NCBI RefSeq assembly: GCF_020405205.1
Contig: NZ_CP084469.1
Span: forward strand, 1,116,001 to 1,180,000
Length of the DNA stretch: 64,000 bases
Reading direction: 5' to 3'
From: Natrinema salinisoli
Lineage (GTDB): Archaea; Halobacteriota; Halobacteria; Halobacteriales; Natrialbaceae
The notes below the pieces were generated by a model that was given only the letters and a program-made list of their open reading frames with translations, had not been told where the DNA came from and made no database searches. This document shows positions 1 through 64,000 of this stretch, in pieces. The position numbers and the translations under genes were made by a program. Position 1 is the first letter of the stretch. Each line of letters opens with the position of its first letter.

Positions 1-721
1 CGAGGACGTCGTGATCGAGGGGCTCGCCCTCGTCGAACTCGATGTGGTCCTCGGTTGCCTCGGTGATCGGGTCGTCCGTGTGGATCTGGACGCCCGCTTC
101 CTCGAGCAGGTCGCGCAGGGCCTGCTGGACCTCCGGATCGTTGCCCGGGAAGATCTCCTCGAGCGCCTCGACGAGGTGGATCTCGATCGGTGCGCGGTGT
201 TCGTCGCGGAACTCAGCGATCTCGCCCGCGGTCTGAATACCCGAGAGGCCGGCACCGCCGATGACGACCTGGGCGGGCTCGCCGCGAGTCGCCTCCTGAC
301 TGGCGTCGGTGACGGCCTCGTGAATCTCGAGCGCGTCGTCGAGGCTCTTCAGGGTCAGGGAGTGCTCCTCGAGACCCGGGATCCCGTAGTAGGCGGTCTG
401 GCTGCCGAGGCCGACGAGGACGTAGTCGTAGTCGACGTCGTCGCCGTCCGCGAGTTCGACGACCTGTTCGTCGACGTCGAGACCGGTCACTTCGTCCTCG
501 ATGAACTGGGTCGACGGGTCCGCGATCTGATCGACCGGGAACGTGATGTCCGAGCGGACGTCCGGGTCCCGGATTGCACGATGGGACTCGTGTAGAACGA
601 GGTGGTAATCGACGTCGGCGATCCACGTTAGCCGCGCGTTGCCCCCGAGCTCCGACTGGAGCCTGTTGATTGTCCCGGTGCCAGCGTATCCCGCACCGAG
701 CACGACGACGTTCTCAGTCAT
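1..721 (-). CDS. NAD(P)/FAD-dependent dehydrogenase, NDH-2 type (partial, 3' end missing)
   Basis: The first 240 or so codons of a pyridine nucleotide-disulfide oxidoreductase are visible, and the C-terminus lies beyond the left edge. The N-terminus starts MTENVVVLGAGYAGTGT, an FAD-binding Rossmann motif of the GxGxxG type. A second nucleotide-binding segment (VVIGGAGLSGIQTAGE) follows near residue 145, and V-G-L-G-S-Q precedes it as the usual ATG-like motif. The overall pattern is that of type II NADH:quinone oxidoreductases or sulfide:quinone-like enzymes, which pass electrons from NADH to the membrane quinone pool without pumping ions. The ATG at 721 directly follows an AT-rich stretch at 735-800. 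The exact substrate cannot be told from the part that is present. Confidence 0.85.
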   Translation of the reverse strand, partial: MTENVVVLGAGYAGTGTINRLQSELGGNARLTWIADVDYHLVLHESHRAIRDPDVRSDITFPVDQIADPSTQFIEDEVTGLDVDEQVVELADGDDVDYDYVLVGLGSQTAYYGIPGLEEHSLTLKSLDDALEIHEAVTDASQEATRGEPAQVVIGGAGLSGIQTAGEIAEFRDEHRAPIEIHLVEALEEIFPGNDPEVQQALRDLLEEAGVQIHTDDPITEATEDHIEFDEGEPLDHDVL

Positions 722-832
722 ATCCCACACTGGGAATCACTATGATACAAAGGTGTTGGAACGAGTATCGGTGTGCAAAAGATTCACACTTGTATGTCCG
801 CAGCCACGAAGCGGATCGCTCCGAGACGTCCC

Positions 833-1753
833 TCAGAGGATCCGTTTGCCGAACGTGCTCGCCGTCAGTTCCGCCGCCAATGTCGCTGTCTCGTTCGCCT
901 CGTCCAGGATCGGGTTCACCTCGACGACGTCCACCGATCGGAGGATGCCGTCGGCCTCGTCGCGGCGAGACAGGGCCTCGAGTGCGGCGTGGGCCTCCCG
1001 GTAGGTGACGCCGCCCCGAACCGGAGTGCCGACCCCGGGTGCTTCCTTCGGATCGAGCCAGTCGAGGTCGAGGCTGACGTGGACGCCGTCGGTCCCGTCG
1101 GTCGCGACCGCGAGCGCGTCCTCGACGACCGCAGAGATCCCGCGCTGATCGATGTCGGACATGGTAAAGGCGGTCATGTCGCTGTCCCGAATCAGTTCAC
1201 GCTCCCGTTCGTCGATGCTCCGAAGGCCGACGTAGGCGATCGACGACTCCCGAAGGTTGGGCGCGGGGGCCCAGTCCGTTTCGCCGAACGCGCCGCGGCC
1301 GAGGGCCGCAGCCAGCGGCATCCCGTGAACGTTCCCGCTGGGAGAGGTCTCGGGCGTATTGAGGTCCGCGTGAGCGTCGAACCAGACGACACCGAGATCG
1401 GCCCCGCGCGCCGAGCCGCCGAGCGAACCGATCGCAACGGAGTGATCGCCGCCCAGCACGAGCGGGAACTCGCCGTCCGCAAGCGTCGCCGCGACTCGAT
1501 CGCGGATACGCGTACAGACGTCTTCGACCTCTCGGAGGAACTTCGCGTTCCCGCTGCTGGGCTGGTCGGCGTCCGGATCTCGCTCCTCCGCACGGGGCAT
1601 CGATAGATCACCGTCGTCGATCGGCTCGACGCCCGCCCGCTCGAGGCCGTCAGCCAGCCCGGCGTAGCGGATCGCGGACGGTCCCATGTCGACGCCGCGC
1701 CGATTCGCACCGTAGTCCATCGGCGCTCCGATTATCCTGACGTTCCGTTCCAT
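833..1753 (-). CDS. rocF: arginase
   Basis: The 306-residue protein belongs to the ureohydrolase family (arginase/agmatinase). It hydrolyses arginine to ornithine and urea in the cytoplasm using a binuclear Mn site. All metal-binding motifs are present: GGDHS near residue 120, DAHAD near 146 and SLDLDWLDP near 228. The N-terminal IIGAPMDYGANRRGVDMGP is the arginase form rather than the agmatinase form. The next gene, divergently transcribed from 1849, encodes a DtxR-type metal regulator. Adjacency of a Mn enzyme and a possible Mn/Fe sensor may be coincidental. Agmatinase activity cannot be excluded by sequence alone. Confidence 0.9.
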   Translation of the reverse strand: MERNVRIIGAPMDYGANRRGVDMGPSAIRYAGLADGLERAGVEPIDDGDLSMPRAEERDPDADQPSSGNAKFLREVEDVCTRIRDRVAATLADGEFPLVLGGDHSVAIGSLGGSARGADLGVVWFDAHADLNTPETSPSGNVHGMPLAAALGRGAFGETDWAPAPNLRESSIAYVGLRSIDERERELIRDSDMTAFTMSDIDQRGISAVVEDALAVATDGTDGVHVSLDLDWLDPKEAPGVGTPVRGGVTYREAHAALEALSRRDEADGILRSVDVVEVNPILDEANETATLAAELTASTFGKRIL

Positions 1754-1815
1754 AGTTTCGATACGTCGACGTCCGATTTGATCGTGACGATTCGTGCCGT
1801 TTCGCTGGCGATAGC

Positions 1816-1837
1816 TTTAGGGTTAGACGTCTCTAAA
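1816..1837. promoter_or_regulatory. candidate DtxR-type operator
   Basis: An imperfect inverted repeat with outer arms TTTAG and CTAAA and an inner AGACGTCT palindrome lies 11 bases before the start of the DtxR-family gene. The left half (TTAGGGTTAG) resembles the left half of the known DtxR/IdeR operator consensus (TTAGGTTAG). Its place at the expected core promoter suggests self-repression. This is inferred from pattern only. Confidence 0.45.
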
Positions 1838-1848
1838 TCCGGGACAGA

Positions 1849-2529
1849 ATGATGTTGAGCGACGTGATGGAGGACTACCTCAAAGCGATCTATCAGCTCC
1901 AGCGGGAGACCGACGATCGGATCAAGACCTCCGAGATCGCGGCCGAACTGGACGTCACGTCGCCGACCGTCACCAGCATGCTCGACAAACTCGAGGAGCG
2001 GGAGCTGGTCGACCGGGAAAAGTATCGCGGGGTGACGCTGACCGACGAGGGCGAAACCGTCGCCCTCGAGATCGTCCGTCACCACCGCCTCCTCGAGGCG
2101 TACCTCACCGAACACCTCGATTACGACTGGTCCGAGGTCCACGCCGAGGCCGACCGGCTCGAACACCACATCAGCGAGGACTTCGAGGCGCGCGTCGCCG
2201 CCGCCCTCGGCGAGCCCGACGTCGACCCGCACGGATCCCCGATACCCAGTGCCGATCTCGAGCCACCGACGCGTCCCGACGGCGAGTCGATCGCCGAGTT
2301 CGAGGAGGGAACCGTCGTCACCGTCGCCGAAGTCGCCGACCACGATCCGGCGGTCCTCTCCTATCTCGCCGAGCACGGCGTCGAACCGGGCGTCGAACTC
2401 GAGATCCTCGAGATCGCACCGTTCGGAATGGTGACCGCTCGCTCGAGCGAGGCCGACGACCCCGTTTCACTGCCCGAATCCGTCGCAGCTCACGTCTGGG
2501 TCGCACCGCCCGCAGAGCCTGACGCGTAG
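1849..2529 (+). CDS. DtxR/MntR-family metal-dependent regulator
   Basis: The 226-residue protein has a winged-helix DNA-binding domain (residues 5-60, with TSEIAAELDVTSPTVTSML as the recognition region). A helical metal-binding and dimerisation domain follows (HHRLLEAYL, HAEADRLEHHIS, residues 75-115). The C-terminal FeoA/SH3-like domain covers about residues 150-220 (GTVVTVAEV to FGMVTARS). Family members repress metal uptake genes when loaded with Fe2+ or Mn2+. Two consecutive ATGs (1849 and 1852) are possible starts, and the second gives the more usual MLSDVMEDYL. The operator candidate upstream suggests autoregulation. Which metal it senses is not determinable here. Confidence 0.88.
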   Translation: MMLSDVMEDYLKAIYQLQRETDDRIKTSEIAAELDVTSPTVTSMLDKLEERELVDREKYRGVTLTDEGETVALEIVRHHRLLEAYLTEHLDYDWSEVHAEADRLEHHISEDFEARVAAALGEPDVDPHGSPIPSADLEPPTRPDGESIAEFEEGTVVTVAEVADHDPAVLSYLAEHGVEPGVELEILEIAPFGMVTARSSEADDPVSLPESVAAHVWVAPPAEPDA

Positions 2530-2821
2530 TCGCCGACGGCGGGACCCACAGCACCTATGGAACGGGTCCGACACGCTCTCGTCGTAACCGAACGAACGTC
2601 CATCTGGATTCGCTCCGGTTTCGCCCAATACCACTTTTACCGGCGTTCTACTCGGCTACATTCTTGCCGCCTGATAGCACACATCGAATGAAACAGACGC
2701 CAATCTCTCCCCGAGCAACGAAGAGAAACACCTTCCCGTACCGGAGCGAAACGTCCCAAGACGAGGAAACCGATCCGGCTCACCCGCCGGGTTTAAGGAA
2801 ACCAAATACGAATAAATACCT

Positions 2822-3355
2822 ATGTCATCAATCGAACTCACACCGAGCCAGAAGAAAATCCTCCGTGCCCTCACGAACCTTCACAAAGAGACCGAAGACG
2901 CCATCAAAGGGGAGGACATCGCCGAACAGGTCGACCGGAACCCGGGGACGATCCGCAACCAGATGCAGAGTCTCAAAGCCCTCCAGCTCGTCGAAGGTGT
3001 ACCTGGGCCGAAAGGCGGCTACAAGCCCACTGCAACGGCATACGAGGCTCTCGAGATCCAGCAGATGGACGAGCCCGCCGCGGTCCCGATGCAACACGAG
3101 GGCGAACCCATCGACGACATGATCATCGAAGAGATCGATCTCTCGAGCGTTCACCACCCCGAACTCTGCCGCGCGGAGATCCACATTCAGGGCACGCTCA
3201 GCGACATTCACGAAGACGATTCCGTCACCGTCGGCCCGACGCCGCTCTCGAAACTCGTCATCGAGGGGACCGTCGACGGGAAAGACGACACGAACAACAT
3301 CATTATCCTGCGGATCGACGACATGGTCGCGCCCGCCGAGGAACCGGCCCACTGA
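2822..3355 (+). CDS. winged-helix transcriptional regulator
   Basis: The 177-residue protein begins with a winged-helix domain (residues 5-75) containing LTPSQKKILRAL, IKGEDIAEQV, RNPGTIRNQMQSLKAL and EGVPGPKGGYKPT. This N-terminal half closely resembles the HTH part of archaeal HTH-CBS proteins such as the Methanocaldococcus MJ1232 group. The CBS domains are absent here. A short beta-rich C-terminal region (residues 95-170) replaces them, with TPLSKLVIEGTVDG and NNIIILRIDDM. The target genes are unknown. A TTTAAG box at 2792 sits 30 bases before the ATG, so the transcript is probably leaderless and this start is favoured. Confidence 0.75.
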   Translation: MSSIELTPSQKKILRALTNLHKETEDAIKGEDIAEQVDRNPGTIRNQMQSLKALQLVEGVPGPKGGYKPTATAYEALEIQQMDEPAAVPMQHEGEPIDDMIIEEIDLSSVHHPELCRAEIHIQGTLSDIHEDDSVTVGPTPLSKLVIEGTVDGKDDTNNIIILRIDDMVAPAEEPAH

Positions 3356-3463
3356 ACCGCATCCGTCGGCAATCTCTCTCCGTCTTTCTAGCGTCCGCTC
3401 TCGGTCGTCGACCGAATCGGGAAAATCAGTTTCGAGTCGTCGTCTCGAGACGGTAGGGTCCGT

Positions 3464-5953
3464 TCAGTTCGTTTCTACGACTGCGTCGTCGGCGTCCGCG
3501 GTCGCCGCCGCCGGAATGTCGTCGACTGCGGCGACCGCATCGCCGTCCTCGACCTCCATGACGATGACGCCCATCGTGTTCCGACCCACGGTCGAGATCT
3601 CGTCGACCCGGGTCCGGACGATCTGGCCGCGCTCGCTCATCAGGACGAGCTGATCGTCGTCTGCGACCGCTTTGACGGCCGTCACGGAGCCGTTGCGCTC
3701 GCCGGTCTTGATGTCGATCAGCCCCTTTCCGTACCGGGACTGGGTGCGATACTCGGAGAGCAGCGTCCGCTTACCGTAGCCGTTTTCGGTGACCGTCAGC
3801 AGCGCCCGCTCGTCGCCCTCGTCGGTCGCGACCAGGCCCGCCACGGCGTCGTCGTCCTGTAATTTGATGCCGTTGACGCCCCGGGCGTTCCGGCCCATCG
3901 AACGGACTTCGTCCTCGTCGAAGCGGATCGTCATCCCGCCTTCCGTCGCGATGACCAGATCCTGCGTGCCGTCGGTGACTTCGACGTCGACGAGTTCGTC
4001 GCCCTCCTCGAGGTCGGCGGCGATAATACCCGTCGAGAGGATGTTGTCGAACTCCTCGCCGGCGGTGCGTTTGACGTAGCCGTTCCGAGTGGCCATCGTC
4101 ACGAACTCGTCGTCACCGAAGGCGTCGGTGTCGACGATGGCCGTGATGTCCTCGCCGGGATCGAGATCGAGGATGTTGACCGCCGATTTGCCGCGCGCGG
4201 TCCGGCCCATCTCCGGGATCTCGTAGGTCTTGAGCCGGTAGACTTCGCCCTGATTCGTAAAGCAGAGCAGATAATCGTGCGTGTTGGCCCGGAAGACCGT
4301 CGACACGCGGTCGTCCTCCTTGACGTCCGCGCCGATGATCCCTTTGCCACCTCGACCCTGGGGGTCGAAGTTCTCGATCGGCATCCGCTTGACGTAATCG
4401 TCCTCCGTCATGACGACGAAGACTTCCTCCTCGGGGATGAGGTCCTCGTGGGTGACCGTTCCCTGATCTTCGATAATCGAGGTGCGGCGGTCGTCGGCGT
4501 ACTCGTCTCTGATCTCCCGGAGTTCGTCTTTGATGACGGTCAACAGCTCGGACTCGCTCTCGAGAATCGTGGTCAGGCGTTCGATCTCGGCCTGGACCTC
4601 CTCGTACTCGTCCTCGATCTCGGCGGCCTCCATGGAGGTGAGGCTCCCAAGTTGCATCCGGACGATGTGATCCGCCTGATCCGCCGAGAAATCGTAGGCC
4701 TCCTGCAGCGCGTCCTTCGCCGCCGACCGATCCTCGCTGTTGCGGATCAGCTCGACGACGTCTTCGGCGTTCTCGACGGCGGTCAGCCGTCCTTCGAGAA
4801 TGTGGGCCCGGTCCTCGGCCTCCTCGAGGTCGTACTCGCTGCGTCGGCGGACGACCTCGCGGCGGTGGGAGATGTACTCCGCTAAGGTTTCCTTCAGCGA
4901 GAGCACCCGCGGCTGGCCGTCGACCAGCGCGAGGTTGATGACGCCGAAGGTCCGCTCGAGATGGTTCTCGAGCAGTTTGTTCTTGACGACGTCGGCGTTC
5001 GCGCCGCGCTTGAGTTCGATGACGACGCGGACGCCGTCGCGGTCGGACTCGTCGCGCAGGTCGGAGATTCCCTCGATCTCGCCCTCGTTGACGTCCTCTG
5101 CGATACGCTCGACGAGGCGGGCCTTGTTGGCCTGGAAGGGGAGTTCGGTGACGACGATCCGCTCGCGATTCGACTTCCACTCCTCGACTTCGAACTCGGC
5201 GCGGACGCGGATGCGGCCGCGGCCGGTCTTGTACGCCGAGTAGATGGCGTCCCGGCCGACGATGTTCGCGCCCGTCGGGAAGTCTGGCCCCTTGACGTGC
5301 TCCATCAGGTCGTCGACGGTCGCGTCGGGATTATCGATCAGCTCGATCGTCGCGTCGATGACCTCGCCCAGGTTGTGGGGTGGGATGTTCGTCGACATCC
5401 CAACCGCGATCCCCGAGGAGCCGTTCACGAGGAGGTTTGGGAACGCCGCCGGCAGTACGTCGGGCTCTTGCAGACGGTCGTCGTAGTTCGGCGAGAAGTC
5501 GACCGTGTCCTTGTCGATGTCCTCGAGCAACTCCTCGGCGACGGGAGCCATCCGCGCTTCAGTGTACCGGGGCGCGGCGGCCGGGTCACCGTCCATCGAG
5601 CCGAAGTTCCCCTGGCCGTCCACGAGGGGATACCGCATCGAGAAGTCCTGGGCCATCCGGACCAGGGTGTCGTAGATCGCGCTGTCGCCGTGAGGGTGGT
5701 AGTCACCCATCGTCTCCCCGACGATCGAGGAGGACTTGCGGTGACTCGAGCCGCTCGAGACGCCCATCTCGTGCATCGCGTACAGGATGCGTCGGTGGAC
5801 GGGTTTGAGCCCGTCGCGGGCGTCGGGGAGGGCGCGACCGGCGATGACGCTCATCGCGTAGTCGATGTAACTCTGCTCCATCTCGTCTTCGATACGGACG
5901 TTTTCGACTGACCGTGCCTCTACGTCCGTCGGATCGGGTACGTCTGAACTCAT
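3464..5953 (-). CDS. gyrA: DNA gyrase subunit A
   Basis: The 829-residue protein is the DNA-cleaving subunit of gyrase, which introduces negative supercoils. The catalytic tyrosine is Tyr130 in [10 protein letters not shown]. The quinolone-pocket region [10 protein letters not shown] (86-95) carries the usual Ser91. The C-terminal beta-pinwheel includes a GyrA-box variant, QGRGGKG, needed for DNA wrapping, followed by six blade-like repeats ending in an acidic, alanine-rich tail. It lies 18 bases behind gyrB on the same strand, so the two subunits are surely co-transcribed. Length and motifs are normal for haloarchaea. Confidence 0.98.
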
Positions 5954-5971
5954 GTAGCTATATATTCTATA

Positions 5972-7903
5972 TTATATGTCGATCCACTCTGCTTCGGGCG
6001 CGTGGTCTTTGATGAACTGCTTCCGGGGTTCGACGGCGTCGCCCATCAGGACGGAGAACATCTTGTCCGCCGCGGCCGCGTCCTCGATCGTGATCTGCTT
6101 GAGGATGCGGTTGTCGGGGTTCATCGTCGTCTCCCAGAGCTGCTCGGGGTTCATCTCGCCAAGTCCCTTGAACCGCTGGACCTGCGAGGGATTCCCGTTG
6201 CACTTCTCCTCGACGATCTCGTCGCGCTCGGCGTCGGTCATCGCGTCGTACGTGTTCCCGCGATACCGGATGCGGTACAGCGGCGGCTGGGTCGCGTAGA
6301 CGTAGCCGCCCTCGAGCAGCGGCCGCATGTGCCGGTAGAAGAACGTCAACAGCAGCGTCCGGATGTGCGCGCCGTCGACGTCGGCGTCCGTCGCCATGAT
6401 GATCTTCTTGTAGCGGACGTCCTCGACGTCGAACTCGTCGCCGATCCCCGCGCCGATCGCGGTGATCATGTTCCGGATCTCGTCGTTCTCGAGGATACGG
6501 TCGAGCCGGTGTTTCTCGACGTTGAGGATTTTCCCCTTGATCGGGAGGACGGCCTGGAATTCGGGGTTCCGGGCCTGTTTCGCGCTGCCACCTGCGGAGT
6601 CACCCTCCGCGATGAACAGTTCGGCCTCGTCGGGGTCTTTGGTCTGACAGTCGGCCAGTTTCCCCGGCAGCGACGTGGACTCGAGGGCGGACTTCCGCCG
6701 GGTCAGCTCCTCGGCTTTCTGGGCGGCCATGCGTGCCTTCGCGGCTTCGACCGCTTTGGCGACGATCGCCTCGGCGGTGTCGGGGTGTTCCTCGAAGTAG
6801 GTGCCGAGCCCTTCGTGCATGGCGCTCTCGACGATGCCGCGCACTTCGCTGTTGCCGAGTTTCGTCTTCGTCTGGCCCTCGAACTGGGGATCGGGGTGTT
6901 TGATCGAGATGACCGCGGTCAACCCCTCGCGGATGTCCTCTCCTTTGAGGTTGTTGTCGAGATCGGAGAGGAGGTCGTTGTCGTTGGCGTAGTCGTTGAC
7001 CGTTCGGGTCAGTGCGGTCTTGAACCCGGTGAGGTGGGTGCCGCCCTCGCGGGTGTTGATGTTGTTCGCGAACGCGTGGATCGAGCCCTGCAGTTCCTCG
7101 GTGGCCTGCATCGCGACTTCGATCTGAATGTTCTGTTCCTCGTCCTCGAAGTAGATGACGTCGTCGTGCATCGCCAAGCGCGTCTCGTTGAGATAGTCGA
7201 CGAACTCGCGGATGCCACCGTCGTACTCGTAGGTTTCGGAAACGGGTTCGCCGTCGTCCGTCTCTTCGCGCTCGTCGCGAAGCGTGATGCGGACGCCCGA
7301 GTTGAGGAAGGCCAGTTCCCGGAGCCGGTTCGACAGGGTCGAAAACGAGACGTCGCCCGTCTCGAAGACGCTCGTATCGGGCCAGAATGTGATCTGGCTC
7401 CCCGTCTCCTCGTCCGGGTCCATGTCGCGAACGCGCTCCATGTCGCCGACGGGTTCGCCGGCCTCGAACGCGTGGCGGAAGACGCCGCCGTCGCGTTTGA
7501 CCTCGGCCTCGAGGCGTTCGGAGAGGGCGTTCACGACGGAAACCCCGACGCCGTGGAGGCCCCCGGAGACCTGGTAGGACTTGTTGTCGAACTTGCCGCC
7601 GGCGTGGAGGACGGTCAGAATGACCTCGAGTGCGGGGCGGTCGTACTCCTCGTGTGTGTCGACGGGGATACCGCGGCCGTCGTCCGCGACGCTCACCGAG
7701 CCGTCCTCGTGGATGGTGACGGTGATGTCGTCGCAGTGGCCGACCAGCGCCTCGTCGATCGAGTTGTCCACCACTTCGTAGACGAGATGGTGAAGACCTC
7801 GAGAATCGGTAGAGCCGATGTACATCGCCGGTCGCTTTCGGACCGCTTCCAGGCCCTCGAGGACCTGAATCTGCCCGGCTCCGTACTCGCTTTCCTGGGA
7901 CAT
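5972..7903 (-). CDS. gyrB: DNA gyrase subunit B
   Basis: The 643-residue ATPase subunit of gyrase starts MSQESEYGAG. The GHKL ATPase domain shows VVDNSIDEAL and DDGRGIPV, with SGGLHGVG in the lid. The TOPRIM domain carries EGDSAGG and DADVDGAHIRTLLL. The C-terminal RFKGLGEMNPEQLWETTM is the classic gyrB tail. I chose the ATG at 7903 because a TATA-like TTTTATTA (7936-7943 on this strand) lies about 35 bases upstream. An ATG at 7948 would overlap that box and adds residues unrelated to the family. It forms an operon with gyrA downstream. Confidence 0.98.
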   Translation of the reverse strand: MSQESEYGAGQIQVLEGLEAVRKRPAMYIGSTDSRGLHHLVYEVVDNSIDEALVGHCDDITVTIHEDGSVSVADDGRGIPVDTHEEYDRPALEVILTVLHAGGKFDNKSYQVSGGLHGVGVSVVNALSERLEAEVKRDGGVFRHAFEAGEPVGDMERVRDMDPDEETGSQITFWPDTSVFETGDVSFSTLSNRLRELAFLNSGVRITLRDEREETDDGEPVSETYEYDGGIREFVDYLNETRLAMHDDVIYFEDEEQNIQIEVAMQATEELQGSIHAFANNINTREGGTHLTGFKTALTRTVNDYANDNDLLSDLDNNLKGEDIREGLTAVISIKHPDPQFEGQTKTKLGNSEVRGIVESAMHEGLGTYFEEHPDTAEAIVAKAVEAAKARMAAQKAEELTRRKSALESTSLPGKLADCQTKDPDEAELFIAEGDSAGGSAKQARNPEFQAVLPIKGKILNVEKHRLDRILENDEIRNMITAIGAGIGDEFDVEDVRYKKIIMATDADVDGAHIRTLLLTFFYRHMRPLLEGGYVYATQPPLYRIRYRGNTYDAMTDAERDEIVEEKCNGNPSQVQRFKGLGEMNPEQLWETTMNPDNRILKQITIEDAAAADKMFSVLMGDAVEPRKQFIKDHAPEAEWIDI

Positions 7904-7935
7904 GTAAAACCTGCTTTCGGATAGCAGTCCGGCCC

Positions 7936-7943
7936 TAATAAAA
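7936..7943 (-). promoter_or_regulatory. TATA box of gyrB-gyrA
   Basis: TTTTATTA read on the minus strand, centred about 37 bases before the gyrB ATG at 7903. That is the distance expected for an archaeal TATA box with a short leader. It also supports the internal start codon. Confidence 0.55.
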
Positions 7944-8005
7944 GTCACGTGTACGCGCGCGAGCGCGAACCGAAAATCGAACCTAACCCGGAAAACGATG
8001 CGAGC

Positions 8006-8725
8006 CTAGATGACGTCGTCGAAGTCGTTGTGGCCCCGAATGTCGACGCCCTCGTCGGTGACCTCCGCGAGGAAGACGCCGTTCCCGGAGCCGGTGTCGC
8101 GCTCGACCGCGCTCTTGATGGCGCGAGCAGCGACCGACTTGGCTTCCTCGAGCGAGAGGTCGTCTTCGTACTCGTTCTCGAGGAGCCCGTAGGCGAGTTG
8201 CATCCCGCTGCCGGTGACGGTGTAGTCGTCGGCCATGACGCCGCCGGCGGGGTCGATGCTGTAGACGTGGCTGCCCTCGGCGTCGACGCCGCCGAGGATC
8301 GGGTTGATCGCCCGGAACGGGCCGCCGCGGGCGAAGTTGCCCGCGAGCGTCGCCAGCGCCTCGATCGGCATCGACTCGCCGCGACGCGATTCGTAGAGGT
8401 TGACTTCGGCGCGAAGCGTCGAGATGAACGACTGCGCGCCGCCGACCGAGCCGACGAGCGTGAGCGCGCCAGTCGGGTGGATCTGTTCGACCTTCTGGAC
8501 GTCCTTGTTCGAGACGAACCGGCCGCCCAGACTGGCGCGCATGTCCGTCGCGATGACGACGCCCTCGTCGGTCGTGATGCCGATGGTCGTCGTCCCCGTG
8601 GAGTTCACGTTCTCGCCGTAGTCGTCGCCGCCCTGACTACCGTCGGGGAGCGAACCCAGTTCGGGATCGTACGGCGACGGATCACCGTTTCCCTGGGGCA
8701 TCGACGGCTGATTCCAGTTATTCAT
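8006..8725 (-). CDS. psmB: proteasome beta subunit (catalytic)
   Basis: The 239-residue beta subunit of the archaeal 20S proteasome degrades proteins inside the barrel. It is made with a propeptide of 44 residues. Autocleavage at Gly44-Thr45 in STGTTTIG would expose the catalytic Thr45. Other family residues are present: ATDMRAS, the GS.GG motif of the S1 region, and the conserved GSG near residue 173. The propeptide is Gly/Asn/Pro-rich and starts MNNWNQPSMPQG. The start overlaps the end of psmA by 8 bases, so the two are translationally coupled and made in step. Confidence 0.97.
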   Translation of the reverse strand: MNNWNQPSMPQGNGDPSPYDPELGSLPDGSQGGDDYGENVNSTGTTTIGITTDEGVVIATDMRASLGGRFVSNKDVQKVEQIHPTGALTLVGSVGGAQSFISTLRAEVNLYESRRGESMPIEALATLAGNFARGGPFRAINPILGGVDAEGSHVYSIDPAGGVMADDYTVTGSGMQLAYGLLENEYEDDLSLEEAKSVAARAIKSAVERDTGSGNGVFLAEVTDEGVDIRGHNDFDDVI

Positions 8726-9464
8726 CGGTCTCCTCCTCCGGCTGGTCGATCTCGGCGACGATCGACTCGAGGTGGTCCGTCTCGACCGAGTGGAACGACT
8801 CGTCCTCGGTCGTGATCGTCGCGACGTCGACGTCTTCGGGGTCGACGACCTCGTCCTCGGCTTCGCTGAGCGCGCTCAGCGCGAGTTCGATGCCGGCGTC
8901 GACGTCGAGGTCCTCGCGGTAGTGCTCCTCGAGGTAGCCCTGGATCGTGTCGCGGTCGCCGCCGATGGCGGCTGCCTTCCACTCGTAGTCCGTCCCCGAC
9001 GGGTCGGTTTCGAACAGTTTCGGCTCGCCGTCGTCGATACCGCCGACGAGAAGGGCGACGCCGAACGGGCGGGCACCGCCGGTCTGGGTGTACTCCTGGA
9101 TGTGGTCGGTGACGGCTCGCGTCAGCGTCTCGACGCCAATCCGCTGGCCGTACCGGAGCTGTTCGCCCTGTGCGCGGCGACGGGCGAGGTCGACGAGCTG
9201 GCGGGCGTCGGCGACGTGCCCGGCGCTCGCGACGCCGACGTGATCGTCGGCCTTGTGAATCTTTTCGACGCTCTCGCGTTCCATGAGCGGCGAGCTTACC
9301 TGCCGGTTGGCGGCGAGGACGACACCGTCGGGCGTGCGGAGTCCGACGCTCGCGGTTCCGCGCTTGACGGCCTCGCGGGCGTACTCGACCTGATAGAGAC
9401 GTCCGTCCGGGGAGAAAATGGTGATCCCACGGTCGTACGCCTGCTGATTGGATTGTCCTTGCAT
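8718..9464 (-). CDS. psmA: proteasome alpha subunit
   Basis: The 248-residue alpha subunit forms the outer rings and gate of the 20S proteasome. The N-terminal gate sequence AYDRGITIFSPDGRL and the following YQVEYAREAVKRG are diagnostic. A long acidic tail (after residue 215, ending PEEETDE) lies where haloarchaeal alpha subunits usually carry one. It is first in the psmA-psmB pair, and a TATA box sits at 9497-9505. In some other haloarchaea the alpha and beta genes are unlinked, so the overlap here helps hold them at equal levels. Confidence 0.97.
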   Translation of the reverse strand: MQGQSNQQAYDRGITIFSPDGRLYQVEYAREAVKRGTASVGLRTPDGVVLAANRQVSSPLMERESVEKIHKADDHVGVASAGHVADARQLVDLARRRAQGEQLRYGQRIGVETLTRAVTDHIQEYTQTGGARPFGVALLVGGIDDGEPKLFETDPSGTDYEWKAAAIGGDRDTIQGYLEEHYREDLDVDAGIELALSALSEAEDEVVDPEDVDVATITTEDESFHSVETDHLESIVAEIDQPEEETDE

Positions 9465-9496
9465 AGATTTCGGTCTTCACCTCTGGTAAGGGATAG

Positions 9497-9505
9497 AAAT
9501 ATATA
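9497..9505 (-). promoter_or_regulatory. TATA box of psmA-psmB
   Basis: TATATATTT on the minus strand, centred 37 bases before the psmA ATG at 9464. Position and sequence fit an archaeal core promoter with a leader of roughly 10-15 bases. Confidence 0.65.
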
Positions 9506-9957
9506 GGCCTTCTTCTGAAGGCAACTTCCTCTCCACTGGTCCGTTCAGCCCGAAGTAACAAGAACGTACTGCCGGCAGCCTCCCGAACGAGACGGTTCGG
9601 GACGACGAGGATCGATACGGCCGACGCCGCCGATTTGCGAAGCGAGGTAACGACACCGCTCACCGAGCCGTCGCTCCGATTCGGTTCCGATTTTCCGATC
9701 GCGGGTGCTTCGCCACTCGAGGCTCGCCCGCCGTTGTCGTATTACGTTCGAGTAATTCGGAGTTACTCAGCCAGCTATCTGAAGGGTGGTCTGCTATCTC
9801 AAGCTTTCCGCTCAAACGAATCCCCACCCTTGCATCTGGTACAGAATTCCGTACTACAGTAAACGGATAATACACTCCGTTGGCGTTCCCCGACCCTCGC
9901 AGTCGGTCACGGGGTCGAGGAATCGAGACGCCCGATCTTTTCGGGACACCATTACAC
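9506..9957. other. divergent intergenic region between psmA and the Nramp-like gene
   Basis: About 450 bases with no convincing gene. The short open frames here have no family pattern and are interrupted differently on each strand. A perfect 8-bp inverted repeat lies at 9581-9602 (TCCCGAAC, six bases, GTTCGGGA), roughly 120 bases before psmA. An AT-richer segment at 9840-9880 probably holds the promoter of the rightward gene. Confidence 0.6.
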
Positions 9958-11196
9958 ATGGAAGAACACAGTACCGCGGTCGACGTTCCTGTCGAAAAGG
10001 CTAAAGAAACAATTCACCAATACGGGCTCGGACTCCTCTTTGCGGCGAATATTTTCGGAGCCGGGTCCGTCTACATCCTGACACAGGCCGGAGTCAGTTT
10101 CGGCTTCGGCCTCCTGTGGGTGTTACCGCTGACTCTCGGCGTCGGACTGACGATGCACGAGATGTCCGCTCGACTGGCAGCGAGGAACGAACCCCTGATG
10201 GACTACATCAGGGACGTAATCGGGCCGCGGGCCGCGAAACCGTTCGCGCTCGGCATCGCGTTCATCATGCAGTTCTGGAGCGTCGCCAACTACGCACTCG
10301 CAGGAGCGGCGCTCGTTTTTCTCACCCCGGTTTCGAACCTGTACGTGGGTATCATCGTCATGGCCGCGCTCGGTATCTCGCTCGTTGAGCTCCGCGTCTA
10401 CAGTCGTATCGAGGGGGTCATCGCGACGCTCGTGCTGGCGATTTTCGCGTCCTATCTGGTCATCGTCGCGAACCTCCAGCCCCCGCTCGGTGGCGTCGCC
10501 CTCGGGTTCGTTCCGACGATCTCCGCCGACCTGAATTACCTGACGATGATTATCGCACTGCTGGGGACGACGGTCTACTATCCGAATTTCTTCATTCAGA
10601 CGAGCATGCAACACGAGAAAGACTGGACGGACGTCTCCCGATATCGGAAAGACCACACGGTCGGACTGGCCGCCGTCGTCGCCCTCAGTGCGACGGTCAT
10701 CATCGCGGCTGCCATGGCCATCCCCGACGGGACGCTCACGCTGACCGCACCCGCAGAACCGCTCACCGATATGATCGGCCCGTGGGTGCTTTCGGTGTTC
10801 GTTCTCGCCGTCGGGGCTGCGTCGTTCACGAGCGCGACCGGAACGCTGTTCGCTGCCGGCTTCATGGTCCCGCAGTCCTACGGACTGACGACCCACTTCG
10901 GCGACATGCCCTTCCGGCGGACCGTCCACCTCCTGATCGGACTGTCGGTCCTCCTCGCGATCCCGATCCTCGCCTTTACCGACTTCACGCCAGTGCGACT
11001 CGCGCTACTGATGCCTGCAGTCAACGGGGTCATCGGCCTGCCGATCACGGCGCTTGCACTGTTCGCAGCGATCAAACGGTCCGTCGAGCCGACCCGACTC
11101 GAGCGCGCGATCTTCCTCGCGGTCGTCGTCCTGATATTCCTCACGTCGCTCGTGACGGCCGAATCGCTGACTCGCTCGATTATCCAGCTCCTCTGA
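9958..11196 (+). CDS. Nramp-related membrane transporter lacking the metal-binding motifs
   Basis: The 412-residue protein has about eleven hydrophobic helices and follows the Nramp (SLC11, COG1914) pattern: GFGLLWVLPL at the end of helix 1, ALLGTTV in helix 6, and a soluble loop QHEKDWTDVSRYRKDHT before helix 7. In canonical Nramp metal transporters helix 1 has DPGN and helix 6 has MPH. Aligned here those sites read GAGS and YYP. The residues that hold Mn2+/Fe2+ are therefore missing, so the substrate is probably not a transition metal. The ATG at 9958 is preferred over an ATG at 9880 because the first helix and cytosolic tail start normally from there. Function unknown. Confidence 0.7.
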   Translation: MEEHSTAVDVPVEKAKETIHQYGLGLLFAANIFGAGSVYILTQAGVSFGFGLLWVLPLTLGVGLTMHEMSARLAARNEPLMDYIRDVIGPRAAKPFALGIAFIMQFWSVANYALAGAALVFLTPVSNLYVGIIVMAALGISLVELRVYSRIEGVIATLVLAIFASYLVIVANLQPPLGGVALGFVPTISADLNYLTMIIALLGTTVYYPNFFIQTSMQHEKDWTDVSRYRKDHTVGLAAVVALSATVIIAAAMAIPDGTLTLTAPAEPLTDMIGPWVLSVFVLAVGAASFTSATGTLFAAGFMVPQSYGLTTHFGDMPFRRTVHLLIGLSVLLAIPILAFTDFTPVRLALLMPAVNGVIGLPITALALFAAIKRSVEPTRLERAIFLAVVVLIFLTSLVTAESLTRSIIQLL

Positions 11197-11264
11197 GATC
11201 GGACCGGGTCCGACCAGAAGAGTCAGGCGTGCTGGGACGGACACGTGAATACCACCGTCCCTCC

Positions 11265-12044
11265 ATGTTCGAACTTCCCTTCCGACTCTCACTGACGCTG
11301 TTGCTCGTCTCGATCGCGTTCTTTTCCGGAATCGGTATCACCACCATCGGTCCCGGCGGCATCTTCGTGACGATCGCCCTCTATTCGCTGACGCCGCTGG
11401 CCTCGAGTCAGGTCGCCGGCACCGCTCACGCCACGTTCGTGGTCACTGGACTCGTCGGGAGCGCCGCCTACGTGTACTCCGGCGAGATGGACACGGGGGA
11501 GGGCCGTGCCATCGCGATCATCCTCAGCGCGACGAGCGTCTTCGGCGCGCTCGTCGGCGCGTACGTGAACTCCTTCGTGTCGCGCTCCCTGTTCGGGCTC
11601 CTGCTCGGCGGCGTCGCGATGGCCGTCGGCGGTATTATTCTCTACCGCGAGCGCCGAGGGTTTCGACCGATCTACGACCTCGAGCCGCAGACCCGGTCCG
11701 GCCGGATCGTCCTGGGTGGGCTCGGGTTAGTTCTCGGAGTCTGCAGCGGCCTGCTCGGGATCGGCGGCCCGGTACTGGCCGTCCCCGCACTGGTGCTCGT
11801 CGGGGTTCCGATGCTGCTGGCCGTCGCCGCTGCACAGGTCCAGTCGATTTTTATCGCGACGTTCGCGGCCTCGGGCTACTTCCTGCAGGGGAACGTCTCG
11901 GTTCCGGTCGCGGTCGTCGTCGGGATACCGCTCCTGCTCGGCGTCGTCATCGGCTGGCGGGTCGCCCACGTCGTCGACCCCGAGCGTCTGAAGGTCGGTC
12001 TGGGTGTCGTCCTGCTCGGCGTCGGCCCCTATCTCGCCCTGTGA
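11265..12044 (+). CDS. TauE/SafE-family permease
   Basis: The 259-residue membrane protein has about eight helices and the two related halves typical of the TauE/SafE (sulfite exporter) family. The paired signatures are GIGITTIGPGGIFVTIAL in the first half and SGLLGIGGPVLAVPAL in the second. Members move small organic or inorganic anions such as sulfite or sulfoacetate, but the substrate cannot be read from sequence. The start at 11265 places the first helix at once. It lies 68 bases after the Nramp-like gene on the same strand and may share its transcript. Confidence 0.82.
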   Translation: MFELPFRLSLTLLLVSIAFFSGIGITTIGPGGIFVTIALYSLTPLASSQVAGTAHATFVVTGLVGSAAYVYSGEMDTGEGRAIAIILSATSVFGALVGAYVNSFVSRSLFGLLLGGVAMAVGGIILYRERRGFRPIYDLEPQTRSGRIVLGGLGLVLGVCSGLLGIGGPVLAVPALVLVGVPMLLAVAAAQVQSIFIATFAASGYFLQGNVSVPVAVVVGIPLLLGVVIGWRVAHVVDPERLKVGLGVVLLGVGPYLAL

Positions 12045-12151
12045 TCGCCGAATCGATCACTGGTTCCCGGTTGGTCGTTTCCGACCGGTCACCGGCAACG
12101 GTGAACTCGCCTGAACCAGACTGAAGGGGACAGGGATGGACGAACGAACCC

Positions 12152-12580
12152 ATGACGCAACGGGTCCTCGTTCCGTTCGACGATTCGGAGCCCGCCGCCG
12201 ACGCGCTCGAGTACGCCTTCGACCTGTTTCCGGACGGCGATTTCGCCGTTTTGACCGTCGTCGATACGTCTTCGCTGCCGTTCATCCCCAATGCTGCCGA
12301 CGATGCCGACTCGAGCGACGACGCCCGGACGTTGCCCGATGAAGCCACCGCCCACCTGACCGCGGTCGAAACCATCGCCGACGAACACGGCAGGGACATC
12401 GAAACGCGGACCCGAACAGGGACTCCGGCGCAGGAAATTCTCGAGTACGTCGAACGGAACCCCATCGACCACGTCGTCATCGGCAGTCACGGTCGGTCCG
12501 GCGTCGCACGAATCTTTCTCGGCAGCGTCGCGGAAGTCGTCGTCCGTCACTCGCCGGTTCCGGTTACCGTGGTTCGGTGA
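12152..12580 (+). CDS. universal stress protein (UspA family)
   Basis: The 142-residue single-domain protein has an alpha/beta Usp fold: RVLVPFDDSEPAADALEYA at the start and the ATP-binding motif GSHGRSGVARIFLGSVAE near the C-terminus, matching G-2X-G-9X-G-S. Such proteins bind ATP and act in stress survival, although the direct action is usually unknown. It stands 107 bases after the TauE-type permease and may be transcribed alone. Confidence 0.9.
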   Translation: MTQRVLVPFDDSEPAADALEYAFDLFPDGDFAVLTVVDTSSLPFIPNAADDADSSDDARTLPDEATAHLTAVETIADEHGRDIETRTRTGTPAQEILEYVERNPIDHVVIGSHGRSGVARIFLGSVAEVVVRHSPVPVTVVR

Positions 12581-12793
12581 GGGGCCGCCGTATCGGGGCT
12601 GCTCGCGTTCGGGCCGGGCACCGACAGCGCCGACGCGATCCGCCATCGACGCCGTCGTGTCGACGTGCGACGAACGCCGACCTGAGCCGCCGGTTCAGTT
12701 CGACGGACCGACCGCGATCGCTTCCGTCTATCGTTCTGAAAGTGGCACACTCCGGCACAACCGACTTATCCCCCGTTCTGGTATGGTGGTCCG

Positions 12794-14053
12794 ATGCTTC
12801 CGCTCGTCGCGACCGCGCTCGCTCTCGTCGTTGGCGTGGTGGTTCTCGAGGTCGTGTCGTACCGGGCCCTCGAACGGATTCCGTCGGTTGCGACCGAGGA
12901 GTTCCCCGAGATCGATCGCGAATTACTGGGGAAGTTCAGCAGTTTCGACCCTGAACTGGGCTGGTGCCCCCAGCCGAACCGGGACAAACAGAAGGACACG
13001 GGCGATCACCTCCCCGGCGAGGAATTACGCAGCGTCGTGACGTACTCGACCGACGAGTACGGGAGCCGGATCTGTCCCGCCAGAGACCGCGACCCCGACG
13101 CCGATCCGACGGTCTCGACGTACGGCGACTCCTACTGCTTCTGCCGGGAGGTCGACAACGACGAGACGTTCCAGCATTACCTCGCACAGGAGCTCGACAC
13201 CCACGTCGCCAACTACGGCGGCGGCAACTACGGCCTCGATCAAGCCCTCATGCGACTCGAGCGCCAGTATCCCGACGACCCGACCGATCACGTCTTCGTG
13301 GTCGTCACCGCCTCCTCGATCGCTCGCATCCTGAGCGTCTGGAAACACTATCAGGAGTTCGGCAACATCCTCGCCGTCAAACCCCGGTACGTCCTCGAGG
13401 ACGGCGAACTCCGGCGCGTCGAGAGTCCGGTCGACGAGAAGGAGGACCTGCTCGATCTCGAGTCGAAGGCCGAATACCTCCGGAAGTACGACTTTCATTA
13501 CGAACACTGGTTCGAGCCGCATTTCGCGTCGCGCCCGTACACGACTGACTTCCTCGAGAAGGGCGAACACGTCCGGTACGCGGCGTATACGGCCGGAAAG
13601 GAACTCGAGCGCCGACTCGAGCGCTCGATTCCGGGGATCGACTTCGATCTGGCTCAAACCCAGTCCGCGCTGCGGTTAGAGCAACCTCGCGTCCGATACC
13701 ACGAGCGGCTGTTCGAGACTCACGAATACCTCTTCGACGCGCTCATCGAGAAGTTCGTCGAGTACGCGGACGAACAGGGGTTCGAGCCGACCTTCGTGAT
13801 GGTCCAGCAGCTCCGGTACGCGACGTACGAGTCCGAACACGGGCCCATCTACGGCGACCTGATGGATCGGCTGGACGAGCGTTACGACGACTTGACGACG
13901 ATCGACATGGCCACTCATCTCTCGCCCGACGACGGCGACGTCGAGTCGCTGTACGTCGAACGCGGGGAAGGAGGCCACTACAGTCCCGAGACGAACGCGA
14001 AAATCGCACAGGTGCTGGCCGAGGTCGTCGAGGAGCGGGCCGTCGTGGAATGA
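12794..14053 (+). CDS. membrane-anchored SGNH-hydrolase-like protein
   Basis: The 419-residue protein has one N-terminal hydrophobic segment (residues 3-22) and then a soluble domain that is outside if the segment is a signal anchor. SGNH/GDSL features are visible. Block I is STYGDSYCF with Gly111-Asp112-Ser113. VANYGGGNYGLDQALMRLE has Asn140 and glycines as in blocks II/III. The late GEGGHYSPETN has His395 in the place of the block V His. This arrangement resembles the AlgX/AlgJ and other polysaccharide-modifying SGNH proteins. The substrate is unknown. Its stop overlaps the start of the channel-like gene by four bases (ATGA), so the two products are coupled. Confidence 0.65.
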   Translation: MLPLVATALALVVGVVVLEVVSYRALERIPSVATEEFPEIDRELLGKFSSFDPELGWCPQPNRDKQKDTGDHLPGEELRSVVTYSTDEYGSRICPARDRDPDADPTVSTYGDSYCFCREVDNDETFQHYLAQELDTHVANYGGGNYGLDQALMRLERQYPDDPTDHVFVVVTASSIARILSVWKHYQEFGNILAVKPRYVLEDGELRRVESPVDEKEDLLDLESKAEYLRKYDFHYEHWFEPHFASRPYTTDFLEKGEHVRYAAYTAGKELERRLERSIPGIDFDLAQTQSALRLEQPRVRYHERLFETHEYLFDALIEKFVEYADEQGFEPTFVMVQQLRYATYESEHGPIYGDLMDRLDERYDDLTTIDMATHLSPDDGDVESLYVERGEGGHYSPETNAKIAQVLAEVVEERAVVE

Positions 14054-15054
14054 ACCCGTTCTATCTCGCCGCCGGAATCGCCATCCTCGTCGCTGCGATC
14101 GTGGACATCATCTGGACGACCCTCTGGGTCGACGGCGGCTCCGGTCCGCTCTCCGGTCGGCTCACGACCGCCGTCTGGAGAGGGATTCGGATCATCGGCG
14201 GTAAACACGACAGGGTGCTCAGTATCGCCGGGCCGCTCATTCTCATCCTCACGCTCGCGATGTGGATCGGCCTCATCTGGATCGGGTGGACGATCATCTT
14301 CTCGAGCGAGCCCCTCGCCGTCGTCAGCAGCCGTACTGGCGGTCCCGCCGACTGGTGGGGGCGGTTCTACTATGTCGCCTACACGATGTTCACCGACGGG
14401 AACGGCGACTACACGCCCGTCTACGGCGGTGACGTCTGGGAGGTCGCCAGCGCGTTCACGACGGCGACCGGAATGGCGTTCGTCACGCTCGGCGTCTCCT
14501 ACGTCCTCACCGTCCTCGGAGCCGTCTCGGACAAGCGATCCTTCGCCAGCACTGTCACGGGACTGGGAGAGCGAAGCGAAGCCCTCGTCCGAACTGGCTG
14601 GACCGGCGAGGACTTTCAGGGAGTGGACCTCGTCCTCGAGTCGCTCGCGTCGGAGTTGAGCCTGCTCGCGGAACAACACAAGGCCTATCCGATTCTCCAC
14701 TACTACCACAGCGAGCAGGCCGATCGAGCCTCGGCCGTCGCGGTGCCCATCTTCGACGAGGCGCTCATGCTCCTTCGATACGGTGTTCCGGACGAGCACA
14801 GCCCCGACCCCGCGGTCGTCGAAACCGGCCGCTCGAGCGCGCAGAGCTACCTCGAGACGCTCGATACGGCGTTCATCGATCCCGCACCGTCCGTTCCGCG
14901 AGCCCCGGATCTCGACCGCTTGCGCGACGACGACATCCCGACCGTCTCGGATCAGGAGTTCGCCGAGGCCCTCGCCGAGGTGACCGATCGACGGCGGCAA
15001 CTTCTTGCGGTAGTCAAAGCCGACGCGTGGGAGTGGCCGCCCGTCGAGGAGTGA
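14050..15054 (+). CDS. pore-loop ion-channel-like membrane protein with altered filter
   Basis: The 334-residue protein has a hydrophobic segment at 3-27, a second at 58-84, a pore-helix-like stretch FYYVAYTMF followed by TDGNGD (115-120), and a last helix at about 131-157. It ends with a soluble helical domain. This is the layout of a two-helix potassium-channel pore (TM, P-loop, TM), where the filter would read T-V-G-Y-G-D. Thr, both Gly and Asp remain, while the other positions are Asp and Asn. Ion selectivity is therefore likely altered or lost. It overlaps the SGNH-like gene by four bases. Confidence 0.6.
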   Translation: MNPFYLAAGIAILVAAIVDIIWTTLWVDGGSGPLSGRLTTAVWRGIRIIGGKHDRVLSIAGPLILILTLAMWIGLIWIGWTIIFSSEPLAVVSSRTGGPADWWGRFYYVAYTMFTDGNGDYTPVYGGDVWEVASAFTTATGMAFVTLGVSYVLTVLGAVSDKRSFASTVTGLGERSEALVRTGWTGEDFQGVDLVLESLASELSLLAEQHKAYPILHYYHSEQADRASAVAVPIFDEALMLLRYGVPDEHSPDPAVVETGRSSAQSYLETLDTAFIDPAPSVPRAPDLDRLRDDDIPTVSDQEFAEALAEVTDRRRQLLAVVKADAWEWPPVEE

Positions 15055-15165
15055 ACCGGCTGATCGAGTCGCTCGATCGGTTCCGACGACGTCTCGGATG
15101 TATTCAGGTCGTTTCCCGCGGAAACGGGGTGGAGGTTTCTTTGCGTTCCGAACCCACCTTTTCCC

Positions 15166-16602
15166 ATGGAGGAGTACGACTTTCTCGTCATCGGTTCCGG
15201 ATCAGGGCTCGACGTAGCGAACGCGGCGGCGAATCAGGGGCAGTCGGTCGCGGTCGTCGAGAAGGGGCGACTCGGCGGTACCTGTCTCAATCGCGGCTGT
15301 ATCCCCTCGAAGATGTTGCTGTACCACGCTGACGTCATGGAAACGATCGAGCGCGCGGACGAGTTCAAGATCGACGCAACGGTCAACGACGTCCAGTTCG
15401 CCGACATCGTTCAGGAGGTCACCGAAGACGTTCACGACAGTTCGGATTCGATCCGGCGCGGACTCGCGTCGTCCGACCGCCACGACCTGTACGACGCGGA
15501 GGGCCGATTCGTCGACGAGCGAACGATCGAACTCTCCGGCGGCGAACACGACGGCGAGCGCCTCCGCGCGGACACCGTCCTCGTCGCGGCGGGGACCCGT
15601 CCCGCGATTCCGGCGATCGAGGGCATCGAGACCGTCGACTACCTCACCAGCAAAGAGGCGCTGCAGCTACAGTCCCCGCCGGATCACCTCGTGATCGTCG
15701 GCGGCGGCTACATCGCCGCCGAACTCGGCCAGTTCTTCGGGACGTTCGGCAGCGACGTGTCGATCATCGGCCGGCGACCGAACCTGCTCCCCGACGCCGA
15801 CGAAGAGGTGGCCGAGGCGTTCACCGATCGCTACGCCGACCGGTTCGATCTGTACACCGGCTACGAGGCCACGAGCGTCTCGAGCGAGGACGGTTCGATC
15901 ACCGTCGAGGCACGTCCCTACACGTACGGCGATGGCGGCGACGAGAACTCGGAGGAGCCGGTCTCGGTCACCGGCGACGAACTGCTCGTCGCGGCCGGTC
16001 GCGTTCCCAACACCGATACGCTGAATCCGGAAGCCGCAGGCATCGAAACCGACGAGGCCGGATTCGTCGAGACCGACGAGTACCTGCGGACGACCGCTGA
16101 CGGCGTCTGGGCGCTCGGCGATATCGTCGGCGAGTACCTGTTAAAACACAACGCCAACCACGAAGCGCAGGCCGTCACGCGCAACCTCTTCCGGGACGAT
16201 CTCGAACCGGTCGATTACTCCGCGATGCCCTTCGCCGTCTTCGCCTCGCCGGAAGTCGCCGGGGTCGGACTGACCGAACAGGAACTCCGTGCGAGCGATC
16301 GGGAGTACGCCAAGCGGACCTACCGCTACGAGGAGACGGCCCGCGGGAGCGCGATGAAGGCTGAAGGCTTCGTCAAGCCGATCATCGATCTCGACGGCGA
16401 GATCCTCGGCTGTCACATCATCGGGCCCGAAGCCTCGGATCTGATTCAGGAGGTCGTCGTCGCGATGACGGCCGGCTCCGGAACGGTCCAGGACATCCGT
16501 GAGTCGGTCCACATCCATCCCGCCCTCTCGGAGGTCGTCCAGCGCGCGTTCTCCGGGCAGTTCACTCGCGGCGGCTCTCACGACCACAGTCACGATCACT
16601 GA
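15166..16602 (+). CDS. pyridine nucleotide-disulfide oxidoreductase (dihydrolipoyl dehydrogenase / bis-gamma-glutamylcystine reductase type)
   Basis: The 478-residue flavoprotein has the FAD motif VIGSGSGLDVANAAA, the redox pair Cys40/Cys45 in GGTCLNRGCIPSK, the NAD(P) motif VIVGGGYIAAELGQFF and the C-terminal catalytic HIHPALSEVV. It could act as a dihydrolipoyl dehydrogenase or as a low-molecular-weight thiol reductase. Haloarchaea use gamma-glutamylcysteine and have a reductase for it from this same family, often misnamed mercuric reductase. No lipoyl-dehydrogenase complex genes are adjacent, which favours the thiol role slightly. The tail is His-rich (SHDHSHDH), a feature that could bind metal. 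An acidic insertion, GDGGDENSEEP, lies near residue 255. Confidence 0.8.
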   Translation: MEEYDFLVIGSGSGLDVANAAANQGQSVAVVEKGRLGGTCLNRGCIPSKMLLYHADVMETIERADEFKIDATVNDVQFADIVQEVTEDVHDSSDSIRRGLASSDRHDLYDAEGRFVDERTIELSGGEHDGERLRADTVLVAAGTRPAIPAIEGIETVDYLTSKEALQLQSPPDHLVIVGGGYIAAELGQFFGTFGSDVSIIGRRPNLLPDADEEVAEAFTDRYADRFDLYTGYEATSVSSEDGSITVEARPYTYGDGGDENSEEPVSVTGDELLVAAGRVPNTDTLNPEAAGIETDEAGFVETDEYLRTTADGVWALGDIVGEYLLKHNANHEAQAVTRNLFRDDLEPVDYSAMPFAVFASPEVAGVGLTEQELRASDREYAKRTYRYEETARGSAMKAEGFVKPIIDLDGEILGCHIIGPEASDLIQEVVVAMTAGSGTVQDIRESVHIHPALSEVVQRAFSGQFTRGGSHDHSHDH

Positions 16603-16758
16603 TCGGTACGGTCCCGACCGACGGATCGGAACGGGACTCGGAATCGACGGTCGCGACGCGGTGGTACCACGCTATAATCCAGTGCGGGCGGCGGAGGTGC
16701 ATTCGTTGCACACGACCGCACTCCCCTTTTAGTATCACATCCTGTACTATCGACCGTA

Positions 16759-17115
16759 ATGACGAAAGCAGCTGTTATCATTCTGGCAGGAACCGAGTCG
16801 CACAGTGACCTCGGCCGTCTCGTCAACGGCCTCGAAGCAGCCAAGGAGTTCGCCGACAACTCCGAGGACGAACTCGAGCTCATCTTCGACGGCGCTGGGA
16901 CGCAGTGGATCCCGGAACTCGAGGACGAGGACCACGACTACCACGACCTCTATCAGTCCGTAAGCAACGAAGCGGCCGCCTGCGACCACTGTGCCGGCGC
17001 GTTCGGCGTCGACCAGGCGATCAACGACGCCGGCGTCGTCACCATCGACGAGAACGACGGCCACCCGAGCATCCGCTCGCTTGTCGACGACGACTACGAG
17101 ATCATCACCTTCTAA
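16759..17115 (+). CDS. DsrE-family protein
   Basis: The 118-residue protein has a DsrE/DsrF-like alpha/beta fold: KAAVIILAG at the start, LIFDGAGTQWIPELED in the middle and ACDHCAGAFGVDQAI towards the end. The two cysteines of CDHC are in the region where sulfur-relay members keep their active Cys. In haloarchaea such proteins are common and their role is mostly unknown. A thiol- or sulfur-handling role is an inference. It stands alone before top6B. Confidence 0.8.
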   Translation: MTKAAVIILAGTESHSDLGRLVNGLEAAKEFADNSEDELELIFDGAGTQWIPELEDEDHDYHDLYQSVSNEAAACDHCAGAFGVDQAINDAGVVTIDENDGHPSIRSLVDDDYEIITF

Positions 17116-17237
17116 GCGGGGAGCAGAGCCGACAGCGGGCCGTCGCCTTCATCTCGAACCGCTGAAAAACCCGTTGCAGATTCACTTTCACTCCGGTAGC
17201 ACACACCTTTTAGCCTCTCCGTTAGTATGGGGCAACG

Positions 17238-19712
17238 ATGACGTCGTTCCAGTCGACACTCGGTGAGGATGCGGGGATCGCGGAGGAGCTGGCGGAAAGC
17301 CAGCAGTCGATCTCCATCGCCGAGTTCTTCGAGAAGAACAAGCACATGCTCGGCTTCGACAGCGGTGCTCGAGGCCTCGTCACGGCCGTCAAGGAGGCCG
17401 TCGACAACGCCCTCGACGCCGCCGAGGAGTCGGGCATTCTCCCGGACATCTACGTCGAAATTCAGGAAGCCGGCGACTACTACCGCCTGATCGTCGAGGA
17501 CAACGGACCGGGATTGACGAAGGAATCGCTCCCGAAAGTGTTCGGGAAACTACTCTACGGCTCTCGCTTTCACGCACGCGAACAATCCCGCGGTCAGCAG
17601 GGGATCGGTATCTCTGCCGCCGTTCTCTACGCCCAGTTGACCAGCGGGAAACCCGCCAAGATCACCAGTCGAACCCAGGGTTCGAGCGAGGCCGAGTACT
17701 TCGAGCTCATCGTCGATACCGACGAGAACGAGCCCGAGATCAGCGTCGAGGAGACGACCACCTGGGATCGGCCCCACGGGACGCGCATCGAACTCGAGAT
17801 GGAAGCGAACATGCGCGCGCGACAGCAGCTTCACGACTACATCAAGCACACGGCGGTCGTCAACCCCCACGCCCGCCTCGAGCTGCGCGAGCCCCAGGAA
17901 CACTTCAAGTTCGAGCGCGCGACCGATCAGCTCCCCGAAGAAACCGAGGAGATCCGGCCCCATCCCCACGGCGTCGAACTCGGGACCGTGATGAAGATGC
18001 TGGCGGCGACGGACTCCCAGACGGTGTCGGGGTTCGTCCAGGAGGAGTTCACTCGCGTCGGGAAGAAGACCGCCGAGTCGATCATCGACGAGTTCCGCGA
18101 CCGCCACTACGGTCGCGAGATGCGCTGGCGGCCGCCGGCGAGTCACGAAGCTATCGACCTCCACGGGGCAGTCGAGGACGCGACGGCGAACAAGGGCGCC
18201 GACGCGACGGCCGCGTTCGCGGACGCCATCGCCGAGACGGTCGCGGACGCCGACCGCATCGCCCATCACGAACTGGTCGACGCCGTCGAGTCGGCCGCCG
18301 CGGCAGTCGAGGACGACCACGGAACGACGTTCGGCGACACCGTCCGCGAAAACGCCGTCGAAGCCGTCTGGCTCGAGCTAATCGACGCCGTCGACGCGGA
18401 CGATAGCGACGACTCCGAGGGAGACGCCGACTCCCGACTGGTCGCCGACCTGTACGACCTCGCGGACGACGCCACGAGCACCCGCAAGGACGACGCGGTC
18501 ATCGACGCCTTCGCGGACCGGCTCGCGGCCAAGTTCGAGGACGAACTCGAGAGCGGCGACGAGCACGACGGGAACGTTCGCCACCGGCTCACCCACAAGC
18601 GACTTCGAGAGCACGTCGATCGCGCCGCCGATCTCACCGAGGAGTACGACGACGTCTCCTTCGGCGAGACGGCCCGCGAGAACGTCACCGAAGCGATCTG
18701 GGACGTGATGGCCACCGTGCCCGACGACCCGCCGCTCGTCCGGGAGCTCGACGGCGACCGCGACGCCACCAGCAACCTCGTCGACGCGATGCGCGGGACC
18801 GACATCATGGCACCGCCGACGCGGTGTCTCGCTCCCATCTCGGAAGATCTCATCACCGCCGGCCTCGAGAAGGAGTTCGACGCCGACTTCTACGCGTCCG
18901 CGACGCGGGACGCCGGCGTCTCCGGCGGCGACCCGTTCATCGTCGAGGCCGGGATCGCGTACGGCGGCGACCTCCCCGCCGAGGGCACCGGCGAAGTCAT
19001 GCGCTTTGCGAATCGGGTCCCGCTGGTCTACCAGCGCGGCGCCTGTGCGACGACAGACGTCGTCAAGTCGATCGGCTGGCGGAATTACGGACTCGATCAG
19101 CCCGGCGGTTCCGGCCTGCCCAACGGGCCGGTCGTGATCATGGTCCACGTCGCCTCGACGAACGTCCCCTTCACGAGCGAATCGAAAGACGCCGTCGCGA
19201 ACGTCCCCGAGATCGAAGACGAGATCGAACTCGCGGTTCGAGAGGCGGCTCGCGAGCTCAAGAGCTACCTCAACAAGCGCCGGTCGATGCAACAGCGCCG
19301 GAAGAAGCAGAACGTCCTCGGGAAGATCCTCCCGGAGATGGCCGAGAAGGTGGCCGAAGTCACCGGCCGCGAGGAGCCGGACATCGACGACGCGATCGCA
19401 CGCATCATGAACAACGTCCTCGTCGAGCGCCACACCGAGGCGAACGGCGACGGAACCGCCGTCTCCGTCGTCGTCGAGAACAACTCGAGTACGAACGAGT
19501 CGCTGGAAGTGACCGACATCGTCTCGGCCGAGCCGCGAAACCTCTCCGACGGGGCAAACGTCGTCGAGATGGACGGCGAGTGGTTCGTCAAGTGGGAACC
19601 CGAGGTATCGAGCGACGACGACGCGGCACTCGAGTATGAAGTACCCGACGACGCGACGTTCGATCTGGACGTCAAAGGCGTCGAGAGCGAGAAGTTGACG
19701 GTGAAACAATGA
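17238..19712 (+). CDS. top6B: DNA topoisomerase VI subunit B
   Basis: The 824-residue ATPase subunit of topoisomerase VI decatenates and relaxes DNA. The GHKL domain carries [21 protein letters not shown] and GQQGIGIS. An H2TH-like segment ([19 protein letters not shown]) follows near residue 260. The transducer carries the conserved region [18 protein letters not shown]. The protein is far longer than the roughly 530-residue Sulfolobus form because of an acidic insertion at about residues 305-500 and a beta-rich C-terminal extension after residue 730. The insertion contains two related segments (about 341-385 and 452-496). The stop overlaps top6A by four bases. Confidence 0.97.
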
Positions 19713-20800
19713 GCACGGACGACAACCAGCAGGCACGAGAGCAGTTGATCGACCTCGCGGCGCAGTTCTACGACCAGTTCGAACTGGGCGAGATTCCCCA
19801 CATGTCCGTGCCGACGCGGACGAAGAACAACATCGAGTACGACGAGGAGATGGATGTCTGGGTGTACGGCGACCGCGAGTCGACCCGGTCGGCCAACTCC
19901 GTCCGCGGGGCGCGAAAGCTCCTGAAGGCGATCTACACGATCGAATTCCTCTCGGAACAACTCGAGGAGGACCGCTCCTCGACCCTGCGTGAACTCTACT
20001 ACCTCTCGGAGAGCTGGGACAACGACGAGGCCCAGTTCAACGATCAGGACGAGTCGAACAGCATGGTCGAGGACTTAGAAATCGTCTCCGGCGTCACTCG
20101 CGAGGACTTCCACATGCGCCCGGAGGAATCGGGGGCGACGATCATGGGGCCGCTGTTCCTCCGCGAGCAGACCCGCCGCGGCGAGCGCGAGATTCACTGT
20201 CAGGAGGACGTCGGCGAGGGCGGCTATCAGATCCCGAACAACCCCGACACGATCGAGTTCCTCGACAACGACGCCGACTTCATCCTCGCGGTGGAGACCG
20301 GTGGGATGCGCGATCGGCTCGTCGAGAACGGCTTCGACGAGGAGTACAACGCCCTGATCGTCCACCTCAAGGGCCAGCCCGCGCGGGCGACCCGTCGAAT
20401 CACCAAGCGACTCCACGACGAGCTCGGGCTTCCCGTGACGGTGTTTACGGACGGCGACCCGTGGTCGTATCGCATCTACGGCTCCGTCGCCTACGGCTCG
20501 ATCAAGTCGGCCCACCTTTCGGAGTACCTCGCGACCCCCGAGGCCGACTTCATCGGCATCCAGCCCGCCGACATCGTCGAGTACGAACTGCCGTCCGATC
20601 CGCTGTCCGATTCGGATATCAACGCCCTCGAGAGCGAACTCGAGGACCCGCGCTTCCAGACCGACTACTGGGAAGAACAGATCGAACTGCAACTCGACCT
20701 CGGGAAGAAGTCCGAACAGCAGTCGCTGGCATCTCGCGGCCTGGACTTCGTGACGGATACCTATCTGCCCGATCGGCTGGACGACATGGGCGTCCTCTAA
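19709..20800 (+). CDS. top6A: DNA topoisomerase VI subunit A
   Basis: The 363-residue Spo11-like subunit cuts DNA in topoisomerase VI. The winged-helix CAP domain carries the catalytic tyrosine in [10 protein letters not shown] (Tyr97/Tyr98, the second being the likely nucleophile). The TOPRIM domain has [10 protein letters not shown] with the metal-binding Glu and [12 protein letters not shown] with the Asp pair. The start ATGA overlaps the top6B stop, so the A2B2 complex is made by coupled translation. Confidence 0.97.
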
Positions 20801-20959
20801 GAGGACGTCGACCCGGTTTTCGGTAACTATCTGCTAGTATTATTGGTATACGAGGAGTCCGTAGCGGACGATAGCCTCCTCGAGTCGTGATCGCCGATTC
20901 CCTGTGACTGCAGGTACAACGGGTTCCCGTCTGTGGAGAGTGGTATCCTCTAGACTTGT

Positions 20960-21265
20960 ATGGCCGACGACAAAGACAGCGAACGGCCGACGCACAGCGA
21001 TCCGGACGAGGAGGCGATCGACGAGCCCACGACCTCGAGCGCGCAGGAAGCCGACGAGACCGCGTGGATGATGAAAGAGGGGGTCACGATCGGCCTCATC
21101 GCGATCGGTGCCATGATCGCGCTCGGGGTCGGTCTGATGCAGGCGTCCGGACTCATCGATTTCTTCGCTCCGATCGCGGACAGCGGGATCGGACAATGGG
21201 TTGCGTTCGGCGCGCTGATCCTCGTCGGAATCGCGGTGTTCGCCTGGTCCCGAAAGGGGGTCTAA
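20960..21265 (+). CDS. small two-helix membrane protein
   Basis: The 101-residue protein has an acidic cytosolic head (residues 1-38), two hydrophobic helices (about 42-62 and 80-96) and a basic end SRKGV. The codon use is like the neighbours, and the ATG follows a short AT-rich box near 20935. I recognise no functional family. Its stop lies 21 bases from the end of the convergent MBL gene. Confidence 0.65.
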   Translation: MADDKDSERPTHSDPDEEAIDEPTTSSAQEADETAWMMKEGVTIGLIAIGAMIALGVGLMQASGLIDFFAPIADSGIGQWVAFGALILVGIAVFAWSRKGV

Positions 21266-21286
21266 TCGACGGTTTGCGCCCCCATC

Positions 21287-21991
21287 TCACCCATCGAGGA
21301 CGACCGGAACGCCGCGTCTCGCGACGTCGACGACGAACGCGTCCTCGTCGGTTTCGATCGCGTCGAACGTATCGTAGTGGACCGGCAGGACGAGGTCGGG
21401 GTCGATCGCGTCGGCCAGCGACGCGGCCTCGCGGCGATCCATCGTGAACGTGCCGCCGATCGGCGGCAGGAACAGGTCGACGTCCAGCTCCTCGTGAAAC
21501 GGGAACGCGTCGGTATCGCCCGGCCAGAACGCGGTCGTACCGTCGATAGTAACGCCGAACCCACAGCCCCGTCCCTCGGGATGGTAAGGCGTTCCGTGTT
21601 CGTCGGTGTGGGGGCCGTCCGGATCGTTGTACGCCGGCGTCGTGAACAGATCGAGCGGCCCGAGGACGAACGACTCGTCCGCCCGAACGCGCTCGACCTC
21701 GAACGGGAGGCGTTCGGGCCGCTCGTCGACGCCATCGACCTCGGCGGCGTCGATCGACTCGTGAATCACGATCAGCGCGTCCTCGCGGGCGACCCGCCGA
21801 ATCGCGTCCGGGTCGTAGTGGTGATCGTGAGAGACGAGGATCAGATCGCCGTCGCGAGCCTCGTAGTCGTCCAGGAACCCGTACCGTTCCGGGCCGGGGT
21901 CCGTATAGACGACCGCGCCGGTCTGTCCCTCGAGGCGGACGGTCGCGAGGCCGAACCAGTCGACGGTCACCGCGTCGAATCGGACGGTCAT
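21287..21991 (-). CDS. MBL-fold metal-dependent hydrolase (UPF0173-like)
   Basis: The 234-residue metallo-beta-lactamase-fold protein carries SHDHHYDPDAI (about 54-64), the HxHxxxD-type metal-binding motif. WPGDTDAF near residue 155 supplies a further metal-ligand Asp, and LPVHYDTFD near 203 supplies a late His. It belongs to the group of small hydrolases with no fixed substrate. It is the last gene on the minus strand after the ebo-like set (70 bases behind the FAH-family gene), so it may be co-transcribed, but a pathway role is not shown. Confidence 0.8.
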   Translation of the reverse strand: MTVRFDAVTVDWFGLATVRLEGQTGAVVYTDPGPERYGFLDDYEARDGDLILVSHDHHYDPDAIRRVAREDALIVIHESIDAAEVDGVDERPERLPFEVERVRADESFVLGPLDLFTTPAYNDPDGPHTDEHGTPYHPEGRGCGFGVTIDGTTAFWPGDTDAFPFHEELDVDLFLPPIGGTFTMDRREAASLADAIDPDLVLPVHYDTFDAIETDEDAFVVDVARRGVPVVLDG

Positions 21992-22061
21992 TGCCGGGTT
22001 CTTTCTCGAGCAGGCCGAAAAGTGTTCGACTCGTGATCGGCCGGGACTCGTCCGTCTCGAG

Positions 22062-22799
22062 TCAGGGGATCCGGACCGAGTGCTCGAGCGTGCCCACGCC
22101 TTCGACCTCGATTTCGACGTCGTCGCCGTCCTCGAGCGGGCCGACGCCCTCGGGCGTCCCGGTCGCGATCACGTCGCCCGGCTCGAGCGTGAGGTAGGTC
22201 GTGATCTCGGCGATCAGTTCGGGAATCGAGAAGATGAGTTGCTCGCGGGAGCCATCCTGTTTGAGTTCGCCGTTGACGCGCGATCGGACGAACGCGTCGC
22301 CGGGGACTTCGTCGGGGGTCGCGAGGACGGGCCCCATGGGCGCCGCCCCGTCGAACGCTTTGCCGCGGATCCAGTTCTGCTCCTGGCGCTGGTCGTCGCG
22401 GTTCGAAACGTCGTTCACGCAGGTAAAGCCCTGCACGACGTCCATCGCGTCGGCTTCGGAGACGTGGCGACACTGCTCGCCGATGACGACGCCGAGTTCG
22501 GCCTCGTGGTCGATCCGCTCTTTGCCCGCGGGAACGGTCACCGCGTCGCCGTGAGCCGCGAGCGCGTTCGGTGGCTTCAGGAAGAGCATCGGGCGGTCGG
22601 GGAGGTCAGATCCCATCTCGTCGGCGTGATCGGCGTAGTTACGTCCGATACAGACGACCTTCGACGGCTCCGACGGCGGCAACACGTCGATCTCGTCGCT
22701 CGCGAGGTCGTAGCTCTCGTTCGCGAAGTGAACGGTTCCGTTCTCGTACTCGCCGCGGCGGACTGCACCGGCCGGGTCGCGAAAGCGGACGTATTTCAT
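22062..22799 (-). CDS. fumarylacetoacetate hydrolase family protein
   Basis: The 245-residue protein of the FAH superfamily has IGRNYADHADEM, FLKPPNAL, the metal site DHEAELGVVIG (Glu99 and Glu101) and VNDVSNRD. TGTPEGVGPLEDGD closes the domain. Family members include 2-keto-4-pentenoate hydratases, acylpyruvases and oxaloacetate decarboxylases; sequence does not choose between them. It follows the sugar-isomerase-like gene by 78 bases on the same strand and is the fifth gene of a leftward run from 26.4 kb. It could therefore act with the ebo-like set or simply share the transcript. Confidence 0.85.
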   Translation of the reverse strand: MKYVRFRDPAGAVRRGEYENGTVHFANESYDLASDEIDVLPPSEPSKVVCIGRNYADHADEMGSDLPDRPMLFLKPPNALAAHGDAVTVPAGKERIDHEAELGVVIGEQCRHVSEADAMDVVQGFTCVNDVSNRDDQRQEQNWIRGKAFDGAAPMGPVLATPDEVPGDAFVRSRVNGELKQDGSREQLIFSIPELIAEITTYLTLEPGDVIATGTPEGVGPLEDGDDVEIEVEGVGTLEHSVRIP

Positions 22800-22877
22800 G
22801 CTCGGTGGAATGGTCGCAGGGGGTAAAAAGGATTGAGAAGCCGGTCAGTTCGAGGGTTCGGTTCGCGAATCGCCGAG

Positions 22878-23726
22878 CTACGCGTACGCCTCGAGTTCCG
22901 CGTAGGCCTCCCGCGCCGCGCGATCGGGCTCGTCGGGGTAGGTGTAGAGCTCGAGCGTCGCGAAGCCGTCGTAGCCGATATCCTCGAGCGCGTCGAAGAT
23001 CGTTCGGAAGTCCAGATCGCCCTCGCCGGGGATTCGATGGTAGTGTTTCCCGCGGCGGCCGCCGACGATGTCCTCGAGGTGGACGCCGGTGATGGAGCCG
23101 GCGCTGGCGCGGATGCTCTCCGCGACGTCCTCGCCGTAGACGGCCGCGTGGCCGACGTCGAGGTTGACCCCCAGCGAGTCCCGGCCGATCTCGTCGATCA
23201 GGGCGAGTACCTCCTCGGTGTTCTCGATCAGCAACTCGGGCTCGAACTCGATACCGACGTCGACCCCGCGCGGCTCGGCGTAGTCGAGGATCTCGTGGAG
23301 CGATTGGTGGAGGTACTCTCGAGCCTCCTCTGGCACCGTTCCCGGTAGCGGGCGACCACTCGCGAGACAGACCGCCGGTGAGCCGACGGTGGCGGCGAGA
23401 TCGATCGCCCGCTTCGTGTACGCGACGCGCCACTCGCGGGCCTCGTCGTCGGCGCGGATCACGCTCGGCTCGAAGAACGACGACGGCGGCGCGTCGTCGT
23501 AGTAGCCCATCGCCGTATTCGCGTTGATATTCGAGACGGCGAGGTCGGTTTCCTCGAGGGCCTCGCGGACTGTCTCGCGGTCGTCGTCCCCGAATTCGGG
23601 GAAGTAGGCGTGGGGGTCGTCGCCGAGGAGTTCGACTCCGGCGTAGCCGTGGTCGGCGATCCGCCGAACGGCTTCGGGGAGGGAGTGGCGCGTGTACGCG
23701 TTCGTCGAGAAAGCGAGTTCGACCAT
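22878..23726 (-). CDS. eboE: sugar phosphate isomerase/epimerase-like TIM barrel, EboE-like copy 1
   Basis: The 282-residue protein of the AP-endonuclease-2/xylose-isomerase-like TIM-barrel family starts MVELAFSTNAYTRHSL. Probable metal ligands are Glu160 (GIEFEPE), Asp190 and His193 (NLDVGHAAVYG), His216 (GVHLEDI), His228/His230 and Glu259 (ATLELYTYP). The ATG at 23726 is chosen because the ten residues before it (from an ATG at 23756) are basic and unlike the family. EboE of ebo clusters is of this family. It pairs with a paralogue two genes upstream (24809-25639) with which it shares FSTNA, the metal sites and PEPDLL/FEPELL. The reaction is unknown. Confidence 0.75.
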   Translation of the reverse strand: MVELAFSTNAYTRHSLPEAVRRIADHGYAGVELLGDDPHAYFPEFGDDDRETVREALEETDLAVSNINANTAMGYYDDAPPSSFFEPSVIRADDEAREWRVAYTKRAIDLAATVGSPAVCLASGRPLPGTVPEEAREYLHQSLHEILDYAEPRGVDVGIEFEPELLIENTEEVLALIDEIGRDSLGVNLDVGHAAVYGEDVAESIRASAGSITGVHLEDIVGGRRGKHYHRIPGEGDLDFRTIFDALEDIGYDGFATLELYTYPDEPDRAAREAYAELEAYA

Positions 23727-23835
23727 CGATCTGTGCCTCGTACACCGAAGTGCCACTAATTCGTTGGCCCGTCACACTCGCACGATGGTCGAACCGGCGT
23801 ACTGTGAGGGTGTCCGTGCGGTGGCGCGTGGAAAC

Positions 23836-24807
23836 TCACGTCACGTCGAACGCGCGCGACAGTCCCACCGCCGGAACGAGAAAAACGCCAGCCGCGAGTC
23901 CCCAGCGAACGCCGACGGTGGCGGCGAAAGCCGCGTCGAGCAACACGAGCCCGAGGACGCACGCGCCGACCGCCGGCCCGACGGTACTCGGCACCGGATC
24001 GGCGAACGCGGCCCGCAGCGGTCGGCCGACCCACCAGCAGAACGCGGTCGCGAAGGCGAGGGCGACGGCGGCCTCGAGCGCCGTCGGCTCGACGCCCGCG
24101 AGGAACCAGCCGAGGGCGAGCACCGCCGCGACCGCACCCGCGGAAGCGACAGCGACGGCTCGCCGATTCCCGCCCTCGGTCTCCCGCGCGGCCATGAACG
24201 TGACGGCGGCGATGTACGCGGTGACGACCGCGGGCACGGCCAGGAGTCGACGCGGCGACTCGAGGACCGCGGCTCCGGCCACCGTCGTCCCGAGCACGAC
24301 GTTCAGCCCGCGAGCAGTTCCCATCGCGAGGAACCCGACGGCGGATCCCTTCAGGAGGCCGTCGTAGGCGACGATCGCGACGGCGACCAGCCCGGCGGCG
24401 ACGCCAGCCGGGCCGCCCGCGACGGCGAACGCGACCGCGACGGCGGCGAGGAGGAGTGCGAACCCGAGTCCGAACGCCGTGCGTCGGGATACCCGACCGG
24501 ACGGAATCGGCCGCTCGGGTCGCTCTCGAGCGTCGACCGGGGCGTCGAAGGCGTCGTTGAGCGTCGTCCCGCCGGCGTAGAGAAGCACCGACCCGAGCGC
24601 GAGTCCGGCGACTCTCGTCGGCAGCGGCGTCCCACCGGCGAGAGCCACCAGCGCGGCGCCGAGAATCACGTCCGGCGGCGCGGTGAAGAGATTCGGAAGG
24701 CGGACCAGTTCGGCGTACCCGACGAGGATCGCCTGCAGGTCGCTCCGGCCGTCGTCGTCGACTGCGTTCGCCCGCTCGTCGCGATCCGACGACGCGCCGC
24801 CGGCCAC
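23836..24807 (-). CDS. eboC: UbiA-superfamily prenyltransferase, EboC-like
   Basis: The 323-residue protein has a 30-residue acidic head and eight or nine membrane helices. The first Asp-rich motif NDAFDAPVD (Asn84, Asp85, Asp88, Asp92) is intact and followed by RERPERPIPSG, the prenyl-diphosphate binding site. The second Asp motif of ordinary UbiA enzymes (KDIEGD-like) is weak, reading RETEGGNRR. GTARGLNVVLGTT resembles the GLNLLLG stretch that I recall from EboC proteins. It would move a prenyl group to an unknown acceptor in the membrane. Its start follows the end of the next TIM-barrel gene by one base, so both are in one transcript. A second, different UbiA gene lies at 39770. Confidence 0.75.
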   Translation of the reverse strand: MAGGASSDRDERANAVDDDGRSDLQAILVGYAELVRLPNLFTAPPDVILGAALVALAGGTPLPTRVAGLALGSVLLYAGGTTLNDAFDAPVDARERPERPIPSGRVSRRTAFGLGFALLLAAVAVAFAVAGGPAGVAAGLVAVAIVAYDGLLKGSAVGFLAMGTARGLNVVLGTTVAGAAVLESPRRLLAVPAVVTAYIAAVTFMAARETEGGNRRAVAVASAGAVAAVLALGWFLAGVEPTALEAAVALAFATAFCWWVGRPLRAAFADPVPSTVGPAVGACVLGLVLLDAAFAATVGVRWGLAAGVFLVPAVGLSRAFDVT

Positions 24808-24808
24808 C

Positions 24809-25639
24809 CTACGCCCACCCGCGTTCCTCGAGGTAGTCCATCGCCGCCCGCGCGGTCTCGATCGGCGTCTCCTCGTAGGGGTAGAGTTCGACGGTGACGA
24901 AGCCGTCGTAGCCGCGGTTCTCGAGTTCGCCGAGGAAGGCGTCGATATCCATCGCGCCGTCTCCGAGTTGGGTGTGCTCGTGGCTCCGGTCGGCCGGGAT
25001 GTCCTCGAGGTGGTAGTGGCTCGTGTGCTCCCAGAGCGGTTCGACGAGGTCGGCGGGATCCTCGCCGACGCAGTAGAAGTGGCCGGCGTCGAAGTTACAC
25101 CGCACGCGTTCGGAGCCGACCCGATCGAGTAGTGTGAGGAATTCGCCGCCGGTTTCGATCAGCAGGTCGGGCTCGGGTTCGACGAGGAGGTCGACCTCCA
25201 GCTCCTCGGCTCTCGGGACGACTTGCTCGAGGCTGTCGACGAAGGTGTCCGTCGCCCACTCGCGAGACTTGCCGTCGGGGATCGGTCCGCCTGGTTCGAT
25301 CGAGATGTAGGGCAGCTCGAGGTCGGCCGCGGTTTCGAGCGCCGCGAGGGTGTAGTCGATCCGTTTCTGCCGGTATGCTTCGTCGGGCTCGATGTACGAG
25401 GGATGATGGAAGTCCTCGATCGCGGTCAGCATGAACGCGTTGCCGTTGCTGACGGCGATATCGTGTCGCTGTAGGACGTCCGCGACGCGCTTGATTTCCT
25501 CCTCGGTACAGTCGGGCGGGTACAGGTGTGGCTCGTCGAGCAGAATCTCGCCGCCGTCGTATCCCGCGTCGGCGATGGCTTCGATCGCGTCCTCGAGTTG
25601 GTACTCCCGGAAGGCGTTGGTGGAGAAACCGAACTGCAT
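24809..25639 (-). CDS. eboE: sugar phosphate isomerase/epimerase-like TIM barrel, EboE-like copy 2
   Basis: The 276-residue TIM-barrel protein starts MQFGFSTNAF. Metal ligands are Glu154 (LVEPEPDLL), Asp184 and His187 (CNFDAGHFYC), His210 (HYHLEDI), His220/His222 and Glu251 (TVELYPYEE). The protein is homologous to the copy at 22878-23726 but clearly diverged, so the two probably act on different intermediates. It begins four bases after the stop of the TatD-type gene and ends one base before the UbiA-type gene, placing it in the core operon. Confidence 0.75.
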   Translation of the reverse strand: MQFGFSTNAFREYQLEDAIEAIADAGYDGGEILLDEPHLYPPDCTEEEIKRVADVLQRHDIAVSNGNAFMLTAIEDFHHPSYIEPDEAYRQKRIDYTLAALETAADLELPYISIEPGGPIPDGKSREWATDTFVDSLEQVVPRAEELEVDLLVEPEPDLLIETGGEFLTLLDRVGSERVRCNFDAGHFYCVGEDPADLVEPLWEHTSHYHLEDIPADRSHEHTQLGDGAMDIDAFLGELENRGYDGFVTVELYPYEETPIETARAAMDYLEERGWA

Positions 25640-25643
25640 GCGT

Positions 25644-26444
25644 TCAGGCCTCGTAGTCGAAGTTCGGCGACTGGTCGAAGAACTCGTAGGGGTTCTCGAA
25701 GACGACCTTCCGAACCTCCTCGCGGTCCCAGCCCCGATCGAGCATCTCGTCGCGGGCCTTCGGCACCGCGAGCGGGTCCGAGGGATCCCAGTCGGCGGCG
25801 CTGTTGAAGATCATATTGTCGGTGCCGTACTCCTCGAGCAGGTCGATCGCCGACCCGGTCTCGATCTTGCCAGGGTAGAGCGTGAAGCCTATCCAGCAGT
25901 CCGTACGGGTCGAGATATCGATCGTGTTCTCCGTATTGTGATCGATGATGATCCGCTCCTGCGTGACGCCCATCTCTTCGACGATCTCGACGATGCGCTC
26001 GGTGCCCGACGGCTTGTCAGTGTGTGGGGTGTGGATAATGACCGGAAGCTCGCGCTCTTCAGCGATCTCGAGCTGGCGGCGGAACGCCCACTCCTCGTCG
26101 TCGGTGACTTGATCGAAGCCGATCTCGCCGACGCCGACGACGGGGTCGCGCTCGAGGTACTCCGGAATTCGGTCGAGGACGTCTTCGGCCATGTCGCGGT
26201 AGTTGGCTTCCTTCGGCTCGAGGCCGATCGTCACGTAATGGTCCATGTTGGCGGCTCGCTCGGCGCGATCGGTTTCGTGTTCGATGATCTGCTCGAAGTA
26301 GTCGAAGAACGATCCCGCGTTGTGTTTGTCCTGGCCGCTCCAGAACGCCGGCTCGATGCAGCACTCGATACCCGCTCGCCGCGCCCGTCGGTAGTCCTCG
26401 GCCGAGCGCGATACCATGTGCATGTGAGGATCGATAATCCGCAT
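25644..26444 (-). CDS. eboB: TatD-family metal-dependent hydrolase, EboB-like
   Basis: The 266-residue amidohydrolase-fold protein has the metal motifs DPHMHM (His7, His9), VGVGEIGFD (Glu107), IIHTPH (His138), IIDHN (His169) and NSAADWDPSDP (Asp218). The blocks AGIECCIEPAFWSGQ, GSFFDYFE and TIGLEPKEAN are not those of DNA-processing TatD enzymes. They match the EboB subgroup as I know it. EboB proteins are thought to hydrolyse a small molecule in the ebo pathway. It is the first gene of the leftward set, with a perfect hairpin directly before its ATG (26450-26468). Confidence 0.8.
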   Translation of the reverse strand: MRIIDPHMHMVSRSAEDYRRARRAGIECCIEPAFWSGQDKHNAGSFFDYFEQIIEHETDRAERAANMDHYVTIGLEPKEANYRDMAEDVLDRIPEYLERDPVVGVGEIGFDQVTDDEEWAFRRQLEIAEERELPVIIHTPHTDKPSGTERIVEIVEEMGVTQERIIIDHNTENTIDISTRTDCWIGFTLYPGKIETGSAIDLLEEYGTDNMIFNSAADWDPSDPLAVPKARDEMLDRGWDREEVRKVVFENPYEFFDQSPNFDYEA

Positions 26445-26449
26445 ACCCG

Positions 26450-26468
26450 CCGTCCGACGAACGGACGG
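26450..26468. promoter_or_regulatory. inverted repeat before the EboB-like gene
   Basis: A perfect 7-bp inverted repeat (CCGTCCG, five bases, CGGACGG) begins five bases upstream of the ATG at 26444. It could be an operator, or an RNA hairpin close to the start codon of the leftward transcript. It sits in the 291-base divergent region that must hold the promoters of both halves of the ebo-like set. Confidence 0.4.
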
Positions 26469-26735
26469 TTTGGTGCTGTGATCGTTCGCTCGACAAATCC
26501 GGCGTTGATCCCGACGAATCGACTCCTCCTCCGCTGGAATACGGCGTTACGGCCGATCAAAGCCGAATTACTTCCGCTACGGAAGCCATAACGAAACCGG
26601 TTCGGACCTCACGTTCGTGGGAATGATCCCGACCGAACGAGCGATCGGAGTGGACGGGTGGCGCGCGATCGATCCCGGGGGCAGCGGGCGGTCGCAATTC
26701 GATAACTGTTACCCGTCGAGCGGGGAGGATTCGCG

Positions 26736-27950
26736 ATGAGTCAGGGGGCGGATAGACCGGCCGACGAGCGAACTGGGGTCTGGCTCGTCGGTGCCCGCGG
26801 GAACGTCGCGACGATGGCGATCGTCGGTGCCCGCGCGATCGCCGGCGGGAGTACCGGGACGACCGGAATGGTCACGGAACGCGAGCCGGTCTCGAGCCTC
26901 GAGCTCCCGCCGATCGAGGGCCTGGTCTTCGGCGGCCACGACATCGAACCGGAATCGCTCGTCGCGCAGGCCGAACGCCAACGCGATCGGAACGGCGTCC
27001 CTGACGCGGACACGCTCGAGGCAGTCCGGGACGACCTCGCCGAAATCGACGAGCGGATCGAGGTCGGGACGGCGATCAACTGCGGGGCCGCCCTCTCGGC
27101 TGAGAGCGAACAGTTAGACGAGGAGCTGGCGATTCGAGACGTCGTCGAGCAGATTGGTGACGATTACGAGTCGTTCCGCGACCGCCACGACCTCGAGCGG
27201 CTCGTGGTCGTCAACGTCGCCTCGACGGAACCGGAACTGTCCGATCCGACGCGATACGACAGCCACGACGCCCTCGAGCGGGCTATCGACGAGGACGACC
27301 GCGACCTGCCCGCGAGCGTCCTCTACGCCTATGCCGCGATAGCCGGCGGGCATCCGTTCGTCAACTTCACGCCGAGTACGGGCAACGCGCTCGGCGGGGT
27401 CCGCGAGTTCGCGGCCGAAAACGAGGTTCCCCACACGGGACGCGACGCCAAGACCGGCGAGACGCTCGTCAAGTCCGCACTGGCCCCCATGTTCGCCGGA
27501 CGCAACCTCCACGTCATGAGCTGGGAGGGGCACAATATCCTCGGAAACAAGGACGGCCTCGTTCTCGAGGACGAGGCGAACGCCGCGGGCAAGCTGGCGA
27601 CCAAAGGCGACGTGCTCGACTCGATCCTGCCCGACATCGGCCACAACCGGGTCCGGATCGACTATACCCCGTCGCTGGCCGACTGGAAGACGGCCTGGGA
27701 CTACATCCACTTCGAGGGGTTCCTCGAGACGGAGATGAAAATGCAGTTCACCTGGGAGGGCTCCGACTCCGCGCTGGCCGCGCCGCTCGTCCTCGATCTG
27801 GTGCGCCTGATCGCCCACGCCGACGAACACGGACACGGCGGACTCCAGCCCCAGCTCGCGTCGTTCTTCAAAGCGCCGCTCGGCGTCGAAGAGCACGACT
27901 TCTCCCTGCAGCTCAATCGCCTGTACGACTACGCCGAGAGGTACCGCTGA
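26736..27950 (+). CDS. ino1: myo-inositol-1-phosphate synthase family protein
   Basis: The 404-residue protein starts with a Rossmann NAD-binding motif (GVWLVGARGNVATMA). Central blocks are typical of inositol-3-phosphate synthase: NFTPSTGNALGG, DAKTGETLVKSALAPMF, SWEGHNILGNKDG and AAGKLATKGDVL. The family converts glucose-6-phosphate to inositol-3-phosphate in an NAD-dependent oxidation, aldol cyclisation and reduction. In archaea this product feeds phosphoinositide lipids. Here it heads a two-gene rightward unit with the EboF-like phosphatase and lies back to back with the EboB-like operon, at the place where an ebo cluster would have the sugar-phosphate cyclase EboD. The exact substrate in this setting is not known. 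Confidence 0.85.
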   Translation: MSQGADRPADERTGVWLVGARGNVATMAIVGARAIAGGSTGTTGMVTEREPVSSLELPPIEGLVFGGHDIEPESLVAQAERQRDRNGVPDADTLEAVRDDLAEIDERIEVGTAINCGAALSAESEQLDEELAIRDVVEQIGDDYESFRDRHDLERLVVVNVASTEPELSDPTRYDSHDALERAIDEDDRDLPASVLYAYAAIAGGHPFVNFTPSTGNALGGVREFAAENEVPHTGRDAKTGETLVKSALAPMFAGRNLHVMSWEGHNILGNKDGLVLEDEANAAGKLATKGDVLDSILPDIGHNRVRIDYTPSLADWKTAWDYIHFEGFLETEMKMQFTWEGSDSALAAPLVLDLVRLIAHADEHGHGGLQPQLASFFKAPLGVEEHDFSLQLNRLYDYAERYR

Positions 27951-27980
27951 CCGCGACCACCATCTGCCCACAGTGAAACC

Positions 27981-29369
27981 ATGACCGAACCGACGATTCC
28001 CGCCGCGACTGACAGTGCCGGACGCGTGATCGTTCTCGACGTCGTCGGCCTCCAACCGCAGCACGTCGACGCCGATCGAACGCCGACCCTCGAGTCGTTC
28101 TTTCCGGCCGAATCGATGACCGACCTCCGACCGCCCTTCCCCGCCGTGACGGTTCCCGTCCAGACGACGCTCGCGACCGGACGGGGGCCCGGCGAGCACG
28201 GCGACGTCTCGAGCGGCGAGTACGACCGCGAGCGCGACGCCGCGGAGTTCTGGGAGCGTGATCGCGGCGACCGCGATCGGCTTTGGGAGACGGCCAGCGA
28301 CGAGGCCGGACTGACCACCGGCGTATTGAACTTCCAGCACCTGATCGGGACGAGCGCCGACGTCGCGGTCACCCCCTCGCCGATCGAGGACGAGAACAAC
28401 GACATCCTCGAGATGAACTGCTGGACGAACCCGGACGGCTTCTACGACGATCTCCGGGCGGAGCTGGGGCACTTCCCGCTGCACAACTACTGGGGTCCCG
28501 GCGCGAACGAAGCGGGGAGTCGGTGGATCCTGTCGGCCGCCCGCGAGGCGATCGATCGGTTCGATACCGATCTCCTCTGGGTCTACGTCCCCCACCTGGA
28601 CTACGTCGGCCAGAGCGACGGCCCCGGAAGCGACGCCTTCGCGGAGGAAACCGAAGTCGTCGACGGCCTCCTCGATGAGTTCCTCGAGTTCCTCTCCGAA
28701 ACCGACCGTTGGGACGAGACCGTCCTCGCGCTCGTCAGCGAGTACGGCTTTCACGGCGTGGATCAGCCGGTGTTCCCCAACCGCGCCCTCCGCGACGCCG
28801 GCCTGCTCGAGACGGCCGGCGATGGCGACGTCGACCTCGCCGCCTCGGGCGCGTTCGCCATGGTCGACCACCAGATCGCACACGTCTACGTCGACGAGGG
28901 GGCGATCGAGGCCGCTCGCGACGCACTTGAGGAGCTCGAGGGGATCGATTCCGTGCTCGAGGAGGCGAGCAAGGCCGAGCGCGGGATCGATCACCCGAAC
29001 GCCGGCGAGTTCGTCCTCGTCGCAGCGCCGAACGCCTGGTTCCAGTACTACTGGTGGGACGACCGCGCGAACGCACCGCCGTACGCGACCGAGATGGACA
29101 TTCACGCGAAGCCCGGCTTCGACCCCTGCGAGCTGTTCTTCGGCGACGACGGACTCGTCTCGCTGGACGCGTCGAAAGTGAGCGGGTCCCACGGCCGCGT
29201 CGACGAGTCCGCCTACGGGTGTTTCGGACTCGGGGGGCCGGCAGCACCCGCGCTCGAGGGGAACGATCCGGTCGACGCGATCGACGTGGCCCCGACGATC
29301 GCGGATCTGCTCGCGCTCGAGGGGGAGTTATCGATGCCGTTCGAGGGCTCGTCGCTTCGGCGCGGGTAG
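27981..29369 (+). CDS. eboF: alkaline-phosphatase-superfamily enzyme, EboF-like
   Basis: The 462-residue protein is of the nucleotide pyrophosphatase/phosphodiesterase type. Metal and nucleophile positions are visible: VIVLDVVGL (Asp20), FPAVTVPVQTTLATG with the likely nucleophile Thr57, GEHGDV (His73), VYVPHLDYVGQ (Asp207) and SEYGFH (253-258), with a late SGSHGR. The block GHFPLHNYWGP (163-173) followed by RWI is close to the FPLF-FWGP segment known to me from EboF proteins. It starts 30 bases after the inositol-phosphate synthase gene and would dephosphorylate or cleave a phosphodiester in the pathway product. No signal peptide is seen, so it should act in the cytoplasm. Confidence 0.75.
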   Translation: MTEPTIPAATDSAGRVIVLDVVGLQPQHVDADRTPTLESFFPAESMTDLRPPFPAVTVPVQTTLATGRGPGEHGDVSSGEYDRERDAAEFWERDRGDRDRLWETASDEAGLTTGVLNFQHLIGTSADVAVTPSPIEDENNDILEMNCWTNPDGFYDDLRAELGHFPLHNYWGPGANEAGSRWILSAAREAIDRFDTDLLWVYVPHLDYVGQSDGPGSDAFAEETEVVDGLLDEFLEFLSETDRWDETVLALVSEYGFHGVDQPVFPNRALRDAGLLETAGDGDVDLAASGAFAMVDHQIAHVYVDEGAIEAARDALEELEGIDSVLEEASKAERGIDHPNAGEFVLVAAPNAWFQYYWWDDRANAPPYATEMDIHAKPGFDPCELFFGDDGLVSLDASKVSGSHGRVDESAYGCFGLGGPAAPALEGNDPVDAIDVAPTIADLLALEGELSMPFEGSSLRRG

Positions 29370-29519
29370 GTCGGTTGACGTCCTCGAGTGCCAGTTCGAG
29401 ATTGCTGTCGGAGAGATAACGGGTCAGCGTGCGTGATATCGTGCCACTGCTGGATCGGAACGGAACGCTTTTCATTAGCCCTCGGCAACAACCAGTTGCG
29501 AAGTACGCTCCGTTGGCGA

Positions 29520-29536
29520 GACGGACGAAGTCCGTC
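29520..29536. repeat. 7-bp hairpin between eboF-like gene and tRNA-Glu
   Basis: GACGGACGAAGTCCGTC forms a perfect 7-bp stem with a GAA loop. It lies 150 bases after the EboF-like stop and 19 bases before the tRNA. A role as tRNA leader structure or transcript end is possible; there is no T-run after it. Confidence 0.4.
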
Positions 29537-29554
29537 GAGGCTCGGTGCGTGAAC

Positions 29555-29629
29555 GCTCCGTTGGTGTAGTCCGGCCAATCATTTCGGCCTTTCGAGCCGA
29601 TGACCTGGGTTCAAATCCCAGACGGAGCA
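29555..29629 (+). tRNA. tRNA-Glu (anticodon TTC)
   Basis: A full cloverleaf can be drawn. The acceptor stem is GCTCCGT paired with ACGGAGC. The anticodon stem TCGGC/GCCGA carries loop CTTTCGA with anticodon TTC at 29591-29593. The T stem CTGGG/CCCAG carries loop TTCAAAT, and the discriminator is A at 29629. No intron is present and the CCA tail is not encoded (CAC follows). The D arm has the three-pair form usual for archaeal tRNA-Glu. Confidence 0.93.
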
Positions 29630-29980
29630 CTCTTCTGAGGAACGAAATGGGAAAGAGGAAGCGTACGCTCTGGGATTTGAATGAGAGAAACGAGCCCAGG
29701 GGCGTATCGCGTGATTCCGGTCCCGAAGTGGCCGTCCGTGCGATTCCCGTTCAGCGACGATATCGTCGCTTTCGAGACGGCGAACGAATTGTCGGTCGTA
29801 AATCGGCCGTCGTCCGTGGTATGTGCAACCTTCGTACACGAAGAGCTGGACGAGCTCGCAATCCGATCCGATTACGCCTATCCACGACTTAACCGCATCC
29901 ATCACTACACCGACTCACTGGAATCGGATAGAACTGTATATTCGTAAACCCCTAATATGAGGAGAGCTTCATAACACACA
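29630..29980. other. intergenic region after tRNA-Glu
   Basis: About 350 bases with no clear gene. A 13-base inverted copy of the tRNA T-arm (TCTGGGATTTGAA, 29669-29681) lies 40 bases after the tRNA. An open frame of 88 codons at 29681-29947 (+) begins MRETSPGAYRV. It has no recognisable family and a mixed codon pattern, and could be a small gene or a remnant. The end of the region carries the promoter of the Lrp gene (GTATATTC near 29937). Confidence 0.5.
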
Positions 29981-30436
29981 ATGACGTACGAACACTTAGA
30001 TTCCGATCTGGTGAACGAGCTACTCGACGACGGCCGCGCGAGTCTCCGCAGCCTCGCCGAAGAACTCGACGTCTCCGTGACGACCGTTTCGAACCACCTC
30101 TCCGATCTCGAGGAGGAGGGCGTGATCGAAGGATACACGCCGAAAGTCGACTACGATGCGGTCGGCTACGACGTCACGGCCGTTATGCAGCTCAAAGCCG
30201 AAGGGAACGCGCTTCCCGAGATCACGGAAACGCTGAAAGACCACCGTCAAATGATCTCCGTCTACGAGGTCACCGGCGACTACGACGTGATCGCCATCGG
30301 CAAGTTCAAAGACACCGACGATATGAACGATCAGATCAAGACGCTGATCACCGATCCGGACATCAACCAGTCGAACACGAGCATCGTCCTCAACGCGGTC
30401 TCCGAAAACGAGCAGTTCGAGCTCGATACGGAGTAA
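29981..30436 (+). CDS. Lrp/AsnC-family transcriptional regulator
   Basis: The 151-residue protein has an N-terminal HTH (residues 5-55, [20 protein letters not shown]) and a C-terminal RAM effector-binding domain (about 65-140, [11 protein letters not shown] to [17 protein letters not shown]). The order and length are those of haloarchaeal Lrp-type feast/famine regulators, which often sense amino acids. The target genes are unknown. Its promoter lies in the region after tRNA-Glu. Confidence 0.9.
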
Positions 30437-30568
30437 CCGGCCGTCGTCCTCGAGACGTCGATAGAAACGACCGGACACGAGGACGGAGTTGGATCCCCTT
30501 CTCGAGGCGATTTTCCGCGTGCCACGTCTGCGGTCAGTTGCGGTTCCCGGATCCGTCGCGGGTGTGAC

Positions 30569-31624
30569 TCAGAGGTAATTTGCGAGCCAGTACGCGACGT
30601 AGAGGCCGAACAGAGCGATTCCGCCGACGCGCGTGACTCGTCCGCGTGCGAGCATGGCGGTCACGATGAGCAGGCTGGCGGCGAGGAACGGCCAGTGGAC
30701 CGTCAGGACGTCGCCGCCCGTGCCAACTGGGTGGAGAAGGGCGATGAGTCCGACGTTTGCAGTCATGTAGAAGACCGTGCTGCCGACGACGTTCCCGACG
30801 GCGAGCTCCGGTCGATTCTGCCGGACCGGTTCGACGGTGAGCGCCAGCTCCTCGATCGACGCGATGAAACTCAACACCGTCGCGCCGAAGGCCAGCTCCG
30901 AGATGCCGAACGCGACGAAGATCCCCTCGGCGCTGACCACCGTAATTCCGGAACCGATCGTCATCCCGACGACCGCGAGGACGGCCACGCCGAGATTGAA
31001 GTGCCCGCTCCGACGCTCGAACGACGGGACGAACTCGTCGATATCGAGGTCGACGTCCGTCCGCACCAGCCCGTCCGGTTCGTTGCCGCCGTCCGGCGCT
31101 TCTCCGGCCGCTCGAGGCTCGATATCGACGACCTCCGTCACTTCCTCCGAGAGCAGGTAGGTCGTTTCGGACCGGCTCTCGTGCCAGAAAATGTAGGCGA
31201 GCAACGGGACGAACAGGGCGAGGAGTGCCGCGCCCTCGAGCGGGTCGATCGTCCCGCCGATCGACAGCGCGAACGCGGGGAGGGGGACGAGAACGAGCAT
31301 GAGCAGGTAGGCCCGGGGAACGTCCATCCGGAACGGGACGAGGATCGCCGCGAGTCCGACGGCGACGGCGAGGACGAACAGCGACTCACCGAACACGGTC
31401 CCGAGCGCGAGCGCCGGAAGGTCGACAAATGCCGCGGTCACGCCGAGGACGGCGTTCTCGAGATCGACGCCGGCCAGGACGACCGCGAGAAAGAACCCGG
31501 AAATCCCGAGCGAAACGGCACTCTGTGCGACCGCCTCGATGAAGACCTCGACGCACCAGATCACCAGCACGACGCCGACGAGGAAGAGGCCGACGAGGGC
31601 GACCGGGGAATCCGGAACGACCAT
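30569..31624 (-). CDS. CaCA (sodium/calcium exchanger) family protein, degenerate ion sites, copy A
   Basis: The 351-residue protein has ten or so hydrophobic helices in two halves separated by a soluble acidic loop (about residues 148-205). The alpha repeats of Na+/Ca2+ exchangers normally contain GTSLPE. In repeat 1 the aligned stretch reads GVDLEN. In repeat 2 it reads ASIEEL, so the acidic residue is kept only in the second. AVGNVVGSTVFYMTANVG after repeat 2 is typical of the family. It may be an exchanger for another cation or have lost coupling. A paralogue lies directly upstream, 108 bases away on the same strand. Confidence 0.7.
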   Translation of the reverse strand: MVVPDSPVALVGLFLVGVVLVIWCVEVFIEAVAQSAVSLGISGFFLAVVLAGVDLENAVLGVTAAFVDLPALALGTVFGESLFVLAVAVGLAAILVPFRMDVPRAYLLMLVLVPLPAFALSIGGTIDPLEGAALLALFVPLLAYIFWHESRSETTYLLSEEVTEVVDIEPRAAGEAPDGGNEPDGLVRTDVDLDIDEFVPSFERRSGHFNLGVAVLAVVGMTIGSGITVVSAEGIFVAFGISELAFGATVLSFIASIEELALTVEPVRQNRPELAVGNVVGSTVFYMTANVGLIALLHPVGTGGDVLTVHWPFLAASLLIVTAMLARGRVTRVGGIALFGLYVAYWLANYL

Positions 31625-31732
31625 ATCGTCGGTCTACACCGTTGTCGTACTTATGTACGGGTCTCGGTACCACGAGACGCGAAGACGCCAACGGATTCGG
31701 ACGAGCGACCGACCGGAGTGGACCGATTCCGA

Positions 31733-32836
31733 TCAAAGCGCCTCGGGGATTGGGACACCACCGAGGACGAGCAGCGAGACCAGCCAATAGACGACGTAGA
31801 GACCGAGGAGAACGTAGCCGTGCCGGTGCCGGAGTCGCCCGCTCGAGATGAACGCGGCGGAAACGGCGGTGAGAACGACGACGGCCGGGAGATGAAAGAG
31901 GAGAACGTCTCGGGGAATGGTCACGTCGGCGACGAACGTGATGACGCCGACGTTGGCCGTTACCGAGAAGATGACACTGCCGATGACGTGACCGATTCCG
32001 ATCTCCGGAATCCCGCGGCGGACCGGCTCGATCGTCAACAGGAGGTTCTCGATCGTCAACACGAGCGTCAGCACTGTCGCCCCGAAGACGGTCTCTTCGA
32101 TCCCCCACGATTCGACGATCGCCTCGGATCCCGCCTCGAGGAGCATGGCCCCGGCCACGATGCCGAGCAGCGCGACGGCGGCGAATCCGAGCCAGAAGAC
32201 ACCTTCGTACGATCGCTCGGCGACGTACCGATCTTCGGGAATCTCCTCGAGGACGGTGCTGCTATCGACGTCTTCGATGGCGAGTTCGTCGATCGGAACG
32301 CCACCGTCGGCCTCGATTCGCTCTGCGATCTCGGAATCCCTGAAGACGGGAACGTCGCGCTGAACCTCCCGGTAGACGATGTAGCCGAAGAGCAGGGTGA
32401 AGATCACGACGAGGACGAGCCCGTGGCCGAGCGTGAGCGGGTCGACGAAGACGAACGGTACCAGAACCAGCGGAGAGATCCCGAGGAGGGCCAGGTAGTC
32501 GCGGGGAACGTCGACCGGGAACGGTTTGTAGATCGCCGCGACGGCCAGCGTGATACCGGTGATCGCGAGGGCAGTTCCGAGTGCAGTCCCGAGCGCTACC
32601 TGCTCGAGCTCGCCGGCACCGAACACGAGCGCGACGACGGTGTCGTCGAACTCGATTCCCGTGAAGACGATCGCGAGCGCGAATATCGAGACGCCGAGCC
32701 CCATCGCCGCCCGCGTGAGGTAACTGATGAGTTTTTCGACGCTATAGGTCAGGGTGATCGCACCGACGGCGAGCACCAGATACGCGAACCACGTTCCCTG
32801 AGACTCGACGACGCCCTCGAGGACCTCTTCGACCAT
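31733..32836 (-). CDS. CaCA (sodium/calcium exchanger) family protein, degenerate ion sites, copy B
   Basis: The 367-residue protein has the same two-half layout as copy A: hydrophobic helices, a soluble acidic loop (about 170-215) and an alpha-repeat-2 region GATVLTLVLTIENLLLTIEPVRRG followed by GHVIGSVIFSVTANVG (here split in two quoted pieces). The GTSLPE positions read GIEFDD in repeat 1 and LTIENL in repeat 2, so the calcium-binding glutamate is changed in repeat 2. It is first in the tandem pair; a promoter is expected in the 147 bases before it, where TATACACGCGG occurs. Substrate unknown. Confidence 0.68.
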   Translation of the reverse strand: MVEEVLEGVVESQGTWFAYLVLAVGAITLTYSVEKLISYLTRAAMGLGVSIFALAIVFTGIEFDDTVVALVFGAGELEQVALGTALGTALAITGITLAVAAIYKPFPVDVPRDYLALLGISPLVLVPFVFVDPLTLGHGLVLVVIFTLLFGYIVYREVQRDVPVFRDSEIAERIEADGGVPIDELAIEDVDSSTVLEEIPEDRYVAERSYEGVFWLGFAAVALLGIVAGAMLLEAGSEAIVESWGIEETVFGATVLTLVLTIENLLLTIEPVRRGIPEIGIGHVIGSVIFSVTANVGVITFVADVTIPRDVLLFHLPAVVVLTAVSAAFISSGRLRHRHGYVLLGLYVVYWLVSLLVLGGVPIPEAL

Positions 32837-32983
32837 GTCCCTCTTCCACGATACCTGTTCACATATATCTAACAGGCCGGAGAGGAATGTCCGTGGGAAA
32901 TCTATACACGCGGGGCGAATCGCCGAAATATCGGGCGATCCGACGGAGAGGCGACGGAGCCGGACGATCGAGGACGGATCCGG

Positions 32984-33295
32984 CTAGCCGTGCGTGGGAC
33001 TGTCAGCTTCGTCTACGTCGTCGGTCTGCAAAACGAAGCTCCGCTCGGGCGGCGGTGCGATCCGCAACTCGACGCTGCGAACGAGTTCGTAGTATTTCCT
33101 GTTTCCACGCCGATAGGAGGCGATCAGCCCGGCCTCTTCGAGAGTCGAAAGGTGATGAACGGCGGTTTTTCCGTCCATTCCGGTCGCGTCCGCGAGCTCC
33201 GAGACGTACATCGGTCCCCGCGAGAGTTTTCTGAGAATGGCGAGTCGCGTCCCGTTTCCCAGGGCGTCGAGCAAATACATGCCACTAAATGACAC
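32984..33295 (-). CDS. ArsR-type winged-helix regulator
   Basis: The 103-residue protein is mostly one winged helix (residues 6-80): LDALGNGTRLAILRKLSRG, VSELADATGMDGKTAVHHL and a wing IASYRRGNRKYYEL. No cysteine metal site is present, so it does not look like a classical arsenic or zinc sensor. ATGs at 33295 and 33280 are possible starts. It is divergent from the amphi-Trp gene and lies behind the CaCA promoter region, either of which it might control. Confidence 0.82.
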   Translation of the reverse strand: MSFSGMYLLDALGNGTRLAILRKLSRGPMYVSELADATGMDGKTAVHHLSTLEEAGLIASYRRGNRKYYELVRSVELRIAPPPERSFVLQTDDVDEADSPTHG

Positions 33296-33419
33296 TCTCT
33301 GCCCACAAGAAGGGTTTCGGCGGTCGGCCTATATGATCCCGGCTCGAGGCCGGTCGGTGCCACGACGTATCGACCGATGTGAACGAGGCTTTATTCGCCT
33401 CGTCGTGGCAGGTTCCCCT

Positions 33420-33722
33420 ATGAACGACCGCGTGGAGTTCCCGGACGACCGGACCGACGACCGGCGGACGATCACGAGCGGCTTCTTCGAACGGGAAGTG
33501 TATCTCTCGCGCGAGGAGACGGCGGCCTTCCTGCACGACCTCGCCGACCAACTCGAGGCCGGGTCTTCGTTTACGATCTCCGCCTCGGAGTGGGAGATTC
33601 CTTTCGACCACAGCGACCCGGTCGAAGTCGAAATCGAGTTTTCCGAGCAAAGCGAGCGAGAATTGGAGATCGAACTCGAGTTCACGGAACCGAGCGGTAG
33701 CGAGGATCTGTCGGTTCGGTAA
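33420..33722 (+). CDS. amphi-Trp domain protein
   Basis: The 100-residue acidic protein contains the short amphi-Trp module: YLSREETAAFLHDLADQLE, then TISASEWEIPF and VEVEIEFSE. This domain is common in haloarchaea and of unknown function. The ATG at 33420 gives the standard N-terminus MNDRVEF, whereas the frame upstream of it is basic and lacks family similarity. It faces the ArsR gene across a 124-base divergent region. Confidence 0.8.
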   Translation: MNDRVEFPDDRTDDRRTITSGFFEREVYLSREETAAFLHDLADQLEAGSSFTISASEWEIPFDHSDPVEVEIEFSEQSERELEIELEFTEPSGSEDLSVR

Positions 33723-34000
33723 TCGGTGTCTGCCGATGCGATCAGCAGCGATACCGGTCCGATATCGACCCGTTTCGACCTGACCGAGTGTGCGGGTGAG
33801 GCCGAGATCGTAGTCGACCTCGAGTCGGTTGCGGAGACTCAGTCGCCGGTCAGCACGGACGGACCGGCCGTACACCCAGGATCGAACGGGACGGACCGTC
33901 AACCACCAGTTCGAAATGTCGTATGAATACCGTATACTGATTTTTGTAAATAACCCAACGTTCAGAAGGTATTAATAGATCGATGTGGGGGTACGTGACA

Positions 34001-34255
34001 ATGACACACTCCCTCGCAGTCGATACCGACGCGGTGCACGAACGAATCGTCACCGGGGTTGCGGCGCTCGAGGGAGTCGACCCGACGGCATTACCGCCCC
34101 TGTTCGACGCAGTCGATCCCGACGCGCTCACGGCGATCTTCGCGACGACGGTGTCGGGCGGTGAGCGAACCGGCCGGATCAGCTTCAGGTATGTGGGTCA
34201 TAAGGTAACAGTCGAGTTCGACGGGAGTGACGTCCCCCTCGTGACGATCGATTGA
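34001..34255 (+). CDS. HalOD1 output domain protein
   Basis: The 84-residue protein (90 from an in-frame ATG at 33983) is a single HalOD1 domain. The pattern VHERIVTGVAALEGVDP, LPPLFDAVDPDALTAIF and ISFRYVGHKVTVEFDG matches this haloarchaeal output module. It usually stands alone or follows sensor domains in two-component systems. No kinase or receiver gene is adjacent. The promoter region before it is AT-rich (TTTTTGTAAATAA near 33942). Confidence 0.85.
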   Translation: MTHSLAVDTDAVHERIVTGVAALEGVDPTALPPLFDAVDPDALTAIFATTVSGGERTGRISFRYVGHKVTVEFDGSDVPLVTID

Positions 34256-34418
34256 CGGAGAGCCGTCGTTCGATCTCCCGGTCCGCCGTTCGTCCGCAGT
34301 TTCGGCCGGCTATCGGACGGCCGACTGTCACCCCGTTGTGGGCCGTCCCGCGATCGCGTTCCGATCGCGGTTTCGTTCGAACGAACACTGATAGGGGATC
34401 GGCTGAAACGTCCACCCA

Positions 34419-35195
34419 ATGGCACGACTCGAGCGGCTCACCGTCTATCCGGTGAAGGGTCTCGACGGCATCGATCTCGAGAGGGCCGACGTCCTCGAGG
34501 GCGGAACGGTGGCCCACGACAGGGAGTTCGCACTGTTCGACGAAGAGGGCGACGTGCTCAACGGGAAACGGACCGATCGAGTTCACGCGCTCGATACCGA
34601 TTTCGACCCGGAGACGTCAGTGCTTCTGGTCGAAGCGCCAGACGGAGAGACGCGGAAATTCGATCTCGACGCGGACCGCGAACGCGCCGAATCCTGGTTC
34701 AGCGACTTCTTCGACGAGGACCTCTCGCTGGAGCGGGACGCGTCGCTCGGGTTCGTGGACCGCCGCGAGATGGGGCCGTCGGTGGTCAGCACGGCCACGC
34801 TCGAAACCGTCGCGTCCTGGTTCGACGAGATGACGATCGAGGGCGCACGCCGCCGACTGCGGGCGAATATCGAGGTTGACGGCGTCGATCCGTTCTGGGA
34901 GGATCGGTTCGTCGGTGAGAACGCACCGGCGTTCGAGATCGGTGACGTTCGGTTCGAGGGGGTCACCCCCTGCGGTCGCTGCGTGGTCCCACAGCGCGAT
35001 CCCGACACCGGGGAGCCGATCGAAGGGTTTCAGGAGCAGTTCGTCCGAAAGCGGGAGGAAACCTTCCCCGACTGGGCCGACACGGACGCCTTCGATCACT
35101 ACTACTCGCTCATGGTCATCACCCGCGTTCGCGACCGCGATCGCGGCACTCCCCTTCGCGTTGACGACCCGGTCGAAATCGTCGAGACTCAGTGA
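34419..35195 (+). CDS. MOSC domain protein (YcbX/mARC-like)
   Basis: The 258-residue protein has an N-terminal MOSC beta-barrel (residues 1-110, LTVYPVKGLDGIDL) and a MOSC domain (about 115-250). The conserved cysteine lies in VTPCGRCVVPQRDP, where MOSC enzymes bind molybdenum cofactor. Relatives reduce N-hydroxylated compounds (YcbX, mARC). The family normally works with a reductase or ferredoxin; the closest ferredoxin gene here is 4 kb away. The end overlaps the convergent gene by seven bases. Confidence 0.85.
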   Translation: MARLERLTVYPVKGLDGIDLERADVLEGGTVAHDREFALFDEEGDVLNGKRTDRVHALDTDFDPETSVLLVEAPDGETRKFDLDADRERAESWFSDFFDEDLSLERDASLGFVDRREMGPSVVSTATLETVASWFDEMTIEGARRRLRANIEVDGVDPFWEDRFVGENAPAFEIGDVRFEGVTPCGRCVVPQRDPDTGEPIEGFQEQFVRKREETFPDWADTDAFDHYYSLMVITRVRDRDRGTPLRVDDPVEIVETQ

Positions 35196-35518
35196 TCGAT
35201 TCCCGGCCGCTGGAACGTCGTTTCGGCTCCGTTTTGCTCGCGTTCCGTCCCCTCCAGTGCGTCCTCGAAGTCGAGCCTGGCGATCAGTTCGTTTCGGTCG
35301 GGTTCGCCCGGCCGACGGAAGTAGTAGGTGTCCGCACAGCCGGCGACGAGCTCCGAAAGCGGCCGGTCTTCGTCGTGGACGACAGCAACGAGGTCACCCG
35401 TTACTGCGATCAGCACTGCGTCATCGGGTTTGTAGAGTCCGTCTCGAAGTTCACAGACCGTGCTGTCGGCCGGTAACTCGAGGGTAACACCGTCGACGGT
35501 CGCCCATCGCGTCTCCAT
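35189..35518 (-). CDS. uncharacterised small protein
   Basis: The 109-residue protein starts METRWATVDGVTLELPADSTVCE. Its first 75 residues alternate short strands and a helix in a way that would suit a beta-grasp-like fold, but this is a guess; the tail is acidic and polar. I recognise no named family. The ATG at 35518 is preferred to one at 35539 since the extra residues (MTLERRC) are basic. It overlaps the MOSC gene tail to tail by seven bases, which suggests no function link. Confidence 0.55.
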   Translation of the reverse strand: METRWATVDGVTLELPADSTVCELRDGLYKPDDAVLIAVTGDLVAVVHDEDRPLSELVAGCADTYYFRRPGEPDRNELIARLDFEDALEGTEREQNGAETTFQRPGIDH

Positions 35519-35696
35519 ACACCGTCGTTCGAGCGTCACAGCCTATACGGTTGTGCCCGCAGACACAGGCCGGTTACGACGCGTTGGTCGGGGACGGCGA
35601 TCACTCGCGTGGATCACCGGGATCGCTATCGCGAGGGCCACCGGGTCCCGTCGCGGCCGGTGCGGTAAAGTGGGCTCGCTCAGAGGACGTGATGTA

Positions 35697-36494
35697 ATGA
35701 GCGACCGGAACGGACTCGCGATCGAGACGCTCGAGTACGTGTCGCGATCGCAGAACCGAGTTCGAATCCTCGAGACGCTCTCGGCCGAGGGAGCCGTCTC
35801 GAGGGAATCGCTGATGGCCGAAACCGGCGTCGTTCGAACGACGCTACAGCGGAACCTGATCGGGCTGGCGGAACGAGGGTTGATCCGGGAACGGGATCAG
35901 CGCTACGAGCTGACGTCGGCCGGGTCCCTGGCCGCGGCCGGACTGTCGACGGCGCTGGAACGAATCGGTGCTGCCGTCCGGCTACGGCCGGTGCTCGAGC
36001 GACTCCCCGCGGACGCGCTCGGATTCGATCCGAACCGGCTGGCCGATGCAGCGGTCGTCGAATCGACCCCAGCGAACCCGTACGGACCGGTCGAACGTCA
36101 CGTAGCGGCCCTCCCTGGGGTGGAACACGCCAGATTGGCGCTGCCGGCGACGGGAGCCAATCAACTCGAACAATCCCGGAGGGCCATCGATTCGGGCGCC
36201 GTGTTCGAGGTGGTCGTTACAGAGGGGGTCGCGGAGACGGTGCGGACTGACCCCCTCGTCTCGGATTCGTTCGCGGCGATCGCCGACACCGATTCGATGA
36301 CCGTCTCGGTCGCCGAGGACGGCATCTCCTTCTATCTGGGAATCCTGGACGAAACCGTTCAGATCGCCGTCTACGACGAAAACGGCGTGCCGACTGCACT
36401 CCTCGAGTCGACCGACGAGCGCGTCAGAGAGTGGGCGGTCGACCGGTTCGACACGCTCGAGCGTCGCTCAGAACCCATCGAGGTCGCGGAATGA
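35697..36494 (+). CDS. winged-helix regulator with FilR1-like effector domain, copy 1
   Basis: The 265-residue protein has an N-terminal HTH (residues 8-75, SQNRVRILETL, SRESLMAETGVVRTTLQRNL) and a C-terminal alpha/beta domain (about 120-255, containing VFEVVVTEGVAETVR and ISFYLGILDETVQIAVYDENG). The C-terminal part matches the regulatory domain found in methanogen FilR1 and many haloarchaeal regulators. The ligand is unknown. A paralogue is encoded at 38311-39120. A striking palindrome and tandem repeats follow its stop (36550-36600). Confidence 0.82.
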   Translation: MSDRNGLAIETLEYVSRSQNRVRILETLSAEGAVSRESLMAETGVVRTTLQRNLIGLAERGLIRERDQRYELTSAGSLAAAGLSTALERIGAAVRLRPVLERLPADALGFDPNRLADAAVVESTPANPYGPVERHVAALPGVEHARLALPATGANQLEQSRRAIDSGAVFEVVVTEGVAETVRTDPLVSDSFAAIADTDSMTVSVAEDGISFYLGILDETVQIAVYDENGVPTALLESTDERVREWAVDRFDTLERRSEPIEVAE

Positions 36495-36912
36495 GCGTCT
36501 CAATCGGAGATTGCACCTCGAGTTGCTGATCGAGACGGGCCAGCCAGCGGTGTGCATGGTATGCACACGCTGTACGGCGTACACACGCTGTGAGGCATAC
36601 ACTGATACTACTTCGAATCGACGCGTACGATGCGGTAGGTGGTACGCCGGTAACCACGCTGTCGCACGCCGCTGACGGCCGACGGATGGGGAGGGGTGCC
36701 AACCGACGGGCCGCGACCGACCGGTCCCTGCGACGCGGATTTCTGCTACCGATCGTCTCGGAGTTCTTCCTCTTTTGTCCCGCGAAATCCCGGCGAAGCG
36801 TCGGGTGGTCGTCCCGCGACGGTTGCGGACGGACGACGGTCGACGATCGAGTCGAGCTCCACCGGCGGTCGGTTCAGGAAACGCTTAGGGCGTTGCGCTC
36901 GGACTCCCGAGT
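36495..36912. other. intergenic region with palindrome and tandem repeats
   Basis: A 418-base region with no convincing gene; short frames on both strands lack family features. At 36550-36568 stands the palindrome GTGTGCATGGTATGCACAC (perfect 8-bp arms). It runs into two 18-bp direct repeats, 36563-36580 and 36581-36598, which match at 14 of 18 positions and share CACACGCTGT. The rest, up to the GTG start at 36913, is plain GC-rich sequence. Confidence 0.65.
36550..36598. promoter_or_regulatory. palindrome plus two 18-bp repeats, likely operator
   Basis: GTGTGCAT, GGT, ATGCACAC is followed by two adjacent copies of an 18-bp unit with core ACACGCTGT. Such a dense array 56 bases after a regulator gene suggests a protein-binding site, perhaps for that regulator. 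The core ACACACGC also occurs at 39129-39137 in front of the paralogous regulator gene. Confidence 0.5.
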
Positions 36913-37140
36913 GTGAGCGAGAATCGCGTCGTTCAGGGGCGAATGGTCACGGCCGAAAAGCTCGCGGAGCTCGTCGAAGGCGACTCCGTGATGGAAGTCG
37001 ATTCGATCGAGGAGGCAGACGAAGCGTGTCCGGACTGCGGTGAAAACGTGTTGAAAGTGGTGTACATGCCGTCGGTCACCGAACTCGTCACCGGCTGGAA
37101 GTGCCAGGAGTGCGACTGGAGCGAGACGGATCGGGACTGA
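36913..37140 (+). CDS. small zinc-ribbon-like protein (DUF5795-like)
   Basis: The 75-residue protein starts with GTG (MSENRVVQGRMVTAEKL). Two cysteine pairs, CPDCG at about 39-43 and CQEC at about 64-67, would hold one zinc. It matches a small family present in most haloarchaea with no known function. It is single, between the repeat-rich region and the convergent membrane protein gene. Confidence 0.75.
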   Translation: MSENRVVQGRMVTAEKLAELVEGDSVMEVDSIEEADEACPDCGENVLKVVYMPSVTELVTGWKCQECDWSETDRD

Positions 37141-37284
37141 TCGCGCGTCCGCCACGGGTACCGTCGGCCGAAAATACCCGTCATCGTTCTCGAGCGGTTA
37201 CCGTCGGTAGTCGAGCGACGGTTCGCTATGCGATTCCGGGGTGACGGACGAGGTCGTTCGATCGACTCTCGAAAAGAGGAACGG

Positions 37285-37824
37285 TTACGCCTCGACGTTC
37301 TCGCCAGTTTCCGCCGTCTGGGGGGCGGATTGGATGCCCCTGTAGGCGAGCGCGGCACCGATCACGAACACGATCGTCGCGAGGTAGATCGGACCGAGGT
37401 GCGTCACCCAGTCGTGGGCGAAGAGATCGGCGTAGTGCATCGGGAGCGCGATCGCGAGCCCGATAACGGCGGCGGCGATCGCCGTCGCCCACGCCCACAG
37501 CTGTCCGCTCCGGACGCCGTACCACGCGAGCGCCGTGATGGCGATCCCGGTGGCGATGATGAACGCCGCGGTGGCGACGTGGAGGTGGTTGATGTAGTGC
37601 ATGATGGCCGGATCGATCGCGTCCAGGTCCGCCGGTGTGACCCCGTTCAACGTCGCGACGCCGAGTTCGAAGCCGGTACCGAAGAACGTTCTGGCGAGGA
37701 AGACGATCCCGTAGCCGACGAAGGCGACGCCCGCGAACGCCATCAAAAGCGAACCGATTCGGGTTCCCCGCTCGAGTTCGTGATCGGTCTCGTACCCGCC
37801 GGCCGTTGCTCGGTTCGTACTCAT
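37285..37824 (-). CDS. four-helix membrane protein
   Basis: The 179-residue protein starts MSTNRATAGG and has four or five hydrophobic helices (about 27-50, 73-97, 102-125, 138-160). A short His-containing loop, PAIMHYINHLHVATA, lies just before the second helix. The start at 37824 overlaps the upstream DUF1059-type gene by four bases; upstream residues in the same frame are basic and belong to that overlap. Function unknown. The His residues (HYINHLH) could bind a metal or haem, but nothing else supports this. Confidence 0.7.
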   Translation of the reverse strand: MSTNRATAGGYETDHELERGTRIGSLLMAFAGVAFVGYGIVFLARTFFGTGFELGVATLNGVTPADLDAIDPAIMHYINHLHVATAAFIIATGIAITALAWYGVRSGQLWAWATAIAAAVIGLAIALPMHYADLFAHDWVTHLGPIYLATIVFVIGAALAYRGIQSAPQTAETGENVEA

Positions 37825-38054
37825 CGGTCCTGCTCCTCGAGTGGGACCTCGACCGTTTCCACGTGTTGGGCTTCGATTTCGTCGAGGGTGAACTCCTTCC
37901 CGTGCCGTTCTTTGACGTGTTCGCGCGTCATCTCGAGCAGTCGTTCCCTGTCGTCTTCCTCGGTCCGCATGCGGAACACGCACCCGGAAACTGCCGTGTC
38001 ACACGCTACCTGTAGGCCCGTCGTACTGTCTCGTGATTGCAGATCGTCTGTCAT
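37821..38054 (-). CDS. DUF1059 family small protein
   Basis: The 77-residue protein has the pattern CDTAVSGCVFRMRTEEDDRE, then REHVKERHGKEFT. These are the Cys residues and the HxxxxH-type helix of the DUF1059 family, which resembles small zinc-binding proteins. It is coupled by a four-base overlap (ATGA) to the downstream membrane protein at 37285-37824, suggesting the two work together. The ATG at 38054 gives MTDDLQSRDS. Confidence 0.78.
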   Translation of the reverse strand: MTDDLQSRDSTTGLQVACDTAVSGCVFRMRTEEDDRERLLEMTREHVKERHGKEFTLDEIEAQHVETVEVPLEEQDR

Positions 38055-38125
38055 GGTTTCGCCTCCCGGCAAAAGTGGGTACGAGTCGGGGGATCGTGTA
38101 GGCATCTAGTGGAGTCCGGGCAGCC

Positions 38126-38179
38126 GGTGACGTCCGTGCACTCGCTGACGCCCGTGCAGCCGCTGAGCGACGGTCTCCG
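38126..38179. repeat. degenerate 18-bp tandem repeat
   Basis: Three adjacent units, GGTGACGTCCGTGCACTC, GCTGACGCCCGTGCAGCC and the weaker GCTGAGCGACGGTCTCCG, lie in the 256 bases between the DUF1059 gene and the regulator behind it. A fourth, poorer unit may precede them. No gene covers them. Confidence 0.5.
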
Positions 38180-38310
38180 GCTGGCGGCGAACGAACGGTC
38201 GCTCATGGGATCATCGCGTCCGCGGCGATCGGCGTACTCCAAGAGAGTGGCCATCGAAGCGGGTGGTGACCGGAGTCAGCGACCGTCTCCGAGCTCACCG
38301 CGTCGCGCAG

Positions 38311-39120
38311 TCATTCGGCGACCAGTTCGGGAACGAGCGGCCGAGAGTCGCGCCGGTAGCTCTCGTACATCGATTCCGCCCACTCGCGTGCCTCCGGTGC
38401 GCCGGTATCGATCACCACTCGAACCGTCCCGCTCTCGGGATCGTGTCCGCTGATCGCGATGCGTCGATCGAAGATGGCGACGCCGTACGGCGGCAAATCG
38501 TCGTGCAATCGGACGGTGAGATTGTCGCTCTCGCGAGGCCCGGAACAGTGCTCGGGGTAGGTCGAGAGGATGTAGCTGGCAATACGCGGTGGATCGATGA
38601 TCTCCGTCTCCATCCCGTCGACGATTCGACGGGAGAGTTCGTCCCTGCACGGCTCGAGGAGCCCCAGATCGAATCCGACGAATCGAAATCGGTTCGTCTC
38701 ACGGAGCAGCGACACGAACCGATTCACCGGGCGGTACGGATCGTCGATCTCGGCGACCGTGACGACCGCATCGGAACCGATCTCGATCGGAAATCCGCTC
38801 GCCTCGATCGGGAGCCACTGCCAGACGTCGCGGAGCTTCCGTTCCGTTTCGAACCGGTCGATCACGTCTCGCATTCCTGCAGCAACGAACGCGCCTAATT
38901 GCGTCGCCTCGTACTGGTGGCCGTCCTTCCGAACCCAGTGGCGGTCTTCGAACGTACGTAGCGTCCGTCGAATCGTCGACTGGGAAACGCCGGTCAACTC
39001 CTGGAGATCGGTTCGGCTACAGGGGCGCTCGGTGAGTGCATCGAGCGCAGCCACGCGGTGGTCCGACCGCGCGAGGAACCCGATGTCCTCGAGCGGCGAA
39101 CCGTTGGCTCTCGAGATCAT
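38311..39120 (-). CDS. winged-helix regulator with FilR1-like effector domain, copy 2
   Basis: The 269-residue protein has an HTH (residues 15-75, SDHRVAALDALTERPCSRTDLQ, given here as two parts of one helix pair, and GVSQSTIRRTLRTFEDR). Its C-terminal domain (about 120-265) has VNRFVSLLRETNRFRFVGFD and YGVAIFDRRIAISGHD. It is of the same family as the protein at 35697-36494 and about the same length. The ATG at 39120 is preferred since the 56 residues before it are basic and unlike the family. TGTACACACGC lies just upstream. Confidence 0.8.
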   Translation of the reverse strand: MISRANGSPLEDIGFLARSDHRVAALDALTERPCSRTDLQELTGVSQSTIRRTLRTFEDRHWVRKDGHQYEATQLGAFVAAGMRDVIDRFETERKLRDVWQWLPIEASGFPIEIGSDAVVTVAEIDDPYRPVNRFVSLLRETNRFRFVGFDLGLLEPCRDELSRRIVDGMETEIIDPPRIASYILSTYPEHCSGPRESDNLTVRLHDDLPPYGVAIFDRRIAISGHDPESGTVRVVIDTGAPEAREWAESMYESYRRDSRPLVPELVAE

Positions 39121-39346
39121 GATAAATGTACACACGCCAACGGTATAGCTATGCCCCCCGGTATCTTCCGGAACGGAGCGGTAATCGGGACGGGTACGGA
39201 CGGTTCGATTGCGTCCCCTCTCTGGCTGCACCGGCAGCGTGGGAATCGCGTGGAGACGTATTCCGCGAACGGAGTACGGAGAACGCACCGATTCGAACCA
39301 CGAGCGATCTATTGACGCGGCTGGCGAGCCTATCGCCGCTCGACAG

Positions 39347-39688
39347 TCAGTCCGGAGACAACTGGTCCGGAAGCACCTGTCCCCAGACGTACTTGTCCAG
39401 AAGCCGGACCGTCATCGGGTCCTCGACCTCGATGCAACAGGAGAGCCGCGGGTAACCGAACCGGACGGCAGCGGCGTCGTGCCAGTGGGTCGGCTCTGGC
39501 GCGGGATCGACCTCGACGGTGCAGGTCGAACACAGCCCTCGACCGCCACAGTTGGCGTGGCGCGACACCGCTCCGTAGACCGGGAAGTCGTGCTCGAGCA
39601 GCGCGTCCCGAAGGACCGTCCCGGGTTCGACCTCGATAGTCGTTTCAGTATTCCCGTCGATGACGGTAACCGGGATTCGCTCGCTCAT
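39347..39688 (-). CDS. [2Fe-2S] ferredoxin
   Basis: The 113-residue protein has the cluster pattern Cys47-x5-Cys53-x2-Cys56 in NCGGRGLCSTC and a last Cys in RLSCC (84/85), close to the adrenodoxin/plant type fold. A His-Trp-His (THWHD, 68-71) lies in the loop between. The ATG at 39688 gives MSERIPVTVIDGN. It follows the UbiA-type gene by 81 bases and is likely in its transcript, so it may supply electrons for a step acting on the prenylated product; this last point is inference. Confidence 0.85.
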   Translation of the reverse strand: MSERIPVTVIDGNTETTIEVEPGTVLRDALLEHDFPVYGAVSRHANCGGRGLCSTCTVEVDPAPEPTHWHDAAAVRFGYPRLSCCIEVEDPMTVRLLDKYVWGQVLPDQLSPD

Positions 39689-39769
39689 AGCAGACAGTAC
39701 GATCCCGATCCACGTGGGCCTATCGGACGAATCGACTGGCATTGCACGGCAGGGCTCGTACCGATCCAG

Positions 39770-40642
39770 TCACCAGATCGCCCACTCAAGAGCCACTACG
39801 ACGGCGGCGAGGAACACGTGTTCGCCGTCGACGACGAACCCGTAGTACAGCGGGCCGCGATCGGGGGTTGCGAAGGGGATGTAGGCGGCGACGTAGGCGT
39901 TCATCGCGAGCACGACGAGGAACCGGCGCGGTATCGCCCCGCTGCCGACGAGGGCGATGACCCCCGCAGCGACGGCGACGGTCGCCAGCAGCGACGGGAT
40001 GCGGGTCCATCGCGGCCCGAACAGGTTGGGCACCGTGGGGATCCCCGCCGCGCGGTCGCCCTCGATGTCTTTGACGTCGAAGACCACCGCGGCGATGGTG
40101 AGCATGACCGTGACGTACGCGAAGAGAAACAGGATCTCCGGCGAGCGCAGCTGGCCGTAGTAGTAGCCGACGCCGAGGGGAATCGCGCCCCAGGCGAAGC
40201 CGACGACGAGATTCTTCACGAGGAAGACTCGCTTGACTCCGCCGACGGAGTAGAGGAACACGACCGCGAGCGGGAGGAGCATGTACACCGCACCGGAGAC
40301 GTCGAGCGCGACCGCTGTCGCGACCGCAACGACGTAGAGCCCGACGCCGACCGCCAGCCAGAGTCGGCCGTACCGCTTCGTAAACGCCGCGCGCTGGGGG
40401 ACGTTTTGCTCGTCTTCCTCGAGGTCGGTGAACCGGTTGACGGTGTAAACGAACATCGTCGCCGCGAAGACGATGAAGAGGGGGAGGGGATCGAGCGGGA
40501 GGTTCGCGAGGAGGGCGGTCGTGAGGGCGACGCTGACGGTCGCCAGCGAAATGAAGAGGTTGCTGTGAACCAGAAACCGAAGGCCGGCCTTGAGGGATGA
40601 TACCCAACTCGGCGTTCGGTGCGTTGCGGTGGGGGTTCTCAC
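39770..40642 (-). CDS. UbiA-family prenyltransferase
   Basis: The 290-residue membrane protein has eight or nine helices. The first Asp-rich motif region reads NRFTDLEEDEQN and the second is DVKDIEGDRAAG, which is well kept. It transfers a prenyl chain to an aromatic, glycerol or carotenoid acceptor, but the subclass is not clear. It differs from the EboC-like gene at 23836, which lacks a good second motif. The upstream region holds the GTTCC/GGAAC array at 40740-40793. Confidence 0.82.
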   Translation of the reverse strand: MRTPTATHRTPSWVSSLKAGLRFLVHSNLFISLATVSVALTTALLANLPLDPLPLFIVFAATMFVYTVNRFTDLEEDEQNVPQRAAFTKRYGRLWLAVGVGLYVVAVATAVALDVSGAVYMLLPLAVVFLYSVGGVKRVFLVKNLVVGFAWGAIPLGVGYYYGQLRSPEILFLFAYVTVMLTIAAVVFDVKDIEGDRAAGIPTVPNLFGPRWTRIPSLLATVAVAAGVIALVGSGAIPRRFLVVLAMNAYVAAYIPFATPDRGPLYYGFVVDGEHVFLAAVVVALEWAIW

Positions 40643-41018
40643 AACGAGTGGGCCTCGTGTGAGACGTTAGGACAGCCGACGTTTGAATGCTGTGTCGGGG
40701 GTATCTTGCCCGGTGGCTCGGTCGCCACGGCCAGGAGTCGTTCCGGAACCACGACCTCGATCGGAACTCGTGTTCCTGGGACGGTTCCGGAACTCCGCTG
40801 CCAGTGGAGAATCGACAACTCGTAGCGGTATTTCGGAGCTAACTCCGGACGTGCGGGTACGTCACACCCACGTTCAGTTGAAAACCCACACAAAGAAGGG
40901 GCGAAGGAAAACGGTACGGCGGTGACGAACCCGGTGTAGTTAATGCGCGTCGATGGAATCCCGCGGCGAGTGGAAACTGGCAGGATTTAAGCAAGGCCGG
41001 CACGGCCGTTCGAATGGA
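40643..41018. other. divergent intergenic region between ubiA-type gene and sucC
   Basis: A 376-base region without a convincing gene; short frames on both strands have no family pattern. It holds the GTTCC/GGAAC array (40740-40793) and the probable sucC TATA box (GATTTAAG, 40984-40991), 28 bases or so before the sucC ATG. Confidence 0.7.
40740..40793. promoter_or_regulatory. array of three GTTCC/GGAAC inverted repeats
   Basis: GTTCCGGAAC occurs at 40740-40749 and again at 40784-40793. Between them GGAAC-TCGT-GTTCC lies at 40763-40776. That makes six half-sites in 54 bases with symmetric order, a strong operator-like pattern. It is 98 bases from the ubiA-type start and 226 from sucC, so the ubiA-ferredoxin unit is the nearer target. 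Confidence 0.55.
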
Positions 41019-42170
41019 ATGAAATTGCACGAGTATCAGGCGAAGAGCGTCTTCGCCGAGGCCGGGATTCCGACGCCGGATTCGGAGCTCGCGTCCGACG
41101 TCGACGGCGTCGTCGCCGCGGCCGAGGAGATCGGGTATCCAGTAGCGGTGAAAGCGCAGGTACAGGTCGGCGGCCGCGGGAAGGCCGGCGGAATCAAACT
41201 CGTCGACGACGCGGACGAGGCCCGAGAAGCGGCCGAGTCGATCCTCGGCATGGATCTGAAGGGCTATCACGTCGATCGCGTCCTCGTCGAGGAAGCGGTC
41301 GACTTCGTGAACGAACTCTACGTCGGGATCACGATGGACCGCGGCGAGGGCAAGCCCGTCGCGATGGTCTCGACCAAAGGGGGCGTCAACATCGAGGAGG
41401 TCGCTGAGGAGGACCCCGACGCGATCGCCCGCGAACACATCGATCCCTCCTTCGGGATGCATCCCTATCAGGCCCGGAAGGCCGTCTACGACGCTGGCGT
41501 CGACCAGTCGGTCGCGCGCGACGTCTCGAGCGTCCTCACCACGCTCTACCAGCTCTGGGACGACAAGGACGGCGCGGACGCCGAGATCAACCCGCTGATG
41601 GTCACAGCAGACGACGAGGTCATCGCGGCCGACGCCGTGATGAACATCGACGAGGACGCGCTGTTCCGACAGCCCGAACTCGCCGAGATGGAAGAGGAGG
41701 CCGCCGGCGGCGACGAACTCGAGCAGAAGGCCGACGAGTACGGCTTCGACTACGTCCGGCTGGACGGCAACGTCGGCATCATCGGCAACGGTGCCGGGCT
41801 CGTGATGACGACGCTCGACCTGGTCGACTACTACGGCGGCGAACCCGCCAACTTCCTCGACGTGGGTGGCGGCGCGAAGGCCGCCCGCATCGCGAACGCG
41901 CTCGATATGGTGTTCTCCGACGACAACGTCGATAGCGTCGTCTTCAACATCTTCGGCGGGATCACGCGCGGCGACGAGGTCGCCCGCGGGATCAACGAGG
42001 CGCTCGAGCAGTTCGACGAGATCCCCAAGCCGGTCGTCGTCCGACTCGCCGGCACGAACTGGGAGGAAGGTATGGAAATTCTCAACGAGGACCTCGTGAC
42101 GGTCGAACAGACCCTCGAGGACGCGGTCCAGCGTGCCGTCGAGTACGCTGGGGAGGTGAACGACCAATGA
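41019..42170 (+). CDS. sucC: succinyl-CoA synthetase beta subunit
   Basis: The 383-residue ATP-grasp subunit of succinyl-CoA ligase (ADP-forming) carries out substrate-level phosphorylation in the citric acid cycle with Suc[19 protein letters not shown] starts the ATP-grasp domain. [23 protein letters not shown] and [15 protein letters not shown] mark the conserved regions, and [14 protein letters not shown] lies in the C-terminal domain. The ATG at 41019 is chosen over an earlier one at 40953 on family alignment and on a TATA box at about 40988. It overlaps sucD by four bases. Confidence 0.97.
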
Positions 42171-43039
42171 GCGTACTAGTCGACGAGGACACGCGCGTCG
42201 TGGTACAGGGCATCACCGGCGGGGAAGGGAAGTTCCACGCCGAACAGATGATGGAGTACGGCACCAACGTCGTCGCCGGCGCGGTCCCCGGCAAGGGCGG
42301 CCAGGAAGTCAGCGGCGTCCCCGTCTACGACACGGTCCACGAAGCGGTCGACGAGGAGAACGCGGACACGTCCGTGATCTTCGTCCCGCCGGCGTTCGCC
42401 GGCGACGCGGTCTTCGAATCGCTCGACTCCGATCTCGACCTCGCGGTCGCGATTACCGAGGGCATTCCGACGCAGGACATGGCGCGGGTCAACAAGCGCC
42501 TCTCCGAGACCGACACGCGACTCATCGGTCCGAACTGTCCCGGCCTCATCACGCCCGGCGAGGCCAAACTCGGCATTCTCCCCGGCAACATCTTCGCCGA
42601 GGGGAACGTCGGTCTGGTCTCCCGCTCCGGGACCCTGACCTACCAGGTCGTCGACAGCCTGACCAACCGTGGCATCGGACAGACCACGGCAATCGGTATC
42701 GGCGGCGACCCGATCATCGGCACGGACTTCGTCGACGCCCTCGAGCTGTTCGAGGACGACCCCGACACCGACGCCATCGTCATGTGCGGCGAGATCGGCG
42801 GCGAGGACGAGGAAGAGGCTGCCGCGTTCATCGACGACTACGTCGACACGCCGGTTGCCGGCTTCATCGCGGGCCGCACGGCACCGCCGGGCAAGCGCAT
42901 GGGCCACGCCGGTGCGATCGTCTCCGGCTCCGGGACCGGAACCGCCGAGAGCAAGATCTCGGCGCTCAACGACGCCGGCGTCCCCGTCGGCGACACGCCC
43001 GAGGAAGTCGCCGACCACATCGAAGAGTTCCTGTCGTAA
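42167..43039 (+). CDS. sucD: succinyl-CoA synthetase alpha subunit
   Basis: The 290-residue alpha subunit has the CoA-binding Rossmann fold ([31 protein letters not shown]) and [11 protein letters not shown]. The phospho-histidine lies in [13 protein letters not shown] (the His of MGHAGA). Start and stop place it in a two-gene operon with sucC through an ATGA overlap. Size is normal. Confidence 0.97.
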
Positions 43040-43218
43040 TTCACTCGAGCGTACTCGCGGGCCGCGCCTGACCGGCCCCCGTCGCTCGCTCGTTTTGCGG
43101 TTTCGGCTACTGTCGGTCAGTCGCTGTTCGGAAACCGTTTCCTGAACCCGTCTCGACACCGCAGGTGCCGTCAGTCGCTCGCACTACGATTAGGGCCGTA
43201 GCCGTCGCGTTTCGTCGT

Positions 43219-43374
43219 ATGCCAGTCCACATCGAGTGCGATGCGTGCGGGCGGGAGCATTCGATTCCGGACCGGCCGGACGATTCGGAAACGGGCGGAA
43301 CACACTGTCCCGACTGCGGTGCGAAATCGTTCACGGTCCGTCGGGCGGGACTCGGGTGGCATCCCGACCCGTGA
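43219..43374 (+). CDS. 51-residue zinc ribbon protein
   Basis: The short protein MPVHIECDACGREHSIPDRP contains two cysteine pairs, CDACG (7-11) and CPDCG (30-34), forming a rubredoxin-like zinc ribbon, and ends in WHPDP. Such small ribbons are frequent in haloarchaea and may bind nucleic acid or protein. It is 179 bases behind sucD and may read through from it. Confidence 0.7.
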   Translation: MPVHIECDACGREHSIPDRPDDSETGGTHCPDCGAKSFTVRRAGLGWHPDP

Positions 43375-43502
43375 TAGCGGGATCCGCGTCGGAAAACGAA
43401 CAGCGACCGTCAGCGAAATCCGGGCTGGGGCGTGCGTCGCAACCGATACACCGTCGCGCTCGAGTGCCGCGGGATCGGTCGATGCAATCCGGGGGGTATC
43501 CG

Positions 43503-44333
43503 TCAGAACAATCCGGTGACGGCCGCCCAGAGTCGGCCGAAGAAGCCGGCGGATTCGGTGTCGTCCGTCGTGGATTCGCCGTCGTCCGCGTCGTCGGGTT
43601 CGGTAGCGTTCGAATCAGTTCCGATGGTCGAATCCGTCCCGTTTTCCTGGGCTGAAACGGCGATACTCGAGTTCGAGGGTGCCGTCTCCTCCGTGTCGGC
43701 GTCGGACGACGGGCGCTCGTCCGGTTCGGATTCGGTTTCGGCGAGCCGATCGGCAATCTCGTCGACGGCTCCGGCATCGTCGTCGGCGTTTCGAACGGTC
43801 GCGTCCGACGATGTTTCCGGGTCCGTCTCGGCGGTTGGCGGTTCCTCGTCGACAGTCCCGTTCGGTTCGTCCGATGCGGGATTTGCGTCGGACTCCTGGG
43901 GTTCCTCCGAGACGGAACTCTCGTCGGACTCGTCCGTTTCGATCCACAGGAACTGCTGGTCTTTCGTTCGGCCCGTGAGAAGGAGGTCCTCGAGTTCGTC
44001 GTCGTCGGCCAATAAATCGTCGTGAACTGCCGTCTCCCGCTCGGGGTCGGGCTCGTCCGCGCTCGCGATGATGTCGTCCGGACTGTCGTCCGCGAGAACG
44101 TCGTCGGCGCCGCCCTCGTCCGTTACGTCGGCGCGGAGCTGGTCGAAGACGTCGGCCGCCGTCCTGTCCTCGACGGGATCGGTCTCTTCCGCCTCGGCGG
44201 CGTCGCCGTCCGTCGATTCGGTCCAGCGGTTCTCCCCCGAATCGCCGTCCTCGAGCTCCCCGAACAACTCGTCGACACTCGCGCCCGCATCGAACGCGGT
44301 GTCGCCCGGATTGTCGATCTTGCTATCTGTCAT
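43503..44333 (-). CDS. acidic disordered protein with C-terminal amphipathic helix
   Basis: The 276-residue protein is dominated by Asp, Glu, Ser and Thr. Residues 1-120 include three short helix-like patches (FDAGASVDELFGELED, AADVFDQLRADV and DDLLADDDELEDLLL), and a middle patch TKDQQFLWIETDE is the only hydrophobic one. The last 15 residues (AGFFGRLWAAVTGLF) form a hydrophobic or amphipathic helix. I recognise no family. It may be a membrane-associated tether. It is transcribed alone from an AT-rich promoter region (44340-44420). Confidence 0.6.
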   Translation of the reverse strand: MTDSKIDNPGDTAFDAGASVDELFGELEDGDSGENRWTESTDGDAAEAEETDPVEDRTAADVFDQLRADVTDEGGADDVLADDSPDDIIASADEPDPERETAVHDDLLADDDELEDLLLTGRTKDQQFLWIETDESDESSVSEEPQESDANPASDEPNGTVDEEPPTAETDPETSSDATVRNADDDAGAVDEIADRLAETESEPDERPSSDADTEETAPSNSSIAVSAQENGTDSTIGTDSNATEPDDADDGESTTDDTESAGFFGRLWAAVTGLF

Positions 44334-44607
44334 AAACCCGTTCACGTCTAGATCATAATCACGCGTCTTTAATTTTTGGAATTTTTCCAGTCACGATTGA
44401 TGAGATATGTGATGTATTAGTGTATTGGCCGTTAGGCGGTACCGACGAGGTCGGAAGTTGACAAGTAGGGAACGAACGGCTCTCGGAGAAGACAATCGGC
44501 AAAATCGCGGCTCGAGCCGGGAAATGGGACGCCGCGGCTCCGCTCCCTCAGTCGGCGGGTCGCGGCACAAGCCCTATTACTCGATACGATGAATGCGAAA
44601 GGGTACC

Positions 44608-45858
44608 ATGACTGGGATCGAGTACGACGACTTCCTGGACCTCGGGTACGAACCCGGAGCGACGGAGTTGGTCTGTGAATTCACCATCGAACCGGCGGCG
44701 GACATGTCCGTGGAGGCCGCGGCGAGCCGAGTCGCGTCGGAGTCCTCGAACGGAACGTGGGCCGCGCTACACGTCGACGAGGACGAACTGACGGACCTCG
44801 GTGCGGTCGCCTGCGGAATCGACGGCGACCGGATCACCGTCGCCTACCCCGCCGAGTTGTTCGAGCCCGGCAGTATGCCACAGATCCTCTCGTGTATCGC
44901 GGGGAACATCCTCGGAATGAAGGCCGTCGACTCGATCCGGCTCGAGGACTGCCAGTGGCCGGAGTCGATCGTCGGAGAATTCCCGGGCCCCCAGTTCGGC
45001 ACGAGCGTCGCACGAGAGAAACTCGATGCCGGCGACCGACCGGTGCTCGCGACGGTGCCGAAACCCAAGGTCGGCCTCTCGACCGACGCGCACGCCAGAA
45101 TCGGTGAAGAGGCCTGGCGCGGCGGCATCGATCTGTTGAAAGACGACGAGAACCTGACCGATCAGGCGTTCAATCCCTTCGAGGACCGGCTCGCGGAGAG
45201 CCTCGCCGCGCGCGACCGCGCTCAGGAGGAGACGGGCGAGCGCAAGGATTACCTCGTGAACGTGACCGGGGAAACCGTCGAGATGCTAGACCGAGTCGAC
45301 CGCGTGGCCGAACACGGCGGCGGGTTCGTCATGGTCGACGTCATTACCTGTGGGTGGGCCGCCGTCCAGAGCGTCCGAGACCGCTGTGAGAAGCACGGCC
45401 TGGCAATCCACGCCCACCGCGCGATGCACGCCGCGTTCGATCGCCTTGAGCACCACGGCGTCTCGATGCGCGTCATCGCACAGATCGCCCGGCTCTGCGG
45501 CGTCGACCACATCCACACCGGGACCGCAGGCCTGGGCAAACTCGCGAACGAGGACACGCCGGGAATCAACGAGTGGCTCACGGGCGACTGTCACGGCCTG
45601 AAGCCCGTCCTTCCGGTCGCCTCGGGCGGCCTCCACCCCGGTGTCGTCGATCAGTTGATCGATGCCCTCGGGACGGACATCATCGTGCAGGCCGGCGGTG
45701 GCGTTCACGGCCACCCCGACGGGACGCACGCGGGGGCGAAAGCCCTTCGACAGTCAGTCGAAGCCTCGATTGCCGGCGAGAGCCTCGAAGAGTACGCCAC
45801 CGACCATCCGGAACTCGCGACGGCGCTCGAGAAGTGGGGCGCGGAGACGCCGCGGTAG
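44608..45858 (+). CDS. rbcL: ribulose-1,5-bisphosphate carboxylase, type III
   Basis: The 416-residue archaeal type III RuBisCO has a full active site: Lys152/Lys154 in PKPKVGLS, the carbamylated-lysine motif LLKDDEN with Lys178, Asp180 and Glu181, HAHRAMHAAF with His270, loop-6 GLGKLANED with Lys311, Ser339 in VASGGLHPG, and GGGVHGHPDG. In archaea this enzyme uses ribulose-1,5-bisphosphate made from nucleotides (the AMP pathway). AMP phosphorylase and ribose-1,5-bisphosphate isomerase genes are not in this window. The start at 44608 gives MTGIEYDDF; five extra codons are possible upstream. Confidence 0.95.
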   Translation: MTGIEYDDFLDLGYEPGATELVCEFTIEPAADMSVEAAASRVASESSNGTWAALHVDEDELTDLGAVACGIDGDRITVAYPAELFEPGSMPQILSCIAGNILGMKAVDSIRLEDCQWPESIVGEFPGPQFGTSVAREKLDAGDRPVLATVPKPKVGLSTDAHARIGEEAWRGGIDLLKDDENLTDQAFNPFEDRLAESLAARDRAQEETGERKDYLVNVTGETVEMLDRVDRVAEHGGGFVMVDVITCGWAAVQSVRDRCEKHGLAIHAHRAMHAAFDRLEHHGVSMRVIAQIARLCGVDHIHTGTAGLGKLANEDTPGINEWLTGDCHGLKPVLPVASGGLHPGVVDQLIDALGTDIIVQAGGGVHGHPDGTHAGAKALRQSVEASIAGESLEEYATDHPELATALEKWGAETPR

Positions 45859-45883
45859 CCGCGCCGTTCGGTCGATCCTCGAG

Positions 45884-46783
45884 TCAGGTCCGATCGACGA
45901 AGTCGACGATGTGCTCGGCGATCTCCTCACCGGCATCTTCCTGCAAGAAGTGTGCGGCCTCGTCGATCCAGACGTCGGGTTGGTCGCTCGCGGTCGGGAT
46001 GAGGCCCCGCAGCGGATCGCGGTTGTCGGCCGTGATCGGATCGTTCTTCGCGAACAGGACGAACGCGGGTTTCTCCCACTCGGCGAGCCGATCCTGTGCG
46101 TCCGCGAACAACTCGGCCCCGGGGTCGTCGGGCGATTGCGGCACCAGCCCCGGGAAGGTACGGGCACCGGCCATGTACCGTTCGTCCGGAAACGGCGCGC
46201 GGTAAGCGTCGATCACGTCCTCGGAGAGGTCCCGGTAACAGCCGTTCGCGACTAGCTCGCCGATGTCGAGGTCCTCGGCGGTCGCCACCATCTCGGCGAA
46301 CGCGTGCCAGGTGTCGCTCATCTCCTGAGTCCCGTCGGGGAGGCCGGTGTTCATCGGGACGAGCCGGGCGAACCGCTCGGGCTGGTTGGCCGCGAGCGAC
46401 AGTCCGAGCAGGCCACCCCAATCCTGGCAGACGAGGGTGATGTTCGTCAGCTCGAGTTCCTCGACGAACGTCCGAAGGGCGTCGTAGTGCATGTCGACGG
46501 TGTACTCGTCCCGGTCTTCGTACCTGTCTGAGCGCCCGCAGCCGATCAGGTCCGGTACGACCACGCGGCCCCGTTCGGCCAGCGTTGGCATCATCTTCCG
46601 GTAGAGGAACGACCAGGTCGGTTCGCCGTGCAGACAGAGGAACGTCTCCTCGTCCTCGGTGGTACTCCCGTCGCCGCCGGTTTCCACGTACGCCATCCGC
46701 AGATCACCGACGTCGACGTACTGCGGCTCGTAGTCGAAATCCGGTACGTCCTCGAACCGATCCTCCGGAACGCTGACAGTCAT
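45884..46783 (-). CDS. haloalkane-dehalogenase-like alpha/beta hydrolase
   Basis: The 299-residue alpha/beta hydrolase has the oxyanion motif LHGEPTWSFLYRKM and the nucleophile Asp121 in CQDWGGLLGL, with Trp122 next to it. The catalytic His278 is in DEAAHFLQED, and an acid lies in KNDPITADN near 249. This set matches subfamily I haloalkane dehalogenases (DhlA-like), which cut carbon-halogen bonds; Trp122 would be a halide ligand. Epoxide hydrolase or esterase activity cannot be excluded. It converges with rbcL at 26 bases. Confidence 0.82.
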   Translation of the reverse strand: MTVSVPEDRFEDVPDFDYEPQYVDVGDLRMAYVETGGDGSTTEDEETFLCLHGEPTWSFLYRKMMPTLAERGRVVVPDLIGCGRSDRYEDRDEYTVDMHYDALRTFVEELELTNITLVCQDWGGLLGLSLAANQPERFARLVPMNTGLPDGTQEMSDTWHAFAEMVATAEDLDIGELVANGCYRDLSEDVIDAYRAPFPDERYMAGARTFPGLVPQSPDDPGAELFADAQDRLAEWEKPAFVLFAKNDPITADNRDPLRGLIPTASDQPDVWIDEAAHFLQEDAGEEIAEHIVDFVDRT

Positions 46784-46987
46784 ACGGCATGATACCGCGT
46801 GTCACTATTCAAAGGTTGGGGAACCGATGTGAACTTCCTTCCCGTGGAAAACGATCGGACGCGACCGACGAGATGCGTCCCTCACATGCTGGGCCACGAG
46901 AACGACGGCTCCCGGCGGACCTCGAGGACGCTTCAATCGACGTGACCATCCAAAAACATTATATTCTCGTTAACTGCTTTTAGAGAT

Positions 46988-48097
46988 GTGGTTTACGAGA
47001 CTGGAAACGAGACGGTCGACGACGCGCTCGAGCGGGTCATGGCCGGCGAGCAGCTCGATCGGACCCACGGGCTGGCACTGATGGCCCAGCCGGTCGAGGC
47101 GCTCGCGGAGGCCGGCGCGACCGTGCGCGATCACTTCGGTGACGGTACGGTCGACGCCTGCTCGATCGTCAACGCGAAGGCGGGTAACTGCGCCGAGGAC
47201 TGCGGGTTCTGTGCGCAGTCGGTCCACTTCGATACCGGCATCGACACCTACGGCTTCCTCGGCCCTGAGAAGATCCTCGAGGCGGCGAAGCGCGCCGAAC
47301 GCGACGGCGCCCAGCGATTCGGCATCGTCGTCGCCGAGAAAGGCGTCTCGAAGGAACATCGTCCCGAGGAGTGGGCGGAGGTCCTCGAGTCGATCCGACT
47401 GGTTCGCGACGAGTGCGATCTCGAGGTGGACGCCTCCCTCGGTATCCTCACCGAGGAGGAGGCCGCGATCCTCGCCGAGGAAGGGATCAATCACTACAAT
47501 CACAACATCGAGACCTCCCCGGACTACTTCCCCGAGATCGTCAACTCTCACAGCTTCGCGGACCGGGTCGAGACGCTCGAGGTCGCCAAGGAAGCCGGGA
47601 TGGACCTCTGTGCCGGCGTCATCCTCGGCATGGGCGAGACGCCGACCGACCGCGTCGAGGCCGCGATCGCCCTGCAGGACATCGGCGTCTCCTCGCTGCC
47701 GGTCAACGTCCTCAACCCCGTCGCGGGGACGCCGCTGGCGGAGGCGGGCGTCGACATCACGACCGAGGAGATCGTCAAGACGGTCGCGGTGTACAAACTG
47801 CTCCACCCCGACTCGCGGGTCCGCCTGACCGGCGGCCGCGAGGTCAACCTCGAGCCCGACGAGCAGCACCTGCCGCTCGAGGCCGGCGCGGACGGCATCC
47901 TCACTGGCGACTACCTCACGACCGAGGGGCAGTCGCCCGGCGACGACCTGGAAATCGTCGAGCGCGCGGGGATGGAGCCGAACATGGACGCCAACGAGTT
48001 CGATCCCGAGGAGGTCAAGGCTCGACACAGCGAGGCCGCGGAATCGGACTCGTCGACCGAAACGGCGGCCACGGGCGCGGAACCGAGCGACGACTGA
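46988..48097 (+). CDS. bioB: biotin synthase
   Basis: The 369-residue radical SAM enzyme makes biotin from dethiobiotin. The radical SAM cluster motif is NCAEDCGFCAQS (CxxxCxxC). NHNIETS and further on MGETPTDRVE follow as in the family. The start codon appears to be GTG at 46988 (GTG GTT TAC), just after a TATA-like region CATTATATTCTC. An acidic tail of about 30 residues (after EVKARHSEAAES) is extra. It is the first gene of bioB-bioU-bioF-bioD. Confidence 0.95.
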   Translation: MVYETGNETVDDALERVMAGEQLDRTHGLALMAQPVEALAEAGATVRDHFGDGTVDACSIVNAKAGNCAEDCGFCAQSVHFDTGIDTYGFLGPEKILEAAKRAERDGAQRFGIVVAEKGVSKEHRPEEWAEVLESIRLVRDECDLEVDASLGILTEEEAAILAEEGINHYNHNIETSPDYFPEIVNSHSFADRVETLEVAKEAGMDLCAGVILGMGETPTDRVEAAIALQDIGVSSLPVNVLNPVAGTPLAEAGVDITTEEIVKTVAVYKLLHPDSRVRLTGGREVNLEPDEQHLPLEAGADGILTGDYLTTEGQSPGDDLEIVERAGMEPNMDANEFDPEEVKARHSEAAESDSSTETAATGAEPSDD

Positions 48098-48130
48098 CGA
48101 CCAGCGGACGAATTCAGCACATCGATACAC

Positions 48131-49231
48131 ATGGACGAAATCACGTTTGCGGTCCTCGGAACCGGAGGCATCGGCCGACGAGCACTCGAAGTAAGCCAGC
48201 ACAAGGACGCGTTGACGCCCGTCGCGGCGTGTGACCGCCACGGCGTCGCCGTCGATTTCGACGGCCTCGACGTCGACGAACTGCTCGCGGCGACGGAAGG
48301 CAATATCGATAGCGAGCCGCGGAGCGGCTCGGATAAGTCGAGCGGTGACGAGCCGCGAGACAACGAGGTCGCCACGGACGGTGGCGCGGCCGCCGAGGGC
48401 GGCGTCAAACAACACGGCGAAGCGAAAGGCGTTGTCGCCTCGAGCCAGGCCCGACGCAGCGAGGATCCGATTCAGGAGATAATCGACCACGGCGACCGGA
48501 TCGACGCGGTGCTTCTCGCGCTACCGAACTACGAGCACGACTTCATTCCGCGGACCGCCGACCGCTTCGCCGAGGGCGACTACTCCGGCGTCATGATCGA
48601 CGTGCTCAAGCGCTCGCGCGTGATCGACATGCTCGACGATCGCAGCGAGTCGTTCGAGGACGCCGGTATCACCTTCATCTGCGGGGCGGGCGCGACGCCC
48701 GGGCTGCTCACCGGCGCGGCGGCGCTGGCCGCCCAATCGTTCGTCGAGGTCACCGACGTCGACATCTGGTGGGGCGTCGGTCTCAAGTCCGGCTACGAGG
48801 ACAACCGCGGGACCGTCCGGGAGGACATCGCCCACCTCCCGGAGTACGACATCGAGACCGCCCGCGACCTCTCCGAGGCGGAGATCGAGGCGATCATCGA
48901 CGAGCACGACGGCGCCATCGAGTTCGAGGACATGGAACACGCCGACGACGTCCTGCTCGAGCGCGCCGGCGTCTGCGACGCCGAGGACGTCGAGGTGGGT
49001 GGCATCCTCGACGTGCGCAACGACGAGAAGCCGACGACGACCACGGTTCGCGTGACCGGGCGGACCTTCGACGGCGAGACGGCGACGAACACCTTCCGGC
49101 TCGGCGACGAGACCAGCATGGAAGCCAACGTCAACGGCCCCGCACTGGGCTACCTGAAGGCCGGCGTCCGACGGAACCGGGCCGGCGAATACGGCGTCTT
49201 CGGACCGGCCGATCTGATGCCCGGCTTCTGA
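48131..49231 (+). CDS. bioU: BioU-type 8-amino-7-oxononanoate aminating enzyme
   Basis: The 366-residue protein has a saccharopine-dehydrogenase-like Rossmann start (FAVLGTGGIGRRALEV). BioU enzymes, known from cyanobacteria and haloarchaea, use their own lysine as the amino donor in a single turnover to make diaminononanoate, and so replace the aminotransferase BioA. The lysine in VMIDVLKRSRVIDML (Lys160) is the best candidate for the sacrificial residue. This assignment rests on the fold and on its place between bioB and bioF with no bioA in the operon. A polar, disordered insertion (about residues 58-110) is not expected in the cyanobacterial form. It starts 33 bases after bioB. Confidence 0.85.
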   Translation: MDEITFAVLGTGGIGRRALEVSQHKDALTPVAACDRHGVAVDFDGLDVDELLAATEGNIDSEPRSGSDKSSGDEPRDNEVATDGGAAAEGGVKQHGEAKGVVASSQARRSEDPIQEIIDHGDRIDAVLLALPNYEHDFIPRTADRFAEGDYSGVMIDVLKRSRVIDMLDDRSESFEDAGITFICGAGATPGLLTGAAALAAQSFVEVTDVDIWWGVGLKSGYEDNRGTVREDIAHLPEYDIETARDLSEAEIEAIIDEHDGAIEFEDMEHADDVLLERAGVCDAEDVEVGGILDVRNDEKPTTTTVRVTGRTFDGETATNTFRLGDETSMEANVNGPALGYLKAGVRRNRAGEYGVFGPADLMPGF

Positions 49232-49387
49232 GTTACGCACTGTACGTCCAGATCCGTTTTCGATGGGAGAAACACCACCACACCCGAGACCGTGGCGAAT
49301 CGACCGGCTCGAGCGGCGAGCGAGCCGAACCAGCCGAGCGACCGGAATCGTGAGAATCAAACCGTGGCGTTGAGTCCGTTTAGCCGA

Positions 49388-50611
49388 ATGGCCGACCGCG
49401 GGTTCGATCTCGAAGACCGACTCGAGACGCTCGAGGAAACCGACCTGAAACGCGCACTGTCGCCGGTCGATCGGGTTGCCGAGCGCGGCTACTTCGGCGA
49501 GCCCTCGGGCGGCGATCTGCCGGTTCTCGAGACAGCCGAGGCGCTGGTGTTCGCCTCGAACAACTATCTGGGGCTGACCGACGACCAGCGAGTACAGGAT
49601 GCGGCCCGACAGGCCGCTGCGACGGTCGGCACGGGTGCGGGAGCGAGTCGACTCGTCACCGGCGATACGATGGTCCATCGGGACCTGGAACGAGTACTCG
49701 CCGAGGTCAAGGGAACCGAGCGGGCGCTGGCGTTCTCCTCGGGCTACGCCGCGAACGTCGGGACGATCGCAGCGCTCGAGCCGGACGTCATCTTCTCCGA
49801 CGAACTGAACCACGCGAGCATCATCGACGGCTGTCGGCTCGCGGGTGCCGAAACGGTCGTCTACGACCACTGCGACGCCGCGAGTCTGCGATCGAAACTC
49901 GAGGAGCGCGCCCGAACGGCTACGCGAGACGGTCGGGATCCGGCCGACGAATCGTGGTTGATCGTCACCGATTCGGTGTTCAGTATGGACGGCACCGTCG
50001 CACCGCTGGAAGCGATCTGTGACGCCGCCGAGGCGTTCGGCGCGTGGGTGATGGTCGACGAGGCCCACGCGACCGGACTGTACGCGAACGGCGGCGGCGT
50101 CGTACAAGCCGAGGGGCTCGAAGACCGGATCCAGATACAGATGGGAACGCTGTCGAAGGCGCTGGCCAGTCAGGGCGGATACGTCGCCGGGAGCGCGGAC
50201 CTGATCGAGTGCCTGGTCAACGATGCGCGCTCGTTCGTCTTCTCGACCGGCCTCGCGCCGCCGGCCGCCGCGGCCGCGAGCGAGGCGCTCCACGTCGCCC
50301 GCCACAGCGGTGCTCGAGACCACCTCTGGGAGAACGTCGCCCACCTCCGCGACGGGCTCGAGTCGATGGGATTCGAGGTGTTAGGCGAGTCCCAGATCTT
50401 GCCCGTACTCGTGGGTGACCGAACGGACGCGATCGACCTCGCCGAGGGCATCCGGGAGCGCGACGTCGTCGCACCGGCGATCCGACCGCCGACCGTTCCG
50501 GAGGGAACCAGCCGCATCCGCGTCGCCCCGATGGCGACGCACGACCGGGACGACATTATCACCTGTCTCGAGGCGTTCAGGGCGGCCGGCGAGGAGGTGG
50601 GACTGCTGTGA
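49388..50611 (+). CDS. bioF: 8-amino-7-oxononanoate synthase
   Basis: The 407-residue PLP-dependent enzyme of the alpha-oxoamine synthase family has VDEAHATGLYANGGG and the cofactor lysine in GTLSKALASQGGY. It joins pimeloyl-CoA or acyl-carrier-bound pimeloyl with alanine. The ATG at 49388 fits the family start (MADRGFDLEDRLETLEETDL in the first 20 residues). An upstream GTG at 49292 would add a polar extension. Its end overlaps bioD by four bases. Confidence 0.92.
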   Translation: MADRGFDLEDRLETLEETDLKRALSPVDRVAERGYFGEPSGGDLPVLETAEALVFASNNYLGLTDDQRVQDAARQAAATVGTGAGASRLVTGDTMVHRDLERVLAEVKGTERALAFSSGYAANVGTIAALEPDVIFSDELNHASIIDGCRLAGAETVVYDHCDAASLRSKLEERARTATRDGRDPADESWLIVTDSVFSMDGTVAPLEAICDAAEAFGAWVMVDEAHATGLYANGGGVVQAEGLEDRIQIQMGTLSKALASQGGYVAGSADLIECLVNDARSFVFSTGLAPPAAAAASEALHVARHSGARDHLWENVAHLRDGLESMGFEVLGESQILPVLVGDRTDAIDLAEGIRERDVVAPAIRPPTVPEGTSRIRVAPMATHDRDDIITCLEAFRAAGEEVGLL

Positions 50612-51312
50612 GCGCACGGCGACCGCTCGCCGTCGTCGGCACCGGCACGGGCGTCGGAAAGACGGTCATCACGGCCGGGCTCACGCGCCTGCTCCGCGAG
50701 GCCGGTCACGATGCACGGGCGATCAAGCCGGCGCAGACCGGCCATCCGCCGGACGACGACGCCGGATTCGTCGCCGCGGCCTGCGAGGACCCCGACGCCG
50801 CGACCTGTCCGCGCTATCTCGAGCCGGCGCTGGCACCGCGGGTCGCGGCCGAGGTCGCGGACGAGACAATCGAGTACGAGGCGATCCGTGCGGCCTGCGA
50901 ACGCGAGATCGAGTCGACGCCGGTCCCGATCGTCGAGGGGATCGGCGGACTTCGAGTGCCGCTGGCCGGTGACCGCGAAGTGATCGACCTCGTCGCGGAC
51001 CTCGAGGCCGTGGCGGTGGTCGTCACGCGGGCTGGACTGGGGACGCTCAACCACACCGCGCTGACGGTCGACGCGCTCGCGGCTCGCGGCATCGACGTCT
51101 GCGGGATCGTCGTCAACGAGTACGCGGGCGAGACGGTGGCCGAACGGACCAATCCCGACGAACTCGAGCGCATGACGGGTCACGGGGTCGAGACGGTCCC
51201 GCCGCTCGACGATCGTGAGGGGGAGAACGATCCGCCAGAACTCGCTGCCGGAGTCGTCGATGCACTGTCGCCGGCGTTTCGCGACCGGCTGCCGATGGAA
51301 CTGTCTCGGTAG
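50608..51312 (+). CDS. bioD: dethiobiotin synthetase
   Basis: The 234-residue ATP-dependent carboxylase closes the ureido ring. The P-loop is GTGTGVGKT (residues 11-19). VEGIGGLRVPLAG and VTRAGLGTLNHT are family blocks, and the conserved Lys in AIKPAQTG supports the call. The start is GTG, overlapping the bioF stop (GTGA). It is last in the biotin operon. Confidence 0.94.
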   Translation: MSARRPLAVVGTGTGVGKTVITAGLTRLLREAGHDARAIKPAQTGHPPDDDAGFVAAACEDPDAATCPRYLEPALAPRVAAEVADETIEYEAIRAACEREIESTPVPIVEGIGGLRVPLAGDREVIDLVADLEAVAVVVTRAGLGTLNHTALTVDALAARGIDVCGIVVNEYAGETVAERTNPDELERMTGHGVETVPPLDDREGENDPPELAAGVVDALSPAFRDRLPMELSR

Positions 51313-51326
51313 CGCCGCGTAATTAC

Positions 51327-51527
51327 TCAGGCCGACGGGGCCGTTCGTTCGTCCTCGGCCGTCGTCTCGCGGCCGGACGTGATATCGAGTTCGGGTACCG
51401 CCGCGTCGAGGTCGATGAGGTAAGAGACCACTTCCGACTTCCGGTGTTCCACCTCGAGGTGGACGCAGAGCGCGTTGCGGTCGTCGTACGGTTCCGTGCA
51501 GAGCGGGCAGCTGTGGGCGTCTGTCAT
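51327..51527 (-). CDS. small C2H2-type zinc finger protein
   Basis: The 66-residue protein has one Cys2-His2 finger: CPLCTEPYDDRNAL and then CVHLEVEHRKSEV, so Cys residues 6 and 9 with His residues near 22 and 27. The tail is acidic. It begins at an ATG preceded by a nested palindrome at 51575-51606. Converges with bioD at 15 bases. Its targets are unknown. Confidence 0.72.
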   Translation of the reverse strand: MTDAHSCPLCTEPYDDRNALCVHLEVEHRKSEVVSYLIDLDAAVPELDITSGRETTAEDERTAPSA

Positions 51528-51574
51528 TCGGCCGATCACCGTGTGATACTCTCACCGCTCATCGACGTAATAGT

Positions 51575-51606
51575 GTCGGTCAATTTATGTATGACATATC
51601 ACCGAC
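51575..51606. promoter_or_regulatory. nested inverted repeat before the small zinc-finger gene
   Basis: Outer arms GTCGGT and ACCGAC (51575-51580, 51601-51606) enclose inner arms TATGT and ACATA (51586-51590, 51594-51598). A TATA-like TTTTATT lies just outside at 51609-51615 (minus strand), so the repeat overlaps the expected initiation region. This suggests a repressor site. Confidence 0.45.
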
Positions 51607-51692
51607 GAATAAAACCAGGTCATCGACGCTCGACCGGATTCGCTGTTCGTTCGGACTGCGACTGTACCGATCGAGCGGCGACGAGTAGCCGC

Positions 51693-53201
51693 TCAGAAGA
51701 AGTCGTTCAGCCCTGACTGATCGTCGTCCGGTTCGTCAGCCGCCGATGCGTCGTCCGATTCGGCCTCCGAGGCGCTTTCGCCGTCGGCGTCCGTGGAAGC
51801 GAGCGTCCGTTGACCGCTCGAGTCTCGATCGCCGTCGTCGCCCTCGTCAGTATCGGCACTCCCTTCGTCGCCGTCCGTGCTCGAGCGGTCGGCCTCGAAG
51901 AAGGCGTTACCCGAGTGTTCGACCGCTCGTTCGGCTTTGCGCTCTTCGGCGTCCTCGACGATGGACTGGACCTTGTTGGTATCCTTCCCGCTGCCGGTGA
52001 CGAAGGAGACTTCAGACTCGTCGAGATCGTACGCCGCGGCCATGCGGACGGTGAGATCACGATTCTTGCAGTGGTGGGTCATCGCCGAGAGGAAGGGGAG
52101 AATCTCCCGGCGGGCCGTGGCGACGCTCGCCCCCTCCCGTTCGGCGATGCGCTCGGCGATCGAATCACGGGTATTTCGCGTCCCCTTGGTCCGGCCGAGT
52201 TTCGACCAGTAGCTCGGCGGGCCGTATCGCGTCCACCCGCCCTTGTCGCCCCGCCGCGAGGCGGCGACCCCGGCGGTCATGTTGTCCGTCGCGTACCGCC
52301 AGTAGGAGTAGTCCTGCGTGGCCCGGACGCGGCCCAGCCAGCGATCGGCGTTCGAGAGGAACTCGTACGCGTCGGCCAGCTCCGCACCCTCGTAATCCTT
52401 CGGAACGTTGTCCTCGATCCAGTTGAGCAGGTCGTCCGGCGTCTCGTCGACGTCGTAGGAGGCTCGCAACGCGCCCTCGGCGTCTTCCTCCTTGATGAGC
52501 GCGTCGAGGAAGTCGAAGATCCCCTCGGTGGTGTCGCGCTCGCTCGTCACGACGTCGTCGACGGTCAATCGCTCGGCTTCCTCCGCGACCGCCTGCAGGT
52601 CGTTGACCGCCGAGCGCAGGTCGCCGCTCGTCGACTCGGCGATCTTCTCGAGCGCCTCGTCCTCGAACTCGATTCCCTCGCGTCGGCAGATATCGCGCAG
52701 CACGGGAACGATCGACCGCTTCGAGACGTCCCGGAATTCGATGGTCTCGCAGGCGTTGCGAAGCGACTGGCTCATGTCGTAGAACTCGTTTGCCACGAGG
52801 ACGATCGGCTGGTTCGCGTCCTTGACGACGCGCGTGACCTCCCGCGAGCCGCCGTAGTCTGCGTTGCCGTGGAAGTTGTCCGCTTCGTCGAGGATGACGA
52901 GCCGGCGACCCGCTTCGCCGGCGGTGAGCGTTCCGCTCTTCGCCGCTTCGCCGGCGATCTTCTCGATGACGTCGGCCCCCCGGCTGTCGCTGGCGTTGAG
53001 TTCCATCACCGGCCATCCCATGTCGTTCGCCAGCGCGTGGGCGGCGGAAGTCTTCCCGACGCCCGGGCTGCCGTGGACGATCACCGACTTCCGGTGGTCG
53101 TCCCAGCTCTGGGCCCACTCCTCGAGTTGGTCGCGGGCCTTGTTGTTGCCGCGTACCTCCGACAGCGTCGTCGGGCGGTACGTCTCCGTCCAGTCGGTCA
53201 T
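51693..53201 (-). CDS. rfcL: replication factor C large subunit
   Basis: The 502-residue clamp loader subunit has Walker A GSPGVGKT (44-51), Walker B VILDEADN and the conserved N-terminal TDWTETYRP. It opens the PCNA ring together with the small subunits. The C-terminus is acidic and disordered (about residues 430-495) and ends with a PIP-box QSGLNDFF, which binds PCNA. The start at 53201 is the family start; a longer frame upstream is basic. Length is normal for haloarchaea. Confidence 0.96.
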   Translation of the reverse strand: MTDWTETYRPTTLSEVRGNNKARDQLEEWAQSWDDHRKSVIVHGSPGVGKTSAAHALANDMGWPVMELNASDSRGADVIEKIAGEAAKSGTLTAGEAGRRLVILDEADNFHGNADYGGSREVTRVVKDANQPIVLVANEFYDMSQSLRNACETIEFRDVSKRSIVPVLRDICRREGIEFEDEALEKIAESTSGDLRSAVNDLQAVAEEAERLTVDDVVTSERDTTEGIFDFLDALIKEEDAEGALRASYDVDETPDDLLNWIEDNVPKDYEGAELADAYEFLSNADRWLGRVRATQDYSYWRYATDNMTAGVAASRRGDKGGWTRYGPPSYWSKLGRTKGTRNTRDSIAERIAEREGASVATARREILPFLSAMTHHCKNRDLTVRMAAAYDLDESEVSFVTGSGKDTNKVQSIVEDAEERKAERAVEHSGNAFFEADRSSTDGDEGSADTDEGDDGDRDSSGQRTLASTDADGESASEAESDDASAADEPDDDQSGLNDFF

Positions 53202-53301
53202 TGGACACTGGTTGGTGCGAGTCGCGTTTAGTGGTTGCGGAGCATCACTCCTCGGTAACTGTTTCGATGAGCACGAGGAGAAAACCCGTTTCCGCGTACG
53301 T

Positions 53302-53532
53302 TTAGCGTCCGGCTTCGTCGGACGCCGCTTCACGCGCCTCCGCACGGAGTTCGGCTGTCCTTTCCTCGCCGTCCGCGAACTCTTCTCTGAGCGCCTCGAG
53401 GGGGTCGTCTGCGACTGGAATCAGCTTGATGCCATCGTGAAGATCGACGATATGGTAGTGATCGCCGTATCGCTCTCGGAGCCCTTTCGGAAGCGTCAGG
53501 CGACCACGATCGTCCAGTGTCGTATCCGGCAT
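53302..53532 (-). CDS. AbrB/SpoVT-family DNA-binding protein
   Basis: The 76-residue protein has an AbrB-type swapped-hairpin DNA-binding fold: TLDDRGRLTLPKGLRERYG at the start and VDLHDGIKLIPV, then a Glu-rich C-terminal helix (LEALREEFADGEERTAELR). Such proteins are antitoxins or transition regulators. No PIN (VapC-type) toxin gene lies next to it, as rfcL follows on the same strand. The ATG at 53532 gives MPDTTLDDRG. Confidence 0.82.
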   Translation of the reverse strand: MPDTTLDDRGRLTLPKGLRERYGDHYHIVDLHDGIKLIPVADDPLEALREEFADGEERTAELRAEAREAASDEAGR

Positions 53533-53686
53533 GCGCGACGGTACGATGGCCACGGATACGAACGTACCCCATGTTCGATCAGTCATCCACTCACTGCCGT
53601 CGGGTTGACTGGCTACTCAGGAACGATACCTCTGGACGACACTGTTGCACCGCACTTCTAAGCGGCTGGATCGCCTTGGTTCACTA

Positions 53687-55201
53687 ATGGCGGAGTTCAT
53701 CGACCTCGTCGCGCGCTCGCTCCGCGAGGAGACGCGCAGCGAGTTCGACCGCCGCGTCGACGAGCAAGCCGCCCGTCTCACCGACGCTCTCCGGACTGGA
53801 CGACTCGACAACCCCGGATTCGGGCTCGGCATCGAACTCGAGGCCTACGCGGTCGACGAGGAGAACCGGCTTGCTCGAGTGCCCGACAGCGTGTTCGACG
53901 AGCACTGTGACAGGGAGCTGGGGGAACATAACGTCGAGCTCCACACCGATCCGACGCCGTTCGACGACGAGGGGATCGCCGCACAGGCGGCATCGCTCCG
54001 TCAGGATTATCGGACCGCACAGCGAGCGGCAGCGCAGAACGGACTCGAGATCGTTCTCGATTCGATGTGGACGATTCCGCCGCGGGAGGGCAGTGGCGAC
54101 TACCTGGGAGCCGTTCGCGAGTGTGAGGGGCTGTCGATCGCCGAGAACATGACGTCGTCACCGCGCTACTGTGCGATCGACAACGACGTATTGGGGCGGA
54201 CTGGGGGTTCGATTCCCCTCTCGGTTCCGGGCGTCGACCAGCAGTTTCCGTCGCTCCTGTTCGAATCCCTCGCGAGTTCGATACAGCCACACCTCCAGGT
54301 CCCCGACGCCGAGGCGTTTCCGCGCTACTACAACACCGCCTTGGGAACGCTCGGCCCAGTCCTCGCGCTGGCGACGAACTCGCCGTTGCTCCCGCCCGAC
54401 CTGTACGCGACCGACGATCCGTACGACGTGCTCGAGGAGACTTCCCACGAACTCCGAATTCCGGTGTTCGAGCAGTCCATCAATCGGGCCTGGGAGAAAG
54501 TCCGGTTTCCCGACGAGATCGGGAGCGCGGCTGATACCATCGACCGTCTGGTCGCCGATCCGACGTGTGCGCCGTTCCTCCGCGAGTGGCTGCGAGACGA
54601 TGAGCGTGAGACCTTCGCGGAGCAGTTCTGGGAACTCGATCACAAGCGGGGGACCTACTGGCGGTGGCTTCGTGCCGTCATCGGCGGCCAGCCGGTCGAT
54701 CGGGGCGACCGCTGGTCGATTCGCATCGAATACCGGCCGCTCCCCACGCAACCGACTATCCGGGAAAACATCGGACTCCAGTGTCTGGTCGCCGGGCTCG
54801 TCCGCGGACTGTGTGTCGCCGATCATCCGCTCGAGACCCTCGACCGAGACGCCGCCGAACGGAGCTTCTACAGCGCGGTCGAAGACGGGCTCGACGCCGA
54901 CCTCGCGTGGATCACGGCCGACGGTGACCGGACGACCGACTCGAGCGTGATCTACGAGGAACTCTTCGAGTACGCACGACGGGGGCTCCGCGGGCAAGGC
55001 GTTTCGTCGGACACTATCGAGGAGTTCCTCGGACCGCTCGAGGCGCGCTGGACCGACCGGACGACACCGAGTCGGTGGAAACTCGCTCGCGTCACCGATC
55101 ACCTCGACGCTGGCAAAGAGTTTGACGAAGCCGTCCGCGAGATGCAAAGCGAGTACATCGCTCGAGCGACGAGCGAGGAGCCGATCACGCGGTGGTCCTG
55201 A
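53687..55201 (+). CDS. glutamate-cysteine ligase family 2 (GCS2-like) protein
   Basis: The 504-residue protein is of the GCS2/COG2170 type, with metal and substrate residues in GLGIELEAYAVDEENR and HNVELHTDPTPF. It has RIEYRPLPTQPTIRENI in the C-terminal half. Family members join glutamate to an amine, including cysteine to make gamma-glutamylcysteine, the major thiol of haloarchaea. The protein is longer than the gamma-glutamylcysteine ligase I would expect in haloarchaea, so this could be a related ligase. The ATG at 53687 is preferred to one at 53645. It is divergent from the AbrB gene. Confidence 0.7.
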   Translation: MAEFIDLVARSLREETRSEFDRRVDEQAARLTDALRTGRLDNPGFGLGIELEAYAVDEENRLARVPDSVFDEHCDRELGEHNVELHTDPTPFDDEGIAAQAASLRQDYRTAQRAAAQNGLEIVLDSMWTIPPREGSGDYLGAVRECEGLSIAENMTSSPRYCAIDNDVLGRTGGSIPLSVPGVDQQFPSLLFESLASSIQPHLQVPDAEAFPRYYNTALGTLGPVLALATNSPLLPPDLYATDDPYDVLEETSHELRIPVFEQSINRAWEKVRFPDEIGSAADTIDRLVADPTCAPFLREWLRDDERETFAEQFWELDHKRGTYWRWLRAVIGGQPVDRGDRWSIRIEYRPLPTQPTIRENIGLQCLVAGLVRGLCVADHPLETLDRDAAERSFYSAVEDGLDADLAWITADGDRTTDSSVIYEELFEYARRGLRGQGVSSDTIEEFLGPLEARWTDRTTPSRWKLARVTDHLDAGKEFDEAVREMQSEYIARATSEEPITRWS

Positions 55202-55313
55202 ACTCGGCGACCACCGATCGGCGACCGCTCGTCGAACGGGGCGGGCGTGTCTCCAGTGGCCCGATCGGACACCGGCACAGGCGGTGCCAAACAGTAAGCC
55301 GTTCGACAGCGAG

Positions 55314-56096
55314 ATGGCCGGTATGGAGGATCAATCGAGCCACGGTGACGGAGCAGACGAGACGACGCGGGGATATGCACCCGTGGGACACGCTGCGCCT
55401 GGGGGATTGGCACTGGCCGCGAACGGAGTCCGGCTCGAGCCCTCGGAGACGCGATTCGAACCCGAGGTGGCCACCGACTGGACGTTCCGAATCGTCGACG
55501 AGGACGGGAAAGCGGTGACCGATTTCGAGGAAGCGCACGGGCAGCGCGGTCACCTCATCGTCGTTCGGCGGGACCTCACTCGATTCCGGCATCTCCACCC
55601 GGAACTGGCGTCAGACGGGACGTGGTCCGTCGAGGGGCTGACGTTACCGGATCCGGGCGTATATCGGGCGTTCGTGGATGTCGTCCTCGATGGACACTCG
55701 ACGACGCTCGGGTTCGATCTGTTCGCTTCGGAACCCGGAACGATCGAAGCGCGGCCGAACTCGTCGCGCCGAGCGACGGCAGGCGAGTACGAAATCGAAC
55801 TGCTCACGAACGAGATTGTCGCTCGGGAAGGAAGCCGATTGATCTTCGAAGTCCGCCGTGACGACGATCCCGTTTCGGAATTGGGACAGTATCTCGGAGC
55901 GCTCGGCCACCTCGTCGCGGTCCGTGAGGGGGACCTCGCGTATCTCCACGTCCATCCCGAGGCGACTGCACCCGACAGCGGACGTGTCGAATTCGGGGCG
56001 ACGTTTCCGACCCCGGGACGGTATCGACTGTTTCTGCAGACCAGGCCGGAAGGGACCTTGACGACGACGCAGTTCGACGTTCACATCCGCACGTAA
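55314..56096 (+). CDS. two-repeat beta-sandwich protein with HLHP/HVHP motifs
   Basis: The 260-residue protein has two related beta-rich halves. The first has GHLIVVRRDLTRFRHLHPEL and DPGVYRAFVD. The second has LGALGHLVAVREGDLAYLHV followed by HPEA, and TPGRYRLFLQ. The HLHP and HVHP motifs could bind copper or another metal. Similar proteins occur in actinobacteria near metal transport genes, as I recall. No signal peptide is obvious, though a Gly/Ala-rich stretch near residue 28-40 might be one in weak form. Starts at 55314 (MAGMEDQSS) or nine bases later. Confidence 0.6.
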   Translation: MAGMEDQSSHGDGADETTRGYAPVGHAAPGGLALAANGVRLEPSETRFEPEVATDWTFRIVDEDGKAVTDFEEAHGQRGHLIVVRRDLTRFRHLHPELASDGTWSVEGLTLPDPGVYRAFVDVVLDGHSTTLGFDLFASEPGTIEARPNSSRRATAGEYEIELLTNEIVAREGSRLIFEVRRDDDPVSELGQYLGALGHLVAVREGDLAYLHVHPEATAPDSGRVEFGATFPTPGRYRLFLQTRPEGTLTTTQFDVHIRT

Positions 56097-56145
56097 TAGT
56101 CACTGTCTCGGCTCGAGAGGAACCGAATATGGCTGGTCTCAGTTT

Positions 56146-57516
<1,371 letters not shown>

Positions 57517-57808
57517 CGTTGCCTCCGTGACTGGTGTGGGCAATCCGATAGCGGTGGTTCTCGGGAGGACTCACTCACTGTTCCACGGTGGATTCGATCG
57601 TCCACCGCGTCCGAATCGATGGGACGGCCCGTATCGCTCGGCGACGGGACGACTGCGATGTCGCCATCGCCTGTGTCAACGACCATACGAGTAGTTCGCA
57701 CACGGCTCACAAAACCGTGGCGCTGGCGCTCGCTCGAACGGGTCCGTCCGCCGTCGATTGCCGACAGGATCCCGGAGCGAATAACTGCCCGGCCCCCCAA
57801 GGCGGGCT

Positions 57809-58567
57809 ATGAACGTCGCGATCGTCACCGTCGGCGACGAAATTCTCGCAGGGTCGACGACCAACACCAACGCGTCGTGGCTCGCCCAGCGGATCACCGA
57901 ACGCGGCAGTACCGTCGCTCGCATTCTGACGATTCCCGACGAGCGCGAGCTCATCGCCGACTACGTCGCCCGCTGGAGCGACGAGTTCGACGCCGTGATC
58001 GTCACCGGCGGGATCGGGGGCACTCCCGACGACGTAACCGTCGAAGCCGTCGCCGACGGCCTCGAGCGCGAGTTCGTCGTCCACGGCGAGATTCGAGACC
58101 GGCTGGTCGAAAAGGCGGCCGCGTTCCGGGACGAAAACCCGGACATGGTCGAGGAGTACGACCTCCAGCTCGACATCGACGCCGCGGCGTCGATCCCCGA
58201 AGGCGCGACGCCGATCGTCGTCGACGAGGGGTGGGCCCCGGGCTGTATCGTCGAGAACGTCTACGTCTTCGCCGGCATCCCCGACGAGATGCGGGCGATG
58301 TTCGAGGCGGTCGGTGACGAGTTTCAGGGCGAGGCAGTCGCCCGAACGCTGTACACGCCGGCCCCGGAGGGATCGCTGTACGACGCGCTCGAGGGCGTCA
58401 CCGATCGGTTCGACGTCTCCGTCGGGAGTTATCCGCGAAGCGAGAACCGACCCGGCCGGCTCCGCGTCTCGAGTACCGATCCGGAGACGGTCGACGCGGC
58501 GATCGAGTGGCTGCGCGACCACGTCGAGACGACTGACCCGCCGACCGAAACGGACGCGGCCGAGTAA
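57809..58567 (+). CDS. CinA-type MoaB/Mog-fold protein
   Basis: The 252-residue protein is a molybdopterin-binding-like domain of the CinA N-terminal kind. It starts MNVAIVTVGDEILAGSTTNTN, with VIVTGGIGGTPDDVTVEAVA as the signature and VFAGIPDEM. The rest (180-245) is the small C-terminal domain of this group (GRLRVSSTDPETVDAAIEWL). CinA proteins clean up nicotinamide nucleotides or bind molybdopterin, and the role here is not settled. No molybdenum cofactor genes are adjacent. Confidence 0.88.
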   Translation: MNVAIVTVGDEILAGSTTNTNASWLAQRITERGSTVARILTIPDERELIADYVARWSDEFDAVIVTGGIGGTPDDVTVEAVADGLEREFVVHGEIRDRLVEKAAAFRDENPDMVEEYDLQLDIDAAASIPEGATPIVVDEGWAPGCIVENVYVFAGIPDEMRAMFEAVGDEFQGEAVARTLYTPAPEGSLYDALEGVTDRFDVSVGSYPRSENRPGRLRVSSTDPETVDAAIEWLRDHVETTDPPTETDAAE

Positions 58568-58691
58568 CGAACTGGGCCGATATTCGAGCGTAGCAAACGG
58601 ATCGCGCCAGCGACGCCGCTGTAATTATCGCTCTGGATCTCGATACGTCGACCGCAGCGACATCGCGGCACTGCATCGACGGACCCGCGTC

Positions 58692-59336
58692 TCACGCGGA
58701 TCGCCGATCCTCCACGATCCGCGCGACGACTACCGTATACCCGGCGAGGGTGAGCACGAACCGCTCGCCGGTCGCAGCGATGGGGAAGATCCGCTCGACG
58801 CCCGTCGCGGGTTCGTCTCGTGTGGGATCGAACCCCGTCCTGTAGTGGGTGTTTTCGGTCGTCCCGCGCGTCGTCGAGTCGGCGACGGTTCCGCCGTCAA
58901 GTTCGACGAACGTCTGGACGAGGCCGCGCTGATCGGTTACGAGTAGGGTTCCCGAGAGGTCGTAAAACCGGTCGTGAAGCGGCCAGAAGAGGTTGACGCC
59001 GTTGAAGAAGGCGTCGAACAGCACGTGTGCGAACAGGAGTCCCGCAAGGGTAGCCCACGCGACGCGCGGGGCGGCGTCTCCCCACCGCGCGCGAACGATC
59101 GACTCCTCGCGGATCACCGCGTCCCACAGGAGGAACCCGGCCGGGAGGAGGACGATCCAGACGTTGTGTAACGCCGCGCGGTGGGTCCCGGGAACGACGA
59201 TTCCGATCACCGTATCCAGATCGAGGAGGGCGCTACACCCCATCACGACCAGAATCGATCGGGTGTCGAACCGCTCGCCCAGCAACGCGACTCCGATCAG
59301 TCCCGCGAACGCGACGTGGACGACGGTCGACGGCAT
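58692..59336 (-). CDS. YdjM-like metal-dependent hydrolase membrane protein (DUF457)
   Basis: The 214-residue protein has several membrane helices and the DUF457 pattern: PSTVVHVAFAGLIG, CSALLDLDTVIG, HRAALHNVW and FAHVLFDAFF, with His and Asp residues arranged for metal binding in the membrane. A charged segment (about 130-180) lies before a last helix. The family includes the LexA-controlled YdjM of bacteria. Function unknown. Two ATGs (59339 and 59336) are equally good. Confidence 0.8.
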   Translation of the reverse strand: MPSTVVHVAFAGLIGVALLGERFDTRSILVVMGCSALLDLDTVIGIVVPGTHRAALHNVWIVLLPAGFLLWDAVIREESIVRARWGDAAPRVAWATLAGLLFAHVLFDAFFNGVNLFWPLHDRFYDLSGTLLVTDQRGLVQTFVELDGGTVADSTTRGTTENTHYRTGFDPTRDEPATGVERIFPIAATGERFVLTLAGYTVVVARIVEDRRSA

Positions 59337-59488
59337 CACCCGACGACTCGAACTGCGTGGGCTTGACTGTTGGGGGAAACAACCTGTTCTATGCGATACA
59401 CGGTCGAGTCGACGATACCGCCGATCTACGGCCCGCGATACCGATCCGTCTCCGGTAGCTACTTGCCCCGACCGAGTAACCGTCGTGT

Positions 59489-60199
59489 ATGGGTGGACGC
59501 GGACCGAAACGGGAACTCGCCGAGAAGATCGCCGGGGAAATCACGCTCAGTGACGACCCCGGTGCCACGCTGCGCAAGTGGCGCACCGATTTCGACGTCT
59601 CGCAGACTGATCTCGCTGCCGAACTCGAGGTTTCGTCGTCGGTCATCTCCGATTACGAGAGTGGGCGGCGGGAGAGCCCCGGCATCGGCGTCGTGGGCAG
59701 ACTCGTCGAGGGACTGCTCGCGATCGACGAGCGACGCGGCGGCGAGCGAATCAGACAGTACGGCCGCGTCCTCTCGGCGGGGTTCGACAGCGACGTCGTC
59801 TACGACCTCCGGGAGTACGCGACGTCGATCCCGCTCACGACGCTGTACGACGATCTCGAGGCGACCGAAGTGGCCGAAAGCGGGACCGACAGCGTCAGCG
59901 GCCACACGGTCATCGACAGCATCGAGGCGATCACGCGGCTCTCGAGCGAGGAGTTCTTCCGCCTCTACGGACAGAGCACGAACCGCGTCCTCGTCTTTAC
60001 GGGCGTCACGCGCGGCGAATCCCCGCTCGTCGCGCTGCGCGTCGTCAATCCGACGCCCAACGCCGTCATCCTGCACGGAATCGACGAGGCCGACCTCTGG
60101 GATCACGCGGCCGATCTCGCGAGAATCGACGGCTACTCGCTCGCCGTCACGAACGCGCCGCTCGACGAGATGCTCGAGTACCTCGTCAGCCTCGAGTGA
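59489..60199 (+). CDS. XRE-family (HTH) transcriptional regulator
   Basis: The 236-residue protein has an XRE helix-turn-helix (about 28-75, TDFDVSQTDLAAELEVSSSV and SDYESGRRESPG) after a basic N-terminus (MGGRGPKRELAEK). The C-terminal half (about 95-235) is alpha/beta, with VLVFTGVTRGESPLVALRVV and MLEYLVSLE at the end. It matches a family kept widely in archaea whose targets are unknown. The ATG at 59489 follows the end of an AT-poor divergent region. Confidence 0.82.
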   Translation: MGGRGPKRELAEKIAGEITLSDDPGATLRKWRTDFDVSQTDLAAELEVSSSVISDYESGRRESPGIGVVGRLVEGLLAIDERRGGERIRQYGRVLSAGFDSDVVYDLREYATSIPLTTLYDDLEATEVAESGTDSVSGHTVIDSIEAITRLSSEEFFRLYGQSTNRVLVFTGVTRGESPLVALRVVNPTPNAVILHGIDEADLWDHAADLARIDGYSLAVTNAPLDEMLEYLVSLE

Positions 60200-60497
60200 G
60201 CCCGCGCGATCGGTAGTCTCGACCGCCAGCACCGCCTGGAGCGATTTTTCTTTATGACCGTGCATGATTCGGAGAAATTTCTGGAGAAATAGCAGTTTTA
60301 TACGCATTATTGATGTGTGTATATGACACACGCGGAGGGAATCCGTGAGATTTATTTAGTTCCCGTTATGACCCTCTCACAAGCGGGTATCCGGTTTCTG
60401 GATACCATCTCGCGTCGCTCCCGCGTCTGGCTCCGTTCGATCAGCATATCTCGCGTTCGGAGGCCGCCGCTCGAGACGTGATTACCAGTTACTTCCC
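60200..60497. other. intergenic region before the APC-UspA gene
   Basis: A 298-base region with no gene. An AT-rich stretch at 60245-60375 holds several TATA-like boxes (TTTTATAC near 60296, TATTTAG near 60352) and the GTGTGT/ACACAC palindrome at 60315-60331. The rest before the ATG is GC-rich. Confidence 0.65.
60315..60331. promoter_or_regulatory. GTGTGT-N5-ACACAC palindrome
   Basis: GTGTGTATATGACACAC has perfect 6-bp arms and lies in the AT-rich core of the region before the APC-UspA fusion gene, 18 bases after a TATA-like TTTTATAC. It is probably an operator; the binding protein may be the XRE regulator encoded just upstream, though that is only a guess by position. Confidence 0.5.
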
Positions 60498-62705
60498 ATG
60501 ACAAAAGACCTCGAACGAGATCTCGGACTGCCGGCGGTAATGGCGATCAGTATCGGAGCGATGATCGGGAGCGGCATCTTCATTCTGCCGGCACTGGCGA
60601 TCGAAATCGCCGGTCCCGGCGTCGTTATTGCCTATTTGGTCGCCGGTTTGCTCGTGGTTCCGGCCGCGTTGAGCAAGTCCGAAATGGCGACTGCGATGCC
60701 CGAAGCCGGCGGGACGTACATCTTCATCGAGCGCGGGATGGGGCCGATACTGGGGACCGTCGCGGGCGTCGGAACCTGGTTCTCGCTCGCGTTCAAAGGC
60801 GCGCTGGCCCTCGTCGGCGGCGTTCCCTACCTCGTCCTCCTGTTCGATCTGCCCGTGAAACCTGTCGCCCTGACGCTGGCTGTCGTCCTCATCGCCGTCA
60901 ACGTCCTCGGGGCGAAACAGACTGGCCAACTGCAAATCGCGATCGTCGTCGTCATGCTCGCCGCGCTCGCCTGGTTCGTCGGCGGCGGGGTGCCGACGGT
61001 CGATCCCGGACAGTTCGACGGCTCGCTCGACGACGGTCTCGGCGGCCTCCTCGCCGCGACCGGCCTCGTCTTCGTCTCCTACGCGGGCGTGACGAAGGTC
61101 GCGAGCGTCGCCGAGGAGATCGAAGACCCCGGTCGAAACATTCCGCTGGGGATCCTCGGCTCGCTGACGTTCACGACGATCCTCTACGTCCTCATCGTCG
61201 CGGTGATGGTCGGGACGTCGCCGCTCGATGCGCTCGCGGACTCCGAGGTGCCGATGGCGATCGCCGCCGAGGGAACGCTCGCTCGAACGGGCGTCATCGC
61301 CGTCGTCCTCGCGGCGATCCTCGCGCTCGTCAGTACCGCCAACGCCGGCATCCTCTCGTCGTCTCGCTATCCGTTCGCGATGAGTCGCGACGATCTCGCA
61401 CCGCCGACGTTCGCGACCGTCCACGATCGCTTCGGCACGCCGACGACCGCTATTACCCTCACCGGCGGGGTCATGCTCGTCCTGATCGCGTTCGTTCCCA
61501 TCCTCCAGATCGCCAAGCTCGCCAGCGCGTTCCAGATCCTCGTGTTCATCCTCATCAACGTCGCCGTGATCGCCTTTCGACACGCCGATCTCGAGGACTA
61601 CGAGCCGAGCTTCGAGTCCCCGCTGTATCCGGGGATGCAACTGTTCGGGGTCGCGAGCGGCCTCGTCTTGCTCACGCAGATGGGAACCGTCGCCCTGGTC
61701 GGTGCGGCCGTCATCACCGCGGGGAGCGTCGGCTGGTACTGGGTCTACGCCCGCCCGCGGATCGATCGCGCGGGTATCGCGGTCGACACGGTCCGCCGAA
61801 CGACCGGTCGCTCCGCCGTCGATCGGACGGAGGACGCCCTCGAGTCGCCGACGTCGGACGTGCTCGTCGCGCTGACGGAGGGGACCAGTGAGGCGCGCGA
61901 GCGGCAACTGATTCGGATCGCCGCGGACGTCGCCCGCAAGCGCGGCGGTGGCGTCACGGTCATTCAGTTCGACGAGGTGCCGGATCAGGTCTCGCTGGAC
62001 TTCGCCTCGGAGACGCAGTCGCCGGCCGATTTACAGTTCGAGGAACAGACGGGACAGCTCTCCCGGGAGTTCGACGTGCCGATCTCCTACGGCGAGATCG
62101 TCAGCCACGACACGAAACACGCGATCGTCAATTTCGCCGTCCACGAGGACGCCGACGTGCTCCTGATGGAACGCCAGCCCGGCGGGCTTCGACACCAGCT
62201 CGTGGGGAGCCCGATCGAGTGGATCCTGCGACATGCCCCCTGCGACGTCGTCCTGGTCGAGGATCGGAACTTCGATACCGTCTCGGAGGTGACGGTGCTC
62301 ACCGATCAGAGCCCGTTCGATCCGTCGAAGGTCACGATCGCTGACGCGCTCGCGACCGAGTTGGACGCGACGGTCCGGCTCGTCTACGCCCTCGACTCGT
62401 CGGCCTCGGCGGATCTCAGGCGAACGATCGAGGACTATCAGGACGAGCTCGTCGAGCTCTGTTCCGCCCCCGTGACGACCGAGATCGTCGAAACGGACGG
62501 CTCGACCGAGGAGCTGATCGCCGTGGCCCAAACTGCGGAGTTCCTCGTCATCGGACGCGAAGGTGGCCGACTCCGAACCCTCGTCGGAAACGATCTCTCC
62601 GACCGGCTCATCGACGCCACGGACTCGCCGGCGCTCGGCGTCCACGCACACGAGTCGCGCCAGCCGGGCCTCGTCGGACGGATCGTCGAACGGTTCGTTT
62701 TCTAA
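60498..62705 (+). CDS. APC-family amino acid transporter fused to UspA domains
   Basis: The 735-residue protein has a twelve-helix APC domain (about 1-430, with AISIGAMIGSGIFILP in helix 1 and ALSKSEMATAMPEAGGTY) and two UspA-like domains behind it (about 455-590 and 595-715). The first has LVGSPIEWILRHAPCDVVLV and the second FLVIGREGGRLRTLVGND. Usp parts bind ATP and are thought to regulate transport. The substrate is an amino acid or polyamine. The fusion is known in haloarchaea and some bacteria. Confidence 0.9.
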   Translation: MTKDLERDLGLPAVMAISIGAMIGSGIFILPALAIEIAGPGVVIAYLVAGLLVVPAALSKSEMATAMPEAGGTYIFIERGMGPILGTVAGVGTWFSLAFKGALALVGGVPYLVLLFDLPVKPVALTLAVVLIAVNVLGAKQTGQLQIAIVVVMLAALAWFVGGGVPTVDPGQFDGSLDDGLGGLLAATGLVFVSYAGVTKVASVAEEIEDPGRNIPLGILGSLTFTTILYVLIVAVMVGTSPLDALADSEVPMAIAAEGTLARTGVIAVVLAAILALVSTANAGILSSSRYPFAMSRDDLAPPTFATVHDRFGTPTTAITLTGGVMLVLIAFVPILQIAKLASAFQILVFILINVAVIAFRHADLEDYEPSFESPLYPGMQLFGVASGLVLLTQMGTVALVGAAVITAGSVGWYWVYARPRIDRAGIAVDTVRRTTGRSAVDRTEDALESPTSDVLVALTEGTSEARERQLIRIAADVARKRGGGVTVIQFDEVPDQVSLDFASETQSPADLQFEEQTGQLSREFDVPISYGEIVSHDTKHAIVNFAVHEDADVLLMERQPGGLRHQLVGSPIEWILRHAPCDVVLVEDRNFDTVSEVTVLTDQSPFDPSKVTIADALATELDATVRLVYALDSSASADLRRTIEDYQDELVELCSAPVTTEIVETDGSTEELIAVAQTAEFLVIGREGGRLRTLVGNDLSDRLIDATDSPALGVHAHESRQPGLVGRIVERFVF

Positions 62706-62766
62706 GGGCTCGCGGACCGCTCGCTGCCGGCTCTGGTAGCACTCTCGAGAGAAGGGCGTACTCCGA

Positions 62767-63150
62767 TTAGGCGATCTGGTTTTCGTACTCGTCAGCGGTC
62801 AGGAGGTCCTCGAGGTCGTTGAGGTCGTCGGCCTCGATCTCGAGCATCCAGCCCTCGCCGAAGGGGTCCTCGTTGACGAGTTCGGGCGCGTCGAACAGGT
62901 CGTCGTTGATCGCGACGACCTCGCCGCCGACGGGCGCGTAGAGGTCGGAGACGGCCTTGATCGATTCGACGACGCCGAACTCGGTTTCGGCCTCGAGTTC
63001 GTCGCCAACGTCGGGGAGTTCGACGAAGACCACGTCGCCGAGCTCGTCCTGTGCGAAGTCCGAGATGCCCACGCGGACGACGCCGTCGGTTTCGAGTGCC
63101 CACTCGTGCGATTCCACGTACCGTCTATCGTCGGGAACGTCGAAGCTCAT
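62767..63150 (-). CDS. gcvH: glycine cleavage system H protein
   Basis: The 127-residue H protein carries the lipoyl group on Lys65 in [14 protein letters not shown], with APVGGEV following, and shuttles the methylamine of glycine between the P, T and L proteins. Its start shares one base with the gcvT stop (TAATG), so T and H are coupled. Confidence 0.96.
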
Positions 63151-64000
63151 TATACTGTGTCGATGAAGGGTGTGGTTTCAACTCTTGCTTTCTTCGATTG
63201 ACCGCGGACGATGACCTGCAGGGTGGTCCCCGGCTCCGCGTACTCGACCGGGACGTAGCCGAGCCCGATCGGTTGCTCGAGGGTCGGGCTCATCGTGCCG
63301 CTGGTGACGGTGCCGATGACCCGACTCTCGGTGGTCGTGATGTCGTAGCCGTGCCGCGGGATACCGCGATCGATCAGCTGGAAGCCGACGAGCGCTTCGT
63401 CGACGCCCGCCTCCGCGACCGCCGCGAGGGCGTCCCGGCCGACGAACTCCGTCTCGAGGGCGACCGTAAAGCCGATCCCCGCCTCGTAGGGGGTTCGCGG
63501 GTCGTCCTCCGCGTCGAAGTCCTGGCCGGCAAGCAGTAGGCCGGCCTCGATGCGGAGCGTGTCGCGCGCCCCGAGCCCGCAGGGCTGGCAGTCGAACTCG
63601 GTCCAGATCTCGGTCGCCGCGTCCCAGGGGACGATCAGTTCGAAGCCGTCCTCGCCGGTGTAGCCCGTCCGGGCGGTCCAGCAGTCGACGCTCTCGATCG
63701 TCGCGTATCGGGCCTGGAACCGATCGAGATCGGTGACCGAGTCGTCGGTCGCGTCCTCGAGGAGATCGGCGGCGTTGGGCCCCTGCACGGCGAACATCGC
63801 GTACTCGTCGGTCTGGTTGTCCACGGTCGCATCGAGCTCCCACTCGTTGCGGTAGTCGATCCACCGTTCGTGGGTCGCCTCGTCGGTGCCGGCGTTGGGA
63901 ACGAACAGGTAGGTCGCGTGATCGTCTTCGTCGGGCAGCCGATAGACGACGGTGTCGTCGATGATGATCCCGTCCTCGTCGGTGATGGTCGCGTACTGGG
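63150..64000 (-). CDS. gcvT: glycine cleavage system T protein (aminomethyltransferase), partial
   Basis: About 283 C-terminal codons are visible; the N-terminus lies beyond the right edge. Family blocks include [44 protein letters not shown] and, close to the end, [18 protein letters not shown]. It moves the one-carbon unit of glycine to tetrahydrofolate or a related pterin. It lies just before gcvH in the operon; the remaining genes of the glycine cleavage system were not seen in this window. Confidence 0.95.

Follow-up and report, generated by a model that had tools for sequence, protein, structure and literature searches.

The haloarchaeal genome from which the DNA comes measures 4.70 Mb, and the window analysed here covers 64,000 nucleotides of its main contig (bases 1116001-1180000). 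The open reading frames near the finding were classified with NCBIfam and Pfam. The ORF listing and the family searches gave a module of six genes at positions 22878-29369 of the window, four on the minus strand and two on the plus strand. Read in the order of transcription, the minus half consists of EboB (25644-26444), a metal-dependent hydrolase that is related to TatD and belongs to the EboB family, TIM1 (24809-25639), a short xylose-isomerase-like TIM barrel (PF01261), an EboC-type UbiA prenyltransferase (23836-24807) with the motifs NDxxDxxxD (NDAFDAPVD) and GLNVVLG, and TIM2 (22878-23726), another short xylose-isomerase-like barrel (PF01261) with a ketose-3-epimerase/IolI-like fold, of which a remnant is found in genome G012. 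The plus half begins with MIPS (26736-27950; PF07994/PF01658) and continues with EboF (27981-29369), an NPP-like protein of the alkaline phosphatase superfamily (PF01663 lineage) that carries the block FPLHNYWGP. All the TatD-type, UbiA, TIM-barrel and AP-superfamily genes that an earlier note on this DNA had listed were found with their motifs, and its spacings of 4 bases between the TatD-type gene and TIM1 and 1 base between TIM1 and the UbiA gene agree with the ORF coordinates; MIPS, at the start of the plus half, was absent from that list and is the most informative gene of the module. The intergenic region common to the divergent halves (26445-26735) contains a non-coding block (26546-26597) between EboB and MIPS that is kept in an alignment of 13 genomes of the genus, and this block may perhaps hold promoter or regulator sites serving both halves.

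Two further genes on the minus strand, a FAH-hydrolase gene located 3' of TIM2 (22062-22799) and an MBL-fold gene located 3' of FAH (21287-21991), had previously been counted as cluster members (21287-22799), and a tRNA-Glu(TTC) gene on the plus strand (29555-29630) forms the right edge of the block. In 12 inspected congeners without the module the order topoisomerase VI subunit A, MBL, FAH, tRNA-Glu is intact (with AsnC next in nine of them, within the stretch taken) and the six genes are absent between FAH and tRNA-Glu. Given that these relatives have lost the six genes as one block and that MBL and FAH persist where the module is absent, the membership of both was rejected and they are regarded as flanking genes only. 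One of the module-less congeners had a TIM2 fragment adjoining an EboF fragment and another had the end of EboF only (about 3286-3719 of locus L272 and 3333-3722 of locus L277), from which it follows that the module was once present and was then deleted in at least these two congeners. Together with the absence of the whole block, the remnants set the limits of the module at TIM2 and EboF. A recent insertion beside tRNA-Glu, considered as an explanation of why the module is distributed so patchily in the genus, was not supported, since the remnants in the two congeners indicate loss.

The kinship of the proteins with bacterial Ebo proteins was examined with trees, profiles and alignments. The EboB clade was separated with 100/100 support from other TatD-type proteins, including methanogen TatD relatives, and the haloarchaeal sequences formed a single clade (91/95) within the EboB family. 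In the archaeal survey, which covered Halobacteriota, the EboB profile scored 425-440 bits in cluster-bearing haloarchaea (440 for the window protein) and at most 173 bits elsewhere among 197 Halobacteriota. For the UbiA protein the best NCBIfam model was EboC with 201.7 bits, under the cut-off of 250, followed by the SCO3242 family with 173.5 bits (cut-off 260). All 49 cluster UbiA proteins, including bacterial EboC and SCO3242, fell on one side of the tree (96/87) versus 11 haloarchaeal UbiA paralogues, seven of them further UbiA proteins from the genome under study and four from its relatives, with several long branches in the tree. A further UbiA-family gene (39881-40534, minus strand; PF01040, 82.7 bits) is present in the window and is one of nine in the genome. 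When 72,556 plasmid records were searched by tblastn with the TatD-type protein and with EboF, 52 records were obtained with each query, and each record that was opened showed a complete or partial ebo cluster.

The EboF tree was drawn with EboF proteins only, and in the alignment the haloarchaeal EboF has the invariants SEY, DHQ, KPG/KxG and SHG in common with the bacterial EboF proteins. The predicted fold of EboF is NPP-like (model pLDDT 81; structure search), and the segments IDGL, HVDEAGH and SDHG of the Xanthomonas NPP correspond to VVGL, HLDYVGQ and SEYG in EboF. The residues replaced are those we take to be zinc ligands in NPP, and the Gln, Glu and Tyr found at these positions are invariant in 22 EboF proteins. 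With several canonical metal ligands of NPP replaced, the alignment makes it unlikely that EboF is a standard two-zinc phosphodiesterase.

The core of the earlier claim, that of an archaeal ebo-like cluster, thus holds: EboB and UbiA group with bacterial Ebo proteins away from other TatD and UbiA enzymes, the AP enzyme has the invariant residues of EboF, and the linkage is conserved in other haloarchaea. The arrangement is far beyond chance. That the TatD, UbiA, isomerase and phosphatase genes are unrelated and only happen to be neighbours would agree with the fact that general Pfam families fit every protein and that UbiA stays under the EboC cut-off of NCBIfam, but this is contradicted by the trees, the gap in profile scores, the identical genome distribution of EboB and EboC and the loss as one block; refuted by conserved linkage and phylogeny, it retains hardly any probability.

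The two TIM barrels had been assigned to EboE, which would have brought the number of Ebo classes to four of six. With 25 and 21 bits for the barrels in the window against the NCBIfam EboE cut-off of 250, and with a 100/100 split in the tree between EboE on one side and TIM1, TIM2 and the short TIM of Actinobacteria on the other, this identity was rejected, so that three classes (B, C and F) and not four are present. Common descent of the short TIM barrels is not proven, because three unrelated TIM proteins were placed beside the actinobacterial short-TIM group in the tree. The model of TIM2 (pLDDT 84) resembled ketose 3-epimerases, UlaE and IolI in a structure search, and in the alignment TIM1 and TIM2 both have Glu, Asp, His and Glu at conserved positions; presumably these are positions of the metal-binding kind found in ketose 3-epimerase-type enzymes.

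As to the other Ebo proteins, EboD (sugar phosphate cyclase, PF01761) was found in none of the haloarchaeal cluster loci, and a search of 30 haloarchaeal genomes that have the cluster gave no clear match, only three marginal ones of 20-25 bits, all unlinked, so that an EboD encoded elsewhere in the genome was rejected for these 30 genomes. For the long TIM barrel EboE, the best score in the 30 genomes was 31 bits (cut-off 250), mostly from TIM1 and TIM2 themselves. A profile made from nine EboA seeds gave no match at E<=1e-5 in the haloarchaeal loci, although a strongly diverged EboA could escape this profile because the family is fast-evolving.

The distribution of the module was determined in 391 haloarchaeal genomes that had been drawn evenly. 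An EboC-like UbiA was present in 55 of these and EboB in exactly the same 55, and MIPS was present in 53, of which 50 also had EboC (Fisher's exact test, p=1.5e-53, uncorrected for relatedness). In 45 of the 50 genomes with both, MIPS was located no more than about 4 kb from EboC, and among 24 congeners searched with both proteins, MIPS and UbiA occurred in the same 10. Five genomes had EboC only, two of them with MIPS fragments and three with no MIPS. The other five module genes were present in G320, G343 and G387 with no MIPS in the assembly, and the only MIPS of G346 belonged to a subclade unlinked to ebo; given that these four genomes are without a module-type MIPS, either MIPS is not strictly required or inositol is obtained from elsewhere. 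The six genes remain neighbours in 12 congeners as well as in several further families of haloarchaea. The module was also found on plasmids of Natronococcus, Halobaculum and Halocatena; on a Haladaptatus plasmid all module genes except MIPS were nearby. These results extend ebo to the archaea, with repeated loss of the block, and among the open-access papers searched, none was found that describes an ebo cluster from archaea or one of the MIPS type.

Among solved structures, A. fulgidus MIPS (1u1i) was the closest to the module MIPS, at 278 bits, and the alignment shows that the cluster MIPS has kept the two lysines that were mutated in 3qvw and 3qvx. In the tree the haloarchaeal MIPS and that of the actinobacterial ebo clusters were sister groups (99/96). 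Other archaeal and bacterial MIPS fell outside this pair, the other bacteria being represented by four sequences. Most haloarchaeal MIPS unlinked to ebo formed a small subclade of their own, the sole MIPS of genome G200 was of a different type, and the three genomes with MIPS and no EboC had a MIPS either of the unlinked subclade or of that other type. On a Halomarina plasmid (L259, 8001-10466) a MIPS of the unlinked subclade is followed by a GT4 glycosyltransferase, which possibly represents a separate use of inositol, judging from the gene neighbourhood. On Roseomonas and Hymenobacter plasmids (L261, 4977-11152; L262, 4932-11101) MIPS is part of a different cluster with a Gfo/Idh oxidoreductase, a YcaO-like protein and others.

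These MIPS data bear on the idea that the enzyme serves an ordinary inositol polar lipid of the archaetidylinositol type and that the ebo-like module stands beside it by loose association. Polar lipids with a head group derived from myo-inositol are reported for haloarchaea in a review on Haloferax volcanii, in which HVO_B0213 is 43% identical to AF_1794, the MIPS of A. fulgidus (PMC8305020), and both points favour the idea, as does the existence of a MIPS unlinked to ebo beside GT4 glycosyltransferases in Halomarina. Searched as a control, the H. volcanii genome matched the profiles of EboC, MIPS and EboE. However, a general use of MIPS for inositol lipids would not be expected to restrict the enzyme to about one in seven haloarchaea, nor to link it with EboC (53/391 genomes, 50 with EboC, adjoining it in 45), the sister MIPS is found in the same module of actinobacterial ebo clusters, and most unlinked MIPS belong to a separate small subclade. 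We therefore consider the ordinary-lipid explanation unlikely.

Among 42 bacterial loci with EboB and UbiA, 30 had EboD, seven had MIPS and none had both (p=2.9e-5), and in the same loci a short TIM was present in 7/7 with MIPS versus 1/35 without (p=3e-7). Since Actinobacteria contribute six of the seven MIPS clusters (the seventh is from Gemmatirosa, Gemmatimonadota), these p-values overstate independence and the mutual exclusion of EboD and MIPS rests on few independent events. The actinobacterial clusters and the one from Gemmatimonadota have MIPS and a short TIM barrel and are without EboD; other bacterial phyla were sampled through plasmids and one genome-contig scan, mostly of Planctomycetes and Verrucomicrobia. 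The Gemmatirosa kalamazoonensis cluster is carried on a plasmid (L087, 6355-13420) with EboE, EboB, EboF, UbiA, MIPS and a short TIM. A Pirellulales MAG (L140, 11106-15130) showed another variant, with EboF, a short TIM, UbiA and a TIM1-like barrel and neither MIPS nor EboD in reach, and a Salipiger EboD-type protein (L081, 1825-3726) of about 630 aa was extended at the N-terminus by about 240 aa.

Gene content, kinship, co-inheritance and the conserved MIPS residues are established at the level of sequence, and it is well supported that MIPS stands in place of the cyclitol synthase EboD. It has been proposed that ebo clusters make an isoprenoid-cyclitol by means of a cyclitol synthase, EboD, and a prenyltransferase, EboC (Yurchenko et al., PMC5133447). 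That EboD alternates with MIPS and a short TIM fits this idea, because both unrelated enzymes make a carbocyclic polyol from a sugar phosphate, and two unrelated ring-forming synthases alternating in one module argue for a cyclitol as the common building block. We therefore lean towards the interpretation that the module is a haloarchaeal variant of ebo that builds a prenylated cyclitol. In this pathway MIPS would convert glucose-6-phosphate to inositol-1-phosphate, filling the role of the sugar-phosphate cyclase EboD, TIM1 and/or TIM2 might isomerise or epimerise the cyclitol unit, and EboC would join a prenyl chain to it in the membrane, which in a haloarchaeon is probably geranylgeranyl. 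EboB and EboF may act on a phosphorylated or prenylated intermediate. The expected product would be an inositol-derived, prenylated compound of the membrane, probably lipid-anchored, and such an isoprenoid-cyclitol could function as a carrier lipid that takes small molecules across the membrane, or else have a protective role. What the enzymes downstream of MIPS use as substrates, which prenyl chain is attached and what the product is for are predictions.

Several points count against a prenylated cyclitol. We know of no product for any ebo cluster, and a flavobacterial EboC farnesylates quinolines in vitro (PMC9235831). The haloarchaeal genomes without a module-type MIPS, the uncertain chemistry of EboF and the small number of independent events behind the exclusion of EboD and MIPS also weigh against it. 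The module could also be a transport or assembly system for metabolite traffic, whose proteins form a membrane complex and in which the cyclitol is accessory. The Nostoc ebo genes are needed to move the scytonemin monomer out of the cytoplasm, and every ebo deletion blocks scytonemin maturation with the monomer kept in the cytoplasm and no gene-specific intermediates (Klicki et al., PMC6282210), which favours this explanation. Yet MIPS, TIM1 and TIM2, half of the six haloarchaeal genes, look like enzymes of sugar or cyclitol metabolism and retain conserved residues of the active site, and EboA was found in none of the haloarchaeal loci searched by profile. In addition, haloarchaea have no outer membrane and periplasm of the Nostoc kind, and altogether a transport system seems quite improbable.

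The prenylated cyclitol can be carried further, more tentatively. It is conceivable, if short of probable, that haloarchaea and Streptomyces-type bacteria make an undescribed prenyl-inositol lipid and that the general ebo product is a prenylated cyclitol carrier with its ring supplied by either EboD or MIPS. For clusters with MIPS it can be predicted which ring the pathway starts from, namely inositol phosphate, and most of the cluster-bearing haloarchaea searched are without a second MIPS.

Compared with known systems, the haloarchaeal MIPS is of the same enzyme family as that of Archaeoglobus fulgidus (1u1i), with the catalytic lysines kept, and differs in being located in an ebo module. EboF shares the fold of nucleotide pyrophosphatase/phosphodiesterases (Xac NPP, ENPP6), whereas several metal-ligand positions differ, and TIM2 has the fold of ketose 3-epimerase/UlaE/IolI barrels and matches them in sequence, although the identity is only about 20%. 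At the level of the cluster, the canonical eboABCDEF operon of Bacteroidota, Cyanobacteria and eustigmatophyte plastids (PMC5133447) has the EboB, EboC and EboF families and the compactness in common with the haloarchaeal version, which is without EboA, EboD and EboE and has MIPS and short TIM barrels instead. The Streptomyces ebo/SCO3242-type cluster has the gene order MIPS-UbiA-short TIM-EboA-EboB-EboE-EboF, and a transcriptome study (PMC3610822) lists SCO3242 and SCO3243 together with the S. coelicolor cluster for the antibiotic CDA. Of the traits of this MIPS-type subgroup, the haloarchaeal module has MIPS and short TIM for EboD and is without EboA and the long EboE; it differs further in having two short TIM barrels and in the divergent orientation of MIPS-EboF from the rest. 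The actinobacterial and haloarchaeal clusters nevertheless have in common MIPS for EboD, a short TIM, UbiA, EboB and EboF, and their MIPS proteins are sisters.
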